Assembly: GCA_021734345.1 (NCBI GenBank)
Contig: JAIPJC010000003.1
Span: 1 to 64,000 of the forward strand
Source of the DNA: Kiritimatiellales bacterium
GTDB lineage: Bacteria > Verrucomicrobiota > Kiritimatiellia > Kiritimatiellales > Pontiellaceae
Direction of reading: 5' to 3'
Length of the DNA stretch: 64,000 nucleotides
Shown here piece by piece: positions 1 through 64,000 of the stretch. The number at the start of each line of letters is the position of its first letter. Positions within the stretch are counted from its first letter, which is position 1. The notes under the pieces were generated by a model that made no database searches, was not told where the DNA came from, and saw only the letters and a list, made by a program, of their open reading frames with translations. The position numbers and the translations under genes are program-made.

Positions 1-504
1 GCTCTGCTGAAGATTTTCAACCGGAACCGGGCGAACCATAACCTCGTCGTTTTCAATGCCGCCTACGAAGGGCAACAGGACGCACACCGAACGGGAACGG
101 TTTCTGTGGCAGACGTGTATCCATTGCACGACTCGCAGGCGGAATATGCCCTGTATCGGCATGGCACGCAGTCGATCCACACCGCCAAGGCCGCGGACAA
201 GCTGGACATTGAACTGGGCACTTTCGGCTTTGAATTGTTTACGGTCAGCGAAATCCAGAACGGCTTTGCTCCGATCGGCGATCCCGGCCTCTACAACTCC
301 GGTGGCGTAGTTCGCGGATGGGAGATGGAAGCAACCCGCCAGAAGGTCATGCTGCAAAGCTGCAACCGGTTCATCGCCTACGCCGGAAAGCCCCCCAGGG
401 AAGTGTCATTTGAAGGACATCCAATCGACTTTGAATGGGCCGACCGGCAATTGAATGTGGCGCTGCCGGCGGGGTTCAAAGGAACCCTGGAAGTAGCCTT
501 TTAA
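1..504 (+). CDS. Raffinose synthase/Sip1-related alpha-galactosidase (GH36-like), C-terminal fragment, 5' end outside window
   Basis: Frame 1 is open from base 1 (ALLKIFNRNRANHNLVVFNAAYEGQ...TGTVSVADVYPLHDSQ...) to the stop at 504. The pattern resembles the Sip1/raffinose synthase C-terminus (LKIWNxN...VxFN...). Confidence 0.55.
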   Translation, partial: ALLKIFNRNRANHNLVVFNAAYEGQQDAHRTGTVSVADVYPLHDSQAEYALYRHGTQSIHTAKAADKLDIELGTFGFELFTVSEIQNGFAPIGDPGLYNSGGVVRGWEMEATRQKVMLQSCNRFIAYAGKPPREVSFEGHPIDFEWADRQLNVALPAGFKGTLEVAF

Positions 505-526
505 ACGACGCACGGAACACCTGTTC

Positions 527-2191
527 CTAATACTGGATATCATCCTCGATGATGGCATCGATGTTGTTTTTCAGGGTCATTTTCGACGTTTCAGGATACT
601 GGTTGCCGCGCAACACAAGGCGCTCCACCCCTTGGATGTTCATGCTCCCGAAAATCCGGTTGTTCTCGAACACGATGTCATGAATGGCCCGTGGTGGTTC
701 CTTGCTCGCGGTGGATTCGTCAGCACCTGACACGATTATGCCCCATTTCGAATTGCCGCGGCCAATGCGTAGAGCCGAATCACTGACCCTTACCGAGCTC
801 GGGTAGGGGCCTTCAATCACTTCTCCATAAAACCACAGCAATCCCGTGATGTCGCAGTGCTCGATTTGCACCGGGGATTGCAAGCGGCAGCTCTGGCGGA
901 TCAGGCAACCGCGCAGGGTCGTATCGGGGTTGGAGGACTCCTTCTCCCAAACCCGCATACCCTCCGCCAGACCCTCGATCGGACGGTCGAGCTCGATGAT
1001 GCTGATGGGTGCCGGATCGGGCAGATGTGCAAAGGCCGGATTCGGACGGGTTGTCACGCCGACAATCCGGGCTTCGCCGAGAATGCGCTTGCTTTGATCA
1101 TCCGCCGCCACCAGATGCATGTTTTCATGCCAAGGCATAGGGTCAAGGCAATAGCGCTGGCGCACTTCAAATTTCAGGGGATCAATCATTTTGGTTACGG
1201 AACTGGAATGGGATGAAATATTGAATGCATCATCACCCATTCCGATAAGCTGGCAATCCTCCCACAGCAATTTGGCAAAATTGCCTTTCACATGGAATCC
1301 ATCGCGCCACGTCGAAAGCGTGCTGTCACTTCCTGGCCTGGGACGGATATGCACGCGCCGGAAGGTGACCCAATCACGATTCCGGAACACCCGGACGCCG
1401 AACCATGGCGCGGACCATAGTTCAACATCTTCAAAAAGCACGCGGGAGCTATCGTTGACATCAAAACAACCGCCGGGGCCATAGCGATGGGCCAACCCGG
1501 GCACCGGCAGACTGATGCCTTGTCCAACAACAACCCGGCCGCCCTCAAGCGCTTCGCCATTCGCCTTGATCCGTACCGTGCCCAGCCTCGGACCGCGCTG
1601 GATGCCTTCAACCCACAGGTGTTCGCTGATCAAGCCGTATGTTCCCGAACTCCAAGCCAATGCAAAAAACGCATTCTCGCCATCTTCCCCGGTTGGCCCG
1701 CCCAATGGAAGGGGGGCATCCTTGCTTTTCAGTCGAACATCCACAAAACCTTTGTCCGCATCGACGGCCGTGATGGTTCCTTCGACAAACGGGAGCGGGC
1801 GAAAGGTGATATTCAACCGCTTGACGGTCATGTCTTGCGACCCGTTCATATCGAGGAACCGGATACTTGGATCAAGAATGAAGGTGCTCCCATTGCCATC
1901 GAGTTCGACGGCCTCCATCTGATCCAGTTGAAAGAGGAATCGGTTTTGCACCTGCTTGGCGTAAATGATCCCTTTGGGAGGAAATGCCAGCACCGTTGGT
2001 TGCCCGGGGTTGATGGCCGAAAGCATCCGACCGATGGCCGGGCCATCGTCGGTGCGCCCGTCGGCTACCACGCCAAAGTCCGATGCATTGAGCAGCACGG
2101 ACTCGCCTGATTTAGTTTCGGCTCCTGAAACCAGCCTGCCGCCAACGATCGCGGACAGTAGCAAAAATCCTATTTTCTTCCGCACATTCAT
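527..2191 (-). CDS. Secreted right-handed parallel beta-helix protein (GH110/pectate-lyase-like)
   Basis: N-terminal signal peptide, then DFGVVADGRTDDGPAIGRML; beta-helix rungs and DGFHVKGNFAKLLWEDCQLIGMGDDAFNI. Confidence 0.7.
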   Translation of the reverse strand: MNVRKKIGFLLLSAIVGGRLVSGAETKSGESVLLNASDFGVVADGRTDDGPAIGRMLSAINPGQPTVLAFPPKGIIYAKQVQNRFLFQLDQMEAVELDGNGSTFILDPSIRFLDMNGSQDMTVKRLNITFRPLPFVEGTITAVDADKGFVDVRLKSKDAPLPLGGPTGEDGENAFFALAWSSGTYGLISEHLWVEGIQRGPRLGTVRIKANGEALEGGRVVVGQGISLPVPGLAHRYGPGGCFDVNDSSRVLFEDVELWSAPWFGVRVFRNRDWVTFRRVHIRPRPGSDSTLSTWRDGFHVKGNFAKLLWEDCQLIGMGDDAFNISSHSSSVTKMIDPLKFEVRQRYCLDPMPWHENMHLVAADDQSKRILGEARIVGVTTRPNPAFAHLPDPAPISIIELDRPIEGLAEGMRVWEKESSNPDTTLRGCLIRQSCRLQSPVQIEHCDITGLLWFYGEVIEGPYPSSVRVSDSALRIGRGNSKWGIIVSGADESTASKEPPRAIHDIVFENNRIFGSMNIQGVERLVLRGNQYPETSKMTLKNNIDAIIEDDIQY

Positions 2192-2281
2192 ACTATTTGC
2201 GCACTCCGTATTGTTGGAAAAGGAGTTAAGCAGGGATACGTCAAAGAGTGTTATGACAAAACAACCAAATGCATGAACGGA

Positions 2282-3151
2282 TCAACGGTCGCTTTTGCCG
2301 AGATCTTCCCGGAATTCCTTTGGCGAACACCCGGCCTCTTTTTTAAAGACGCGTGAAAAATAGCCTGAATCATTGAATCCAACAGAAAAGGCTATATCAC
2401 TGATTGCCCGCATGGGATCCACCAGCAACTGCATGGACTTCTTCACCCGGAGCTGCTGCAAATACGTCATGGGAGAGACTCCCAATATCTCGCTGAATGT
2501 GCGGCGCAGCGAAGTCGGCGACATGTTCGCAACCTCCGCCAAATTCTCGAAGCAAAGATTATCGCCGAGGTGCTTTTCCATGTAGGTGATGAGCTCGCCA
2601 AGCCGAAGCATGTCCTTGCCTGCGCTGGTTGATACATGCGAATAGCGCCGGGAAAGGAAAACAATCATCTCACGGAATTTCGCTTCGCAGAGGAATTCAT
2701 AGCCGGGTTCCAACCCCTCCATCTCGGCCTCTATTTCCTCCACGAGACCGGTCACGACCGCCAAATCCCTTGCCGCCAGCTTCAAATGCGGATCGTTATG
2801 GCCCGGCATCATCGTAAACAAGGCATGGAAGCCAGGAATTAGAACCAAGTCCATCAACTTCATCTTCATGCGATCCAGGTCGAACAACACGTTCAATACT
2901 TGAACGCCACTGTTGTCCTCGACATCGTATCCATGGGCATGGCCCGGCGGAATGGAAAACACATCCCCCATCGAAACCGTCACATGTTCACCATCCATGT
3001 GGTGGATCGCCACACCGCCAATCACAATCATCAACTCGTTGAAGCTATGGGAATGCAACCCCCGGCCCCACTCCACATAAGGCATGCGAAACACGCATAA
3101 CGGCAAATGGTTGGGATCAAAAAAATCTTTACCGGCAAGTCTCTCGTTCAT
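2282..3151 (-). CDS. AraC family transcriptional regulator (cupin + AraC HTH)
   Basis: HSHSFNELMIVIGG cupin; C-terminal ISDIAFSVGFNDSGYFSRVFKKEAGCSPKEFR. The ORF extends to 3310, but MNERLAGK at 3151 is the likely start. Confidence 0.9.
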   Translation of the reverse strand: MNERLAGKDFFDPNHLPLCVFRMPYVEWGRGLHSHSFNELMIVIGGVAIHHMDGEHVTVSMGDVFSIPPGHAHGYDVEDNSGVQVLNVLFDLDRMKMKLMDLVLIPGFHALFTMMPGHNDPHLKLAARDLAVVTGLVEEIEAEMEGLEPGYEFLCEAKFREMIVFLSRRYSHVSTSAGKDMLRLGELITYMEKHLGDNLCFENLAEVANMSPTSLRRTFSEILGVSPMTYLQQLRVKKSMQLLVDPMRAISDIAFSVGFNDSGYFSRVFKKEAGCSPKEFREDLGKSDR

Positions 3152-3311
3152 CCCCGTCTCCAGTTTTAGTCGAAGCGTTATGGCACAAAGACCCGCCGTT
3201 TGACAACCAAACCCGTGACAAACACCTAAAGGAACGATTTTCCCCACCCGCCGCCGGGCGTTTGCCCAAACTCGGCTATGGATGCCGGCTTCGGATTTAT
3301 GCATCCGCAAT

Positions 3312-5141
3312 TTATTTCGTAATCCGACGATCCAGCACCGGTGTGGCGGTAGGCGGAAGATCCGCCGTGAAGTCGGAAAACTTTACGCCGCCTTCGCCAG
3401 CCGCCACCGTTGCACCAATCACAATGCCGGCGATGGTTTTCGGCCGCGTATCGTTCATGATTAGCCCCGACACCACGACGTTACTGCTCCCGCTTATCCC
3501 TACGCCATTGCTGGATGGAAATGTCCGCGAGGCATCGGCGGCAATACGGTTGTCGGTGAGCACCACACCATTGCATGACTCTATAATGATGCCCTGCGCG
3601 GGCGGATCGGTGATCACGTTGTTCTCGATCCGGATGTTGTTTATCACGGGCGACGGTGCAAACCCCTTGAGCCCGAGACCTGTGACCATGATCGCGCCAT
3701 AGCTCTGTGCATGCGCATCAATCCCGACGTTACGCAGCTGGTTGCCACGAATAACGATATCGCGCGGCATCGGGCCTTCCGGCCACTGCGGCTCATTGGC
3801 AATGACAATGCCCGGCCCGGATGTGCGCTCGAAAACGTTGCTTTCGATCAGGCCGTTGACACCGCGCAGGATCAGGCCGCGTCCACGGAAGTTTCCGAAA
3901 TAATTGTTCCGGATAATGTAGCCCGCGCCGCAGGTGGAGAGGTTGAAAACCACATCCGCATCCAGATGGTTGTTCATGGACGTGATACCCGTCAGGATAT
4001 TGGTCGACGTCCGGACGTTTTCGATGGGGCTGTCCAATCGGATGAGCTTCCCTGCGATGCTCGCCACGGTGGACTCGCCGCGCACGAAACCGGAGGTCGG
4101 GCCCATCACCTGTATTCGGTCGCCGGGACGCATATCGAAGGTCTGATGAACACGTAGTTCCGTGGGTGAAACAATTTCGGTCACCATGCGAACCCGGTCG
4201 TAGGTATTCATGCCGTCATCGGTCATGCCCTCGAAGTGGCAATCCTCCACCAACAGTCCCTTGCGAAGCATCTGGCAATGAATGCCGTCGGCATTGCCGG
4301 ATAGCAAACGCGTCGTGCCCGGCCGCGGACGCACCGTTACCCGCTGCACCGCCAAATCGCCTTCGCACTGCACAAACGCCATGCACAACGACGGCGCGGC
4401 ATACATCGTCACATCCTCCACGGAGCCGCCGTTGCATCCCCAGAACGCCACGCCGTGCCCTTCCGCTCCGCCGCGCATAGCAAAGGCATCGCCGACGGAC
4501 ATCATCTTGGCGTAGGTATGGTTTTCCAACTCCAGCCGCCAACGCCGACCACCCAACGCAGTGAAGGTGCGGATCGGCAGATGCGACGGCGTCCCCGGCT
4601 TGAAACGGCGTGTTTGCCGGTCGATCACCACGCCCCACTTGTGGTTCATCAATTCTGGTTGCGGCTCCGGATAACCTTCGTCCACCTGCAATTCAAACGA
4701 GCCGAGTTCCACATCCACCGCCACGATGCCGCCCTGGATGAACGGTACGGGATCATAGTCGATCACGATGCCCTTGATGTGGACATTCGTGCAGGATCGA
4801 AAACTCATCATGCCGGCGCGCGGACTCGATGAGATAAGTTCCGTCTGGCCCGCCACGCCCTGCAACGTAATTCCCGTTGCACGATCCAACCCAAAGCAAT
4901 ATTTCCCGTTGCCTTCCGCTTCGGCGGAAACCCGGTAACGCTTGGCCTCGAACAGCACCGTGGCGTCCGACCCAACCTGCACAGCGGCGGCAATGGCCGC
5001 ACGGATGGCAGTTGCATCGTCGGTAACACCATCGCCCGTCGCGCCGTAGTCCGCCACGCGGAATACTTTTCCCGCTTCGGCGGCAAAGATGTGAGAGGCC
5101 AGCGCGAACGCAACCCATAGGATGCTCAACCATCGTTTCAT
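3312..5141 (-). CDS. Secreted right-handed parallel beta-helix protein, paralogous to 527-2191
   Basis: FRVADYGATGDGVTDDATAIRAAI; VTVRPRPGTTRLLSGNADGIHCQMLRKGLLVEDCHFEGMTDDGMNTY matches the 527-2191 product pattern. Start chosen at MKRWLSIL. Confidence 0.7.
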   Translation of the reverse strand: MKRWLSILWVAFALASHIFAAEAGKVFRVADYGATGDGVTDDATAIRAAIAAAVQVGSDATVLFEAKRYRVSAEAEGNGKYCFGLDRATGITLQGVAGQTELISSSPRAGMMSFRSCTNVHIKGIVIDYDPVPFIQGGIVAVDVELGSFELQVDEGYPEPQPELMNHKWGVVIDRQTRRFKPGTPSHLPIRTFTALGGRRWRLELENHTYAKMMSVGDAFAMRGGAEGHGVAFWGCNGGSVEDVTMYAAPSLCMAFVQCEGDLAVQRVTVRPRPGTTRLLSGNADGIHCQMLRKGLLVEDCHFEGMTDDGMNTYDRVRMVTEIVSPTELRVHQTFDMRPGDRIQVMGPTSGFVRGESTVASIAGKLIRLDSPIENVRTSTNILTGITSMNNHLDADVVFNLSTCGAGYIIRNNYFGNFRGRGLILRGVNGLIESNVFERTSGPGIVIANEPQWPEGPMPRDIVIRGNQLRNVGIDAHAQSYGAIMVTGLGLKGFAPSPVINNIRIENNVITDPPAQGIIIESCNGVVLTDNRIAADASRTFPSSNGVGISGSSNVVVSGLIMNDTRPKTIAGIVIGATVAAGEGGVKFSDFTADLPPTATPVLDRRITK

Positions 5142-5156
5142 GTGCATAAACTCCAA

Positions 5157-8100
5157 TCAGGGTTTGAGCACAACATCCGTCGACGCACGTAGGGTTACGG
5201 GTCCGAGCAGGCCGGAGGGCAGCAGTGCATCGTCCGTCTTCCAGTGATGCCAGGTCGTGAACGTGAGCCGTCCGGTCGGGCTGGGTTTGCCATCGAGCAA
5301 CCATTGCGGCCAGTCCTTCAATGCAAGGTTGGGCAGCCAGTCGCAGTCTGGCGGCAATTGTTCGTCGCCGACCAGCCGGTTCGGCCAGAGGTTGGTGATC
5401 TTTATTTCCAGCCTGTTTCTACCGGGCTTGGCCGCAGTGGTTATATCCGCGCGGAACGGCGGTTTCCACAGGATGCCCAGCGGCGTTCCATTGACCGAAA
5501 CCTCGGCGAGGTTCTTCACCAATCCAAGATCCAGCCAGAGCGAACGTCCGTTGCCGAACATCTCCGGCGGAATCTCCACATTCCTTGCATAGGTGGCCGT
5601 ACCGGAGAAATATTTCACATCGCTGTCGGCATGGTCCGTCCAAGATATGAGTTTCGGCAACTCGACCGCAGCGGGCGCTCCCCAGTTCGGCGGAAAGTTC
5701 AACGTCCACGGCCCGGATAGATCGATCGACTGCGGCACATCGGCAACGTTGGCCGTCAGCGTCCTGCCGGCGGCGGTCTGCACTTCAATGGTTCCAGGCT
5801 CCCATGCCCGGCAAATAGGTTTGCCGGAGTTGTTCATCGCCAGCTCGTAGGCGGATGGTTCCGTGTCGAGACCTTCTTCTGGCAACGAGAGCATGCTGTT
5901 TTCCGCCACCCGGACGGTTCGTTGCAGCCCGAGGTAGCGGTACTCGACCAGCAGTTCCTTTTTCGACATCGGCGCTGGATCGCCACCGGCCAGCGTGTTG
6001 TCGGCCTTCACGGTCAATCGGCCATCCTTGACCAGTCCGGCAAGCCGTGCGGTGATGTCAGCCTGCTTGCCATCTTCCGGTTGCGTGCTTCCGGGCGCAC
6101 CATAAAACGCCCGAACGACTTCCGCTCCATCCGGCACGACCGCCGTGCCGCCTTCGGCCACGATGATGGTCGGCGCGCCACGGCATTCGATGCGCAGTTC
6201 CTTGAGTGTGCCCGGTGCGGGATCTCCCGCCAGTTTGTTGGTGGCGACGATGTGGCGGTTGCCCGTCTTGATCAAGCGCTGCACCGCGTCGGTAATATCC
6301 GCGGACTCGGTGGACGGGTTGAAAAGCACGCCGTACTCGGCCTTGAGGATAGCCAGTTCCTGCACCGATGGCGGAACCGTTGGGGTCGTGGCGGTATATT
6401 GCGCAGAGACGATGTGATCCGCGTTGGCCGGTTTCCGGAAGACGACAAAAACCGAACCGGCCGGATCGAACTGAAGCGGCACGGTGATGCGTCCACCTTC
6501 TTCGTGCCAGACCGGAGCATCTTCGATGCGGCCACTATCGGAATGCCAAAGTTCCGGTACTTTTCCGGCGACGCGAAACGTGCATTCGACGAAGTCGAAC
6601 ACGGCGCGCTGGTTGGAGACAAAATAGATGTCGGCATCGCCGTCGAGTCGATGGATGAAGACGAGCTTCGAACCATTCTCCGCCGGAAATTCAAAGTCCG
6701 GCTTCACGTCCAGCGTCGCAAAAACCTGCTCCATCGGTTGTCCCCAGACAACCAGCCCTTTGCCTAGACGATGTTCGGTGACGGTCTTGCCATCGCAGTT
6801 CCCCCACATTTCGTCAACCAGCGCCTTGACCTCTTCGTCGCATTTCGGATAGCCGTCGAGACTTGGCGATTCTACCGGCGGAGGGCCGATGACCGTCAAA
6901 CCTGCGGCGACAAAGTCGCGCAGCTTGCGCAACAGTTTTGGCGTCATGGTCCTATCCGGTTGGGAGAGCGATAGCACGCGGTAGCGCATGCCGCTGTCCA
7001 GCACGAGCTGGCCGTCCTCCACCGACGCATGGTTCAGCAGCACATCCGCGTTGATGCCGTCGTAGTCGTAACCGGACGGCAGCTCGGAATTGATTGCCGG
7101 CATTTGCACCGGCGCGCTTTCCCCGCAAAATGCCGCCGCATCCGCCACAAAGCGTCCCTGCTGGAGCATGAACTGGCTGCGGGCGATGTATTGCATCCAG
7201 GCGCGGCCTTGTTCCCACCAGGTGCAGGTACGGTCGAAGTGCGTCCCCCACTGCCCCATCGTCATGCCCGGCCAGCGGTTGGTCCACGGTTGCATGGCGT
7301 AGCGGTGGAAGATATAGCGGTTGATGCCTTGGCAGAATACGCGGTCGCCGAGCGCCTTGAGCGCGTAGGGATCGTCCAGCCAGCGGCCATGGTCCTTGCT
7401 GGGGGCGGCCGTGAACGATTCCGCACCGATGATGGGTTGCCCGTAGATATGCCCGACGGTCGAGGCGATTTTCAGCGACGGATGCCCCTCGCTGCCCACC
7501 CAGAATTCGCCCATGGGAATGTCGGCCGCCGCACCGCATTGCAGCGATTCGAAGGGGCCGGTGTACGGCTCAAGCGATGCCGTGAGCCCGCGCTGGTTGC
7601 AGAGTTCCTTGAAACGTCCGTAGTAGTTTTCGGCAAACAGGTCCGCGATGGTGCGCCGCATGTCCCATAGGAAACGTTCCGTGGTTTCCGGACTGTCCAC
7701 CACGCGCCCGGTAACGGCCACCAGCCACGGCAACGGATCGTAGCCACGCCGTTGTTGGAATTCCTCGCGGAATTTGGGAGTCCAGTTCTGACCGCCGACT
7801 TCGTAGCTGTCGATCAGCACGTTGTTGAAGGCCTTCCCCTTCCCGGCCAATGGTCCAAGATCGTCCACCACTTTTTGCACAAAGCCTGCCCAGTGCGCAT
7901 CCATCGCCGCCGTGCTCAGCTTGTCGCATTCCAAACCCAAGCCGCCTTCCGGCGCAGGATGGTTGTCCCGACCGGTCGGCGTATGGCCGATGCGCAGGAT
8001 GGTCCACTGCCCCGGCGGCACGTTCCAGTCTAGCCGTCCGTCGGCGTTCAGGCGGTCGGTGATATTGAGGATGTCGTTTTGTCCGACCACCAGCCCGGCG

Positions 8101-9104
8101 GCAACCACGGCTTCCGATGGATTTGCCCCTCCATTCAAGGAGCCCATGTTCATGCCACTCTTGGCAAACACGTCGCCGGTGCGGGGGCATGGACTAAAGG
8201 AAATCTCGGCCACCTTCACCTGCTTGGCATTCAATCCACCCGAAGCGAATACAACGCGGTAGAAACGGCAAGGAGCGGAATCCCCCAACGCAATCGACAG
8301 GGTGCCGTCGCCACCGTTGCGCGGAAAGGAGAAGGACTGGAGATCGTGGAACGTCTGGCCGTCGGCGGAAGATTGAATAACGCCGCGCGTACTTCTACTG
8401 CCCCCTTCGAGCACCAGCATGGCCGATCTCGCCGCAAGCGGCTGGGCAAATTCAAACTGGATAAAGGACTCCTTGCCTTTGCCCGGCGGCGGAAGCGATA
8501 CCACGGTATCGGCCTTGCCATCGAAAAGACGACCGCCGTCGATCTTTCCCGTACCTGCCGTCACCTTAGGCGACAATGATTGCATCGTCGCGTCCTCGCC
8601 TGTCGGCGTGGGAAACGCCAGCACCTCGATGTCGCGGTAGAAATCCAGTTTGGTCGGCGGTTGCGGAAGCTTCTTTGAAAAATGCATCGGCCCGACGACG
8701 GAGACCTCGCTGGTGACGAGCTGCTGCATCGCGTTTTCCGGCGTATTCCACGGACCGCCGCTGCTGGACCAACCCGCGCAGTTGTGGATGCAAAGTTCCA
8801 CGCCCAGCCGGTCGGCCTCCTTCGCCGCGTGCTTCATCATTTCGCGCCATTCCGGCGTGAAGAACTCGACCGGACCGGCGGGAATACCGCAACCCACATT
8901 GAAGATCTGCGCGCCGCCGATGCCTACGCGCTGCATCGCTTCGAGGTCGGCGGTGATGCCCTCCCGGGTAACGTTGCCGTTCATCCAGTGCCACCACGTA
9001 TGCGGCTTGGCCGACGATGGCGGAGCCGAAAATCCCTGTTCGAGTTCGCTCGCAAGACAGCAACCCGACAGGATCAATGTGAATAGTATGAGATGTTTAA
9101 GCAT
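5157..9104 (-). CDS. Glycoside hydrolase family 106 (alpha-L-rhamnosidase-like), secreted lipoprotein-like leader
   Basis: LILSGCCLASE lipobox-like leader; WWHWMNGNVTREGITADLEAMQRVGIGGAQIFNVG...HNCAGWSSSGGPW. Long ORF with C-terminal beta-sandwich. Confidence 0.88.
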   Translation of the reverse strand: MLKHLILFTLILSGCCLASELEQGFSAPPSSAKPHTWWHWMNGNVTREGITADLEAMQRVGIGGAQIFNVGCGIPAGPVEFFTPEWREMMKHAAKEADRLGVELCIHNCAGWSSSGGPWNTPENAMQQLVTSEVSVVGPMHFSKKLPQPPTKLDFYRDIEVLAFPTPTGEDATMQSLSPKVTAGTGKIDGGRLFDGKADTVVSLPPPGKGKESFIQFEFAQPLAARSAMLVLEGGSRSTRGVIQSSADGQTFHDLQSFSFPRNGGDGTLSIALGDSAPCRFYRVVFASGGLNAKQVKVAEISFSPCPRTGDVFAKSGMNMGSLNGGANPSEAVVAAGLVVGQNDILNITDRLNADGRLDWNVPPGQWTILRIGHTPTGRDNHPAPEGGLGLECDKLSTAAMDAHWAGFVQKVVDDLGPLAGKGKAFNNVLIDSYEVGGQNWTPKFREEFQQRRGYDPLPWLVAVTGRVVDSPETTERFLWDMRRTIADLFAENYYGRFKELCNQRGLTASLEPYTGPFESLQCGAAADIPMGEFWVGSEGHPSLKIASTVGHIYGQPIIGAESFTAAPSKDHGRWLDDPYALKALGDRVFCQGINRYIFHRYAMQPWTNRWPGMTMGQWGTHFDRTCTWWEQGRAWMQYIARSQFMLQQGRFVADAAAFCGESAPVQMPAINSELPSGYDYDGINADVLLNHASVEDGQLVLDSGMRYRVLSLSQPDRTMTPKLLRKLRDFVAAGLTVIGPPPVESPSLDGYPKCDEEVKALVDEMWGNCDGKTVTEHRLGKGLVVWGQPMEQVFATLDVKPDFEFPAENGSKLVFIHRLDGDADIYFVSNQRAVFDFVECTFRVAGKVPELWHSDSGRIEDAPVWHEEGGRITVPLQFDPAGSVFVVFRKPANADHIVSAQYTATTPTVPPSVQELAILKAEYGVLFNPSTESADITDAVQRLIKTGNRHIVATNKLAGDPAPGTLKELRIECRGAPTIIVAEGGTAVVPDGAEVVRAFYGAPGSTQPEDGKQADITARLAGLVKDGRLTVKADNTLAGGDPAPMSKKELLVEYRYLGLQRTVRVAENSMLSLPEEGLDTEPSAYELAMNNSGKPICRAWEPGTIEVQTAAGRTLTANVADVPQSIDLSGPWTLNFPPNWGAPAAVELPKLISWTDHADSDVKYFSGTATYARNVEIPPEMFGNGRSLWLDLGLVKNLAEVSVNGTPLGILWKPPFRADITTAAKPGRNRLEIKITNLWPNRLVGDEQLPPDCDWLPNLALKDWPQWLLDGKPSPTGRLTFTTWHHWKTDDALLPSGLLGPVTLRASTDVVLKP

Positions 9105-9112
9105 GGTTTCCC

Positions 9113-12100
9113 TCATTGTTGTGGTTGCTGAAGCTTCTCAAGCGTCACCGGTCCGGTCAACCCGGACGGCAGCAGTTGTGCGTTGGATTTCATCTCCACT
9201 TCCATGGACGTCCAAGTGGTTCGTTGTTGGACAGGCAGCTTGCTATCGCCAAGCAGACGGTTGTTCCATGTATTGGCCACATCGATTTCCAGCTCGTTCA
9301 CTCCCGTCTTCAGGGCGTTTGTGATTTCGATCCGTCCGGGATGGCACCATACGACTCCAATATCCATCCCGTTCAACTTCACACGAGCGATGCTGTTGTA
9401 GTCACCCAGATTAAGGAAATAGCGACCGGAGACCGGTTGCTCGAAGTTAAAGGCGGAACGATACACTGCCGTTCCGCTGTAGTATTTGATTCCCTCTTCC
9501 GCACGGATAGTCCAATCGGCCAGTTGATCGAACCGTACTGTGCCCGGCCCGCCCCATTTGGGATCGAAGGTTACATCCCATGCCGGATCGAGTCTCAGTG
9601 CGGTTTCGAATGCGGGGAAATTATTGCGGCCCGTCGGGGCAGGAAGGCTGCCGGGTTTGCGGAATGCGACCAGATAGGACTGCTGCGGCAGGAATTCCAG
9701 CGGAACCCTAACGCGTCCCGCCTCCCGCGTGAATTGCGGCAGGGCGCACATCTCACCGGTCACCGGATCCCATAGTTCCGGAGCACCCTCGTTCGCGCGG
9801 AATGAAAGGGAAATCGATTTTTTCTCGTCGCTCTGATTGGAAAGGAAATAGACGTCCGCATCGTCTGCGCGACGGTGGATCCATGCGAATCCATCTCCTT
9901 TTCCAAACGAAGCCCTCTCGCCAATTCCTTCGATATCGGGAGAAACGCCGATCACCTTGAGCGCCTCGGCGGCATCGGTGCCGCGGAATACAAAGCCTTT
10001 CCCATAGCGGCCCGACGTAATCTTTTTTCCATCGATCCCGTGCCACAGCCCACTGGCCAGCTTGCGCACCTGTTCGTCGCACGCCGGATAGTTTTCCATG
10101 CTCGGCGAACGCGATGGCGGTTCTCCCAGAACGGCTCCGCCGTCCCGTACAAGGTCGCTGATTTTTTGCAGGAGTTCCGGGCGCATGATTTCGAGCGGCG
10201 GAAGAACGAGCAGACGATATTCCATACCATCGGGCAGAACGAACCGACCATCCTTGACATGAAGGTCACGCATGAGCACTTCGCCGTTCATAAAGTCGTA
10301 GTCGTAACCCGGCGGCAATGCCGGGTCAAGGATGCCGGTCTCCTTCGGCGCGTCCTCGCCGGTGAAGTAGGCCAGATCGGCGACATAATGCCCTTGCTGC
10401 AGGACGGCCTGCGCGCGCCGCAAGCTGGCGATCCAGCCGTCCATGTAGTCGAACCAGGTGTTGTGCCGATTGAACTCGGTTCCAAACCAGGCATTGATGC
10501 CCGGAGCGCGTTCATCGGACTGGTGGATGAAAAGATGCAGAATGAAGAGGTTGATCCCTTCCGCCATGGCCCAATCGCCGCGCTGCTTGAGCGACCACGG
10601 CGTTTGTGTCCAAGGCGTACCGCCGAACGTGAACGACTCGGCCGACACAATAGGTTTGCCATAAATATGGGAGGAAGAACTGGCGATCCGCACTTCGAAA
10701 CTGCCCAGACCGCCCGACGCCCAAAACTCTCCCGCCACCTCGTCCGCCTGTCCGCCATACTGGAGATCCTCGCCCGGGAAACCAAAGTGGCCGTAGTTTT
10801 CCATCCACAGCTTGAGCCCGCGTTCGTGGGCGGCTTCGCGCAACGGCTTCGCGTAATCGGAAGCAACCTTGTCGGCTACGAGGCGCCGCAGATCCCATAG
10901 GAACCGATCCGATTGATCCGGGTTGTTTACCACGCGTCCGGTTAGGACCGGCAACCACGGCAGCGGATCATAATGATACCGGGACCTGAATCCGTCCTGG
11001 AGGTTGTCCGTCCAGTTCTGCGGGCCCATCTCATAGCTGTCCGCAACCACATATTTCCATCCCTTGCGTTCCTCGGGGGAAAGACGGTCCACCAGCTTGC
11101 CCAGATAGGCGTCGAAATGCGCGTTCACATGCGTGGCATTCATCTTGTCCGTTTCCATTCCCCGGCCTTCTTTCGGAGAGGAATTATTTTGAACTCCGGT
11201 CGGAGTCATGCCGACTCTCAGAATGGTCCAATCCCCTGCCGGAATATCCCATATCAATTTCCCGGAGGAATCCATGGACGCACTGATGTTTTGAATCTGC
11301 GATACCCTGGGGGCGTCTTCATTTGATCCGGCCTGCGGTTCCCACAGGTAGGCATCCCACGGCGCGTGCGGGGTCGGGAACATCTGGCCCATTTGCTTTT
11401 CCACATAGCGTTCCAGCCGGGGTGATTCATAAAGCATGATTTCCGCAATGCCGGGTTTCTGGTTGGCCGCCTTGGCACCGGTCAACAGCCCCGTGAAAAC
11501 CAGACGGAATTCGCTGGCCTTCACCGCAGAAAACGCTTCTACCACCGGTCCGAAAAGCATCGGGCCGATATTGGCTTTGTTCAGCCGTTCCATGGTGAAT
11601 TTTTTCACTTGCTGATATTGTCCGGACGAATCTTTGTACTGAAGTTCGCAATCAGCCTTCAGCTGAACTTTGTCCGGAACGATGGTTATATTTCTAACCG
11701 TCACTTCTTCCGGACATTTAATCTCCACAATAAAAGGCTGTTTAACTCCGGCACCGGCAGGGAATGCGCAGACCGTCGAGAGATCACCGTCCAATAACGC
11801 CGCGCCATCCGCGGATGGCGAAGTCGTCACCGTGCTTTTCCGAAGAATGGCTTCCGCCGGATCTTGCGGCGCCTCGGGAACAGCCAGCACGGCGACGTCG
11901 GTGAAGGGCTGGCCCGGAACCGGCAGAACTGCGCTGAATTTTCCAGGCCCGCTGACTTTCGTTTCTGAAACCGCCAGATAGCGCATGGACTGTTCCGGCT
12001 TGACCCACGGACCTCCGGACTGGCTCCATCCCGGACAGTTGAACACGCCGATATCCACGCCCAGCCGCCCGCCTTCCCGAATCGCGTGAGCGGTCAACTC

Positions 12101-12391
12101 CCACCACTCGTCGCTAAACATTTTAACAGAACCCTGGCCTATCGGTGTCGCATCAACATTGCCGATGTACGCCCGGCCAATCCCCACCCTTTTCATCGCC
12201 TCCAGATCCTTGGTGATCCCCTCCTTGGAAATATTGTTGCGCAACCAATACCAATAGACGCCCGGCTTGGTGGAATCGGAGGGATTACAGAAGGCCTCGG
12301 GAAACCCATCTCCACGGGCAGATAAACCCGCAGCGTTGAATAGTCCCGAGATCGCAAGTAATGCAGCTAGATGTCCGTGAATTATTTTCAT
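9113..12391 (-). CDS. Glycoside hydrolase family 106 (alpha-L-rhamnosidase-like), second copy
   Basis: YWYWLRNNISKEGITKDLEAMKRVGIGRAYIGNVD...VFNCPGWSQSGGPW; same fold signature as 5157-9104. Confidence 0.88.
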   Translation of the reverse strand: MKIIHGHLAALLAISGLFNAAGLSARGDGFPEAFCNPSDSTKPGVYWYWLRNNISKEGITKDLEAMKRVGIGRAYIGNVDATPIGQGSVKMFSDEWWELTAHAIREGGRLGVDIGVFNCPGWSQSGGPWVKPEQSMRYLAVSETKVSGPGKFSAVLPVPGQPFTDVAVLAVPEAPQDPAEAILRKSTVTTSPSADGAALLDGDLSTVCAFPAGAGVKQPFIVEIKCPEEVTVRNITIVPDKVQLKADCELQYKDSSGQYQQVKKFTMERLNKANIGPMLFGPVVEAFSAVKASEFRLVFTGLLTGAKAANQKPGIAEIMLYESPRLERYVEKQMGQMFPTPHAPWDAYLWEPQAGSNEDAPRVSQIQNISASMDSSGKLIWDIPAGDWTILRVGMTPTGVQNNSSPKEGRGMETDKMNATHVNAHFDAYLGKLVDRLSPEERKGWKYVVADSYEMGPQNWTDNLQDGFRSRYHYDPLPWLPVLTGRVVNNPDQSDRFLWDLRRLVADKVASDYAKPLREAAHERGLKLWMENYGHFGFPGEDLQYGGQADEVAGEFWASGGLGSFEVRIASSSSHIYGKPIVSAESFTFGGTPWTQTPWSLKQRGDWAMAEGINLFILHLFIHQSDERAPGINAWFGTEFNRHNTWFDYMDGWIASLRRAQAVLQQGHYVADLAYFTGEDAPKETGILDPALPPGYDYDFMNGEVLMRDLHVKDGRFVLPDGMEYRLLVLPPLEIMRPELLQKISDLVRDGGAVLGEPPSRSPSMENYPACDEQVRKLASGLWHGIDGKKITSGRYGKGFVFRGTDAAEALKVIGVSPDIEGIGERASFGKGDGFAWIHRRADDADVYFLSNQSDEKKSISLSFRANEGAPELWDPVTGEMCALPQFTREAGRVRVPLEFLPQQSYLVAFRKPGSLPAPTGRNNFPAFETALRLDPAWDVTFDPKWGGPGTVRFDQLADWTIRAEEGIKYYSGTAVYRSAFNFEQPVSGRYFLNLGDYNSIARVKLNGMDIGVVWCHPGRIEITNALKTGVNELEIDVANTWNNRLLGDSKLPVQQRTTWTSMEVEMKSNAQLLPSGLTGPVTLEKLQQPQQ

Positions 12392-12452
12392 AGATGGGCT
12401 CGAGGTTGTCTGTTTCTACAGCGTTAATGTGGTCATGGTTCCTATCCAAATC

Positions 12453-14501
12453 CTAAGATTTGTTTCTTTCAATTCCCCTCGCGACGGGCGCTGGCGGCGT
12501 TTTCCCATCGGCCTGTTCAAATAATTCGTCGCCGCATGCGGCTTCCGGGTTGTCTAGGCGAAAATAGGTTTCAAAACCGTCGGCAACCGGGAAGTCGGAA
12601 AATACAAGGTCTAGATCTGGAGCCTCGGTCAACGGCCTTCCGGGACTCCAGGCATGGGCTTTTGCCTCAATGGGTTGGCGAACGCCGTCGCGCAAGGGCG
12701 GGGGGAGGAGTCCAACCGAGGTGGAATCGACCGTGATCCCGCTCCAGTTCTTGATTCCTGAAAGTCCGGGGTTGCCTGAAGTGGCGAGGCAGTAAACCTG
12801 CGGACCACATGCGAGGGCGGCATAGCCGGCGTAGAATTCCATGCCGGCGATCCATCGGAATTCCATCGGCAGGTCGAGGGTGACCGAGTCGCCGGGCTTC
12901 CACTCCCGCGTGATCTCGATTCCGCCGGGAACGGGGCTTGCTTCGACCGGATTTCCGTTGACCGCAACAACATGGGATTGTGTCCAGCGTGGAATGCGTA
13001 GCCGCAGGGCGAATCCAACCGCTTTAGCGGGATCAACCGCTAGCGTTACCGTCCCGCCGGACGGATAAGCGGTTTCCTGTTGCAAGACCACGGGGATGCC
13101 GTCCACCTCCAATTTTGCTGTCGAGGGGGTGTAGAGCGAGACGGCGAGCCCCCCTGGAAACGTGTAGTAGATTAGCCTTTCGATATCGGCCCAGAAACGC
13201 TTGTGGTTCCCGTCGCAACAGTGGGCACCCTTGCGGAAATTGCGTTCGCCGCTCAAGCATACGTCATAGCGCATCTGTCCGCTGTTTGGATCCTGGGCGG
13301 CTTCCAGATGGTTGCAGATGGCCCGTTCGATGCAGTCGCCATACGAGAGATCTCCATCCTCCTCGATCAGTTTCGACAACCACCATACCATGTGAACCAC
13401 CGCGCAACCTTCTCCGACCGTTCCCTTCCCGCACTGATCCTCGACCCACCCTTCCGAGCGCGTATTGGCACCGGAAATAAAAATTCCGGGCGCGTCGGAG
13501 TCGGCCATCTTGTCCAGCGTATAGCGCGACATGGCGAACAGTCCGGAGTCTTTCCTTCCTTGTGCTTCGTAGAGTTTGAGCTGGTCGATCAGCCGGGCGA
13601 AGTAGCGGTATGAATGGACTTTCCTTGTAACGGCCGTGGCGTAGGCGTCGTCATTGCCACCAGCGTCCGCATCTGCCTTGCTGCGCATCGGATACAACTC
13701 CTGCCGCCAGTCACGAAGGGATTCCATTTCAATGAACCGCCCGTCGAACGGCGTGCCGGCGATGAAGTCGAGATATTTCCCGTCCCCGGTTGCCTTCTGC
13801 AAGGCGAAGAAAAAATCGGTGATACCGATGGGGGAAAGCTGGCCTGGTTGCTTGGGCGCGGCATCCCAGTACGCCATGATAAAATCGCCATAGCGCCGCG
13901 CCGCTTCCAACGAAGGCTCGTGCCCGAAAAGCCGGTGGTTTTCGACCAAAGCCAGGCAAAGGTAGGACGAATCATGCAAATTCCAACCACGCCAGACCAT
14001 GCCGGCTGGATCGTTTTTTGGATCGGGGCGCTGGATGTTGCCGAGATATCCGTCGGATTCCTGGCTTTGGAGAATGGTTTCAACGATTCGGTTTTTTTCG
14101 GACGTCCAGCGGAGGTTCCCGGAATCCTTGGCATAGTGGATCATGGCCAACAGTGCCTTGCCCAGACCGGTATAGGTGTTGGGATTTGAACGGACATCCT
14201 CCGGACGCATCCGCGTGGTCCAAAGCGAAAGGATCTCCTTATCAAAATCCAGCGGGCCGCTCCGGCCAGTCTGCCGGACTCCGGCGGTGGTGGGATACCA
14301 AACAAGCAGGTCGCGCATCATCAGCGCCTTCCGGTCGGCCAATTCCCCGTCCACATCCACATGAAAAATATCCGCCGCTTCAAATCCAGGATTCCCTTTC
14401 GGCCCGACGTCATAATTCGGTTTAACCGGAACAGCTTCTTCGGCGCACAAGCCAACGAGCGGGATGGATGCGAAAAATCTATATAGGAGCTGCCGTTTCA
14501 T
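12453..14501 (-). CDS. GH127/DUF1680-like (beta-L-arabinofuranosidase family) protein
   Basis: EGWVEDQCGKGTVGEGCAVVHMVWWLSKLI...GAHCCDGNHKRFWADIERLIYYTFPGGLAVSLYTPS; start chosen at MKRQLLYRF. Confidence 0.75.
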   Translation of the reverse strand: MKRQLLYRFFASIPLVGLCAEEAVPVKPNYDVGPKGNPGFEAADIFHVDVDGELADRKALMMRDLLVWYPTTAGVRQTGRSGPLDFDKEILSLWTTRMRPEDVRSNPNTYTGLGKALLAMIHYAKDSGNLRWTSEKNRIVETILQSQESDGYLGNIQRPDPKNDPAGMVWRGWNLHDSSYLCLALVENHRLFGHEPSLEAARRYGDFIMAYWDAAPKQPGQLSPIGITDFFFALQKATGDGKYLDFIAGTPFDGRFIEMESLRDWRQELYPMRSKADADAGGNDDAYATAVTRKVHSYRYFARLIDQLKLYEAQGRKDSGLFAMSRYTLDKMADSDAPGIFISGANTRSEGWVEDQCGKGTVGEGCAVVHMVWWLSKLIEEDGDLSYGDCIERAICNHLEAAQDPNSGQMRYDVCLSGERNFRKGAHCCDGNHKRFWADIERLIYYTFPGGLAVSLYTPSTAKLEVDGIPVVLQQETAYPSGGTVTLAVDPAKAVGFALRLRIPRWTQSHVVAVNGNPVEASPVPGGIEITREWKPGDSVTLDLPMEFRWIAGMEFYAGYAALACGPQVYCLATSGNPGLSGIKNWSGITVDSTSVGLLPPPLRDGVRQPIEAKAHAWSPGRPLTEAPDLDLVFSDFPVADGFETYFRLDNPEAACGDELFEQADGKTPPAPVARGIERNKS

Positions 14502-14573
14502 AAAATCCTCTGCGGACCACCTTCTGTACACCTAAAAATTGACCCGTATGGTCAATCTTCTCCCCTCTCCATT

Positions 14574-16100
14574 TTATTTCCGTGGCATTCCCGGAACCGG
14601 ATCGGTGCGATGGATGGTGGTCTTGCCCTGCCAGACGGCGGTGTCGGAATCCGGATCGTATGTCAGCAGGCGTCCGCCGGTTTCGCTGCCGGGCGCAGGA
14701 AGCGATTCTGTCTTGGGCATCCATTTCCGGTGTTCCGCCAGCACGCTGGCATACTCGGGATTCTGCGCGAGGTTGTTCCATTCGTGCGGATCGTCCTGCA
14801 TGTCGTACAGCTCCTCGCTGCCGTCGGCATAGTGGATGTAGCGCCAACGTTCGCTGCAAATGCTGTGGTTGCCCGCGTTGGCTGTGGTGATGGCTGGCCG
14901 GTCGGCCGAGGTTTTGCAATCTTCAAGCTGAGGGCGGATGCTGACGCCGTCCAGACCGGTACGCGGCGGCAGGCCGCAGAGGTCGACGAGCGTGGGATAG
15001 ATATCGAGCATTTCGACCGGCTGGGTGCAGCGGCCGCCCGGCGCGACGCCCGGCCCGGCAAAGATCAAAGGCGTGCGGGTGCTGCGCGCCCAGAGCGTGT
15101 TCTTGCCGGTGATCTCCTTTTCGCCGAGGTGGTAGCCGTTGTCGCCCCACAGCACCACAATCGTGTTTTCGGACAGTCCGGCTTCGTCCAAGGCGGAGAG
15201 TATCCGTCCGACCTGCGCATCGATGAAACTGGTCGCCGCAAGGTATGCGTGAACCATGTTGCGCCATTGGCCGTATTGCTGGACCTCGTTCAAGCGATGC
15301 TCCGGCAGCAGCCAGTGGAGGTACCACGAAAAATGCGGCAGTCCGGCGCGTTCGTCCGGCTTGATCTTCGGGAGGATGCTGTCGTCGTCCGGATAGAGAT
15401 CCCACCATTTCGGCGACACATAGACCGGCACATGTGGCAGGTGGAATCCGGCGGCGAGGAAGAAAGGTTGGCTCTTCGGGGCATTGCGGATTTGATCCGC
15501 CGCCCAGGTCGCCAATTGGTAATCCCCCGCGTCCTCGTCGCGATGCGGGAATACGCCCCAGTCGATGATCGGATTCGGCATCGGATCGATCAACCGCTTC
15601 GCCGGCTTTGCGCCCACACGGTCGCGCAGGCCGCCCCATTCGTCAAACTCGTCGGCTTGCTTCCCGACCTGATGGTAAACCTTTCCGTTCGCATACGTCC
15701 GGTAGCCGTGATCGTGGAAGTACTGCGGCAGGGCGACCCAATCCTTCCATTGCGGCACATCCCTGAAATAGGGGCTCAAGGCGTAGATGCCGGTGGTGGA
15801 CGGACGAAGCCCCATCATCACCGACGTGCGCGACGGATTGCAAAGCGGCGCCTGCACCTGCGCGTTCAGGCAGGCCACGCCGCGCGCGGCCAGCGTATCC
15901 ATGTTCGGGGTTTTCACCCCCGGATGCCCGCCGAACGCACCGACCCAGTCGTTCTGGTCATCAATGACAATCATCAGGACATTCGGCCTATCCGCAGAAG
16001 CTGCCGCCTGCGCCCTTCCGGCACCAAACAGCATTGCGACCGCGACAAAACCGCCGATCCAGTCCGTTGCATGGGAGAGTTTTATTTTTCTAGTCTTCAT
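14574..16100 (-). CDS. Sulfatase (iduronate-2-sulfatase-like, S1 family)
   Basis: fGly motif APLCNPSRTSVMMGLRPSTTGIY; LMIVIDDQNDWVGAFGGHPGVKTPNMD; LWGDNGYHLGEKEITGKNTLW. Confidence 0.93.
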   Translation of the reverse strand: MKTRKIKLSHATDWIGGFVAVAMLFGAGRAQAAASADRPNVLMIVIDDQNDWVGAFGGHPGVKTPNMDTLAARGVACLNAQVQAPLCNPSRTSVMMGLRPSTTGIYALSPYFRDVPQWKDWVALPQYFHDHGYRTYANGKVYHQVGKQADEFDEWGGLRDRVGAKPAKRLIDPMPNPIIDWGVFPHRDEDAGDYQLATWAADQIRNAPKSQPFFLAAGFHLPHVPVYVSPKWWDLYPDDDSILPKIKPDERAGLPHFSWYLHWLLPEHRLNEVQQYGQWRNMVHAYLAATSFIDAQVGRILSALDEAGLSENTIVVLWGDNGYHLGEKEITGKNTLWARSTRTPLIFAGPGVAPGGRCTQPVEMLDIYPTLVDLCGLPPRTGLDGVSIRPQLEDCKTSADRPAITTANAGNHSICSERWRYIHYADGSEELYDMQDDPHEWNNLAQNPEYASVLAEHRKWMPKTESLPAPGSETGGRLLTYDPDSDTAVWQGKTTIHRTDPVPGMPRK

Positions 16101-16156
16101 GGGATCCTCTGCGTTGCCTCTACCTGGGTTGCTATTTTCGCCAAAGGCATATAGCC

Positions 16157-16175
16157 ATGTCCGGCAGCCGGACAT
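16157..16175. promoter_or_regulatory. Perfect dyad ATGTCCGG-CAG-CCGGACAT in a divergent intergenic region; candidate operator
   Basis: Read directly; lies between the sulfatase start (16100, -) and XylR start (16224, +). Confidence 0.5.
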
Positions 16176-16223
16176 CAATTTTTTTATTTTATAAATACCG
16201 GCGCTTCTTTATAAAAACGCCAA

Positions 16224-17384
16224 ATGAAAAACATTGCGCTTATTTTCGCCTTCCAGGAAAACTCCCTTTTCGCACGGAAGCTGATACGTGGCATCACGGC
16301 CTACCGGAAAGAACACCGCATGCCGTGGCAAACCCATTTGGTCGACTGGCCTTCGTTCGATCCGAAAATATTCAAGCGGCAACAATACGACGGCATCATC
16401 GGCATTCTTCCGCCAGGCTACAATCCCGCCGGAGTTCCCTGCATCCACATCGCCGGACATCGCATCGGAAACGGTTCCGACAGCTACTGCATTGGACAGG
16501 ACAACGAAAGCATGGTCCGCATGGCGGTGGAGCATCTCTGGCGGAAAGGGTATCGCCGCCTCGCCCTATGCGGCTATCCACGGTCTTCCACCCTGCTTTG
16601 GCAGGAGGAACGGATCGAAGCCTTCCGGCAGGTTTGCGCCGATTACGGTGCCGTGCCGGACCTGCTTTTTCCTGGTCGCCGTGCCGAACCGGCCGAAAAA
16701 AAATATTTGTTTCTCGAACAGGCACTGAAGTCGCTTGCCGTTCCGGCAGGCATCGTTGCCATCAACGACTTCCGGGCACTGGACGTGATGGAGGCGGTGA
16801 AACGGGCCAGACTTCGCATCCCTGAACAGATTGCCGTCGCCGGAATCGACAATGACGAAATGCTCTGCAGCATTTCCACGCCGCCGCTCACCAGCATCGA
16901 ACACTTCCCGGAAAAGAAGGGATACCACGCGGCCGGCATGCTGGACGCGCTACTGCGGGGCGAACGTGAAATCCCATCGTTTGTCCCCTCCCTGCAACTG
17001 GTCGAGCGTGGTTCGACCCATACGCTGGTTCATGAAAACCAGCCGCTGCGCATTGCGATGGAATACATTCAACACAACGCCGGGTCCATGCTGCGGACGG
17101 AAGATGTGGCGCAGGCAAGCGGGGTTTCGCGGGCAGCCATCGAACGGATATTCCGCACCGACCTGCGCAGTAGCGTGAACCGGGAAATCACCGCCGCGCG
17201 GGTATCGCTCGCCAAACGCAGGCTATCGGAAACCGACACGCCACTGAAGGAAATCGCTGTGCAATGCGGCTTCCGGAACGTGCACTATTTCACCACGGTA
17301 TTGAAAAAATGCACCGGCCTTTCACCCGGAGCCTACCGAGCCGCGATCCGCAAGAATCTCAATCAGGATCCGGACATGCCATGA
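16224..17384 (+). CDS. XylR-type transcriptional regulator (LacI-like sensor domain + AraC HTH)
   Basis: MKNIALIFAFQENSLFARKLIRGITAYRK...DNDEMLCSISTPPLTSIE; C-terminal LKEIAVQCGFRNVHYFTTVLKKCTGLSPGAYR. Confidence 0.9.
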   Translation: MKNIALIFAFQENSLFARKLIRGITAYRKEHRMPWQTHLVDWPSFDPKIFKRQQYDGIIGILPPGYNPAGVPCIHIAGHRIGNGSDSYCIGQDNESMVRMAVEHLWRKGYRRLALCGYPRSSTLLWQEERIEAFRQVCADYGAVPDLLFPGRRAEPAEKKYLFLEQALKSLAVPAGIVAINDFRALDVMEAVKRARLRIPEQIAVAGIDNDEMLCSISTPPLTSIEHFPEKKGYHAAGMLDALLRGEREIPSFVPSLQLVERGSTHTLVHENQPLRIAMEYIQHNAGSMLRTEDVAQASGVSRAAIERIFRTDLRSSVNREITAARVSLAKRRLSETDTPLKEIAVQCGFRNVHYFTTVLKKCTGLSPGAYRAAIRKNLNQDPDMP

Positions 17385-17403
17385 ACTCCACTTCAGGTGG
17401 GTC

Positions 17404-18873
17404 TCAATCGAGATAATCCGGGCGGAAGACCTTGACCGGCGGTTTGTTTGCCCTGAATTTCTTCCACGCCTTTTTGGTTTCCGGATCGTTGTAGTCCGGC
17501 AACGGCAGATCCTTGAGGATTGCTTCAAACCGTTTACGGGCCATTATCACCTCCGGATCGAGGGATTCGGTGACATCCCGGTATCCAACCGTTGGATCTT
17601 TCGGCCCGTTCGATTCCAGTGCGGCCAGCGGCGGCAGTACGCCATAGCCGGTGGATTCGTCCCGCTCGTTGCCGCAGTCGTAGAAGCGCCCGTAGCCATC
17701 GAGCAGCCAGCGTTCATCCCGCAGCCAGCGGGCGTTGTTATACTCAAGAAAGATCCATTCGCGCGGTTCGAACGCCTGTCCCTTCAAATACGGAGCAAAG
17801 CTATGTCCGTCGATCCCCACCGGAACTTCCGCGCTGCCCAGCTCGGCCAGCGTGGGCAGGATGTCGCTGAAATCCACCAGCACCGGACTGTGGTTGCGCG
17901 GCTTGACCAGCTTCGGGCTCCAGACGATGAACGGCACATGCGGAGCGACTTCCGATTCAAATTTTCCTTTTCCATACCCTGGCGTTCCGTTGTCGCCGGC
18001 GACCATGATGATGGTGTTGTCGAGAATCCCCAACTCGTCCAGCCGGTCGACAATCAACTTCAACTTGCGATCCAGAAACTGCATGTTGGACGCCAGCGAT
18101 CCAGCGATCTTCTTCCCGGTCGGATCCCCAGTTGGATTGCATTCCGGAACGTCCGTATAGAACCAATTACCAGCCATCGGTGTGTTGCCACGATGGGCCA
18201 TGTGCGGCAGATTGGAGGGCCAATAGAGGAAGAACGGTTTTTCTTTGTTGCGTGTAATAAAGTCGAGAATGCGCTCGCTCTCCATCTGCGGACCGAAATC
18301 CTCCGGGCCGGTAGGCACACCTTTTCCGTTGTCGATTTCTCCGGGATGCCAGTACCACGAAACGGCATACATGCCGTTCGTCGTCATTTCGGCACTCGTG
18401 TATGGGCCGTCGTAGCCATCCCACCATTGCGTGGTGCAGTATTCATCAAACCCGTAATCTACCGGCGAGCCGCCGAAGTGGATCTTTCCGTACCATGCGC
18501 TGACATAGCCCGCCTTTTCCAAAACCTGGCCAATCAGGGTATGCCGGGGATTTTTCCATAGTGGAATATTCGGCGCGACTGCGTTCTCGAAATTTCCCTG
18601 TTTGAATGGATATTGACCCGTCTGTAAAAGCGCGCGCGACGGGCCGCAGGTCGACGACGCCCACGCACTCTCAAACAGCACCCCCTCGTTCGCCATTTTT
18701 TCAATGGTGGGAAGTTCGATTCCATTCGGGTTGTAGCAACGCAAATCCTTGGCCGAGACATCATCCGCCAGCACAAACACAATATTCGGTTTCGCCACCT
18801 GTGCCGCACCGGACAGGCCAACCATTGCAGTGGTCGCCAGCGCGAACGTAAAAGATCCAATCATACGGTTCAT
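17404..18873 (-). CDS. Sulfatase (arylsulfatase A-like, S1 family)
   Basis: fGly motif SSTCGPSRALLQTGQYP; NIVFVLADDVSAKDLRCYNPNGIELPTIEK. The track's extension to 18987 is translated repeat (CSSVAAKQG), so MNRMIGSF at 18873 is preferred. Confidence 0.93.
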   Translation of the reverse strand: MNRMIGSFTFALATTAMVGLSGAAQVAKPNIVFVLADDVSAKDLRCYNPNGIELPTIEKMANEGVLFESAWASSTCGPSRALLQTGQYPFKQGNFENAVAPNIPLWKNPRHTLIGQVLEKAGYVSAWYGKIHFGGSPVDYGFDEYCTTQWWDGYDGPYTSAEMTTNGMYAVSWYWHPGEIDNGKGVPTGPEDFGPQMESERILDFITRNKEKPFFLYWPSNLPHMAHRGNTPMAGNWFYTDVPECNPTGDPTGKKIAGSLASNMQFLDRKLKLIVDRLDELGILDNTIIMVAGDNGTPGYGKGKFESEVAPHVPFIVWSPKLVKPRNHSPVLVDFSDILPTLAELGSAEVPVGIDGHSFAPYLKGQAFEPREWIFLEYNNARWLRDERWLLDGYGRFYDCGNERDESTGYGVLPPLAALESNGPKDPTVGYRDVTESLDPEVIMARKRFEAILKDLPLPDYNDPETKKAWKKFRANKPPVKVFRPDYLD

Positions 18874-18912
18874 ATCATGCCTTCCTTTTGCTTTGGCCCC
18901 TCTCCTAAACCA

Positions 18913-19105
18913 CGCGCCTTGCTTCGCTGCGACGCTACTACAAACCTTTTCGCCTTGCTTCGCTGCGACGCTACTACATCCTTTCAAATCTTTCCTGTAC
19001 GTAGTAGGCGCGCAGGCGCAGCCAAGAGCCGTCCCCCGGCAACGCGCCTTGCTTCGCTGCGACGCTACTACAAACCTTTTCGCCTTGCTTCGCTGCGACG
19101 CTACT
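18913..19105. repeat. REP-like repeat cluster: four A arms and one inverted B arm, including a 64-bp exact direct duplication
   Basis: ACGCGCCTTGCTTCGCTGCGACGCTACTACA arms; GTACGTAGTAGGCGCGCAGGCGCAGCCAAG inverted arm at about 18998. Confidence 0.85.
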
Positions 19106-19120
19106 CCATGCGGTTTGGAA

Positions 19121-20227
19121 TCAATTTTCTTCGCCCTTTTTCAGCACCGATTTAACCGCATCCAGCCGGGCGGTTCCTTCGCCGAGGGTTGGGCAGAGCC
19201 AGCCGCCTTCGTCGAACTCGTTCCAGGCATAGATCAAAACGGTGTTGGCTGGAGTGGATGCCGCGTGGTCTTTGAGATATTGCAGGCTGTGTTGCAGGTG
19301 GGCAGCGAATTCCGCCGGTGTCGGCTGTTCGTGGTACATGCGGATATCCAGATTTTTGGCATTCGCATCCCACGGCACACCGGTTTCGATGCGCGGACGC
19401 ATGTCGAATCCGGTCGAGGCCAGCGGAACGAATTCGGACCCGGTGTCCATGAAGGATTTCCAGAAGGTTCCTTCGACATAGTTTTGATACCGCTCATAGG
19501 TACAGTCCAACCAACCGGTGTTGGCGGCATACGCTCCGATGGCATCCCCACCCAGCCTTTCCCTGTATCCATTGACATCCTTCGCCGAAAAATCCTGAAA
19601 AACGATGTACGGATTCTTTAGTCCTGCAGCCTGTGCCTGATCGCGGAGAGCCTGAATCAATTGAACTGCCTCCTTTTCATTTTTCAAGGCATGCGGTTCT
19701 GTAAAATTTTGTGGAAACAACAGGTAGATCAGCGGGCGGCCATCCAAGACCATCTCATATTCCGGGCGTTGCATATACTCCACATACAGGGGGACGCGTT
19801 GCAAGGCCTTCGCCAGCCCCCCCATCCCGAAATGCCCAGCCTGCAGATTCATGCAAAACTTGATCCGATCCCGATTTGGAGCATCCAGATAAAGGTTCAA
19901 TGCGCGGCTGAGGTTGTCACTCTTTTCGTAGATGCAAAACGCCCAGTAGTCGAGGCCCGCATCCGCCGCCAGATCGATCTCCTTTTGAATATCGGCTGCA
20001 CCGCCGCGAATCCGAATTTGATTTGTGGAAACCACTTCGGCAAAGAACGGCGCACGCCACTGCCAGCGCTGCACCGACAACGTCGCTTCGACCGCGCTGT
20101 TTACGGTATCGGATCCATCGCCATACCAGGCATCCCAGCGGATCGCGCCGACGAGTGGTTTTTCTTCGGCTCGAACACTGAAAACAAATAATAGTAAAAC
20201 AGCTTGTAGCAATAGATACTTCTTCAT
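19121..20227 (-). CDS. Secreted GH99-like protein (VGAIRWD family)
   Basis: Signal peptide, then EKPLVGAIRWDAWYGDGSD...APFFAEV...NTVLIYAWNEFDEGGWLCPTLGEG. Confidence 0.65.
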   Translation of the reverse strand: MKKYLLLQAVLLLFVFSVRAEEKPLVGAIRWDAWYGDGSDTVNSAVEATLSVQRWQWRAPFFAEVVSTNQIRIRGGAADIQKEIDLAADAGLDYWAFCIYEKSDNLSRALNLYLDAPNRDRIKFCMNLQAGHFGMGGLAKALQRVPLYVEYMQRPEYEMVLDGRPLIYLLFPQNFTEPHALKNEKEAVQLIQALRDQAQAAGLKNPYIVFQDFSAKDVNGYRERLGGDAIGAYAANTGWLDCTYERYQNYVEGTFWKSFMDTGSEFVPLASTGFDMRPRIETGVPWDANAKNLDIRMYHEQPTPAEFAAHLQHSLQYLKDHAASTPANTVLIYAWNEFDEGGWLCPTLGEGTARLDAVKSVLKKGEEN

Positions 20228-20280
20228 TCCAACAGTTTTCCTTTCCGTTAGGCCTTAATGCAGCTTCCACGGCTTTAAAA

Positions 20281-21396
20281 TCAAACCATCATGGTTTTTA
20301 TGATCTCTTCCTCCCTTGCCCACAACAACCGCCATTCAGCAGAACTTATATCCAACTTTGCACTCTCGTCAGGATGAAGCAAATAAAAGTCACCAATGGT
20401 CAGGCATACGCCTAGATCGTGCTGGCGAACGGTCCGCATCGTCTCTTTCAGTTCTTGCGTAGTGGTATAGGCAATGACCGTTTTCGTCGGATCCAGCCCG
20501 GCGTCGACCAACTCCCGGATAGTGAGCTGGGAAGCGTTGATTCCCTTTACTCCAGGGGTAGCGCACAAGTCCTTTAACACCGGACGGAAGTTCCCGCACG
20601 AATGCACAACGGTGCCGCCCAGAGCGTCTGCCACCTGGGTAATATAGGGGGCTAAAAAGTCCTGGTAGAATGATGGAGAACACATCACCAGACCGTCCGC
20701 GGAAAGCGTAGAACCGGCGCTCGCGGGAAACCAGTCGTGGGCAAAAAAATGAGTGCCGACAAACACGTCTCCAAGCACCTTTTTCTGGGCCTGCCAAAGC
20801 AGGATGAATGCCTCGGTGCATAGAGAAAGAAGCCGGTGGTAGCGATCTGGATCTTCATAGGCACAGACAATCAGTTCATCATAGCTCCACAGTTGCGCGC
20901 CCACATCAAAAGGCCCCTGCATATCGCATACGTGCACACCGATCCGGCCCTGAGTTTCCTCCAAAAACTGCCCGGCCGCCTCAACCCAATACGCAGCCGG
21001 AGAGCCTGCTTGGATCGAGGGTTCCGGCAGCCGATCAATGTCTTGCGGCTGACAGATTAGTTTTTCGCAACCAGTTTCCATCCCTAGGCGAACCTCCACG
21101 GCACCCAGCATGGAAGGAATCGTGGCATGGTTCAGTCCCGGGAAAATGGAAGGAATCAGATCGTCGTGGAATTGACCGGTGAAAAGCAGACCGTCCAGAT
21201 AGGCCTGTATGCGCTCCTTGGGCGGATGGCTAATGTTGTAGGGGTTGAAATGCGGCCAATTGAACGTGAAAGGATACCGGTCGATATTCCGGCTACCGTT
21301 CCACATCGCCTCCCACCGGGCCTTGCTGGCGTCCAGCCGCTCTTGCGGATAAAGCTCGTCGAGTTTATCAAGCTTCCGACCAGTTGCTTCCGTCAT
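20281..21396 (-). CDS. Uroporphyrinogen decarboxylase-like (URO-D superfamily) protein
   Basis: DKLDELYPQERLDASKARWEAMWNG...LLFTGQFHDDLIPSIFPGLNHATIPSMLGA...VVHSCGNFRPVLKDL. Confidence 0.72.
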   Translation of the reverse strand: MTEATGRKLDKLDELYPQERLDASKARWEAMWNGSRNIDRYPFTFNWPHFNPYNISHPPKERIQAYLDGLLFTGQFHDDLIPSIFPGLNHATIPSMLGAVEVRLGMETGCEKLICQPQDIDRLPEPSIQAGSPAAYWVEAAGQFLEETQGRIGVHVCDMQGPFDVGAQLWSYDELIVCAYEDPDRYHRLLSLCTEAFILLWQAQKKVLGDVFVGTHFFAHDWFPASAGSTLSADGLVMCSPSFYQDFLAPYITQVADALGGTVVHSCGNFRPVLKDLCATPGVKGINASQLTIRELVDAGLDPTKTVIAYTTTQELKETMRTVRQHDLGVCLTIGDFYLLHPDESAKLDISSAEWRLLWAREEEIIKTMMV

Positions 21397-22502
21397 TTTT
21401 TGTCCGTTACGTTTTTTAGCTTTTTCTCAATCGCATCAATCCGCTCCGTATTGGCGCTGCCATCGGGATTGAGCGTGGGAACCAGCCAGCCGCCTTCCGC
21501 GTTTTCATTCCATCCGTAGATCAGAACGGTGTTGGCGGGGGTGGTCTTGGCAAGGTTGCTCTGTGTCCAATCGAGCGCATCGGCTAGATGACCGGCCAGC
21601 TCGGCAGGCGTGGGCGGCAAGGTGTATTCGCCTATCGGCTCGGGATACCAAGAGGTGGGTGTTTCCTGAAAAGGCCGGTTGTCCCAGCCGGAACCGACAA
21701 TCGGCACGACATTGGCACCGGTTGCCTTTTCTTGTTCCCAAAACTGACGGGCATGCTCGGCGAGCGACGCATAAGATCTTCCTCCACCAACGGCGTAAGC
21801 CCCAATCGCATCCAGTCCGTAATCCTGCATGGTTTTGAAATCGTCGATCGCAACCCATCCCTGGTAGACAATGTACGGATTGCCGAGACCGGCATTTATA
21901 GTCGCTGCGCGAAGCTGTTTGAATGCGGCGGCCACCGCTGCGTTATCGGGAAACTCCGGCGTGGACGGGACAGGGGTGAATAGGAAAACCAGAGGATGAT
22001 TGCCCAGCACTTTCTGATAGGAGGGATCTTTGAAATAGCGCACAAAACGGCCCATCTGGGCATCCCAGCTTTCCTGCTTCTCGGCAATCCACCCTCCTTG
22101 GAGATTGAGGACGAAGTTGATCCGGTGCTTGAAGCCGCTCTTGAGGTAGAGGTGCAGGGCGTTGGACATGCCGATGTCGTCGGGGTAGATGTCGAACGAC
22201 CAGTAGTCAATGCCGCCATCGGCGGCGTAATTGATTTCCCGGTCCATGATGGCCTGCGAGTTGCCGTTGATGGAGACGGTGTTTGAGCTAGTCACTTGGG
22301 CGAAAAAGGGCAGGCGATAATGCCAGTGATTTGGCCCCAACGCCTTTTCCAATCCCGCCTGAACATCCCCGTTCTCCTGCCAGCCATCCCAGCGGATCGC
22401 ACCGACGAGCGGTTTTTCGGCGGCATGCGAACAAAGCGCAAGCAACAGCCCCGTTGCCGCCATGAAAAATGCTCTGGTTAACCTTCGGTTTTGACTTCTC
22501 AT
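21393..22502 (-). CDS. Secreted GH99-like protein (VGAIRWD family), paralog of 19121-20227
   Basis: EKPLVGAIRWDGWQENGDVQ...LPFFAQV...NTVLIYGWNENAEGGWLVPTLNPDG. The track start at 22625 reads through repeat; MRSQNRRL at 22502 preferred. Confidence 0.65.
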   Translation of the reverse strand: MRSQNRRLTRAFFMAATGLLLALCSHAAEKPLVGAIRWDGWQENGDVQAGLEKALGPNHWHYRLPFFAQVTSSNTVSINGNSQAIMDREINYAADGGIDYWSFDIYPDDIGMSNALHLYLKSGFKHRINFVLNLQGGWIAEKQESWDAQMGRFVRYFKDPSYQKVLGNHPLVFLFTPVPSTPEFPDNAAVAAAFKQLRAATINAGLGNPYIVYQGWVAIDDFKTMQDYGLDAIGAYAVGGGRSYASLAEHARQFWEQEKATGANVVPIVGSGWDNRPFQETPTSWYPEPIGEYTLPPTPAELAGHLADALDWTQSNLAKTTPANTVLIYGWNENAEGGWLVPTLNPDGSANTERIDAIEKKLKNVTDKK

Positions 22503-22525
22503 ATCAAATTCCTTTTCAATCTTTA

Positions 22526-22658
22526 ACGCGTCTTGCTTCGCTGCGACGCTACTACATGCAACCGACACCCCGTATGTAGTAGTTCCGAAGGCGCAGCCAA
22601 GGGACGTTATCCCCGCACTGCGCATAACGCGTCTTGCTTCGCTGCGGCGCTACTACAG
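22526..22658. repeat. REP-like repeat pair (A arm, inverted B arm, A arm)
   Basis: AACGCGTCTTGCTTCGCTGCGACGCTACTACA ... GTATGTAGTAGTTCCGAAGGCGCAGCCAAGG ... AACGCGTCTTGCTTCGCTGCGGCGCTACTACA. Confidence 0.85.
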
Positions 22659-23836
22659 GCGGCTGAAGATTTAAACACATCGCGAATGGCTTCCAAATAT
22701 CCCATGCCGTTGATTTCATCCGGCTCAAGGTAGCTGCCTTCCGTCCACTCGTTCCATGCATTGATGGTCAGAAACGGATGCGGCACACCGCTTTCCTCTA
22801 GTCGTTGTTTTACCATTTCCAACGCGGTGCGGAAGTTTTCCGGCGTGTTGTTTTTGATGGTGTACATGAAGGGATAGCCCAGATCGGAAAAAATATCCGA
22901 CTGCACCGTGCGCGGCGAAGAGTCCCACCCCATCGTGACGTTTGGATAGTACGGTTGGTCGAATTTTCCTTCCGCCGTATCCCAGTAATCGAAGAAGGCA
23001 TCGCGGATCGTGTTGTACTCCACTTCCGGAAATACCTTCGTGGCGTAGTGGTGGATCCAGACATACGACGTGATGCTGTCGAAGCCCAGTTGATCGACCA
23101 CGGCCTTGGCATCGACCGGAGCGGTCTCGCCGGGCAGGATCGGGTTGTCCCACACCACCGCGTTGAGATGCAGATCCGGAAAGCCGGCCGCCTTGACCTT
23201 GGCGCGGAACAGATCGAGCAGATCGCGGGTTTGTTCTATCCCGCCGAATCCTGCCATCAGTTTGGTGAGTGCGTAGAATGAAAAGTAGGGGCAACCATCG
23301 ATCAGCCAGTAGGACGGATGGCGGAAATAGGTTTCGATGCAATGATCCATCACCGTCTCGAAGGTCTCTGGCGTGATCGCACCGGGATAGAGCAATGTGG
23401 CATTTTCGAACGGCCGGGGACTGCGCTTCAGCGGGTGGATATCCAGCCAGTCATGGTTGGCCCACATGATGGCAAACTTCAACCGGTCGTTGTTCGGAGC
23501 GTTTAAAAACCCTTCGTCGAGTCCACGCTGCAGGAACGCCCCGTCGTTGTACCAATACCAGTCGAAAATAAAGGTATCGATTCCGTGATCCGCCGCCGCA
23601 TCAATCTTTTCGGCCATAGCCATGGGATCGGCCTCGTCGGTTTCGCCCCACGCCGGAACTTTCGGTTGCTGGTGACCCGGGAAACGCGGCTCCGCCCGTT
23701 TCACCAACTCCCACTCCGTCCAACCCGAACCATACCGAAGCGCATTGCGCGCATCCTGATGGTAGTTCGGAAAGTAATACACCGCGACTTCAACCCGTTT
23801 CATTCGTTTCTCCACATCCGTGTTCTTCAACACCAC
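22607..23836 (-). CDS. WbsX-family / GH99-like protein
   Basis: VEVAVYYFPNYHQDARN...GSGWTEWELVKRAEPRFPGHQQPKVPAWGE...DTFIFDWYWYNDG...INAWNEWTEGSYLEPD. Start may be MKRVEVAV at 23803. Confidence 0.83.
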   Translation of the reverse strand: MVLKNTDVEKRMKRVEVAVYYFPNYHQDARNALRYGSGWTEWELVKRAEPRFPGHQQPKVPAWGETDEADPMAMAEKIDAAADHGIDTFIFDWYWYNDGAFLQRGLDEGFLNAPNNDRLKFAIMWANHDWLDIHPLKRSPRPFENATLLYPGAITPETFETVMDHCIETYFRHPSYWLIDGCPYFSFYALTKLMAGFGGIEQTRDLLDLFRAKVKAAGFPDLHLNAVVWDNPILPGETAPVDAKAVVDQLGFDSITSYVWIHHYATKVFPEVEYNTIRDAFFDYWDTAEGKFDQPYYPNVTMGWDSSPRTVQSDIFSDLGYPFMYTIKNNTPENFRTALEMVKQRLEESGVPHPFLTINAWNEWTEGSYLEPDEINGMGYLEAIRDVFKSSAACSSAAAKQDALCAVRG

Positions 23837-23866
23837 AGCACACTCCTCGCAGGCCCGCCCTCGTAG

Positions 23867-23934
23867 ATGCGACGCCCTCGTCGCATTTCCGTACGCATAG
23901 CACCCCGTGCGCTAAGCGGTGAGGGCACCGCTTA
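23867..23934. repeat. Tandem pair of perfect hairpins (ATGCGACG-CCCT-CGTCGCAT and TAAGCGGTG-AGGG-CACCGCTTA)
   Basis: 8-bp and 9-bp perfect stems with 4-nt loops at 23867-23886 and 23913-23934. Confidence 0.7.
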
Positions 23935-23981
23935 TACGATCCCAATCCCTCGCCCGGCAATGGGTAATGACCCCATAAAAC

Positions 23982-24005
23982 AGGGGCGGCATCTGGCCCG
24001 CCCCT
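23982..24005 (-). terminator. Rho-independent terminator-like hairpin downstream of the PEP-CTERM gene
   Basis: AGGGGCGG...CCGCCCCT stem followed on the minus strand by TGTTTTAT. Confidence 0.65.
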
Positions 24006-24027
24006 TGCTGCATCCATTGCCCAGATA

Positions 24028-24798
24028 CTACATCTCCAGCATCCGCCGCAAACCGAGCATGCCGATGCAAACAACAGCCACCAACCCCAAGGTCGCCGGT
24101 TCGGGAATGGCGGTCACCGTCAGGTTGTCAAACGTCGCCGAAGTCAACGAGGGGTTCCCATCCCCGTACCAGCCGAGCTGGACACGGTTTTGGGTTTCAC
24201 TGGTTCCAGTGTAGGAGGTCTGTCCGGAACCGAAACTGAAGGTTGCCCCATTAAACGTCGCGGCAATGGTGTTCCCTCCTGTGAAATCAACCACCAGTGA
24301 ATTTAATGTTGTTGCAATCGCAGTAACGTCCACCGAAGCCTTAAGTATATTCGAGTCAAAGAAATTCAAATTTTTTGTAGCGGTGCGCGTATCAAACCGG
24401 AAGCTGTAACCGGCGCCGGCCGTGAATCCATCGGCGGATGCCACGCCGAAATTAACCATGGAAAAACCGTCCGCCGGATTCATATTCCTGATGTCCACTG
24501 AAATGCGGACATCGGTCGCGACGGTAGCGAAATCCTTGTCCGGCTGGGCAAAAACCGATCCAGCTCCGCTCGCATAGATTCGCAACGCTTGGTTATCGAT
24601 CTGGGTCTGGTAGTTATTCGCCTTGCTATCCGTCCAAGCAACCGTCGCCTGCGTGCCGGATTGGCGGGCGATGAGGTTGGTATTGATATCTTGCGCGTTC
24701 ACCGTATTGAACGTGTCCAGCAGCAGGATATCCGCAAAACAAGAGGTTCCTCCCAGAACCAGCGCGCCTAGCATCATGGTCTTGATTATCGTTTTCAT
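24028..24798 (-). CDS. PEP-CTERM sorting-domain protein with one 'DTF' secreted domain
   Basis: Signal peptide MKTIIKTMMLGALVLGGTSCFA; C-terminus IPEPATLGLVAVVCIGMLGLRRMLEM. Confidence 0.88.
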   Translation of the reverse strand: MKTIIKTMMLGALVLGGTSCFADILLLDTFNTVNAQDINTNLIARQSGTQATVAWTDSKANNYQTQIDNQALRIYASGAGSVFAQPDKDFATVATDVRISVDIRNMNPADGFSMVNFGVASADGFTAGAGYSFRFDTRTATKNLNFFDSNILKASVDVTAIATTLNSLVVDFTGGNTIAATFNGATFSFGSGQTSYTGTSETQNRVQLGWYGDGNPSLTSATFDNLTVTAIPEPATLGLVAVVCIGMLGLRRMLEM

Positions 24799-24824
24799 TC
24801 CTATCTCCTTAAACGCTTGTTTCA

Positions 24825-26456
24825 CTACTCACCGATTCCAAAGAATCCTGCGGCACTATCGGCCTGCACATAGATTACCTCATTGCTGCCATCCGCTGTT
24901 GAGTAGCTGAGGTTGGTCACAATAAAAGGATCGGAACCATCGATGGAATGGGCCACGTTCGTCCATGTGCCGTTCACCAGATCCGAAATGGTTTTCGGGT
25001 AGTAGTTGGTCGCCGAATCCGGAGCGTCGACCACCATGCGCATCACGTTGGTGGAAAAAACCGACCAGCCCACAATCGTGGCGGGGGTTATCGGGCCGGG
25101 GGGAACCGGTTCCGCAATGACCGTCACCTTCAGGTTGTCGAACATGGCCGAAGTCACGCCCGGTGTCCCGTCGCCGAACCAACCGAGCATGACATGGTTT
25201 TCTGCTTCGCTGGTTCCGGTATACGAAGTCTGCCCGGAACCAAAATCATAGGCGGTGCCATTAAACGTCGCGGAAATGGTGTTCCCTTCTGAAAACTCAA
25301 TGACCAGCGAATCGAACCCTCCCGAAAGAAGCGCTGTAACATCCATCGAAGCGGCGATCGTCGACGTGTTGTCATAGAATTTTAGGAGTTTTACGCCAAA
25401 TCGCGTATCCAGCCGAAAGCTATAACCGGCATTGGCCGAAAATCCGTCGGCGGTCGCCATCCCGAAATTAACCATGGAAAACCCATCGGCGGGATTGGCA
25501 TTTTTCATCCCAACGGAAATACGAACCTTGTTCGTCACCGTAGCAAAATCCCGCTCCAAACGAATCAAGCTTGACGCAGCACTGCCGGTGGTGGAAGCGC
25601 GGAGGGTTCCTCCACTAATCGCTACACCATAACCGTTGTTGGTCCAGCTGGCCGTCGCCAGCGAACCGGACTGGCGATTCAGCAGATCATAGTTGATATC
25701 GTTTGTATCCACAGTACCGAACGTATCCTGCAATAGAACCACTTCCTGGATGGGTGCAGGAATAGAGGCTACCCGCAGGTTGTTGAACGATGCCGAAGTC
25801 AAGCCGCCGGTGCCATACCAGCCCAACATCACACGGTTTTCCGTCTCGGTGGTGCCGGCGTAGCTGGTCTGTCCGGAACCGAAATCATAGACGGCTCCGT
25901 TGAAGGTCGCAGAAACCGTGTTGCCGCCGGAAAAATCGACGACCAGCGACTCGAATCCACCATCGGCCAAGGCATCGACATTCATCGATCCTTTCTGTAT
26001 CCCGTTGTCATAGAAATTGAGGAGCACGATCCCTGTCCGGGAATCCAGGCGGAAGCTATAGCCTTTGGTGCCAACAAATCCATCGGAGGCCGCCATCCCG
26101 AAGTTGACCATGGAAAACCCATTGGTGGTATTATTGTCCTTGATATCCACCGAGATACGGACATTGCCCGCAACCGTGGCAAAATCCTTGTCCGGCTGGG
26201 CAAAGACAGATCCTGCTCCGCTAGCATAGATTCGCAACGCTTGGCTATTGATCTGGGTCTGGTAGTTATTCGCCTTACTATCCGTCCAAGCAACCGTCGC
26301 CTGCGTGCCGGATTGGCGGACGATGAGGTTGGTATTGATATCCTGCGAGTCCGCCGTATCGAACGTGTCCAGCAGCAGGGTGTCCGCAAAACAAGCGCCT
26401 CCCCCCAACATCAACGCGCCCAGCATCATGGTCTTGATTATCGTTTGCATCTTCAT
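24825..26456 (-). CDS. Secreted protein with two tandem 'DTF' domains, no PEP-CTERM
   Basis: Two internal repeats: LLLDTFDTADSQDINTNLIVRQSGTQATVAWT and LLQDTFGTVDTNDINYDLLNRQSGSLATASWT. Start at MKMQTIIK. Confidence 0.8.
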   Translation of the reverse strand: MKMQTIIKTMMLGALMLGGGACFADTLLLDTFDTADSQDINTNLIVRQSGTQATVAWTDSKANNYQTQINSQALRIYASGAGSVFAQPDKDFATVAGNVRISVDIKDNNTTNGFSMVNFGMAASDGFVGTKGYSFRLDSRTGIVLLNFYDNGIQKGSMNVDALADGGFESLVVDFSGGNTVSATFNGAVYDFGSGQTSYAGTTETENRVMLGWYGTGGLTSASFNNLRVASIPAPIQEVVLLQDTFGTVDTNDINYDLLNRQSGSLATASWTNNGYGVAISGGTLRASTTGSAASSLIRLERDFATVTNKVRISVGMKNANPADGFSMVNFGMATADGFSANAGYSFRLDTRFGVKLLKFYDNTSTIAASMDVTALLSGGFDSLVIEFSEGNTISATFNGTAYDFGSGQTSYTGTSEAENHVMLGWFGDGTPGVTSAMFDNLKVTVIAEPVPPGPITPATIVGWSVFSTNVMRMVVDAPDSATNYYPKTISDLVNGTWTNVAHSIDGSDPFIVTNLSYSTADGSNEVIYVQADSAAGFFGIGE

Positions 26457-26617
26457 TCCTATCTCCTTTTTTTGCATCTCCCTCTAGCCTTGGAACCGAT
26501 CCAGAAACCCTTGGGCAACACCCATACCGTAGCACCTTCTCAAATATGCACCTTAAACCCAGTGCCAATCATTCGCACAATACTGCCAGCCAATGACTGG
26601 CGAAAATGGCTCAAGGG

Positions 26618-27334
26618 TTAAGGAATTTTGGTAACCGTCAGATTGTCGAATCTAGCTGAAATTGGGATAGGTGTCCTGTCACCGTACCAACCGAGCAAGA
26701 CATGGTTTTCCGGCGCGACGGTTCCGGTATACAAAGTCTGACCGGAACCGAAATCGTACATCGTCCCATTGATGGTTGCCGAAATGGTATTGCCGTCCGA
26801 GAAATCAACCTGTAGCGAAGAAAACCGATTCATCACCACAATCGATGAAACATCCATGTGCCCCTTCCGCACTCCATTGTCATAAAAGTCGAGATAGGCC
26901 GATCCGGTGCGACCATCCAGACGAAAACCATATCCGCGTTTGGCATCGAATCCGTCCGCACTGGCCATTCCGAAACTCACCATGGAAAACCCGTTCGTGG
27001 CATTCAAGTTGCACAAATCAACCCCGATCCGGACATGCTTTGCACCCTTTGCAAAATCCTTGTCTAGCCGGGCAAAAACCGACCCGGCGGATCCGCTTAC
27101 GTAGAGGCGCAACGACTGATCGTCGATCTGGGTCGCCCAATCATTTTCTGTATTTTCCTTCCACCCTACAGTCGCTTCCTTTCCGGTTTGGCGCCCGGCC
27201 AAGCCTTCGTTTATGTCCTTCGTTGCCGTTGTATCGAACGAGTCCTGGAGCAGCAGCACATCCGCAAAACAAACGGTGCCTCCCACCAGCACCGCACCCA
27301 ATATCACAGCCTTGATTGTCGTTTCCATCTTCAT
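26618..27334 (-). CDS. Secreted protein with one 'DTF' domain, ends at VTKIP without a PEP-CTERM tail
   Basis: MKMETTIKAVILGAVLVGGTVCFADVLLLQDSFDTTATKDINEGLAGRQTGKEATVGW...ARFDNLTVTKIP*. Confidence 0.8.
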   Translation of the reverse strand: MKMETTIKAVILGAVLVGGTVCFADVLLLQDSFDTTATKDINEGLAGRQTGKEATVGWKENTENDWATQIDDQSLRLYVSGSAGSVFARLDKDFAKGAKHVRIGVDLCNLNATNGFSMVSFGMASADGFDAKRGYGFRLDGRTGSAYLDFYDNGVRKGHMDVSSIVVMNRFSSLQVDFSDGNTISATINGTMYDFGSGQTLYTGTVAPENHVLLGWYGDRTPIPISARFDNLTVTKIP

Positions 27335-27450
27335 TCCTATCTCCTTTTTTTACATCTCCCACTAGTCTTGGAATCGATCCAAAACCTCGGACAACGTTCA
27401 TAAGGTAGCACGTTCTTAAAAACCTACCTTAACACCAGCGCCAATCGTCC

Positions 27451-27466
27451 GCACAATCGTGCCTGT
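27451..27466. promoter_or_regulatory. Candidate operator GCACAATCGTGCCTGT in the divergent AraC/secreted-protein intergenic region
   Basis: Dyad GCAC-N4-GTGC; 14/16 identity to GCACTATCGTGTCTGT at 56791-56806. Confidence 0.4.
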
Positions 27467-27509
27467 CGCCAAACTTGCCAAAACAGGCCGGAGAAGGCAG
27501 CATGTGCGC

Positions 27510-28388
27510 ATGCATAAAGGCACTAAAGTTGATCAGGAGTATGTGTTCGGGAAAAACGGATTCCCTATGGACGTCTCGACATGGAAGCAGCACGGCGACT
27601 ATCCCAGCCATACGCACGATTTTTCCGAAATCGCCATTATCATTCAGGGAACCGGCATGATGGAGGTGGAAGGCCAATCCTTCGCCTTCCATGCCGGCGA
27701 TGTGTTCGTGCTGCACGGCAACCGTCCGCATGCCTATGTGAACACGCACGACTTGACCCTCATCAATATCACCTATGTCCCGCAAGCCATCGCGGTTGAT
27801 CGGTTCGACTCCGGCATCCTTCCCGGCTACCAGGCCCTCTTTGTCATTGAACCGGCGATCCGGAAAACCACGCCCTACACCCGGCATCTGACCCTGACGG
27901 CGGATCAGATGATCCAGATCAAGGCCCTCGCCGACATCATGGAGCGGGAACTGCATTCAAAACGTCCCGGCTTCCAGCTCATGGCCGTAGGGCACTTCAT
28001 GATCCTGATCACCCAGCTTTCCCGCTTCTACACCGAATCCGAAGCTCCGGACGCGCAGAAGGTGCTGCGGCTCGCAAACGCCCTGAGTTTTCTCGAACAG
28101 CACTACATGGAAGAAATCGATGTGGATGAACTGGCTCGGATCGCGCACATGTCGCGCCGTTCCCTGTTCCGCGCATTTTCGGAAGTCACCCACCAAACAC
28201 CGCTCAACTATCTATTGAACCTGCGCATCATGAAAGCGGTCGAGCTGCTGGAGACCACGAAAAAAACCATTACCGAAATCGCCTTCGACTGCGGCTTCCA
28301 GGACAGCAACTATTTTTCGCGCCAGTTTAAAAAGGTGTTGGACTTCACGCCCAGCGAGTTCCAAAAAAAATTCAATCGGAACACCTGA
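27510..28388 (+). CDS. AraC family transcriptional regulator
   Basis: HTHDFSEIAIIIQGTG cupin; ITEIAFDCGFQDSNYFSRQFKKVLDFTPSEFQ. Start at 27510 by alignment with the 55832-56746 paralog. Confidence 0.92.
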   Translation: MHKGTKVDQEYVFGKNGFPMDVSTWKQHGDYPSHTHDFSEIAIIIQGTGMMEVEGQSFAFHAGDVFVLHGNRPHAYVNTHDLTLINITYVPQAIAVDRFDSGILPGYQALFVIEPAIRKTTPYTRHLTLTADQMIQIKALADIMERELHSKRPGFQLMAVGHFMILITQLSRFYTESEAPDAQKVLRLANALSFLEQHYMEEIDVDELARIAHMSRRSLFRAFSEVTHQTPLNYLLNLRIMKAVELLETTKKTITEIAFDCGFQDSNYFSRQFKKVLDFTPSEFQKKFNRNT

Positions 28389-28416
28389 CGCGCGAAACGA
28401 GCCTCCCCTGCGAAGA

Positions 28417-28607
28417 ACGCGCCTTGCTTCGCTGCGACGCTACTACATGCCTTTCCCACTACATACTCCACGCCTCTCCGTACGTAGTAGTTCCGCAGGC
28501 AGAGCCAAGGAACGTTACCTCCGCTCCGCATAACGCGCCTTGCTTTGCTGCGACGCTACCAAATGCATTTTGTATGTAATAGGCACGCAGGCGCAAGCCA
28601 AGGAACA
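28417..28607. repeat. REP-like repeats immediately upstream of the RAYT gene
   Basis: AACGCGCCTTGCTTCGCTGCGACGCTACTACATGCC ... GTACGTAGTAGTTCCGCAGGCAGAGCCAAGGAACGTTAC ... second, more diverged pair. Confidence 0.88.
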
Positions 28608-28660
28608 TTGTTCGCCAACAATCCTTGCCTATTCTTGTTCAGCAAGATAAACAAAGTCCC

Positions 28661-29254
28661 ATGTACCGCTACAAAAACCTTGCCCCGGAAAAACAACGGG
28701 AGTTGCTCCATCATCGCAGGATTTGCGGACTTCCGCTGCATGAGCCGCCGCACTTTGCTGACGGAATCCGCACCTATCACATTGCCGCGGCCTGCTACGA
28801 ACATCGGCATGTTCTCAACACCTCGGCTCGCCGAACGGATTTCGCCGAAACTCTCATGGCATCACTCGAGGCCATCGATGGCCCGGAACTTTTTGCCTGG
28901 GCCATACTCCCCAACCACTACCACCTGCTGATCCGTTGCAACCTCGATCAACTGCGTCCAGCCCTCGGGAAACTGCACAACCGCACGGCGACCCGATGGA
29001 ATAGGGAAGACGGTACACCGGGTCGCAAGGTGTGGTTCCGGTTCACCGACCGCTTCATGCGTAGCGATCGCCATTTTATGGCGACTGTGAACTATATCCA
29101 CGCCAATCCCGTACACCATGGCTATGTCGAGTCCGCCACCGACTGGCCATGGAGCAGCCTCCACCAATGGCTGGAACAATACGGACGGGAAAAGCTGGTT
29201 GCGTTGTGGCACGCCTATCCCGTGCTTGATATGGGCAAAGGCTGGGACGAGTAA
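28661..29254 (+). CDS. REP-associated tyrosine transposase (RAYT; Y1/HUH, IS200-like TnpA_REP)
   Basis: HUH motif LPNHYHLLI and Y1-type NYIHANPVHHGYV, then DWPWSSLHQW; REP repeats on both sides. Confidence 0.9.
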   Translation: MYRYKNLAPEKQRELLHHRRICGLPLHEPPHFADGIRTYHIAAACYEHRHVLNTSARRTDFAETLMASLEAIDGPELFAWAILPNHYHLLIRCNLDQLRPALGKLHNRTATRWNREDGTPGRKVWFRFTDRFMRSDRHFMATVNYIHANPVHHGYVESATDWPWSSLHQWLEQYGREKLVALWHAYPVLDMGKGWDE

Positions 29255-29257
29255 CCC

Positions 29258-29439
29258 GCACGTAGTAGTCGCGCAGACGCAGCCAAGAGCCATTCCCCCC
29301 TGAAACGCGTCTTGCTCCGCTGCGACGCTACTACATACCTTTCAACTCCTTTACGTTCGTAGTAGTTCCGCAGGCGCAGCCAAGGAACGTTACCTTCGAA
29401 CCGCGCAACGCGTCTTGCTTCGCTACGACGCTACTACAA
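29258..29439. repeat. REP-like repeats immediately downstream of the RAYT gene
   Basis: CACGTAGTAGTCGCGCAGACGCAGCCAAGAG ... AACGCGTCTTGCTCCGCTGCGACGCTACTACATACC ... CGTAGTAGTTCCGCAGGCGCAGCCAAGGAACGTTACC ... AACGCGTCTTGCTTCGCTACGACGCTACTACA. Confidence 0.88.
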
Positions 29440-29445
29440 ACCCTT

Positions 29446-30843
29446 CTATTCCCCGTGCAGCTTGTCGATCCATTTCGGGCGTTCCGGCAACGTGTCCATC
29501 CATGTATCCAGATCCCGACTTAGCCGGTCGCGCACTTCAGGATATTCCGATGATAGGTCGTGCTGCTCACCGATATCATCGGACATGCGATACAGCTCGA
29601 CCATGCCCGTCTTGGGAGAGACCAGCTTCCAGTCGCCGTCGCGGATCGCATACTGCCGTGCCCACGAAGTCAGGTAGCGCCAGCGCAAAACATGCGCCGG
29701 TCCTTTTCCCGCCACTTCGGGAAGAAGACCGGGCAGGAGATTTGTGCCGTCCTTTTCCTCCGGCGTTGCGGCTCCGGCCACCGCGAGAAACGTCGGCAGC
29801 AAATCGAGACTGATCACCGGCCATTCGGCCACCTGCCCCGCCTTCAGCCGGGCCGGCCAGTTGAATATCATCGGGACGCGCATACCGCCCTCGTAGAGAC
29901 TTCCCTTTGCGCCCTTCAGCGGACCGTTCGACCCGGCGTTGTACCCGGCGCCCGAACTGGGCGCGCCGTTGTCGCTTAGAAAAACAATCAATGTGTTATC
30001 CCGGATTCCCAGCTCATCGAGCTTGGCGAGCAAACGCCCAATGTTGCTGTCCATCGATTTGACCATGGCCGCAAAGGTTCGGCGCACCGGGTCTTCTATG
30101 GTTGCAAACCGATCAATGATTTCCTGCGGTGCTTCCAACCGCCAGTGCGGGGCGTTGTAGGCTAGATAGAGGAAGAACGGGCGGTCATCCGTTTTTTTGG
30201 CGGAAACGAATTCGATCGCCTTGTCGGTGAACACATCGGTGATGTAACCCTCCGTCCACGGAACGACTTCATCCTTTTCATTGCGGAACCGATCCCCCCA
30301 CCAGCCGGGTTTATGGCTTTTCTGTCCCCATGTCTGCTGTTCGCCCAGGTTGGCCGGCCAGAAATAGCCCATGCCGCCGCGCATGTAGCGACAACAGTCA
30401 AAGCCGTTCGCAAAAGGCTGGGAATCGAGCGGCTCGCCGAGGTGCCACTTGCCGACCATGCCGGTCCGGTAGCCGGCGTCCTTGAGCAACGCCGCGACGG
30501 TTGTTGTCTTACCGTCCTGAAAACCGAACGACCATGCATATTTATCATCCACATTGGCCTCGAACCCCAGCCGCTGCTGATGGATGCCGGTCATCAGGCC
30601 GCAACGCGAAGGCCCGCACTGCGGAGCCGTTACATGCGCATCGGTAAAACGGATTCCATCCGCGGCCAGCCGGTCGATCACCGGCGTGTCCAGATCCTTT
30701 GCCCCGTAGCAGCCGAGATCGCCATAGCCCTGGTCGTCGGACAGGATCAGGATTATGTTGGGCGATTGCGGAACCGCCGCGTTCGCCGTCCCGGCGGAAA
30801 ACACCGCAAGCAAGCAAGTAAGCAACCATGGATTCATCTTCAT
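29446..30843 (-). CDS. Sulfatase (arylsulfatase A-like, S1 family)
   Basis: fGly motif PQCGPSRCGLMTGIH; NIILILSDDQGYGDLGCYGAKDLDTPVIDRLA. Confidence 0.94.
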   Translation of the reverse strand: MKMNPWLLTCLLAVFSAGTANAAVPQSPNIILILSDDQGYGDLGCYGAKDLDTPVIDRLAADGIRFTDAHVTAPQCGPSRCGLMTGIHQQRLGFEANVDDKYAWSFGFQDGKTTTVAALLKDAGYRTGMVGKWHLGEPLDSQPFANGFDCCRYMRGGMGYFWPANLGEQQTWGQKSHKPGWWGDRFRNEKDEVVPWTEGYITDVFTDKAIEFVSAKKTDDRPFFLYLAYNAPHWRLEAPQEIIDRFATIEDPVRRTFAAMVKSMDSNIGRLLAKLDELGIRDNTLIVFLSDNGAPSSGAGYNAGSNGPLKGAKGSLYEGGMRVPMIFNWPARLKAGQVAEWPVISLDLLPTFLAVAGAATPEEKDGTNLLPGLLPEVAGKGPAHVLRWRYLTSWARQYAIRDGDWKLVSPKTGMVELYRMSDDIGEQHDLSSEYPEVRDRLSRDLDTWMDTLPERPKWIDKLHGE

Positions 30844-30943
30844 CTTTTTATTCTCCTTTAACCTAATCGTGGCGACTGCCAGCGAAACACGCGCAAGTCA
30901 GCCTATTTTTTCCCAACAGCCAGCCGGTGACGAGTTGGGCGTT

Positions 30944-32443
30944 TCACTGTTCAATCTCCTCCGGTTTCACGGGTTTGCCTTCCCACATCCAGACGCCGTC
31001 CTTTTGCTCCAAGACGCGATACGCGCTGCCCGGGACGGGAGGCAGATTCGCTTTCGGCAGCCACTTCGCAAGGTCACGGATTGTTTCCTTATACTCCGGG
31101 AGCGGGGCGAGGTTGGTCCATTCATTCGGATCGGCCTGCATGTCGTAAAGTTCCTCCGAGCCATCAGCGTAGCGGATGTAGCGCCAGCGTTCGGTGCGGA
31201 CCGTGTGATTGCCGACGTTGTGCGTTGTGATGGCGGGCCATGGCCGCTTGGACTGCGCGTTCTTCAATTGCGGCATGAGACTGTGCCCTTCGAGGCCGGA
31301 CTTGGGCGGCAGTCCGCACAGTTCAACCAGCGACGGATAGATGTCGAGCAGTTCGGCCGGTTGCGTGCATTTCGCTCCCTTGGTCACACCCGGGCCGGCG
31401 ATGATGAGCGGTACATGCGTCGAACGCTCCCAAAGACTGCACTTGCCCGTCATGTCCTTTTCGCCCAGATGCCAGCCGTTGTCGCTCCAGAGGACAACGA
31501 CGGTGTTGGTCGCCTCTCCGCTAGCCTCGAGCGCGTCCAGCAAACGCCCAATCTGGCTGTCCATAAACGTGGTGGTGGCCAGATAAGCACGCACAAGTGG
31601 ACTCCATTGATTCGCTTGCTTCAGCCACGTCAGTCGCGGTTCGGGAACTTTCCAATGAAGATACCAGGAGAAGAACGGCACGCCGCCACGCTCAAAAACA
31701 TGCCCCTTGACGGGCGGCAGGATGGTTTGATCTTCGGGGAACAGGTCGAACCATTTTTGGGACGCGAAGCATGGCACATGCGGCAACCGGAATCCGGCCG
31801 CGAGAAAGAACGGCTTGCCTGCCGGCCGTGCCTTCAACTGCGCAATCGCATTGTCGGCGGTTTGCCAGTCCGGCTGGATCCGGTCATCCTCGGGGAAAGG
31901 GCCCCAGTCCATCATCCACATGGGGTCGGGCGTGTGGACGAATTTTGTTTTGGGCTGGGGCATGCCGGGTGCCGGCCCCCAGACATTAAACTCGTTTGCC
32001 TGGAGCTCCCGGGGGATCGATCCGTCGTGGAAGACTTTGCCAAACGTCGCGGTGAAGTAGCCATGCTGGGCAAAATATTGCGGCAACGTGACCGCGTGTT
32101 CCGTGGCCAGCGCATTGCGGATGCCCGGCACCAACCCGTAGATTCCCATGGTGGATGGGCGTAGGCCGGTGAGCAGGCTTGCCCGCGAGGGATTGCAGAG
32201 CGGTGCCTGGCAATGCGCGTTGCTGAACAGCGTGCCGCGCATTGCCAGCCGATCCATGTTTGGCGTCCGCGCCTGCGGGTGTCCGCCCAGACAACCCACC
32301 CAATCGTTCAGATCATCAATGGCGATGAATAAAACGTTGGGAGGATTCGCGGGCTGGAGTTGGGCGGCGGTTGCAACGGCCGACTGGATGGCCAGCCATG
32401 CCGCTACGCCCGGCTTTAAAATGGAACGTAAACAAACACTCAT
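30944..32443 (-). CDS. Sulfatase (iduronate-2-sulfatase-like), paralog of 14574-16100
   Basis: fGly motif APLCNPSRASLLTGLRPSTMGIYG; LFIAIDDLNDWVGCLGGHPQARTPNMDRLA; start taken at MSVCLRSIL. Confidence 0.93.
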   Translation of the reverse strand: MSVCLRSILKPGVAAWLAIQSAVATAAQLQPANPPNVLFIAIDDLNDWVGCLGGHPQARTPNMDRLAMRGTLFSNAHCQAPLCNPSRASLLTGLRPSTMGIYGLVPGIRNALATEHAVTLPQYFAQHGYFTATFGKVFHDGSIPRELQANEFNVWGPAPGMPQPKTKFVHTPDPMWMMDWGPFPEDDRIQPDWQTADNAIAQLKARPAGKPFFLAAGFRLPHVPCFASQKWFDLFPEDQTILPPVKGHVFERGGVPFFSWYLHWKVPEPRLTWLKQANQWSPLVRAYLATTTFMDSQIGRLLDALEASGEATNTVVVLWSDNGWHLGEKDMTGKCSLWERSTHVPLIIAGPGVTKGAKCTQPAELLDIYPSLVELCGLPPKSGLEGHSLMPQLKNAQSKRPWPAITTHNVGNHTVRTERWRYIRYADGSEELYDMQADPNEWTNLAPLPEYKETIRDLAKWLPKANLPPVPGSAYRVLEQKDGVWMWEGKPVKPEEIEQ

Positions 32444-32456
32444 CGGGGCTCCTTTC

Positions 32457-34319
32457 CTATTTGGATTGATCTGTTTGGATGGCGCCGTCGGGCGCAATGA
32501 TTTCGGACTGGAGCTTCGGTAGCTGTTGCGGAACAATACAGCGAAACACCGCCAGATTCTTTTCACCCATCAAGGGATAATTACATGGGTCGTTGAATTT
32601 GCCGATCGGGGCATAGGCCAGCCCCTCGGCGGTGGCATAGGGCTTGTTCATCCAGATCATTTCATCGCCATAAAACGCCGCCATCGGGATATGTTGTTTG
32701 CTCCATTGGCGGAACCCACCCGCAGCGAAAAATTCAAGCGTAACGTACGGGTCGTAGCCGGTCAGCCGATCGATGGCCACGACCAGATAAAAGACATCGC
32801 CGGAAGAAAGTTTGAGCGGAGACAAATCGAAGGGCTGGTGCAGCCGTCGCGCATTTGCCGGAATGTCTCCTCCAACGAGCTGCTTGCGCAGTGCCGTTTC
32901 TTCCGCAGCGGCAACCGGACCGAGCACCCAACAGCTTTGCAACAACTTGACCTCGCGCGGCTGGAAGCCGGTGTCGTGTTTTAGCTTTTCAAGACGCGCC
33001 TCCATTTCCTGCTGAACCGCCGCATATTCCGGGTGGTCGTACAGGTCGCGTTGTTCCAGCGGATCGTTTTTCAAGTCGTAGAGTTCCTTGACCGGCTTCG
33101 CCAGATAATCGATCAGCTTGTAGCGGTCGGTGCGCACGGCCTGCATCGGTGGAAGGGCGTCCGACCACGCGTTCCAGAAGTCGAAAAGGAATTCATCGCG
33201 CCACGTGGCATTGGTTTCAGCAAACAGCGGGGCCCAGCTTTTCCCGTCCATGCCGTCGGGAGCCGGTACACCGCAAAGGTCGAGGATGGTCGGGGCGATG
33301 TCTAGATTCAGCACCATCTGCTCGCGCTTCATCCCCGGCGAAACGACCTTGGGGTAACGCACAATCATCGGCACCCGCATGACCTGCTCGTAGGCATAGT
33401 GTTTTTCGCAGAGACCGAATTCTCCCAGCGAATAGCCTTGGTCGCTGGTATAAATCACCAACGTGTTGTCCAGCCGTCCCGATTTTTCCAAGGCCTGGAC
33501 AATGGTTCCGACCGACTCGTCGAGGGTTAGCGCCAACCGGCTATAGCTGCGTAGCCACTCTTGGAAGCTTCCATAGGACGGGATGCCGGGCTGGAACTGA
33601 TCCGCAAAGATGCAGTTGCCCTTTAGCCCCGGCTTGCGCAGCTCCCACGTCGCCGGTTTCGAAAATACCGTATCCACCAGGCGACTCTTCATCCGCTCTG
33701 GATATTGGAACGGGATATGGGAGGCCTTGAGTCCCACGACAAGACAGAACGGATCGTCGCCCGCACCGCTCCACTTCTTGATCTGCGCCGCGGCCAGCTC
33801 CGCCAGCCGGTCGTCGGTGAAGCCTTTGCTTTCGGTATTCTTGCCATTGATCCACAACGGCTGGTCGTGGAAATTTCCAACGAATGGAAAACCGATCCAC
33901 TCGTCGAATCCCGGCTTCGGCTTTTCGTCTTCACCGAGATGCAACTTGCCGATGTAGCCCGTGCGGTAGCCCGCTTGTTTCAGGAATTGCGGGAAGGTCT
34001 GCTGCGTCATCAGAAACGAGTTGTTGCACCAAATGATTTCCGGTGCGGAGGCGCGGTGCGCGTAGCGGCCCGTCAGGATGGAGGCGCGCGACGGCGAGCA
34101 AACCCCGGAACAGGCGAACGCATTCTCGAAGGAAATCCCTTCCGCCGCCAACCGGTCAAGGTTCGGCGTCGCCATGAACGGGTTGCCCTTGTGCCCCATC
34201 CAGTCGGCGCGGTGGTCGTCGGCGATGATCAGGACAACATTGGGTTTCTGTGCGGCCTGTCCGACACCAACCAAGGCTCCGAACGCCAGCAAAACGCGGA
34301 TTAATATTTTCAACTTCAT
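32457..34319 (-). CDS. Sulfatase (S1 family)
   Basis: fGly motif SGVCSPSRASILTGRYAHR; NVVLIIADDHRADWMGHKGNPFMATPNLDRLA. Confidence 0.94.
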   Translation of the reverse strand: MKLKILIRVLLAFGALVGVGQAAQKPNVVLIIADDHRADWMGHKGNPFMATPNLDRLAAEGISFENAFACSGVCSPSRASILTGRYAHRASAPEIIWCNNSFLMTQQTFPQFLKQAGYRTGYIGKLHLGEDEKPKPGFDEWIGFPFVGNFHDQPLWINGKNTESKGFTDDRLAELAAAQIKKWSGAGDDPFCLVVGLKASHIPFQYPERMKSRLVDTVFSKPATWELRKPGLKGNCIFADQFQPGIPSYGSFQEWLRSYSRLALTLDESVGTIVQALEKSGRLDNTLVIYTSDQGYSLGEFGLCEKHYAYEQVMRVPMIVRYPKVVSPGMKREQMVLNLDIAPTILDLCGVPAPDGMDGKSWAPLFAETNATWRDEFLFDFWNAWSDALPPMQAVRTDRYKLIDYLAKPVKELYDLKNDPLEQRDLYDHPEYAAVQQEMEARLEKLKHDTGFQPREVKLLQSCWVLGPVAAAEETALRKQLVGGDIPANARRLHQPFDLSPLKLSSGDVFYLVVAIDRLTGYDPYVTLEFFAAGGFRQWSKQHIPMAAFYGDEMIWMNKPYATAEGLAYAPIGKFNDPCNYPLMGEKNLAVFRCIVPQQLPKLQSEIIAPDGAIQTDQSK

Positions 34320-34357
34320 TCGTATCCCCATACCATTTCCTTATTGCTTTAACCCCT

Positions 34358-34525
34358 GAACGCGCCTTGCTTCGCGGCGACGCTACCACAAACCTTCAAC
34401 GCCTCCCCGCACGTAGTAGGCTCGCAGGCGCAGCCAAGGAACGTTACACTACGCCTACATAACGCGCCTTGCTTCGCGGCGGCGCTACTACATGCCTTTT
34501 CGCCCTGCTTCGCGGCGACGCTACT
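34358..34525. repeat. REP-like repeat cluster between two sulfatase genes
   Basis: AACGCGCCTTGCTTCGCGGCGACGCTACCACA ... CACGTAGTAGGCTCGCAGGCGCAGCCAAGGAACGTTAC ... AACGCGCCTTGCTTCGCGGCGGCGCTACTACATGCC ... partial A arm. Confidence 0.85.
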
Positions 34526-36680
34526 GTCCTAGAACCTGCGCAATTTCTGCGGCGACCTGCACTGCAATTTTTCGCGAACCGGTCTCGTTAAAATGCACAT
34601 TCCCGACGTCGAGAGCATCTTCTTTCGGGAGTGTCCGGGTCAGCGCATACAGGTCGTCGACCCGGATGCCGTGCTGTTTCATGATAGTCGCTGCCGCCGC
34701 GTTGTAGCGCACATCATCCCCTTCAATCCGGCCTGCCTCCTCCGGCGGAATGCGGGTCGTGGCCGCCCATACCAGCTTGGCGTTCGTCTTCTCCAGTCGA
34801 TTCACCAACTGCTCAAGATTCGTCTTATAGAGATTGATCGGTACTGCTATTTTCCCGCCGATCTTGTCGCGGGCGCCTTGAACACGGGTTTCTTTCGGAT
34901 TCCGGTAGCACAGGTCGTGCAGACCCCAGTTGAAGTGAATGACATCCCACTTGCGCCCCTGCAACCAGCCATCCAGCTCTTTCAATCCCACCTCGGTACT
35001 GCCGCAGTTGATCGGCCGGTCTTTCGCATGGTCGTACGGACGGAACACATTTGCCTGGCCGGCGAGAAGTTCGCGGACAAACGGGGTGTACGCAATTGAA
35101 ATCGAGTCGCCGATCAGCAACACGTTCGGCAGATTGGCATCTACCGTTATGTTTTCTTTGCCAACATCGAGATCATGTTGCGGAGTGAATGGTTCCACTT
35201 GATCAGGAGCCGCGCCAGCGCCGTAATCGCAGTCCGGATCGGTCACATACTGGCGGGGGTCGTTTTCCTGATCAAAGTCATAGGGATCGTATTTGTCCCT
35301 GCCGCTACATTCGTCGTGCCATGGAACCGATGCGTCATATCCGGGATTGGGCTGGAGCGTCTGTGCACCAATGGCTTTCAGGTGATCGCGCAGAAACCCT
35401 TGCAGTTGCTTTGCGCGCTCGGGATAGCTGGCAACCAAATCCTTGGTTTCGCCCGGATCATCGACCAGGTTGAACATTTCGATGCGGGCATCTTCGCCAT
35501 AATGTTCAATCAGCTTCCAATTGCCACATCGCACGGCACCATGCGGCGGCATGGTCTGGTAGTGGGGATAATACCAGTAGAGGCAGTTGCGTTCGAGCGT
35601 AGTGCCCCCTTGCAGCAACCCAGCCAGACTCAGTCCGTCGAGGTGTTGTTTTGGGCGTAACGGAAGCCCGGCCATGGCAAGAAACGTGGGATAGAGGTCG
35701 GTGCTGATGACCGGAACCTGGCAGACGCTACCGGGTTTCGTTACACCCGGCCATTTGATGATCAGCGGAACACGGATGCCGCCTTCGTAGGCCTGCGACT
35801 TGCCGGAACGGTACGGAAGGTTGCTGGTGGCCGTGACGACTTTCTTAATCTTCTCGTCGTAGACATTGCTCAGCCCGCCGTTGTCCGAAAAGAAAACCAC
35901 CGCTGTGTTTTCTTCGAGCCCTAGTTCCTTGAGCTTGGCCAGCACGCGGCCGACGCTCCAGTCCATGCGTTCAACCATGGCCGCATAGATAGGATTATTC
36001 TGCCCGTTGGCTCCGGGTGTCTTCTTCCGGTATTTTTCGATCAGGTCCGCTTTTTCCTGCAATGGAACATGCACCGTGCCGTGCGACAGGGTTACCAGGA
36101 ACGGACGGTCGCGGTTGGCTTCCATGAATGACTCGACGTCCGTCGTATACTCGTTGACGAACCAGGGGTCCTGCGGGTTCTTTCCCGCGCGCGCCGGAGT
36201 GACGACATCGAATCCGTACAGCGCCGGCGATTGGCTGCTTACGTGCCACTTGCCGACGTGGCAGGTGGCGAACCCGGCTTCATGCACCGCCTCGGCATAC
36301 GTCACTTCGTTGGTGCGCAGATACTTGATCCAATCGACGGGCGGCACCAGCATGGCCTTGGGATAGGTCTCGCCCGGAATGTATGAGGTCAGATGCAGAC
36401 GGGCGGGATAGCGCCCGGTCAGGATGCTGGCGCGCGTCGGAGAACAGGTTGAATGGGCGGAATAGGCCTCCGTAAACCGCATGCCCTCCGCCGCCAGCCG
36501 GTCGCAGTTCGGCGTCTCGTAATAGTCGCTACCATAGCAACCGAGATCCTTGATCCCCAGATCGTCGGCCAGAATTAAAACAATATTCCGGACCGCCGAA
36601 GGTTCGGCGGCGTGGACTCGCGGCGCCAAAACTGCAACCAGTGCGACGACCAACTTCATTATCCATTTTTGATTCATCAT
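34521..36680 (-). CDS. Sulfatase fused to a C-terminal SGNH/GDSL hydrolase domain
   Basis: N-terminal fGly motif HSTCSPTRASILTGRYPAR; C-terminal VLLIGDSISIAYTPFV (block I) through DVGNVHFNETGSRKIA (D-x-x-H-like block V). Confidence 0.88.
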   Translation of the reverse strand: MMNQKWIMKLVVALVAVLAPRVHAAEPSAVRNIVLILADDLGIKDLGCYGSDYYETPNCDRLAAEGMRFTEAYSAHSTCSPTRASILTGRYPARLHLTSYIPGETYPKAMLVPPVDWIKYLRTNEVTYAEAVHEAGFATCHVGKWHVSSQSPALYGFDVVTPARAGKNPQDPWFVNEYTTDVESFMEANRDRPFLVTLSHGTVHVPLQEKADLIEKYRKKTPGANGQNNPIYAAMVERMDWSVGRVLAKLKELGLEENTAVVFFSDNGGLSNVYDEKIKKVVTATSNLPYRSGKSQAYEGGIRVPLIIKWPGVTKPGSVCQVPVISTDLYPTFLAMAGLPLRPKQHLDGLSLAGLLQGGTTLERNCLYWYYPHYQTMPPHGAVRCGNWKLIEHYGEDARIEMFNLVDDPGETKDLVASYPERAKQLQGFLRDHLKAIGAQTLQPNPGYDASVPWHDECSGRDKYDPYDFDQENDPRQYVTDPDCDYGAGAAPDQVEPFTPQHDLDVGKENITVDANLPNVLLIGDSISIAYTPFVRELLAGQANVFRPYDHAKDRPINCGSTEVGLKELDGWLQGRKWDVIHFNWGLHDLCYRNPKETRVQGARDKIGGKIAVPINLYKTNLEQLVNRLEKTNAKLVWAATTRIPPEEAGRIEGDDVRYNAAAATIMKQHGIRVDDLYALTRTLPKEDALDVGNVHFNETGSRKIAVQVAAEIAQVLGQ

Positions 36681-36718
36681 GCCCTATCCTTTTTTCGTTC
36701 CGTTCTTCCATTTCTATT

Positions 36719-39448
36719 TTATTCGACTTTGACGCGGATAAACTTATGCCCGGTTTCTGTCGGGATGTGGTTGGTGACCGCATCCATTTCGGCGTTGAAG
36801 GTTCCCGCCTCCCCGATGGTGTATCCGGTGTAGTTGGTCCAGTCGACACCGAGGGTCAGATTCGTTTTATATTCCAGCGAATAGCCTAGACCGCTATCGA
36901 AGGCCGAGCGCCTGTAGTAGACATATTCCAGCACGTTGGAGGCGACTGTGCTTGCGGGTAGCAAACCGACATCCATGCCGTCGGCTGGATCTCCGCCAAA
37001 CGAATATTCGTAGAAGTTGCTGAAGTGGTCTCCATCGGGATCCGCCGCAGGATCCGCCGCGCCCGCCACCAACCCATGCAGGATGGTCCAGGCATCGTAG
37101 CCCCCCTTGAGCCTTCCCTCCACAACGAGGTTGTCAAACATGGCGAATGTCGATACGGGGTCTCCATCGTGGAACCAGGACAACATCAATCTGTTTTCCG
37201 GTTCCACCGTTCCGGTGTAGGACATCTGGCCGGTACCGAAATCATAACAGGTTCCGTTAAAAGTGGCCGATACGGTGTGGCCATCCGTAAATTCAATGAC
37301 CAGCGATTCATAGCCCCCCGTCATCAACGAAGTGACATCCATCGAGCCAACCTGCACACCGTTGTCATAAAGCTTTAGTAATTTAGCGGCGTACCTTACA
37401 TCCAAACGGAAGCTGTATCCTTTGTTGGCGGAAGTTCCGTCCGCGATCGCCATCCCAAAGTTGACCATGGCAAAGCCGCCTAGCGGAGTGGGCTGGATAT
37501 CCACAGAAATCCGGAGGTCATTGACCACGGTGGAAAAATCCTTCGCCAGGATTCCAGTCACTGTACCGGCGGCACCGCTCTTGAAGAGTTGCAAGGCATT
37601 CCCTGCGATCTTCGACACATTGGTGGTGGACGACCAATCCATGAAGGCCTCGGTTCCCGACTGGCGACCCGCCAAGCCGACATTGATATACGGACTGTCG
37701 GCCGTGTTGAACGTGTCCCGCAACAGAACGACATATTTCATGAAAAGTGCATCGATTTCCGAATGACCAAGTGCCGAACGATAGATCCGGATCTCATCCA
37801 GCTTTCCGGCGTAGGCGGTATTTCCAATCTCTACATCGACCGGAGCGTTGGCTCTTAAAGCTCCGCTGGCACCGGTTGCCGTCGCACAGGACACGCCATT
37901 GACATACACCGTTGTCGTCCCGGTTTCCTGCGTGTATGTTCCGGCCACGTGGAACCATTTTCCGGTGGTGATCGTTGTCCCGAGAGCAATGGCCGTGGTG
38001 GCGATCCCTTGCCAGGCGTTGTTGACGGTGCCCACCGTGAATTGCGCAACGCCTTCCGAATTGACCGACAATTCATAGACCAGGTTTTTGCGCACGACCA
38101 CGGCGGGCTCCCCGACCGAAGGAAACTCATCAAGATTGATCCAACCGGACACCGTGAGGGACGGCATGGATTCCAAGGAGCTGTGATGCGGCACAAAACA
38201 GTTCGCTCCACCGGACACGCTTCGCAGGCTCTTGTTTCTTGCGCCGGCCACAAACGCCATCGGGCCGTCGCGATACGCATGGTTTTGGTATTGGGAATAG
38301 TCATAGATGTCGTCGTCGAAATCGAACGGCCAATAGCCGACCAGATCCGATAGGCCCAGCGAATAGGATCCGTCCCGGATATCCCGAATAAAATCCAGCC
38401 GAACGCTATCGTTTGTGGAAGCGATGCTGTATCCGGGGGTCAGCCAGCCGCCCTCGGTATTTTCGTTCCAGGCGTACATGATGACCGTGTCGGCCTCTGA
38501 AGCGTCAGCGGAAGTATCAGACCAGACGGAAGCATCCCGCACAAAATCGGCCAGCTCCTTCGGATTGGGTTTTTCGTTCCACCGGTTTTGAACAATATTC
38601 GTCCAAGTGCCTACGGTGTCGTCCGGATTGTCGGCCGCATGATCGGCCCGCGGTCGGCGGTCCCATCCCGCCATGACAAAGGGAACCACCTTGTGTCCCC
38701 CTGCCGCAAAGTCGTTCCAACGGGCTTTCACGTTGTTGACCAACTGACCGTAGGAAAGGCCTGTAGAAGTTCCTTCGGTCGCGTAGGCATAGGCCGTAAC
38801 GGCATCGGCACCCAGAACATCCTTGGCCGCCTGCACCGTTGCCGGATCCCAACCCATGGCAACAAAATAGGGATCGCCCGCGCCCTGTGCTGTCGACATG
38901 GCGGCTAACTCATTCACATTATTCGTCATCCATGCCGCCGCATTAAACAGGTAAACCAACGGTCGCCCGCCCAAGACCTTCTGATAAGAGGCTTCCTTGA
39001 AATAATCGACATAGCGCTGCTTGTGGAGCCACCACTCCCGTCCGTTCAGGATGATGCAGAAATTGATCTGGCTCTTCTTCGAACTGCTCAAATAAAGGGC
39101 CAGCGGCTCGTGCATAGGGTCTTCCGGATAATCCAGGAAAGCCCAGTAGTCCAGCGCCCCTGTAGCCGACTCGATCTCCCGGTCCATGACCGCCTGGGTG
39201 GTGCAGCGGATCTCGACATTTGTGCGCGAGACATTCGAAGCAAAGAACGGCAGGCGGTTCCGCCATTTCTCAGGGTAAATCGCCTCCTCGTTCCATATGC
39301 CATGTTTGAAATCCGGCGTCCCGTATTCGTCGTTCAGTTCGTCGCCCACCCACACATCCCAGCGAATGGCGCCGACCGTGGCCGCACGGCACGACAACGC
39401 CATAACAAACAGCGCGACACCCAAAACCACTGTTTTCTTGAGATGCAT
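36719..39448 (-). CDS. Multidomain secreted protein: GH99-like + LamG-like + DTF domain + DPDGDHFSNFYEY-type C-terminus
   Basis: VGAIRWDVWVGDELN...MYAWNENTEGGWLTPG; LVGYWPFDFDDDIYDYSQYQNHAYRDGPMAFV...; LLRDTFNTADSPYINVGLAGRQSGTEAFMDWSS; ADPDGDHFSNFYEYSFGGDP. Confidence 0.75.
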   Translation of the reverse strand: MHLKKTVVLGVALFVMALSCRAATVGAIRWDVWVGDELNDEYGTPDFKHGIWNEEAIYPEKWRNRLPFFASNVSRTNVEIRCTTQAVMDREIESATGALDYWAFLDYPEDPMHEPLALYLSSSKKSQINFCIILNGREWWLHKQRYVDYFKEASYQKVLGGRPLVYLFNAAAWMTNNVNELAAMSTAQGAGDPYFVAMGWDPATVQAAKDVLGADAVTAYAYATEGTSTGLSYGQLVNNVKARWNDFAAGGHKVVPFVMAGWDRRPRADHAADNPDDTVGTWTNIVQNRWNEKPNPKELADFVRDASVWSDTSADASEADTVIMYAWNENTEGGWLTPGYSIASTNDSVRLDFIRDIRDGSYSLGLSDLVGYWPFDFDDDIYDYSQYQNHAYRDGPMAFVAGARNKSLRSVSGGANCFVPHHSSLESMPSLTVSGWINLDEFPSVGEPAVVVRKNLVYELSVNSEGVAQFTVGTVNNAWQGIATTAIALGTTITTGKWFHVAGTYTQETGTTTVYVNGVSCATATGASGALRANAPVDVEIGNTAYAGKLDEIRIYRSALGHSEIDALFMKYVVLLRDTFNTADSPYINVGLAGRQSGTEAFMDWSSTTNVSKIAGNALQLFKSGAAGTVTGILAKDFSTVVNDLRISVDIQPTPLGGFAMVNFGMAIADGTSANKGYSFRLDVRYAAKLLKLYDNGVQVGSMDVTSLMTGGYESLVIEFTDGHTVSATFNGTCYDFGTGQMSYTGTVEPENRLMLSWFHDGDPVSTFAMFDNLVVEGRLKGGYDAWTILHGLVAGAADPAADPDGDHFSNFYEYSFGGDPADGMDVGLLPASTVASNVLEYVYYRRSAFDSGLGYSLEYKTNLTLGVDWTNYTGYTIGEAGTFNAEMDAVTNHIPTETGHKFIRVKVE

Positions 39449-39450
39449 TA

Positions 39451-40863
39451 TTAGTCCTTTTGCCTTCCGTCAGCCCTTCGCTTCAACTCTGCGCGGATTT
39501 CATACATGCGGTCTTCACTCAACGGATAAAGGGCTATAAGTCCGATCGCAATCACCGAGGTTAGTATCGGAATTCCCGCTTCCAGAATACGCAGCCAAAG
39601 TATGGTTTCCGAACTCTGTGCGGAACCGTTTGTTGCATCGAAACCGCTTGCCACCAACAGCACCCCGCCGATCAGCGTCGCCACGGACATGCCGGTTTTC
39701 ATAATCCAGCCAAAGATGGCTTGGTAGCTTCCTTCACGGCGTGCGCCGGTATCCAGTTCATCGACATCGCAGATATCCGCAATCATGGATGCCCCGATCG
39801 TCCACATCGCCACAAAGCCGGCGGCAATCAAGGCTGGTGGCACCATCACCAGCAACGGATGGAGCGGATTGTAGCACCAGATTTTCGATACGTGCCCTAG
39901 CAGGTTGATGAATAGAAAAAAAAGAAACGTCGACTTCTTCCCGAAATGCGTGGCCGACCAGGTGACCGGCACGACGATCAGCATGGAAGAAACCACCCAG
40001 GCGGTTCCATTCAACCCGGCATAGACCGATGCCGCCTTCACGTCGCCGCCCATTACATAGTAGATGATGATATAGGGCGAAACGGAGGCGATGATGAAGA
40101 AGCCGGTGGACACCAGAAAAACACCCGCCATCAGCAGGAGAAAGGTCCGGTTTCCGAGCGTCGTCTTCAACCCCTTCCAGAATCCGATTTTTTCCTGATG
40201 GAGCGCTGCCTCAACATGGCCTTCCTTGCAAAGGAAAACCGGAACCAGACCGCTCACCACCAGAACAACGCCCATCAACAGCCCGACATAGCGAGCTCCC
40301 TGCAGCCCATCTTCAAAAACATCCAACTGGGTCAGCGCAAAAAGCCAGGGCATCAGGATGGCTCCGGCATTGCCGAAAAAATTACCGACGGCCTGGATGC
40401 GGGTTCGCTCGTGATAGTCGGGCGTCATCTCCAGCCCCATCGCACCCCACGGAACCATAAAAACTGTCAGCGCGGTGTAATAGAGCAGCGACATGCCGAG
40501 AAAATAGGCGAAGTATCCCTTCTCGCTCCAACCTGACGGCATCGCCCAGAGCAAGGCAAAAAGAACCCCGGTCAGAATCGCCCCGAAAAACATATAGGGC
40601 CGCCGCCGACCAAAACGCGAGCGGGTATTGTCGGAGATATGTCCCATCACCGGGTCGCTGATGGCGTCCCACAACCGTGGAATCGTCTGCGCCAGCCCCA
40701 CCAGCACGGGATTCACACCCAGACCAATATTCAAAACAAAACTCGCCAGATTGCCAATCGAGTAGGAGCCGAGCACCTGAGACATCGCGCCGAAGCCGTA
40801 GCCGATTTTCTGCCGAACCGGAACCCGGTCTTCATCCGGGGTTTTGTGATGTACCTTTGCCAT
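39451..40863 (-). CDS. MFS / GPH-family sugar:cation symporter (MelB-like)
   Basis: VRQKIGYGFGAMSQVLG...GLAQTIPRLWDAISDPVMGHISDNTRSRFGRRRPYMFFGA. Confidence 0.93.
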   Translation of the reverse strand: MAKVHHKTPDEDRVPVRQKIGYGFGAMSQVLGSYSIGNLASFVLNIGLGVNPVLVGLAQTIPRLWDAISDPVMGHISDNTRSRFGRRRPYMFFGAILTGVLFALLWAMPSGWSEKGYFAYFLGMSLLYYTALTVFMVPWGAMGLEMTPDYHERTRIQAVGNFFGNAGAILMPWLFALTQLDVFEDGLQGARYVGLLMGVVLVVSGLVPVFLCKEGHVEAALHQEKIGFWKGLKTTLGNRTFLLLMAGVFLVSTGFFIIASVSPYIIIYYVMGGDVKAASVYAGLNGTAWVVSSMLIVVPVTWSATHFGKKSTFLFFLFINLLGHVSKIWCYNPLHPLLVMVPPALIAAGFVAMWTIGASMIADICDVDELDTGARREGSYQAIFGWIMKTGMSVATLIGGVLLVASGFDATNGSAQSSETILWLRILEAGIPILTSVIAIGLIALYPLSEDRMYEIRAELKRRADGRQKD

Positions 40864-40973
40864 AGGACTCTACCTCGACTAAATACACAGTATACGCGGG
40901 AGAAAGTACGTCGTCCTATAGATTCCTGCCAAAACATAGCACACTTGTGCCAAACTAATTCGCGCGCTTTGGA

Positions 40974-42521
40974 CTACAACAGCACCGGGATCGTTGTTGC
41001 GGCGAGGGCGAGCGCAATCAGGAAAACGGAGAGGTAGCGCTGCGGCGCGGTCCGGGCGTGGGTGAAGAGATGGATCCATCCGATATACCACACGAGCACG
41101 GCCAACAACGGGGGCGGCGGTACGTTCCAACTGGAACCGGGCAGGCCGGACAGGAATGCGACGGTGCCGAGCAGGCCGTTGATGAATACGAGGGCGGCAT
41201 GGTTGAAGATGCCCGACGCGATGGGAACAAGCAGGGATAGCCAGCCCGAGAGGACGACGCAAAACGTGAGCGGTACGACCACCAGGTTTCCAATCAACGA
41301 AACCGTCGAGAACGATCCAAAAAAGAGGGCCGTAAGCGGGATCGAAGCAATGAAGGCCGCCGCCGAGGTGATGCCGAGCGATGCGACATAGTTGCGAACC
41401 GTGCCCAACCATCCTCCGCCCTTGGTGATCAGTCGCCCCGGCGGCCCGGCAAAGGCCATGACGAGAAAGCTGACCACCGTGAAGGAAAAGATGAACCCGG
41501 CAGAGAGGATTTCCTGCGGATGGATGAACAGAAGCAGAATGGCCGCAAAGGCGATGGCGTTGGGAACATCGGGTTTGCGACGGAACAGGGGGGCGCAAAA
41601 GTAGACGGTGGCCATGGTGAGGGCGCGCAAGGCGCTGGACTTCATGCCGGTGGCGCAGACGTAGACCAGCAAGAGCGGAAGTAGCCAGAGCCCCCATTTG
41701 TCGCGCGGTACGCCGACCGTTTTGAGAACCACGGTGATCAACAGTCCTACCATCCCGACATGCAGGCCGGAAATGGCGAAGATGTGCATGGTGCCGGTAC
41801 GCCGAAACTGCTGGATGATCTCGACCGGGATGGCCTTGCGATAGCCTAGCATCAAGGCTTTGAACACGGCCAACTGGGTCGGATGGCGTTCCACTCCATT
41901 CGACAGGGTTTTCGCGGCGCGCTCGCGCTGTTGCTGAATCCATCCCATGGGGGAAAGAGCGGGATGGCCGGCCAGCGGATTCCAATCCTTGGAGGTTGGA
42001 ACCACCAACTCGACGGATTCTTCGCCGGGATAGTTTCGCTTGCGCAACGTTCCCGAAAAACAGATGCGCCCGCCGATCCTGAATGGTTTTTCGGACAAGC
42101 TTCCCGGTATGCGCACCTGGATCCGACCGCGAAGCCGCGTCCAAGGTGTGGATGTTTTCAGACCTTCGCAGTCGAGCGGAAACACCCAGGTTCCGCGATT
42201 GCCGACGGAAGAGGAATAGTATTCCGGCGAATCGGCTATGCGGCCGATAAGCTCTATATGCTCCATCGGAAGCACGCATTGGAGTTGGTTGATGCCGGCG
42301 GAGGAAATCGCGGCGGCGTCCACCATGAAACGGCACGCAGAGACAAGTACCACACAGGCAAACACCATCGCACCGGAGGTTCGGGAACGAAGAAACCATA
42401 CCGCAGATAGAAGAAGGAGCAATGCGGCAATCGCCAAGATGCCAAACGAACAAAGCCCAGTGGCGGCAAGAACCATTCCGACCGCAACACTTAGCGCGAT
42501 GCCAACCAAGGGACGCCGCAA
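40974..42521 (-). CDS. comEC: ComEC/Rec2-family competence protein (membrane channel domain)
   Basis: RRTGTMHIFAISGLHVGMVGLLITVVL and LRALTMATVYFCAPLFRRKPDVPNAIAFAAI; many TM segments. Confidence 0.9.
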   Translation of the reverse strand: MRRPLVGIALSVAVGMVLAATGLCSFGILAIAALLLLLSAVWFLRSRTSGAMVFACVVLVSACRFMVDAAAISSAGINQLQCVLPMEHIELIGRIADSPEYYSSSVGNRGTWVFPLDCEGLKTSTPWTRLRGRIQVRIPGSLSEKPFRIGGRICFSGTLRKRNYPGEESVELVVPTSKDWNPLAGHPALSPMGWIQQQRERAAKTLSNGVERHPTQLAVFKALMLGYRKAIPVEIIQQFRRTGTMHIFAISGLHVGMVGLLITVVLKTVGVPRDKWGLWLLPLLLVYVCATGMKSSALRALTMATVYFCAPLFRRKPDVPNAIAFAAILLLFIHPQEILSAGFIFSFTVVSFLVMAFAGPPGRLITKGGGWLGTVRNYVASLGITSAAAFIASIPLTALFFGSFSTVSLIGNLVVVPLTFCVVLSGWLSLLVPIASGIFNHAALVFINGLLGTVAFLSGLPGSSWNVPPPPLLAVLVWYIGWIHLFTHARTAPQRYLSVFLIALALAATTIPVLL

Positions 42522-42556
42522 GCCGATGCCTGTTTCGAGCGCGGTGATGGTGCCCC

Positions 42557-43678
42557 CTATTCTTGCTTGAATAGCTTGTAATACGCCATGCGGACTTTGT
42601 GCTTGAAGCTGGAATAGGTGTAGCGGTTGGCGACGAGATGCTGCCCTTCGGTGGCAACGGCCAGCGAGAACAAGGGTTCCCGAATGACCCGCAGCAAGCC
42701 GTCGGCGATGGACTCCGCGCTGGAAAGGACGCGTACGGAGTTTTTTTCGGCAAGGATCTCGTCGTATGCGGCGGCGTGGAGGGTGACCAGCGGCGCGCCG
42801 GCATGCAAGAGGGTATAGACTAGAGGATGGATATAGCGGCCGTCCTGTTGCGGCACCAGCAGGATGGCATCGGCGATGTCGAGCGCGGCCAGGAAGGCGT
42901 TGGGGTCGCCCGGCGCAAGAAATATGCAGCGGCCGGCAATATCGAGATTGGCGGCCATTTTTTCCGCCTGCTCACATGATGCCCCATTAAAGTAAAAGGC
43001 GGTGCCCGGCAAGGCGTCGATAACCTTGCGGGCCGCCAAGAGCAGGTTCCGATAACCGATCGCATCTCCGGGAAGCACGCTGCAAACTACGACCGGATTG
43101 GGTCGTTTTTCAAAAGATGCGAACAGGGTGGATGTGTCGCTTCCCCGGCGGGCATAGAGCGACTGCATGGGAACATCTTCGAGCTGCACAACCGCCGCGT
43201 CCTTGTCTATGCCGCATAAGTCGGCTGTCAGGGCTGAGCAGGATGAAAAAATGATTTCAGCGCGTTCCATCACCTTGGCTTCCATCCGCTGGAAATGGTT
43301 CGGAAAAAGTTTCCAAAGTTTGGGAGCGCCCGCGCCGGCCTTGCCGGAAAAACACCGGGAGGCGTCGTAGACAAGCGGAATCTTTTTCCAGCGGCAGAGT
43401 CGGGCCGCGAAAAACACGGATTCATCGACGGCATGGATCGCATCGTACGAAACACGCCCTGCCGCCCTCATGGCTGCCGTGCGAATCTTCCCCCGGCCAA
43501 ACAAGTTTTCCCCACCGCCGCCCAGCACGCGAATATGCGGATGGTCGGGAAGGTCGCTATGCGGTGAAAGCAGATCGACACGATGGCCGGCATCCGCCAA
43601 GGCGCGCACCATGGCCACTGCGCGCACGCCCTCGCCGTGCAATGAAAGCTGTGCGTATGAGATGAATAGAATATTCAT
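42557..43678 (-). CDS. Glycosyltransferase (GT4-like)
   Basis: MNILFISYAQLSLHGEGVRAVAMVRALADAGHRVDLLSPHS; C-terminal LLVPQQDGRYIHPLVYTLLHAGAPLV. Confidence 0.75.
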   Translation of the reverse strand: MNILFISYAQLSLHGEGVRAVAMVRALADAGHRVDLLSPHSDLPDHPHIRVLGGGGENLFGRGKIRTAAMRAAGRVSYDAIHAVDESVFFAARLCRWKKIPLVYDASRCFSGKAGAGAPKLWKLFPNHFQRMEAKVMERAEIIFSSCSALTADLCGIDKDAAVVQLEDVPMQSLYARRGSDTSTLFASFEKRPNPVVVCSVLPGDAIGYRNLLLAARKVIDALPGTAFYFNGASCEQAEKMAANLDIAGRCIFLAPGDPNAFLAALDIADAILLVPQQDGRYIHPLVYTLLHAGAPLVTLHAAAYDEILAEKNSVRVLSSAESIADGLLRVIREPLFSLAVATEGQHLVANRYTYSSFKHKVRMAYYKLFKQE

Positions 43679-43701
43679 AACCACAAGGGAGGAAATCGCT
43701 G

Positions 43702-44982
43702 CTATTGCTTCGGTTTTAGCAATTCGTTCTCTTTAAGATCCATCGAACCACTTGGCATTTCCAGCTTCGGCCCGATCTCCGGCTTCGGGGATTGCGCGGC
43801 ATCAATGTTTTGCGCCATTTTTTCGAGCCATTGCCGGAACTCTTCGCCACCGATGCGGTCTGTGAACGCCTGGAAGTTGCGATCCTCGCGCACCGGATCG
43901 AGCAGCGGATCCTGCATCCACCCCATCACAATTTTTTCGCCGAACAGCTGGGCGGCACGTCCAAGGGTTTGGACGGTTTCCTGGCTGAGCTGGAGCTGGG
44001 CATTGCAGATGGCGATCTGCTTGTAGTACGCTTGATTCCTGTAGTTGTTTTCGCGCAGCTTGTTCAGCGCAACCAGTGCCTTGGCATATTGACCAATCTG
44101 CATATAGGTCGAGGCCTGCCGCTCCAAGGCCTGGATATCTTTAGGCGCATCGCGCAGTACACGACCATAGACTTCGGCGGCTTCCGCAAAATTCCCCTGG
44201 TCATAGAGCGCGTTGGCTAGATAGCGCTGAATATCGGCATCATTGAGGTTTTCGTCGAGATACCACTCGGCCATGGACTGCACTGCTTCATGGTCGCCAA
44301 ACGCATCCAGCGCCTGAATCAGACTCTTTTTAACATCCTCGCGCGAAGGATCGACACTCAGCAGGCGAATATAGGAATTAACGGCCTCTACATAGTCTTT
44401 CTTTGCATAGTAGAGCCGCCCCAGACGTTCCAGGGCACCACTATGAGCAGGGTCTTGCCGCAATGCATTCTGGCATTGCTCGATGGCCTGGTCGTAGATA
44501 TTCCGCTGCAACAGGGCATCCGCCGAGCGTACGAGACGGTCGGCATCCTTCCATTTCTGGATGCGCTTCACAAACTGTTCGCGCGCGTCCTGATCTTGGA
44601 TATTGAAGTCTTCGACCATCGCAACCTCCTGCAACACCGGCGATTTTTCCGTATCCGCATGTTCGAGCCAGATGCTTTCCTCGTACAGGCTGATGCCTTT
44701 GCGCAGCATAAAGAATGCGATCACCAGCAACAGGATCATGATCACCGATTTCAGGATCGCCATCAGTGCCATTTTTTCGCGCGGATCCATCTTTTCCGGG
44801 CCTCTCCCGGATACCGCCTGATGGCGACCCGTTTTTCGCACGCTGTGCGCAGCGGAGGTCCTGCTGTCGTCAAAAAGCGGCTTTTCTGTCGGACTAGAGG
44901 AATAGAACTCGGTATTGGAGGCCAATGGATCGAATCCACCCGTCGCACGCACCGACCCAGTTTTTCTGTGTGTTTTTCTCAT
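43702..44982 (-). CDS. TPR-repeat membrane protein
   Basis: One TM segment (SVIMILLLVIAFFML) followed by tandem TPR units. Confidence 0.82.
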   Translation of the reverse strand: MRKTHRKTGSVRATGGFDPLASNTEFYSSSPTEKPLFDDSRTSAAHSVRKTGRHQAVSGRGPEKMDPREKMALMAILKSVIMILLLVIAFFMLRKGISLYEESIWLEHADTEKSPVLQEVAMVEDFNIQDQDAREQFVKRIQKWKDADRLVRSADALLQRNIYDQAIEQCQNALRQDPAHSGALERLGRLYYAKKDYVEAVNSYIRLLSVDPSREDVKKSLIQALDAFGDHEAVQSMAEWYLDENLNDADIQRYLANALYDQGNFAEAAEVYGRVLRDAPKDIQALERQASTYMQIGQYAKALVALNKLRENNYRNQAYYKQIAICNAQLQLSQETVQTLGRAAQLFGEKIVMGWMQDPLLDPVREDRNFQAFTDRIGGEEFRQWLEKMAQNIDAAQSPKPEIGPKLEMPSGSMDLKENELLKPKQ

Positions 44983-45117
44983 AAGGCTGAAAGTACCGGT
45001 TTATTCCCCCACCCATCGGGGCATCATTCCATCAACAAAAGGTTGCAGTATTAGGTGCGGAAGGTTAAGTGTCAAGTGTTGCTCCGAACAGGTGAAATTT
45101 AAATCAGCAGGCATTTT

Positions 45118-45327
45118 ATGACGACATTTATTACATTATTCGTGACCGCACTGGTGCTAGTGGGCGTTCCGCTAGGTATTTTGGCAACGATCAATGGGCT
45201 TCGCAAGAAACAGCCCGGCTGCTCAGGAAACCATGATTGCGTGGTCTACAAGGGCGAGCGGATCACCTGTCCTTCGTGCGACTTGCGCGAATACAAGGCC
45301 GCCAAGCTCGCCGCGCAAAAACAATAG
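45118..45327 (+). CDS. Small single-TM protein with Cys motif C-x5-C-x9-C-x2-C
   Basis: MTTFITLFVTALVLVGVPLGILATINGLRKKQPGCSGNHDCVVYKGERITCPSCDLREYKAAKLAAQKQ; followed by a terminator. Confidence 0.7.
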   Translation: MTTFITLFVTALVLVGVPLGILATINGLRKKQPGCSGNHDCVVYKGERITCPSCDLREYKAAKLAAQKQ

Positions 45328-45352
45328 CAGTCAATCCCGGGTCGATACCAAT

Positions 45353-45382
45353 GGGAGCATCCGAAGGGTGGCTCCCTTTTTT
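45353..45382 (+). terminator. Rho-independent terminator
   Basis: GGGAGC-N12-GCTCCC stem followed by TTTTTT. Confidence 0.75.
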
Positions 45383-45863
45383 ATACCTTGCGACAGGCGC
45401 CGCAGACACCAAACACAACAATCCGATGCGTACGTTCTTTGAAGTTGTGGAGAGAGCATGCCTGGGTAATGCGTTGGATCAACTTATCATCTGAAAACTC
45501 AATGAACTCACCGCACACATCGCATATCATATGTTCATGAACAGGGTGGTTGAAGGTATGCTCGTAGTGGGCGTGCACGTCGGTATCGCGGATGACCCGC
45601 ACAAATCCCGCCTCCTCCATCAGCGCGAGCGTCCGGTAGACTGTTCCGCGGCTGACATGGTTCGGCCCGCTTGAAAGCTCGGAGGCCAGATCGTCCGCAC
45701 AGAAATGGTCGTGGCGCGCAAACACCTGGGCAAGCACGATCTTTCGTGCCTGGGTGACTCTCGCCTGCTTTTTCTTGAGGAACGAGACAAACAACGGCCA
45801 AGCCTCTTCCACCGACTGCTGCACTTCCTCCGCTAGTTCCGTTCCTTGCTGCATTTTGCTCAT
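45381..45863 (-). CDS. Fur family transcriptional regulator
   Basis: QARVTQARKIVLAQVFARHDHFCADDLAS...VSRGTVYRTLALMEEAGFVRVI...HEHMICDVCGEFIEF; start at MSKMQQGT. Confidence 0.92.
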   Translation of the reverse strand: MSKMQQGTELAEEVQQSVEEAWPLFVSFLKKKQARVTQARKIVLAQVFARHDHFCADDLASELSSGPNHVSRGTVYRTLALMEEAGFVRVIRDTDVHAHYEHTFNHPVHEHMICDVCGEFIEFSDDKLIQRITQACSLHNFKERTHRIVVFGVCGACRKV

Positions 45864-46004
45864 GATCGTGCCGCCGTCCTTTGTTTGAATTGAATCTATA
45901 TATAAACAACTGTATGCCGCATAATTATGACTGCAATCAAGAAATTTGCTGTTATATTCCGTCTTTTTATGTGACAAACACCCAATTAACAAAGGAGACC
46001 CATT

Positions 46005-46175
46005 ATGGCACATGTTATTTCAAGCGAGTGTATTTCCTGCGGCGCATGCGAATCCACTTGCCCGGTGGAAGCCATCAGCCAAGGCGACGACCAGTTCGTA
46101 ATCAATGCAAATACCTGCACCGATTGCGGAGCCTGCGCCGATTCCTGCCCGGTTGACGCCATTTCCGCCGGCTAG
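46005..46175 (+). CDS. 2[4Fe-4S] ferredoxin, 56 aa
   Basis: MAHVISSECISCGACESTCPVEAISQGDDQFVINANTCTDCGACADSCPVDAISAG; AGGAGA Shine-Dalgarno; below the ORF track length cutoff. Confidence 0.95.
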   Translation: MAHVISSECISCGACESTCPVEAISQGDDQFVINANTCTDCGACADSCPVDAISAG

Positions 46176-46199
46176 GTAAAACAACACCAAGCAGCAAAG

Positions 46200-46228
46200 A
46201 AGCGACCCATGATGCGGTCGCTTTTTTT
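46200..46228 (+). terminator. Rho-independent terminator after the ferredoxin gene
   Basis: AAGCGACC-CATGATGC-GGTCGCTT followed by a T run. Confidence 0.85.
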
Positions 46229-46269
46229 GTGTCTGCGCAGGGAGGAATTCCAACCGTAAAAGACGGTCT

Positions 46270-47058
46270 CTAGCGCATCCATTGCCTGCGGCGATAGGCG
46301 CCGGGGGCCATTCCATAGCGGGCTTTAAAACGGCGCGCAAAATGATACGGGGCGGAAAAGCCGCAACGATAGGAAATCTCGGCAACATTCAGTCCGGTAT
46401 CCACCAGCAGGCGCGTGCCGTGCTCGGTGCGCACATCCCAAAGATAATTCACAGGAGTGGTCTTTAAATGCACTTTAAACAGCCGGATCAAATGGGTCGG
46501 AGTAATGCAGGCAGCCCGCGCCATTTGGGTTAAATCCAACGGGGATCCAAACTTCTCATCAATCAGTCTTTTGGCCCGCAGAACGGATTCGGGAAGCGGT
46601 GCCAGTTGCTCAGGATATCCGGCTATATTGAAAAACTCATAAAACAGCAGATACGCTATCTGGTCATAGAGATTGAGAGCCGGGCGATCAGTTCGGGCGC
46701 CCAATGTCTTGGCCCAGTCGGTTAGTTCGTGGATTTTTCCAGACATTGGGAAAACGGTGGTCAGCTTCTGATAATCGACTTGCTGTTTTTCCGACAGCTC
46801 TACATCCAAAGCCGAACAATACCCGTGATGCGTCTTTTCATTTTGGGCGAAGCGGAATAATTCAACATGATCGGGCAATAGCAATGTAATCTCGCCCGGC
46901 CCGACCAAACGAACCATCCCGTCCACCGAAACACTGGCATGCCCGCTGTACACATAGAAAAGCTGGAGCGAGGTTTGCACGCGCGGTCCGAGCGAGCCTT
47001 GTTCATTATAAACAAAATCATCCACCCGAAAGCCGCTTATTATATCTGCTATGTTCAT
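46270..47058 (-). CDS. AraC family transcriptional regulator
   Basis: LQLFYVYSGHASVSVDG; NVAEISYRCGFSAPYHFARRFKARYGMAPGAYRRRQW. Confidence 0.9.
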   Translation of the reverse strand: MNIADIISGFRVDDFVYNEQGSLGPRVQTSLQLFYVYSGHASVSVDGMVRLVGPGEITLLLPDHVELFRFAQNEKTHHGYCSALDVELSEKQQVDYQKLTTVFPMSGKIHELTDWAKTLGARTDRPALNLYDQIAYLLFYEFFNIAGYPEQLAPLPESVLRAKRLIDEKFGSPLDLTQMARAACITPTHLIRLFKVHLKTTPVNYLWDVRTEHGTRLLVDTGLNVAEISYRCGFSAPYHFARRFKARYGMAPGAYRRRQWMR

Positions 47059-47142
47059 TTGGTACTATTATTCGCAAATTGCAGATGTTGCCAGCCCAAT
47101 TATCGAACGCGTACATTTAACTCAATTAAACAGAAGGACTCT

Positions 47143-48135
47143 ATGAACGATCAGCGAATCAAGTGGTACCGGGTTTCCGTTGAAAAAGAAAAGCTCACCG
47201 AACTTAAACAACGCAGCGATTGGCGCGGATTCCTACAGTGCGGATCCCTGTTGTTGCTGGGTGCGCTCACGGGCTACGGATGTTATACGGCTTATCAGAC
47301 CGGCGACTGGCGCTGGATTATTGCAGCCTTCTTTGTGCACGGCACCTTGATTTCTTTTTTCGGGCCGCCCGCGGCCATTCATGAGCTTTCGCACGGAACG
47401 TCGTTCAAAACCAAATTTTGGAACGAATTTTTCATCCGAATTTTCAGCTTTCTCAGCTGGACCAACTTTGTCTTCTTCCGCACCAGCCATCCCCTGCACC
47501 ATCAGCTGACGCTGCACAAAGGCCGCGACCTCGAAATCGTGCTGCCGCTGCAGGTCCGCCCCATCGATGTGCTTTACTGGCTGACGTTCAATCCATTCTA
47601 CGCCTTCCAGCAACTGAAAACCCATCTGCGCCACAGTCGCGGCATCGTGCAAGGTGAATGGGAAGAGCGAATTTTCCCGGCGAGCGATCCTAAAAACCGC
47701 CAAGCGTTGTTCAATTGGGCTAGACTGCTGGTGATCGGGCACCTCGTGCTCGCAACAATCTTTGCCGCCACGGGCCATTGGATTCTGATTCCGATCATCC
47801 AATTCCCGTTTTACGCCAGCTGGCTCGCCAATCTGGTCGGCTTTCCGCAGCACGCCGGGCTGAAGTCCGACATCGACGACTTCCGCTACCTCTGCCGCAC
47901 CATGCGGCTCGGTCCGGTTCCGGCCTACCTCTACTGGAACATGAACTACCACACCGAACACCACATGTATCCCGCCGTGCCCTTCTGGAAGCTTCCGGAA
48001 CTTCATCGCCTGATCCAGCACGACATGCCGGTGCCGAACAAGGGACTGCGCTCCGCGTGGAAGGAAATCCTGCTGATTCAGAAACGGAAAAAAACAGAAC
48101 CGGACTACACCTTCGATCAGTTCGAACGAAAATAA
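47143..48135 (+). CDS. Fatty acid desaturase family protein
   Basis: Histidine boxes HELSHGT, HPLHHQ and NYHTEHHMYP; start at MNDQRIKW. Confidence 0.9.
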   Translation: MNDQRIKWYRVSVEKEKLTELKQRSDWRGFLQCGSLLLLGALTGYGCYTAYQTGDWRWIIAAFFVHGTLISFFGPPAAIHELSHGTSFKTKFWNEFFIRIFSFLSWTNFVFFRTSHPLHHQLTLHKGRDLEIVLPLQVRPIDVLYWLTFNPFYAFQQLKTHLRHSRGIVQGEWEERIFPASDPKNRQALFNWARLLVIGHLVLATIFAATGHWILIPIIQFPFYASWLANLVGFPQHAGLKSDIDDFRYLCRTMRLGPVPAYLYWNMNYHTEHHMYPAVPFWKLPELHRLIQHDMPVPNKGLRSAWKEILLIQKRKKTEPDYTFDQFERK

Positions 48136-48148
48136 CGAGGAAAAGAAA

Positions 48149-49291
48149 ATGACCAGCAAAGAACGGATTTTTAAACAACTCGCCGGTGAACCGGTCGACC
48201 ACATCCCGCTGATCGGCGGCTGGGTGCTCGGCGCGAAAAACATTGCAGAGATCGCCGGAATCAGCGTAGCGCAGTATCAGACCGATCCGCTCGGCGGCGT
48301 CCACGCCGCCAACCGCGTGCTCGGCTGCGACGGCCTCGTTCCTCCGGCCATTCCCAGCCCGACCGATCTCGATGAAAACCACCAAGGTGAAGTCCGGGAA
48401 GAAAGCTTCAAAGGGGTCGAAGCCGAAGACCTGCTGGCCTACGCCGAAAAAATTCCAGACACCGAAGAGCAGGTGCTGGCCGAACGCTTCAATGAAAAGA
48501 AGGCGCAAGCCGACATTGCCGCCATGTACGACATGCACCTGCGGAACACCAAAGGCTTCACCTTGATTCCCAACGACTGGGGTATTTCCGCCAACTTCAC
48601 CCTCTTCGCCATCTATGGCTACCAGGCCTTTCTCGAAGCCACCGCCTTCTATCCCGAAGCCGTCGAAAAAATATTCTGGGAATCCGCCGTCATCGCCCGC
48701 CGTCAGAATTTTTACCACATCGACATGATCAAGAAACACGACCTGCCGCGCATGATGTTCACCGGCCACGACATCTGCAACCAGATCGGGCCGATGTGTT
48801 CGCCGAAATACCTAAAGGAAAGCTACTGGCCGCACTCCAAATATGCCCTTGAGCCGTTCGTCAAAGAAGGCATCCGGCTGATCCACCACTGCGACGGCAA
48901 CGTCATGCCGATCATCGACGACATGATCGACGTCGGCTACACCGGCTTCCAGGGATTCCAGTACGAGTGCGGCGTCGACCCGTACAACCTCGCCGCGCGG
49001 CGCGGCATCAACGGCGAGCACATGCTCTTCATGGCCGGACTCTCCGTCACCCGCACCCTGCCCTTCGGCACGGTCGAGGAAGTGAAGGACGAAATCGAAT
49101 ACTGCATGGACTACACCGACGGCGGCAAAGGCCTTTTCCTCTTCACCAGTAACGTCGTCGGCATCGAAGTACCGACGATCAATTTAAAAACCGCCTACCA
49201 CCACGCGGCCTCCATCAACCCTGAAACCTGGATCGCGAAAAAACGCGAATGGCCATGGTCGTTGCGCGAATCAAAAACGTTGTTGAGATAA
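48149..49291 (+). CDS. Uroporphyrinogen decarboxylase-like (URO-D superfamily) protein
   Basis: MTSKERIFKQLAGEPVDHIPLIGGWVLGAKN...RMMFTGHDICNQIGPMCSPKYLKESYWP...IRLIHHCDGNVMPIIDDMIDVGYTGFQGFQ. Confidence 0.77.
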   Translation: MTSKERIFKQLAGEPVDHIPLIGGWVLGAKNIAEIAGISVAQYQTDPLGGVHAANRVLGCDGLVPPAIPSPTDLDENHQGEVREESFKGVEAEDLLAYAEKIPDTEEQVLAERFNEKKAQADIAAMYDMHLRNTKGFTLIPNDWGISANFTLFAIYGYQAFLEATAFYPEAVEKIFWESAVIARRQNFYHIDMIKKHDLPRMMFTGHDICNQIGPMCSPKYLKESYWPHSKYALEPFVKEGIRLIHHCDGNVMPIIDDMIDVGYTGFQGFQYECGVDPYNLAARRGINGEHMLFMAGLSVTRTLPFGTVEEVKDEIEYCMDYTDGGKGLFLFTSNVVGIEVPTINLKTAYHHAASINPETWIAKKREWPWSLRESKTLLR

Positions 49292-49309
49292 CGTCCTTCG
49301 CCGGGTTTT

Positions 49310-49324
49310 TTCCAAGCCTTGGAC
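49310..49324. repeat. TTCCAA-N3-TTGGAC palindrome, 3' flank of the Bro-N gene
   Basis: Read directly: TTCCAAGCCTTGGAC. Confidence 0.55.
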
Positions 49325-49357
49325 TTTTTCGGATCGCAGAGCCTGTAAACGAGCCGG

Positions 49358-50209
49358 TCAAGACTCTTCCCCAGAACTACGTTCCATCCGTCGGCGATTT
49401 TCCGGCAGTTCTTTGTAGTTCGTGCGGGTTGAAATCTTGCGTCCGCTCTTTTTCTCCAGCTCTTTGCGTGCGTTTCCAGCCACCTTGCCTCCGGCACGGG
49501 CCGCCTTGCGGTTTTCAGGAAACCCTTCCGCATCCGTATTGCGGGCGATTTCCGTGGTGGAGGCTTCTCCCAACATGGTGAAAATCAGCTCCAGATCGGT
49601 CATATGGTCGCGCAGGTTGTCGCCGGTGTGGCTCAGCGCCTTGAAGTCGCGGTATTCCGTTGGAGTCATCCCGAAGGTCGCCTTGCTGATTTCCGCAGTT
49701 AAAATGGAGTATTCCACCTGTTCCTTCACCCCGCGCTTTTTCCACTCATCGGTCAGCTCATCGCGCACGGCAATGCCGCGCATCCGTTTTTCGATCCACG
49801 CCTCGGAATAGCCCTTCTGCCGGTAAATCTCCCTCATCCGCCGGGCGGCCCGTTCGGGATTTTCGATTTCCTGCAACCGTTCATAGCCGACCTTCGCCAG
49901 CCAGCGCTTGAACGGCTCGGCCTTCGGCGACGGAACCGACTGGATCAGGCGCAGAAGTTGCTCCGCATCAGCGACATCAGTCAATCGCTGTTTGCCGTCT
50001 GCTGCCGTCATTTTGAAAGCGTGACAATTCGTCACGGTTTCATTGCCCTCTTTTTTGAGTCGTTCTTTGAGCTTTCGCCAATAGGCGCCGGGATTCACGC
50101 TGTCGGTTAGTACACCGACCACATCCACGATTGCGAAATACCATTTCTGAGCGGCCTCGTTCCAGACCCGCCGCACCTGCTTTTCTTCGAATAAAACCGG
50201 ATTGTTCAC
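49358..50209 (-). CDS. Bro-N (phage antirepressor-like) domain protein
   Basis: VLFEEKQVRRVWNEAAQKWYFAIVDVVGVLTDSVNPGAYWRKLKERL...DAEQLLRLIQSVPSPKAEPFKRWLAKVGYERLQEIENPE. Confidence 0.87.
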   Translation of the reverse strand: MNNPVLFEEKQVRRVWNEAAQKWYFAIVDVVGVLTDSVNPGAYWRKLKERLKKEGNETVTNCHAFKMTAADGKQRLTDVADAEQLLRLIQSVPSPKAEPFKRWLAKVGYERLQEIENPERAARRMREIYRQKGYSEAWIEKRMRGIAVRDELTDEWKKRGVKEQVEYSILTAEISKATFGMTPTEYRDFKALSHTGDNLRDHMTDLELIFTMLGEASTTEIARNTDAEGFPENRKAARAGGKVAGNARKELEKKSGRKISTRTNYKELPENRRRMERSSGEES

Positions 50210-50225
50210 TCTTTTCTCCCTGTCT

Positions 50226-50429
50226 TTCCAAACTTTTGAAGCTGAACCACTAATTTACGCGACTCGGTTCAATCACTGTCCCCTGGCTTCTGTCCTCCGA
50301 CCTCAGGGTTTGCCTTCCACAATTCCGGCTTGCCTTGCTCCCGTTGCACCCCAGCGATTCTTCCAAACAGTGGAAAGTTCTCTACAGTATTTTTCCAAAG
50401 GTTGGAAGCGCAGGGAACCGTTTTTCCAA
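50226..50429. repeat. Cluster of TTCCAA-N3-TTGGAA type palindromes, 5' flank of the Bro-N gene
   Basis: TTCCAA-ACT-TTTGAA (50226), TTCCAA-ACA-GTGGAA (50361), TTCCAA-AGG-TTGGAA (50393), half site TTCCAA (50424). Confidence 0.6.
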
Positions 50430-50473
50430 GCCGGTAAATTTTTACATTCAAGCAAGGAACGCCTATCAAAGAA

Positions 50474-50500
50474 AAAGGGACGGCGCGATGCCGTCCCTTT
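50474..50500 (-). terminator. Rho-independent terminator of ahcY
   Basis: AAAGGGACGGC-GCGAT-GCCGTCCCTTT, 11-bp perfect stem. Confidence 0.85.
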
Positions 50501-50522
50501 CATGCTCCAAGGATTTGAAATC

Positions 50523-51947
<1,425 letters not shown>

Positions 51948-51972
51948 AACCTTACTCCTTTTTGTATTTAAA

Positions 51973-52899
51973 TTATTCCTTGATACCAACAACCATTAAA
52001 ACCGACAGATCGGGCGTCGCACCCGGCAGCGAATCAACCACGAGCGGCTTGAGTCCGGCCTGCTTGAGCCACTCCCTGATTTCGAGCGGATCGAAGCCGA
52101 GCCACTGGTCGGCCCACTCCTCGCGCGCCCATTCGTGCTCGTGGCGGACCAGGTCGAGGATGACCAGCTGACCGCCCTGCTTCAAGGCCGCCGCCGCCGA
52201 CCGGAGCACCTCCTCGGGGAACGAGGCATGGTGCAACGACTGGCTCAAAAACACCGCATCAAGATCCAGCCCGGCCATATCGAGCCGTTCTAAGATTCCT
52301 TTGCGCAGCTCGATGCGATCCGAAACACCCTGCTCCGTCGCCTTTTCCTCAACCAGTTTGAGCATCTTTTCCGACTGGTCGAACGCAACGACCTTCTCGG
52401 CAAAACACGCCAGCAACAACGTCAAATGCCCCTCGCCGCAACCCAGATCGGCCACCTTCTTGCCGGCAAATCCCGCAGCCAACGCCGCAGCCAATGCCTG
52501 CCAACCGCCGCCCGGTTCGGTGAGCGAACCGTAGCGCCCGGCAATCTCGTCGAAAAATTCACGGCTTCTTTTGCGGCGCAGCTCCAAAACCCGGTCGACC
52601 GCCGTCGCATCGCGGTTGGCCACCGACATTTCCTTTAGCCGTTCGTTGAGGATCTGCGCGAAAGCGGCATCGCGAAAGAGCGGCCCGCGGTTGTAGAAAA
52701 CCGAAGTTCCATCGCGCCGCGACTCCACCAAACCGGCTTCCCGCATCGGTTTAAGGTGGCGGCTGACGGTCGATTGCGGCATTTCCAGGGCCTGAACCAG
52801 CTCGGCTACGGAAAGTTCCGCTTGGTCGATCGACCGCAGAATCCGCAAGCGCCCCTCGTCCGCCAATGCCTTGAAAATGTCGAGAATATCATTCATCAT
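51973..52899 (-). CDS. ArsR-family regulator fused to a SAM-dependent methyltransferase domain
   Basis: [84 protein letters not shown]. Confidence 0.9.
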
Positions 52900-52903
52900 C
52901 CAT

Positions 52904-52931
52904 ATATCCGAATTTCCGGATAAAAGGATAT
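52904..52931. promoter_or_regulatory. Nested dyads upstream of the ArsR-methyltransferase start; candidate autoregulatory operator
   Basis: TATCCG-AATTTC-CGGATA, plus ATATCC...GGATAT enclosing it. Confidence 0.45.
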
Positions 52932-53038
52932 TTACACGGCCCTGTCAACGCCCATGACGGAAAATCAACGATTTGCACTTGTTTTTGAGCACATAACGCC
53001 CAACCCTGTCGGATCTATCAATTTTTAAGGTTTGCTTC

Positions 53039-53833
53039 ATGAAAATGGTTAACAACGCAATTTCCATCGGGTCGGTTTTGGGCATCCCCATTCGGCTGCA
53101 CATCTCGCTGCTGATCGCCGTCGTTCTGGTATCGCTTTTTACCGGTGCAGGGTTGCTGACGATCCTGATTCTGGCGGTCGGGATCTTCGGTAGCGTGGCT
53201 CTCCACGAACTCGGCCATTCCATCGTGGCCCGTGCCAAAGGCGGCTATATCCACGAGATCGTCCTCTACCCTTTTGGCGGGGCCGCCAAGATCTCCAATA
53301 TTCCTTCCCGCCCAGTGGACGAAATCATGGTGGCGCTCGCAGGCCCGGCAGTCAGTCTGGCGCTGGCGCTGCTCTTCAGGCAGATCGAGCTGCTGCGCTT
53401 TCTAGGATATCTGAATGGCATGCTCTTTTTCTTCAACGTGCTGCCCGTATTCCCGATGGATGGCGGGCGCGTGCTCCGCGCCGCCCTGACGATCAAAAAA
53501 GGCCGCGTGGAGGCCACCCGCATCGCGGCAACGGTAGGCAAATATTTTTGTGGCCTGTTTGTACTCGTCGGGCTGTTCGGCTTTCGCGGCCAGCTCTTCG
53601 GCATCATCGGCCCCTACGAACCCAACTTCATGCTCGCCTTCATCGGCTTCTATATCTACCGCGCCGGGCAGATGGAATACCGGATGGTGATGCTGGAGCA
53701 CTCGGTCGGAAACCGCTACGCCGGAATCCGGGAGGAGCAGATTGAGGTCGAGGTAAGTCCGCCTCCCTATGCCCAGAGCGAAAGAGGACCGGGTGCGTTC
53801 AAGCAGAAGCTTCGCGATCTATTCCGCCGCTGA
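53039..53833 (+). CDS. M50 family (site-2-protease-like) metalloprotease
   Basis: VALHELGHSIVARAKGG (HExxH) and NVLPVFPMDGGRVLRA; TM segments. Confidence 0.9.
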   Translation: MKMVNNAISIGSVLGIPIRLHISLLIAVVLVSLFTGAGLLTILILAVGIFGSVALHELGHSIVARAKGGYIHEIVLYPFGGAAKISNIPSRPVDEIMVALAGPAVSLALALLFRQIELLRFLGYLNGMLFFFNVLPVFPMDGGRVLRAALTIKKGRVEATRIAATVGKYFCGLFVLVGLFGFRGQLFGIIGPYEPNFMLAFIGFYIYRAGQMEYRMVMLEHSVGNRYAGIREEQIEVEVSPPPYAQSERGPGAFKQKLRDLFRR

Positions 53834-54175
53834 TGTGGCGGTATGAATGTGCGAGCTCGGCTCGTAGATCGCGTTCCGGTCCGAATTCTTGCGCGCGGCG
53901 TACTCCACATACCAGAATTGCCACAGGGCGATCAGGGACAGCAGTACAACAAAAAGGATCAGTAATCCCCACCAGAAGTTCTTTTCGTTGTCCGGCTTCC
54001 GAAACAAATGCAGTAGACGGCGGAACCCCGAGTTCTTTTTACGGCGGCGGCGCTCATGTACATCGAACGTCCGCTTTGACGAAGAACGGCGGCGGCGACT
54101 CACTTTCCGGAAACGGGGATCGTCCGAAGTCATCTGCGCCTGTTCACGGCTTTTATAAATATCGGTCTTGGACAT
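53819..54175 (-). CDS. Hypothetical basic single-TM protein
   Basis: MSKTDIYKSREQAQMTSDDPRFRKVSRRRRSSSKR...WWGLLILFVVLLSLIALWQFWYVEYAAR. Confidence 0.6.
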   Translation of the reverse strand: MSKTDIYKSREQAQMTSDDPRFRKVSRRRRSSSKRTFDVHERRRRKKNSGFRRLLHLFRKPDNEKNFWWGLLILFVVLLSLIALWQFWYVEYAARKNSDRNAIYEPSSHIHTATSAAE

Positions 54176-54221
54176 GCTTGGTTCCGTTCTGAAAATGATC
54201 GTGTGACGGTAGCCAAATTTA

Positions 54222-55526
54222 TCAGGAACGTCCAACACTAATCGTATCCAGCAGTTGCACAGTCTTTTGGATCATCCCGCGGTTGTCCGCCACCACGCGC
54301 GCGGCGCGCTCACCAAGCGCGGCGCGGGCGGTTCCATCGGCCAAAAGCCCCTCGATCGCCGTTTCCAGGGATTGGATATCCTCCACCTGGACGAGGGCCT
54401 TTTCCTGAATAAAGACGGGCATCACGGACGGAAAGTTTTCCATATGGGGCCCCACCACAACCGCCTTGCCGCACAGGGCCGGTTCGATCGGATTTTGTCC
54501 GCCGTGTTCGAGCAGGCTCTTGCCAACAAAAATGATGTCGGCGACGGAATAGAAGTGGCCCAGCTCGCCGGTGGTGTCGACAAACAACACGTCCGGTGAG
54601 CCTTCCCCCGAAAACGTACCGAGCTGGCTTCGGCGCTGGAACGCGAGGCCGTGCGCACCTAGGCACTGGACAATGTCTTCGGCCCGTTCGACGTGCCGCG
54701 GCACCAGAACGAGAAATAGTTCGGGATGGCGCGGACGCAGTTTTTTATAGAGTTCGCACAGGACGGATTCCTCGCCCGGCCACGTCGAACCGCCCAGCAA
54801 TACGACGCGATCTTCCGCGATGCCGATAGTGCGCATAACCTCCTGCGCGACCTGTTCGCCGGCTGGATTGCGCTCGGCTACATCGAATTTTACGGTTCCC
54901 ATGATGTGCACGTTGGCGGGCGGTGCGCCGATGCCGATCATCCGCTCGGCGTCGATCTCGCCCTGAACGCAGATCGGATCGATACGCCGCAGCACGTCGG
55001 CCGTCAGTGACTTCAACTTGCGGTAGCCCTTGAACGACCGCTCCGACATACGTCCATTGATAAGCGATACGGGAATGCCCTGCTTGTCCGCCAACCGGAT
55101 CAAGTTCGGCCAGAACTCCCCTTCGACGAGAATCAGCCGAACCGGGTTCACAATCCGCAGCACCTTGCGGATGATAACGGGAAGATCGACCGGAAAATAG
55201 AAAAGCACGTCGCGCGGATCGATCTCCTTGAGGCCTATCGCATGCCCGGTCGAAGTGGTGGTGCTAAGCGCAAAAAACGTGTCGGGATGCGCCGCGCGAT
55301 AAGCCTTGATGAAGCTTAGCGCCACGTAGATTTCGCCGACGCTCACGGCATGCACCCACACGCGGGGATGCTCGCGCAGCTGCGCCTTGGTATTATGCCC
55401 GAAATGGCCGACGCGCTGCTCGAAGTGCTGGAAATATCCGCCACGCTTCAACATGCGCCGCAGGAACTTCGGCAGCATGATCAGGAAGACGACCGGGAAA
55501 AGCAGGTTGTAGACGATCCAAAGCAT
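54222..55526 (-). CDS. waaA: 3-deoxy-D-manno-octulosonic acid transferase
   Basis: RVWVHAVSVGEIYVALSFIKAYRAAHPDTFFALSTTTSTGHAI; VEGEFWPNLIRLADKQGIPVSLINGRMSERSFKGY; GGQNPIEPALCGKAVVVGPHMENF. Confidence 0.93.
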   Translation of the reverse strand: MLWIVYNLLFPVVFLIMLPKFLRRMLKRGGYFQHFEQRVGHFGHNTKAQLREHPRVWVHAVSVGEIYVALSFIKAYRAAHPDTFFALSTTTSTGHAIGLKEIDPRDVLFYFPVDLPVIIRKVLRIVNPVRLILVEGEFWPNLIRLADKQGIPVSLINGRMSERSFKGYRKLKSLTADVLRRIDPICVQGEIDAERMIGIGAPPANVHIMGTVKFDVAERNPAGEQVAQEVMRTIGIAEDRVVLLGGSTWPGEESVLCELYKKLRPRHPELFLVLVPRHVERAEDIVQCLGAHGLAFQRRSQLGTFSGEGSPDVLFVDTTGELGHFYSVADIIFVGKSLLEHGGQNPIEPALCGKAVVVGPHMENFPSVMPVFIQEKALVQVEDIQSLETAIEGLLADGTARAALGERAARVVADNRGMIQKTVQLLDTISVGRS

Positions 55527-55831
55527 GAAACAAACCTAAATAAACGTCCTAAAATTTCGAGAGGGAGCCAATCTCTTCCTTTTTTGGTGTCACCTTTTGT
55601 GCCACATCCCTCTTACCGAATCAAAACACCCATCAACTGGAAAAGGAAACAAATGACTGCGAAGATACCTTACAGGCTTCAGCGAGGCAAAACGTAAAGC
55701 CTTCGAATTAGCTGATGAACAAGAAACCCGCTTCGAAGCCCTCCATGCCGCAGATGCGGAAAGCAAGTCTCGCCGGTACAGCGCGCCTCGATTAACCCAC
55801 TGAAGAACCGGTGCGCAGAGATATCACGTCG

Positions 55832-56746
55832 TCATCTCTGAAAGCTTAGGCTTCGATTGGGAACCCTAGAGTAGAAGCCAACATATCGGTTGTATTTGTT
55901 TTTGAAATCGCTAGGAGTAATCTTCATCACTTTTTTAAACTGGCGGGAGAAAAAGCCACTACTCTGAAAGCCGCAGTCGAAAGCGATCTCTGTAATGTTT
56001 TTGTCTGAGGTTTCCAGTAGTTCCACGGCTTTCATGATGCGCAGACGGAGCAAATACGCGCCCGGAGTTTGCTGTGTTATTTTTGAGAAATTGCTGAAAA
56101 GCGAACGGCGAGACATGTGGGCTCTCTTTGCCAGTTCGTTGATATTGATCGGCTCCGTGTAATGCTGTTCAAGATAACTGAGTGCATTGGCCAGTTGCAG
56201 CACTTTCCTTGCATCGGGCGCGTCGGTTTCGCCGTAAAAACGAGAAAGAAGGGTGAGCAGCAGCAAAAATCCCCCGCTAACCGCCAGTTTGTATCCTGGT
56301 CTTTCCTGTCTTAACTCCATTTCCATTACATCCGTTAGTGCTTTAACCTTTATCATCTGGTCGGGTGTAAGGGTCAGGTGGTGTTTACACGACTGCTGTG
56401 ACCTCAACGTCGGTTCTATGGCAAACAATGCCTGATATCCAGGCATCACTCCGGGATCTAATCGATCCAGTTCGACGACTTGAGGAGCATAGGAAACATT
56501 GATCAGAGTTAAATTATGCGTATCCAAATAGGCGTGAGGGCAACCCGCATGCAGCACGAAAACATCACCCGCATGGAAGTGAAAGGATTGGTTTCGTATC
56601 TTTGTTGTTCCGGATCCATGGATAATGATGGCGATTTCCGAAAAATCATGGGTATGGGTTGGATAATTACCGTGCTCGATCCATGAGCATACATTCAACG
56701 GGAAATCGACGTTTTTGAACGAGGTAAGCTGCATTAATTTTTTCAT
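55832..56746 (-). CDS. AraC family transcriptional regulator, paralog of 27510-28388
   Basis: HTHDFSEIAIIIHGSGTTKIRNQSFHFHAGDVFVLHAGCPHAYLDTHNLTLINVSYAPQ is near-colinear with the 27510 product; ITEIAFDCGFQSSGFFSRQFKKVMKITPSDFK. Confidence 0.92.
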   Translation of the reverse strand: MKKLMQLTSFKNVDFPLNVCSWIEHGNYPTHTHDFSEIAIIIHGSGTTKIRNQSFHFHAGDVFVLHAGCPHAYLDTHNLTLINVSYAPQVVELDRLDPGVMPGYQALFAIEPTLRSQQSCKHHLTLTPDQMIKVKALTDVMEMELRQERPGYKLAVSGGFLLLLTLLSRFYGETDAPDARKVLQLANALSYLEQHYTEPININELAKRAHMSRRSLFSNFSKITQQTPGAYLLRLRIMKAVELLETSDKNITEIAFDCGFQSSGFFSRQFKKVMKITPSDFKNKYNRYVGFYSRVPNRSLSFQR

Positions 56747-56790
56747 GCAAATATCGTATCATATTAATCCCCTTTCACAAGTTCAGTGCT

Positions 56791-56806
56791 GCACTATCGT
56801 GTCTGT
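56791..56806. promoter_or_regulatory. Candidate operator GCACTATCGTGTCTGT between divergent AraC and PEP-CTERM genes
   Basis: 14/16 match to 27451-27466; adjacent AGTGC-T-GCACT dyad. Confidence 0.4.
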
Positions 56807-56941
56807 TTTTAGCACTCGTGATGTAGCTTCCCCCGATTATGGCGCTATATTCAAGCCTATGAAAGTAGAGCGAAGGGAAACCGTGTAAGGAATCGGCGTG
56901 GTGCCTATCTGTTTAGGAAAAACACAAAAGGAAGTCAGTTT

Positions 56942-57796
56942 ATGAATAAAATGAGCAAGTTTTTTATAGCGGTCTCGCTAATGATGGTGGCTGTAAATGG
57001 GCAGGCAACCGTCGTGGCATGGAACAATGATTTTAGTGGGGCCATTAACGCCAATTTTACAACCTTTACCGCGGGTGCCGGGGCTTTGGTTTCGCAATCT
57101 GGCGATCAAATGGTTTTAAATACCGGCGGGGCGACTGGAGCCCGGCAAGGCGCAGTCAATACGTTAACGGATGAGACGGGGACGCTTACCCAATTTAATA
57201 GTGCTCCGCTTTATAATTTTTACGATCACCAGGTCAAAGTTCGCTTTGATATAGCCTCAATGACCGGAACGCCTGGTGCAGGGCGGAACGTGTTCTACTT
57301 CACCGTTGGCAATGACAGCGCCGGCAACTATATGCCGTCGACCAGTCTGCTGGATAATGGAGTGAGTATTTCTCTTGAGCAGGTATCTACAGGATGGAGA
57401 CTTACCAGTCTTTCGTATAGTAACGCGACATATATAGCGGGAACGGGCGGAGTGATTGCCAATATAAGCGGAGCTCCGACAGCACTTGTCTACACGCTTG
57501 ATGGAACCCAAGTGGCCATAAGCCTTGAAGGAGCAGCGATTAGCTCAATAGGCAGCGCAGGAAGCGGAACAGTGGGCGGTACTGCATTAACCAGTTCAGT
57601 TGCGGATATTTCAGCGAACATTTCCGATTATCATCTGGCGTTTGGTGCCTACAATTATGGCGCTGTCACAGCAGGTACAGTGGTAACGCTGGATTCTTTT
57701 ATCGCAGAAGCTATTCCTGAGCCGTCCACCTTGGGGCTATTGGTGGTGGTGAGTTCAGTTGCAATTCTAGGATTTCGCAACAACATCTGCATGTAG
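56942..57796 (+). CDS. PEP-CTERM sorting-domain protein
   Basis: Signal peptide; C-terminus AIPEPSTLGLLVVVSSVAILGFRNNICM. Confidence 0.88.
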   Translation: MNKMSKFFIAVSLMMVAVNGQATVVAWNNDFSGAINANFTTFTAGAGALVSQSGDQMVLNTGGATGARQGAVNTLTDETGTLTQFNSAPLYNFYDHQVKVRFDIASMTGTPGAGRNVFYFTVGNDSAGNYMPSTSLLDNGVSISLEQVSTGWRLTSLSYSNATYIAGTGGVIANISGAPTALVYTLDGTQVAISLEGAAISSIGSAGSGTVGGTALTSSVADISANISDYHLAFGAYNYGAVTAGTVVTLDSFIAEAIPEPSTLGLLVVVSSVAILGFRNNICM

Positions 57797-57843
57797 ATTA
57801 TAATGCGCAAGCATCCCTTGTACGATTCTGACAGCGGGGTTTT

Positions 57844-59796
57844 GTGTGCAGCAATAGACGGCAGATCCCTGATGGTACTTTTCTACCTGGTGTTATTCGT
57901 TTTCCTGATAGAAGTACTGCCAGCAATATAGGGTTTTATTATGGCGATTGTGGTGCGTACCCACTGATACTTCCATCGACGGTATTTTATATGAATCAAC
58001 CAATTAAGCTAAGGTGCAACGGGGCGGAAGTTGACGATGGGGCACACTGCTGTATCAAACCGAGAACAGGCAGAGTTGTGATCCTGTGGTTGATGTTGAC
58101 GTTGACAGCTTCTCCAAACGTCTCACAAATGCATATTCCAAAAATAGGCGTTGATACGGCCGGAACATATCTGACTCGAAATAAGGAATATGGTGGATTG
58201 GGCTGGGAATTCCCTGCATTCCGTGCAGCGCTGGATGATCTAGGGGCTGAGTTTTTGGTTGATCACTATCTAGAGATCCGCACCGGGGGTTCGTATGAGC
58301 AGAATCAGAAAGAGACTGTAGAGGATATTAAAGCATTGGCTGCATATCTCAAAGCGGACGGAAAAGAGTATATCTGGAATCTTGAGGACGCGAACTTTCG
58401 GATTTCCCGCGAGTATGTTCCCGGACAAAACCTTTATGAGCCCGAACCCGGACTCCATTATCTGAAGATTCCGGACGATTTGTTGCGAGAATTGCAGAAG
58501 ACACCGGAAATTCTTGGTGTTTGCTATGATGAACTGGAGCATATGCAGTTAAGCAACAACCGGTTTACAATGACCTCTTCGGGCGATATACCTTCGATAG
58601 CCGATACATCCGGTCTGACTCTGGCAGAGGCGTATTCTCTGCTGGTGGAGAATCTGAAAAAACTGAAAACGCATTATGATGCGGTCGATAAGTTATGCAT
58701 GGTTGAAAATGTTTGGCCGGTTATGCAGCATATATTTGCCCGTGCGGGCTGGACGCTCAGTCCAAAGCTGCTAAAGGAAAGCTGGATCCCGGTTCCGCTG
58801 GCGATGGTTTTGGGTGCCGCTGCGGAGTACGAGAAGACCGGTTGCGATGTGTGGCTGACTCCGGATCTGTGGTTCCGTGGCAATTATCCCGGACACAGTG
58901 TCGAAGAGTTGCGCAGCGCTCTTCTGGTCGGACACTGGGTCGGAGCGAGCCGGATATATGTTGAGAATCTTGATTATTCCAACCCGGTGGAGGGAAAGCA
59001 TCATGCAGATGCCCATGATATTCAGGGTTCTCTTGTCTTTTTTACCGGAAAAGATAAGTATGAAACAACCCCGTACGGCGAAATTTTCAAATGGTACGCC
59101 CGCGACTACCGATCTAAACATCCGGTTCCGTACACATGGCGGGATGCGCGTTGTAAAGTTGCGATTATCCGTTTTCCCGACTCCTGCTGGGGCCAAAAGG
59201 GAAGTTATTTTCGGGATCGCCTGTTGGGATCCAAGATTGAACAGTCAACACTGGAAACGGAAGCCTGGTTTTCAATCTGGAACCAGCTTTCTCTCGGAAC
59301 GATTCCTGAGGCGGGACTTTCCTTCCACTGCAAAGGTGTTAGCGGGGAAAAAGGACCGCGCTTCTTCTGCCCATCACCCCCTGTTCTTGTTTTTGACCAC
59401 CGGGTGGGTGATGAAATTCCGGATTTTGATTTTCGCGGGGCAGAGGTGCTGTTTTTGACAGGGGTTCAAATATCACCAAAAACTCTATCAGCAGTTCAAT
59501 CTTATGTCGAAAGAACCGGAGCAACAGCTGTTATGCTGAAGTCGCTGGCACCAGACGGATTCAAGTCGAGTACGCGGTTTTTCACGGTTGACTCATTCAA
59601 GGATCCCCGGGTGCATGACGTGTTGAAGCCGTTGCTGCCACCCGCAGATGAAATGCAATTTCTATTCGGGAAATATCAAATTATTTTCAAGGAGATTGAT
59701 CGCGACCGGATCCAGGTTTTTCTGGACGGCAAACCAGTCAGCCCAATTATCAAACCAAACACCAATGCATCTTGTGGGCCGAACGGGGAGAGCTGA
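57844..59796 (+). CDS. Large protein of unknown family, candidate glycoside hydrolase-like (start uncertain)
   Basis: 650-aa ORF (GTG at 57844; ATG options such as 57991). Hydrophobic VVILWLMLTLTASP, then MHIPKIGVDTAGTYLTRNKEYGGLGWEFPAFRAALDDLGAEFLVDHY...GVCYDELEHMQLSNNRF. No family recognised with certainty. Confidence 0.6.
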   Translation: MCSNRRQIPDGTFLPGVIRFPDRSTASNIGFYYGDCGAYPLILPSTVFYMNQPIKLRCNGAEVDDGAHCCIKPRTGRVVILWLMLTLTASPNVSQMHIPKIGVDTAGTYLTRNKEYGGLGWEFPAFRAALDDLGAEFLVDHYLEIRTGGSYEQNQKETVEDIKALAAYLKADGKEYIWNLEDANFRISREYVPGQNLYEPEPGLHYLKIPDDLLRELQKTPEILGVCYDELEHMQLSNNRFTMTSSGDIPSIADTSGLTLAEAYSLLVENLKKLKTHYDAVDKLCMVENVWPVMQHIFARAGWTLSPKLLKESWIPVPLAMVLGAAAEYEKTGCDVWLTPDLWFRGNYPGHSVEELRSALLVGHWVGASRIYVENLDYSNPVEGKHHADAHDIQGSLVFFTGKDKYETTPYGEIFKWYARDYRSKHPVPYTWRDARCKVAIIRFPDSCWGQKGSYFRDRLLGSKIEQSTLETEAWFSIWNQLSLGTIPEAGLSFHCKGVSGEKGPRFFCPSPPVLVFDHRVGDEIPDFDFRGAEVLFLTGVQISPKTLSAVQSYVERTGATAVMLKSLAPDGFKSSTRFFTVDSFKDPRVHDVLKPLLPPADEMQFLFGKYQIIFKEIDRDRIQVFLDGKPVSPIIKPNTNASCGPNGES

Positions 59797-59886
59797 CCGG
59801 ATGCGATGTCCCTTGATCTTGATGAATGAGACCATCCCTGCCGTTGGGTGATAACCGTCGGCAAAGCGTTCTGGGAAACGGGTTCT

Positions 59887-62409
59887 ATGAATAAGATTTA
59901 CTTAACTTCAGCACTCCTGAGTGCGGCCATGACAGTTTGCGGATCAACGACAGTTCAGTCAGGAAACTGGAATAATAGCGCTGCATGGGACGATGGAGTT
60001 CCGTATTGGAATGACTCCGGAAGCGCGGTGAATGGCGGCTACGCCATTACCATTCCGAGTGGAACAGAAGCTTCGACAAGAGAGATAACGATTGGCGCGG
60101 GTTCCGACGGAACACTTGTTGTCGAAGGAGTCCTTCATGCGAAATGGGGCAATGCGACGTTGGGCGCATGGAACAGTGGAAATGCCAATGGAACCATGAA
60201 GGTTCTTGGAGGGACGGTCGGCGCTGCCACTAATCGTTTTCTTGTTAATATCGGCATGGCCGATGCCGACGGCATTAACAATAGGCATCAAGGAACCCTG
60301 CAGATCGGGGACGGAACTACAGGGGGGTATCTTTATGCGCGGGATATCAGGCTTTTCAATGCAACGAACATGCTGGGCACCTGCCGAATCGACGTACAGG
60401 GCGGAACGCTTGACGCTGCGGGTTATAACGTTGCCGTTGGCTACATGTCCGGCTCAGCGGCTACAGCGTTGATGGAGGTCGGCAGGAATGCGTCAGTAAA
60501 AGCAGGAACTCTGGTTCTTGGCAACGATACCTACGGCTCATCCGCAAGCTTGACCGTAAGCGGAAGTGAGGCCGCTGTTGATATTGCAGCGGATTTCAGC
60601 CTGCTTCAGAGCTCCGAATTGAATGTGGTTTTTGGTACCAATGGAATCAGCACGATAACAGCGAATAAGTTTTGGTTTAGCAATACGGCGGTCATGACTG
60701 TGATCGGCACAAGCGGCATCGCCACGGGACGATATGATCTGGTAACCGGACTGACCGGAGGCTCTGGAACAAACCTTAATTTTAATGTAAACGGATTTGG
60801 TGCCGGCTACACCGTTGACATCTGTACGGACACTTCCGGTGGAGCGCTGACCTACTATGCCGATGTTGCTACCGCATGGCACTTTGAAATGGGGGCCTGT
60901 GAACACCAACTTATGTGGCTGGAAGGCGGTGATCTGAACAAGCAAATGGAACATTTGGACGCGATGTTCTCCGCCGGGGCAAGATGGATCCGCCTCACTT
61001 TGCTTAAACCGTTCGGTCCTAATTTGATTTCCCATATCAAACACTGCAACGAACTGGGCATACAGGTTCTCATCCAGCTGGCAAGTCGACCGGAAATTTT
61101 TCCGCCGGGCACAGAACGCCGTCCGGGGAACCGGGGGGCTGGCGGTGTCGCATGGCCTTCCTACCGCCTGTCAGATCTGGATCTCACATTAAGCGAACAG
61201 TACCTGCGTGAATTTTGCACTCTCCTTCAAACCTCCAATGCTGTCGTATCAGCAATTGAACTTTTCAACGAAATTAATTGGAACGGCTTTAACGGCGACC
61301 TGCCCCTGGTCGATGGTGGACTGTGGATTGATGAGTCCACCCCGTGGGATGATCCTGTGTTTGTGAAATACCGGGAAGGAATTCTCAGAGTGGCGCAGCT
61401 GAGTAGAATAGTCAGAGATCTTGACGATGAATTTTTTAATGGGGCGGTAAAAATCATTACAGCAGGACAAGTTGGATACACAATAAACTCCAATTGGGTG
61501 GCAAGTGTACAGGGAGTGCTCGCATCTCCAGCTTTGACACTAAAACTAATAGAGGGATCCCTCCCCCAGCAGAGCAACGCGACGAATTATTTGCAGTATG
61601 TCGACGGTATTGGAATGCACCTTTATCCTGCTGTGGATATCGGTGCTCAAACAGCTGCCGTCACCGCGTATACCCAGATTGCAACTAATCTTGATCCTCT
61701 TCTGAGCATTTCCGGCGTTGGGACGACAAAACCTTACTGGATCACGGAGACTGGGTACGCCCGTTCTTCCTTCGGTTATAATGAAACAAACCGGCTTGCG
61801 CAGCTCTTGTATTTTCATGATGCATTGGCGCATTATGATCGCCCGAAGAGCGCAGTTGCCGCAACCTTCCTCTACTGTTTCAGCGCAGAGCTCGATCCGG
61901 CTCAGGCGGTTTGGGAAAACAGAACGTTTCTGAAATCCGCCGATATTTTCAAAATCCCTGCGACCGAAAATAAAGTTTGGGAGAGTTATCTGTTCGAAGC
62001 CTGGCAGGTTCAACACTTTGGTGGTCAGGCAAACAATGATCTCTTGGCCGGCGATACGGCTGATTTTGATGGTGATGGTGTCCTCAACCTCTATGAATAT
62101 GCAACCGGAGGAGACCCTGCTGATCCAGGGAATACCGGATATGTGTTGAGGCTGGAACCCGGAGCTACGGGTTCCGTTTTTAGAGTTTTTTACGCGGCTC
62201 GCACAAACGACCCGCAGGTTGCCTGCGAACTGCAATGGAGCGACCACCTAATGCCATCGCCCGTCTGGAAACCGGTCTCAGGCACTGCTTCGTCCACAAC
62301 CGGCACGCAGCTTGAATCCGGCATAGGGAAGTTCGCTTACGATGAAACGTCCCCGGCCTCCAATGGCTTTTTAAGACTCCATATTTCGCGCACAGAAACA
62401 ATGCCCTAA
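59887..62409 (+). CDS. Secreted multidomain glycosidase: beta-helix-like repeats + clan-A TIM barrel-like domain + DFDGDGVLNLYEY C-terminus
   Basis: NWNNSAAWDDGVPYW...GTMKVLGGTVG repeats; AIELFNEINWNGF (acid/base-like NE) and KPYWITETGYARSS (nucleophile-like E); ADFDGDGVLNLYEYATGGDPADPG. Confidence 0.7.
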   Translation: MNKIYLTSALLSAAMTVCGSTTVQSGNWNNSAAWDDGVPYWNDSGSAVNGGYAITIPSGTEASTREITIGAGSDGTLVVEGVLHAKWGNATLGAWNSGNANGTMKVLGGTVGAATNRFLVNIGMADADGINNRHQGTLQIGDGTTGGYLYARDIRLFNATNMLGTCRIDVQGGTLDAAGYNVAVGYMSGSAATALMEVGRNASVKAGTLVLGNDTYGSSASLTVSGSEAAVDIAADFSLLQSSELNVVFGTNGISTITANKFWFSNTAVMTVIGTSGIATGRYDLVTGLTGGSGTNLNFNVNGFGAGYTVDICTDTSGGALTYYADVATAWHFEMGACEHQLMWLEGGDLNKQMEHLDAMFSAGARWIRLTLLKPFGPNLISHIKHCNELGIQVLIQLASRPEIFPPGTERRPGNRGAGGVAWPSYRLSDLDLTLSEQYLREFCTLLQTSNAVVSAIELFNEINWNGFNGDLPLVDGGLWIDESTPWDDPVFVKYREGILRVAQLSRIVRDLDDEFFNGAVKIITAGQVGYTINSNWVASVQGVLASPALTLKLIEGSLPQQSNATNYLQYVDGIGMHLYPAVDIGAQTAAVTAYTQIATNLDPLLSISGVGTTKPYWITETGYARSSFGYNETNRLAQLLYFHDALAHYDRPKSAVAATFLYCFSAELDPAQAVWENRTFLKSADIFKIPATENKVWESYLFEAWQVQHFGGQANNDLLAGDTADFDGDGVLNLYEYATGGDPADPGNTGYVLRLEPGATGSVFRVFYAARTNDPQVACELQWSDHLMPSPVWKPVSGTASSTTGTQLESGIGKFAYDETSPASNGFLRLHISRTETMP

Positions 62410-62480
62410 CCGCCACATGGCTTTTCTTCATCAGGCAGCGGTGTCGATGGGGCAGCACACGAAAACAACGGGAATAAAAA

Positions 62481-64000
62481 ATGGAAAGAAGATCGTTTGT
62501 AAAAAGCGTTGCTGCCGGAACGGCAGCACTGCCCCTCGCATCCACGGGATTGGCGCAGAGCTCCGGATGGACGAAGGGACCCAATTTCCTAGTGATCTGT
62601 TGCGACCAGCTCCAGTCGTATTCCCTGGCCTGCAACGGCAACAAGGATGTGAAGACGCCGAACATCGACCGGCTGGCCCGGGACGGATGTTCTTTTCGCC
62701 GGGCTTATTGCAACAATTCGGTTTGCATGCCGGCGCGGTCGACCATGATCACGGGGCTGTATCCGCGCCAGCATGGTTGCATAACGAACGGGACGGTGCT
62801 CCCCGAATCGGTCCCGACGTTGCCGCAGGTACTGTCGCGCCATGGATATCGCACGCATTCGGTCGGCAAGTTGCATTTGCAGCCGTACAGCATGAAAGAC
62901 TCTGCGGAATCCACGGAAGGCTGGTTGAGTGGTGAAATTACTTCTCTGCCAAAAAACTATTACGGTTTTCAGTCTTCGGATTTCCTGGGCGGACATGTCG
63001 GAGGTTGTTTTGGCGATTATGTAAACGAGCTCCGTAAGTCCCATCCGGGAGTCTATGAAAAGTATCAGAGGGAAAATGCAATCTGGCGTTCAGAGGGTAG
63101 CGACAAGACATGGAAACTGGATGTGCCTGCTGAATTGCATTACAATGCATGGGTTGCGGACAAAACGGTTCGGTTTCTGGAAACTCACAGCGAGGAATCG
63201 TTTTTTATCTGGTGTTCTTTTCCCGATCCGCATTTCCCGTTTGCCGCGTCCGAACCCTATGCCGATATGTATGACCCGGCGAAACTGGAAATTTGCCCGA
63301 CCGCATTCGAAAAACTTGGCGAACTGGAAACCCTGCAGCGGCGCCGCGACTTTTTCGGCAAACTCTATGCGTTTGATGAGAAAACATTGCGCGAAATTAC
63401 CGCCCAAACTTACGGAATGATTACTCATATCGATGACTGTGTCGGAAAAATCCTAGATGCAGTGCAGCGGAACGGACTGATGGAGAATACGATTGTTGTT
63501 TTCATTGCCGACCATGGCGAATATCTCGGCTCGCATCATTTGATAGAGAAAGCAGACTGGATGTACGAAGAGCTGACCCGTGTTCCGATGATCTGGCGGG
63601 TGCCGGATGCGGTTCACCCGGGGAAGGGCTCCGACAGTGTGGTCAGCCAGATCGATTTAGTGCCGACCATTCTGGACTACGCGGGTATTGCGATGGTGGA
63701 GCTTGATATGCGGAAGAATTTCAGCGCTCCGCCGCTTACGCTGCCCGGACGCTCCTTGAAGCCGCTGCTCTCCGGTGGATTCCCGCTAGAAGACAAACCG
63801 GCACTCCTTGAATATGATGAAGACTGGTACAAGAGCGGCTTCTATCGCCCGCGAACATTAATCGGATCCCAGTACAAACTGATTGTCTATCCAAACACCG
63901 GCGGCGGACAGTTGTTTGATCTCAAAACCGACCCGTATGAGCGAAAAAGCCTTTGGGATGATGCCAAGTATAACAGTATCAAGGCGGAGATGATGGAAGC
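62481..64000 (+). CDS. Sulfatase with Tat-like signal, truncated at the window's right edge
   Basis: Frame open from ATG 62481 to 64000: MERRSFVKSVAAGTAALPLASTGLAQ...NFLVICCDQLQSYSLACNGNKDVKTPNIDRLARDGCSFRRAYCNNSVCMPARSTMITGLYPRQHG. Missing from the ORF track because it has no stop in the window. Confidence 0.9.
   Translation, partial: MERRSFVKSVAAGTAALPLASTGLAQSSGWTKGPNFLVICCDQLQSYSLACNGNKDVKTPNIDRLARDGCSFRRAYCNNSVCMPARSTMITGLYPRQHGCITNGTVLPESVPTLPQVLSRHGYRTHSVGKLHLQPYSMKDSAESTEGWLSGEITSLPKNYYGFQSSDFLGGHVGGCFGDYVNELRKSHPGVYEKYQRENAIWRSEGSDKTWKLDVPAELHYNAWVADKTVRFLETHSEESFFIWCSFPDPHFPFAASEPYADMYDPAKLEICPTAFEKLGELETLQRRRDFFGKLYAFDEKTLREITAQTYGMITHIDDCVGKILDAVQRNGLMENTIVVFIADHGEYLGSHHLIEKADWMYEELTRVPMIWRVPDAVHPGKGSDSVVSQIDLVPTILDYAGIAMVELDMRKNFSAPPLTLPGRSLKPLLSGGFPLEDKPALLEYDEDWYKSGFYRPRTLIGSQYKLIVYPNTGGGQLFDLKTDPYERKSLWDDAKYNSIKAEMME

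Follow-up and report, generated by a model that had tools for sequence, protein, structure and literature searches.

The window, by which we mean the whole 64,000-nucleotide stretch analysed, represents contig C124 of a metagenome-assembled genome (MAG; 3.25 Mb, 176 contigs, 85% complete, 2.3% contamination) whose genus is, by inference, Pontiella (Kiritimatiellota). We detected on its plus strand an intact, stop-free open reading frame (rayt, 28661-29254) encoding 197 amino acids, with arrays of REPs on either side. The NCBIfam model NF047646, "REP-associated tyrosine transposase", matched the product at 82.1 bits, a narrow margin over the cut-off of 80, and the Pfam model Y1_Tnp scored 21.5 bits, short of its cut-off of 23. 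The sole significant solved relative by sequence (phmmer) was 4ER8, the TnpAREP of Escherichia coli, which was also the top Foldseek match (E = 1.5e-8) of an AlphaFold2 model with a mean pLDDT of 87; the IS608 and ISDra2 transposases ranked lower. Residues H86, H88, N114, Y145 and D196 are invariant across 39 homologues, and the motifs NHYH (H86-Y-H88) and YIHANP (with Y145, aligned with the tyrosine-containing motif of 4ER8) probably represent the HUH motif and the catalytic tyrosine.

RAYTs are an already known, tame form of "jumping-gene" enzyme. Sequence and modelled fold agree in indicating that the product is a real REP-associated tyrosine transposase (RAYT/TnpAREP), the family to which the first-pass annotation had assigned it on the basis of the same two motifs. 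Two traits are attributed to RAYTs by Nunvar et al. 2010 (PMC2817692), an NP(L/V)(R/K)xG motif after the tyrosine and a conserved threonine near the N-terminus. At the first, the product reads NPVHHG, matching all fixed positions except R/K, which is H here, and most homologues read NPVKHG; at the candidate column for the second, whose equivalence to that of PMC2817692 is tentative, it carries alanine and the homologues T, S, A or I. The gene is single-copy in the MAG with no identical extras, and its next paralogue is 45% identical.

The flanking repeats are one REP in two variants, A and B, which face in opposite directions and both possess a GTAG head and an imperfect stem of their own (Table 1). 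Written with GTAG at the 5' end, the B-type REP (plus strand) is GTAGTAGttccGCAGGCGCAGCCAAGgaaC, laid out as GTAGTA-GTTCC-GCAGGCGCAGCCAA-GGAAC, and the A-type REP (minus strand) is GTAGTAGcgtcGCAGCGAAGCAAGacgC, laid out as GTAGTA-GCGTC-GCAGCGAAGCAA-GACGC. The outer-stem pairs covary between A and B REPs, with 90.7% of cells paired compared with 18-54% after sliding. For the 18 aligned copies, covariation scored above all 500 shuffles, which, because the copies are related, is support and not proof. A and B had at first been taken for complementary arms of a single palindrome, a description that gives way here to one element in two orientations with separate heads and covarying stems. We also rejected A and B together as one long hairpin, since whole-unit folds were not consistently better than shuffles (some A-B units moderately so, z -1.2 to -2.5, and others no better, z +0.7 and +0.9), whereas single REPs covary. 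Mean identity is 91% among A-type arms and 78% among B-type arms, and the spacers between REPs differ; pairing is incomplete in the B-type stems at 19001, 29262 and 34413, and an A-type pair at 18.9-19.1 kb is 99% identical over 68 nt and may be a tandem duplication.

Table 1. REPs and REP arrays of the window, with positions counted from its first nucleotide; for arrays, the position and strand of each head are given.
Feature	Coordinates	Strand	Heads and remarks	Detected by
A-type REP	28419-28446	-	first of upstream array	nhmmer + pattern search
B-type REP	28484-28513	+	upstream array	nhmmer + pattern search
A-type REP	28535-28562	-	head decayed to TTGG	nhmmer + pattern search
B-type REP	28576-28606	+	diverged, closest upstream of rayt	nhmmer
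B-type REP	29262-29291	+	starts 7 bp past rayt stop	nhmmer + pattern search
A-type REP	29307-29334	-	downstream array	nhmmer + pattern search
B-type REP	29359-29388	+	downstream array	nhmmer + pattern search
A-type REP	29410-29437	-	downstream array	nhmmer + pattern search
Distant array A-A-B-A-A	18914-19107		18941-, 18977-, 19001+, 19071-, 19107-; intergenic	
Distant array A-B-A	22528-22656		22555-, 22576+, 22656-; overlaps predicted start of minus-strand ORF	
Distant array A-B-A + decayed A	34362-34527		34389-, 34413+, 34491-, about 34527-	

Within the window, nhmmer recovered 19 REP copies (E 7e-13 to 3e-5), and GTAG-headed REPs total 20 (12 A, 1 decayed A and 7 B) at four places within 15.6 kb. 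Around the gene they run A-B-A-B, rayt, B-A-B-A, which bears out the earlier description of REP-like repeats on both sides; downstream, the closest REP starts 7 bp past the stop, and upstream a gap of about 55 bp separates the end of the closest REP from the ATG. The A-B-A module, which is the basic BIME module in PMC2817692, is present at all four sites. Type and strand go together without exception (A minus, B plus), so the arrays all share one direction, although with four sites this uniformity has a chance of 1 in 8 and is weak evidence. RAYTs are described, in the same text, as delimited by inverted REPs; the two REPs nearest to rayt (28576+ and 29262+) are both of B type and in direct orientation, with inverted pairs found one REP further out. 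In the gap that follows the closest upstream REP and precedes the start codon there is a short perfect hairpin (ATTGTT-CGCC-AACAAT, 28611-28626). Tandem paralogous secreted-protein genes (24028-27334 and 37102-37726; repeat families D1-D11, 60-86% identical) also stand near rayt, inside a sulfatase-rich region.

Genome-wide counts came from pattern searches of the 85%-complete MAG, in which the REP was found only at 18.9-34.5 kb of C124; the first 18.9 kb and the last 31 kb of this 65-kb contig had no REP. The A-type pattern gave 12 matches in the whole MAG and none in its reversed control. Matches to a looser B-core pattern were at background level with two mismatches and, with none or one, occurred only on C124 bar one (C63:493), which was rejected as a dispersed copy because it sits in coding sequence. 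The first-pass annotation had noted few other sites in the window, and there are three, all intergenic (18.9-19.1, 22.5-22.7 and 34.36-34.53 kb), which are also the sole others found in the assembly. All three lie less than 30 kb from the gene (p about 6e-6 if random, for a span chosen post hoc), and further REP copies are possible in the missing part of the MAG. The earlier annotation would have been contradicted by repeats equally abundant in related genomes that lack the gene; none of the other 345 class genomes had an A-type REP at up to three mismatches, and an exact search of GTDB contigs returned no A-type REP (own genome possibly excluded). An empty-site comparison in the 27 congeners was impossible, since none of them has a close orthologue of the sulfatase next to rayt. 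The confinement could have other causes, and the spread could be older.

Homologues of rayt at E <= 1e-40 were present in 28 of these 345 genomes, and at least 444 RAYT relatives were found in the Verrucomicrobia, Lentisphaerae, Planctomycetota, Chloroflexi, Acidobacteria, Cyanobacteria, KSB1 and Poribacteria, one of them on contig NZ_CAAHFH010000002 of Pontiella sulfatireligans F21; the congener G021 carries a RAYT at C2:612179. This wide spread suggests horizontal transfer, as far as such lists of sequence matches go, since MAG mis-binning can inflate them. Relatives at 40-50% identity from many phyla have GNNG-headed hairpins flanking their genes likewise: across 59 full-length loci, 267 such hairpins lay within 250 bp of the gene versus 43 in equal-length distant stretches, and 46 loci had them on both sides. 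The head-hairpin design is kept among homologues despite differing stem sequences.

In the tree, the window RAYT is placed beside other GTAG-headed types with low support. Beside related RAYTs we also observed the heads GGAG (loci L026, L055, L060, L061 and L063), GTTG (L031), GGTG (L059 and L062) and AGAG (L065); the GGAG- and AGAG-headed loci are close together in the tree, and GTTG is a single case. The GTAG and CGTC REP super-families have been described (PMC3733652), as have GT(A/G)G heads (PMC2817692), and the GGAG, GTTG, GGTG and AGAG variants may be new. In a second, distant RAYT clade (L003, L004 and L043; own MAG and relatives), long repeats with the head GGAGTGCG flank the gene at either end, and a third RAYT type (L005, contig C57 of the own MAG) is likewise flanked at both ends by a 95-bp repeat with the head TTGTAGGG.

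Clustering of REPs near a RAYT was also detected at other loci. GTTG-headed REPs of the congener G005 (8.7 Mb, 6 contigs) cluster near the RAYT at C1:3005982 (region C1:2977370-3112362), with four of the eight non-flanking sites no more than 30 kb from it (p about 2e-7), and for the second RAYT of the own MAG (C28) two of five non-flanking REP sites are on the same 28.7-kb contig (p about 8e-4). REPs are dispersed in G053 and G021, and therefore some REP families are local and others genome-wide. Nunvar et al. 2010 (PMC2817692) had already described three marine gammaproteobacteria, and in part Thauera, in which REPs accumulate no more than 200 kb from rayt, and they proposed that REPs form preferentially near a newly acquired rayt. 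A commoner REP class, GTAGTTCCGCCTTTAGGCGG and its variants, was found in congeners with no RAYT match at E <= 1e-40 as well (3-25 copies in each of Pontiella G001, G003, G008, G009, G016, G017, G020 and G025, some of these eight being incomplete MAGs), so REPs may outlast their enzyme, or a more distant or unassembled gene may serve them.

We consider it highly likely that the locus is a REPtron, that is, a RAYT (an HUH Y1 single-strand endonuclease) together with cognate REPs that have multiplied only locally. The TnpAREP enzymes of E. coli, Stenotrophomonas and Marinomonas provide a homologous basis for the mechanism (PMC8266576). By analogy with them, the RAYT would recognise the single-stranded REP via its GTAG head and irregular stem-loop, cut at a dinucleotide near the REP using Y145 and the metal-binding H86 and H88, and rejoin the ends; intergenic DNA close to the gene would in this way acquire A-B-A modules (BIMEs), either as copies or by relocation. 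We infer cleavage activity from this likeness, and the window RAYT has presumably driven the spread of the REPs, whose family is probably young or recently acquired and hence not dispersed genome-wide. The annotation's phrase "intact, recently active" is sound in its first half, the gene being full length and stop-free with its invariant residues in place; recent activity is plausible, although the sequence does not imply it, and the moderate likeness of the copies counts against a very recent burst.

Among known systems, the E. coli REPtron (TnpAREP 4ER8 with GTAG REPs, "group 2" of PMC8266576) shares with the window the HUH motif with one tyrosine, the GTAG head, a stem interrupted by an internal loop and REP arrays flanking the gene on both sides, and the irregular REP stem of the window resembles those of group 2. 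The two enzymes are, however, only about 21% identical over the fold, with an N-terminal extension of roughly 30 residues between them, the REP stem sequences are unrelated, and about 20 local copies contrast with hundreds genome-wide in E. coli. The IS200/IS605 transposases (IS608, ISDra2) share the Y1 HUH core and hairpin ends with a guide tetranucleotide, but 4ER8 is closer by both fold and sequence, Y1_Tnp falls below its cut-off, no identical gene copies occur in the genome, and REP arrays replace single end hairpins. The systems of gammaproteobacteria and Thauera in PMC2817692 have REPs near rayt, A-B-A BIMEs and a likely horizontal acquisition in common with ours, which differs in phylum (Kiritimatiellota) and REP sequence and, set beside the cases given there, is the least numerous and the most closely confined (REPs within 10 kb of rayt as opposed to 200 kb). 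High genome-wide copy number is usual for REPs and BIMEs and is not required, as the localised cases in that text illustrate. With localised RAYT/REP systems already described there in 2010, the window locus is an ordinary further case.

The RAYT may alternatively be a relic whose REPs are no longer made, their confinement marking perhaps the borders of a sulfatase-rich island acquired as a block. The divergence of the copies, particularly the B type and the decayed copies at 28562 and 34527, the partly unpaired B-type stems and the neighbouring sulfatase without close orthologues would all suit such a history, but rayt is full length and keeps every invariant residue, where a relic enzyme is expected to gain stops as the homologues L032 and L062 have done, and the near-identical A-type pair speaks against it as well, unless this is a tandem duplication. 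We therefore regard a relic as unlikely. It is less likely still that the contig was mis-binned, in which case the absence of REPs from the rest of the MAG would be uninformative and the family might be genome-wide in its true host. A MAG of 176 contigs with some contamination leaves room for such an error; however, the GC content and tetranucleotide profile of C124 equal those of 19 other contigs, C124 carries the MAG's only copies of two single-copy core genes, SAHH and KdtA, with best matches in same-genus genomes (92% and 79%), and even within the contig both ends are REP-free. A plain function in transcription termination or mRNA stability, independent of the RAYT, is barely credible for the repeats, although their intergenic position and the moderate single-strand folds of some A-B units might suggest it. 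A terminator has no use for a conserved unpaired GTAG head, and shuffled sequences fold as well as other A-B units do. Moreover, the head and hairpin recur beside rayt in homologues from different phyla although the stems are unrelated in sequence, and the REP occurs only with the window rayt among the class genomes searched.

Returning to the REPtron with locally multiplied REPs, we tentatively suggest, as a reading with somewhat less than even prospects, that this RAYT/REP family has been caught early, with copying that takes place for the most part close to the gene (about 10 kb) and always in the same orientation, and with dispersal to follow later; the GTTG cluster of G005 would be a second instance.

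REPs are among the commonest bacterial repeats, and to our knowledge their formation has never been observed directly. About 20 REPs in one small region alongside an intact enzyme make the locus a tractable system for REP formation, and RAYTs of 40-50% identity with GTAG, GGAG, GTTG and GGTG heads offer natural variants for testing whether the tetranucleotide acts as a guide, as has been proposed. If the early-stage reading is true, REPs would fill the surroundings of a newly arrived rayt first and disperse later.
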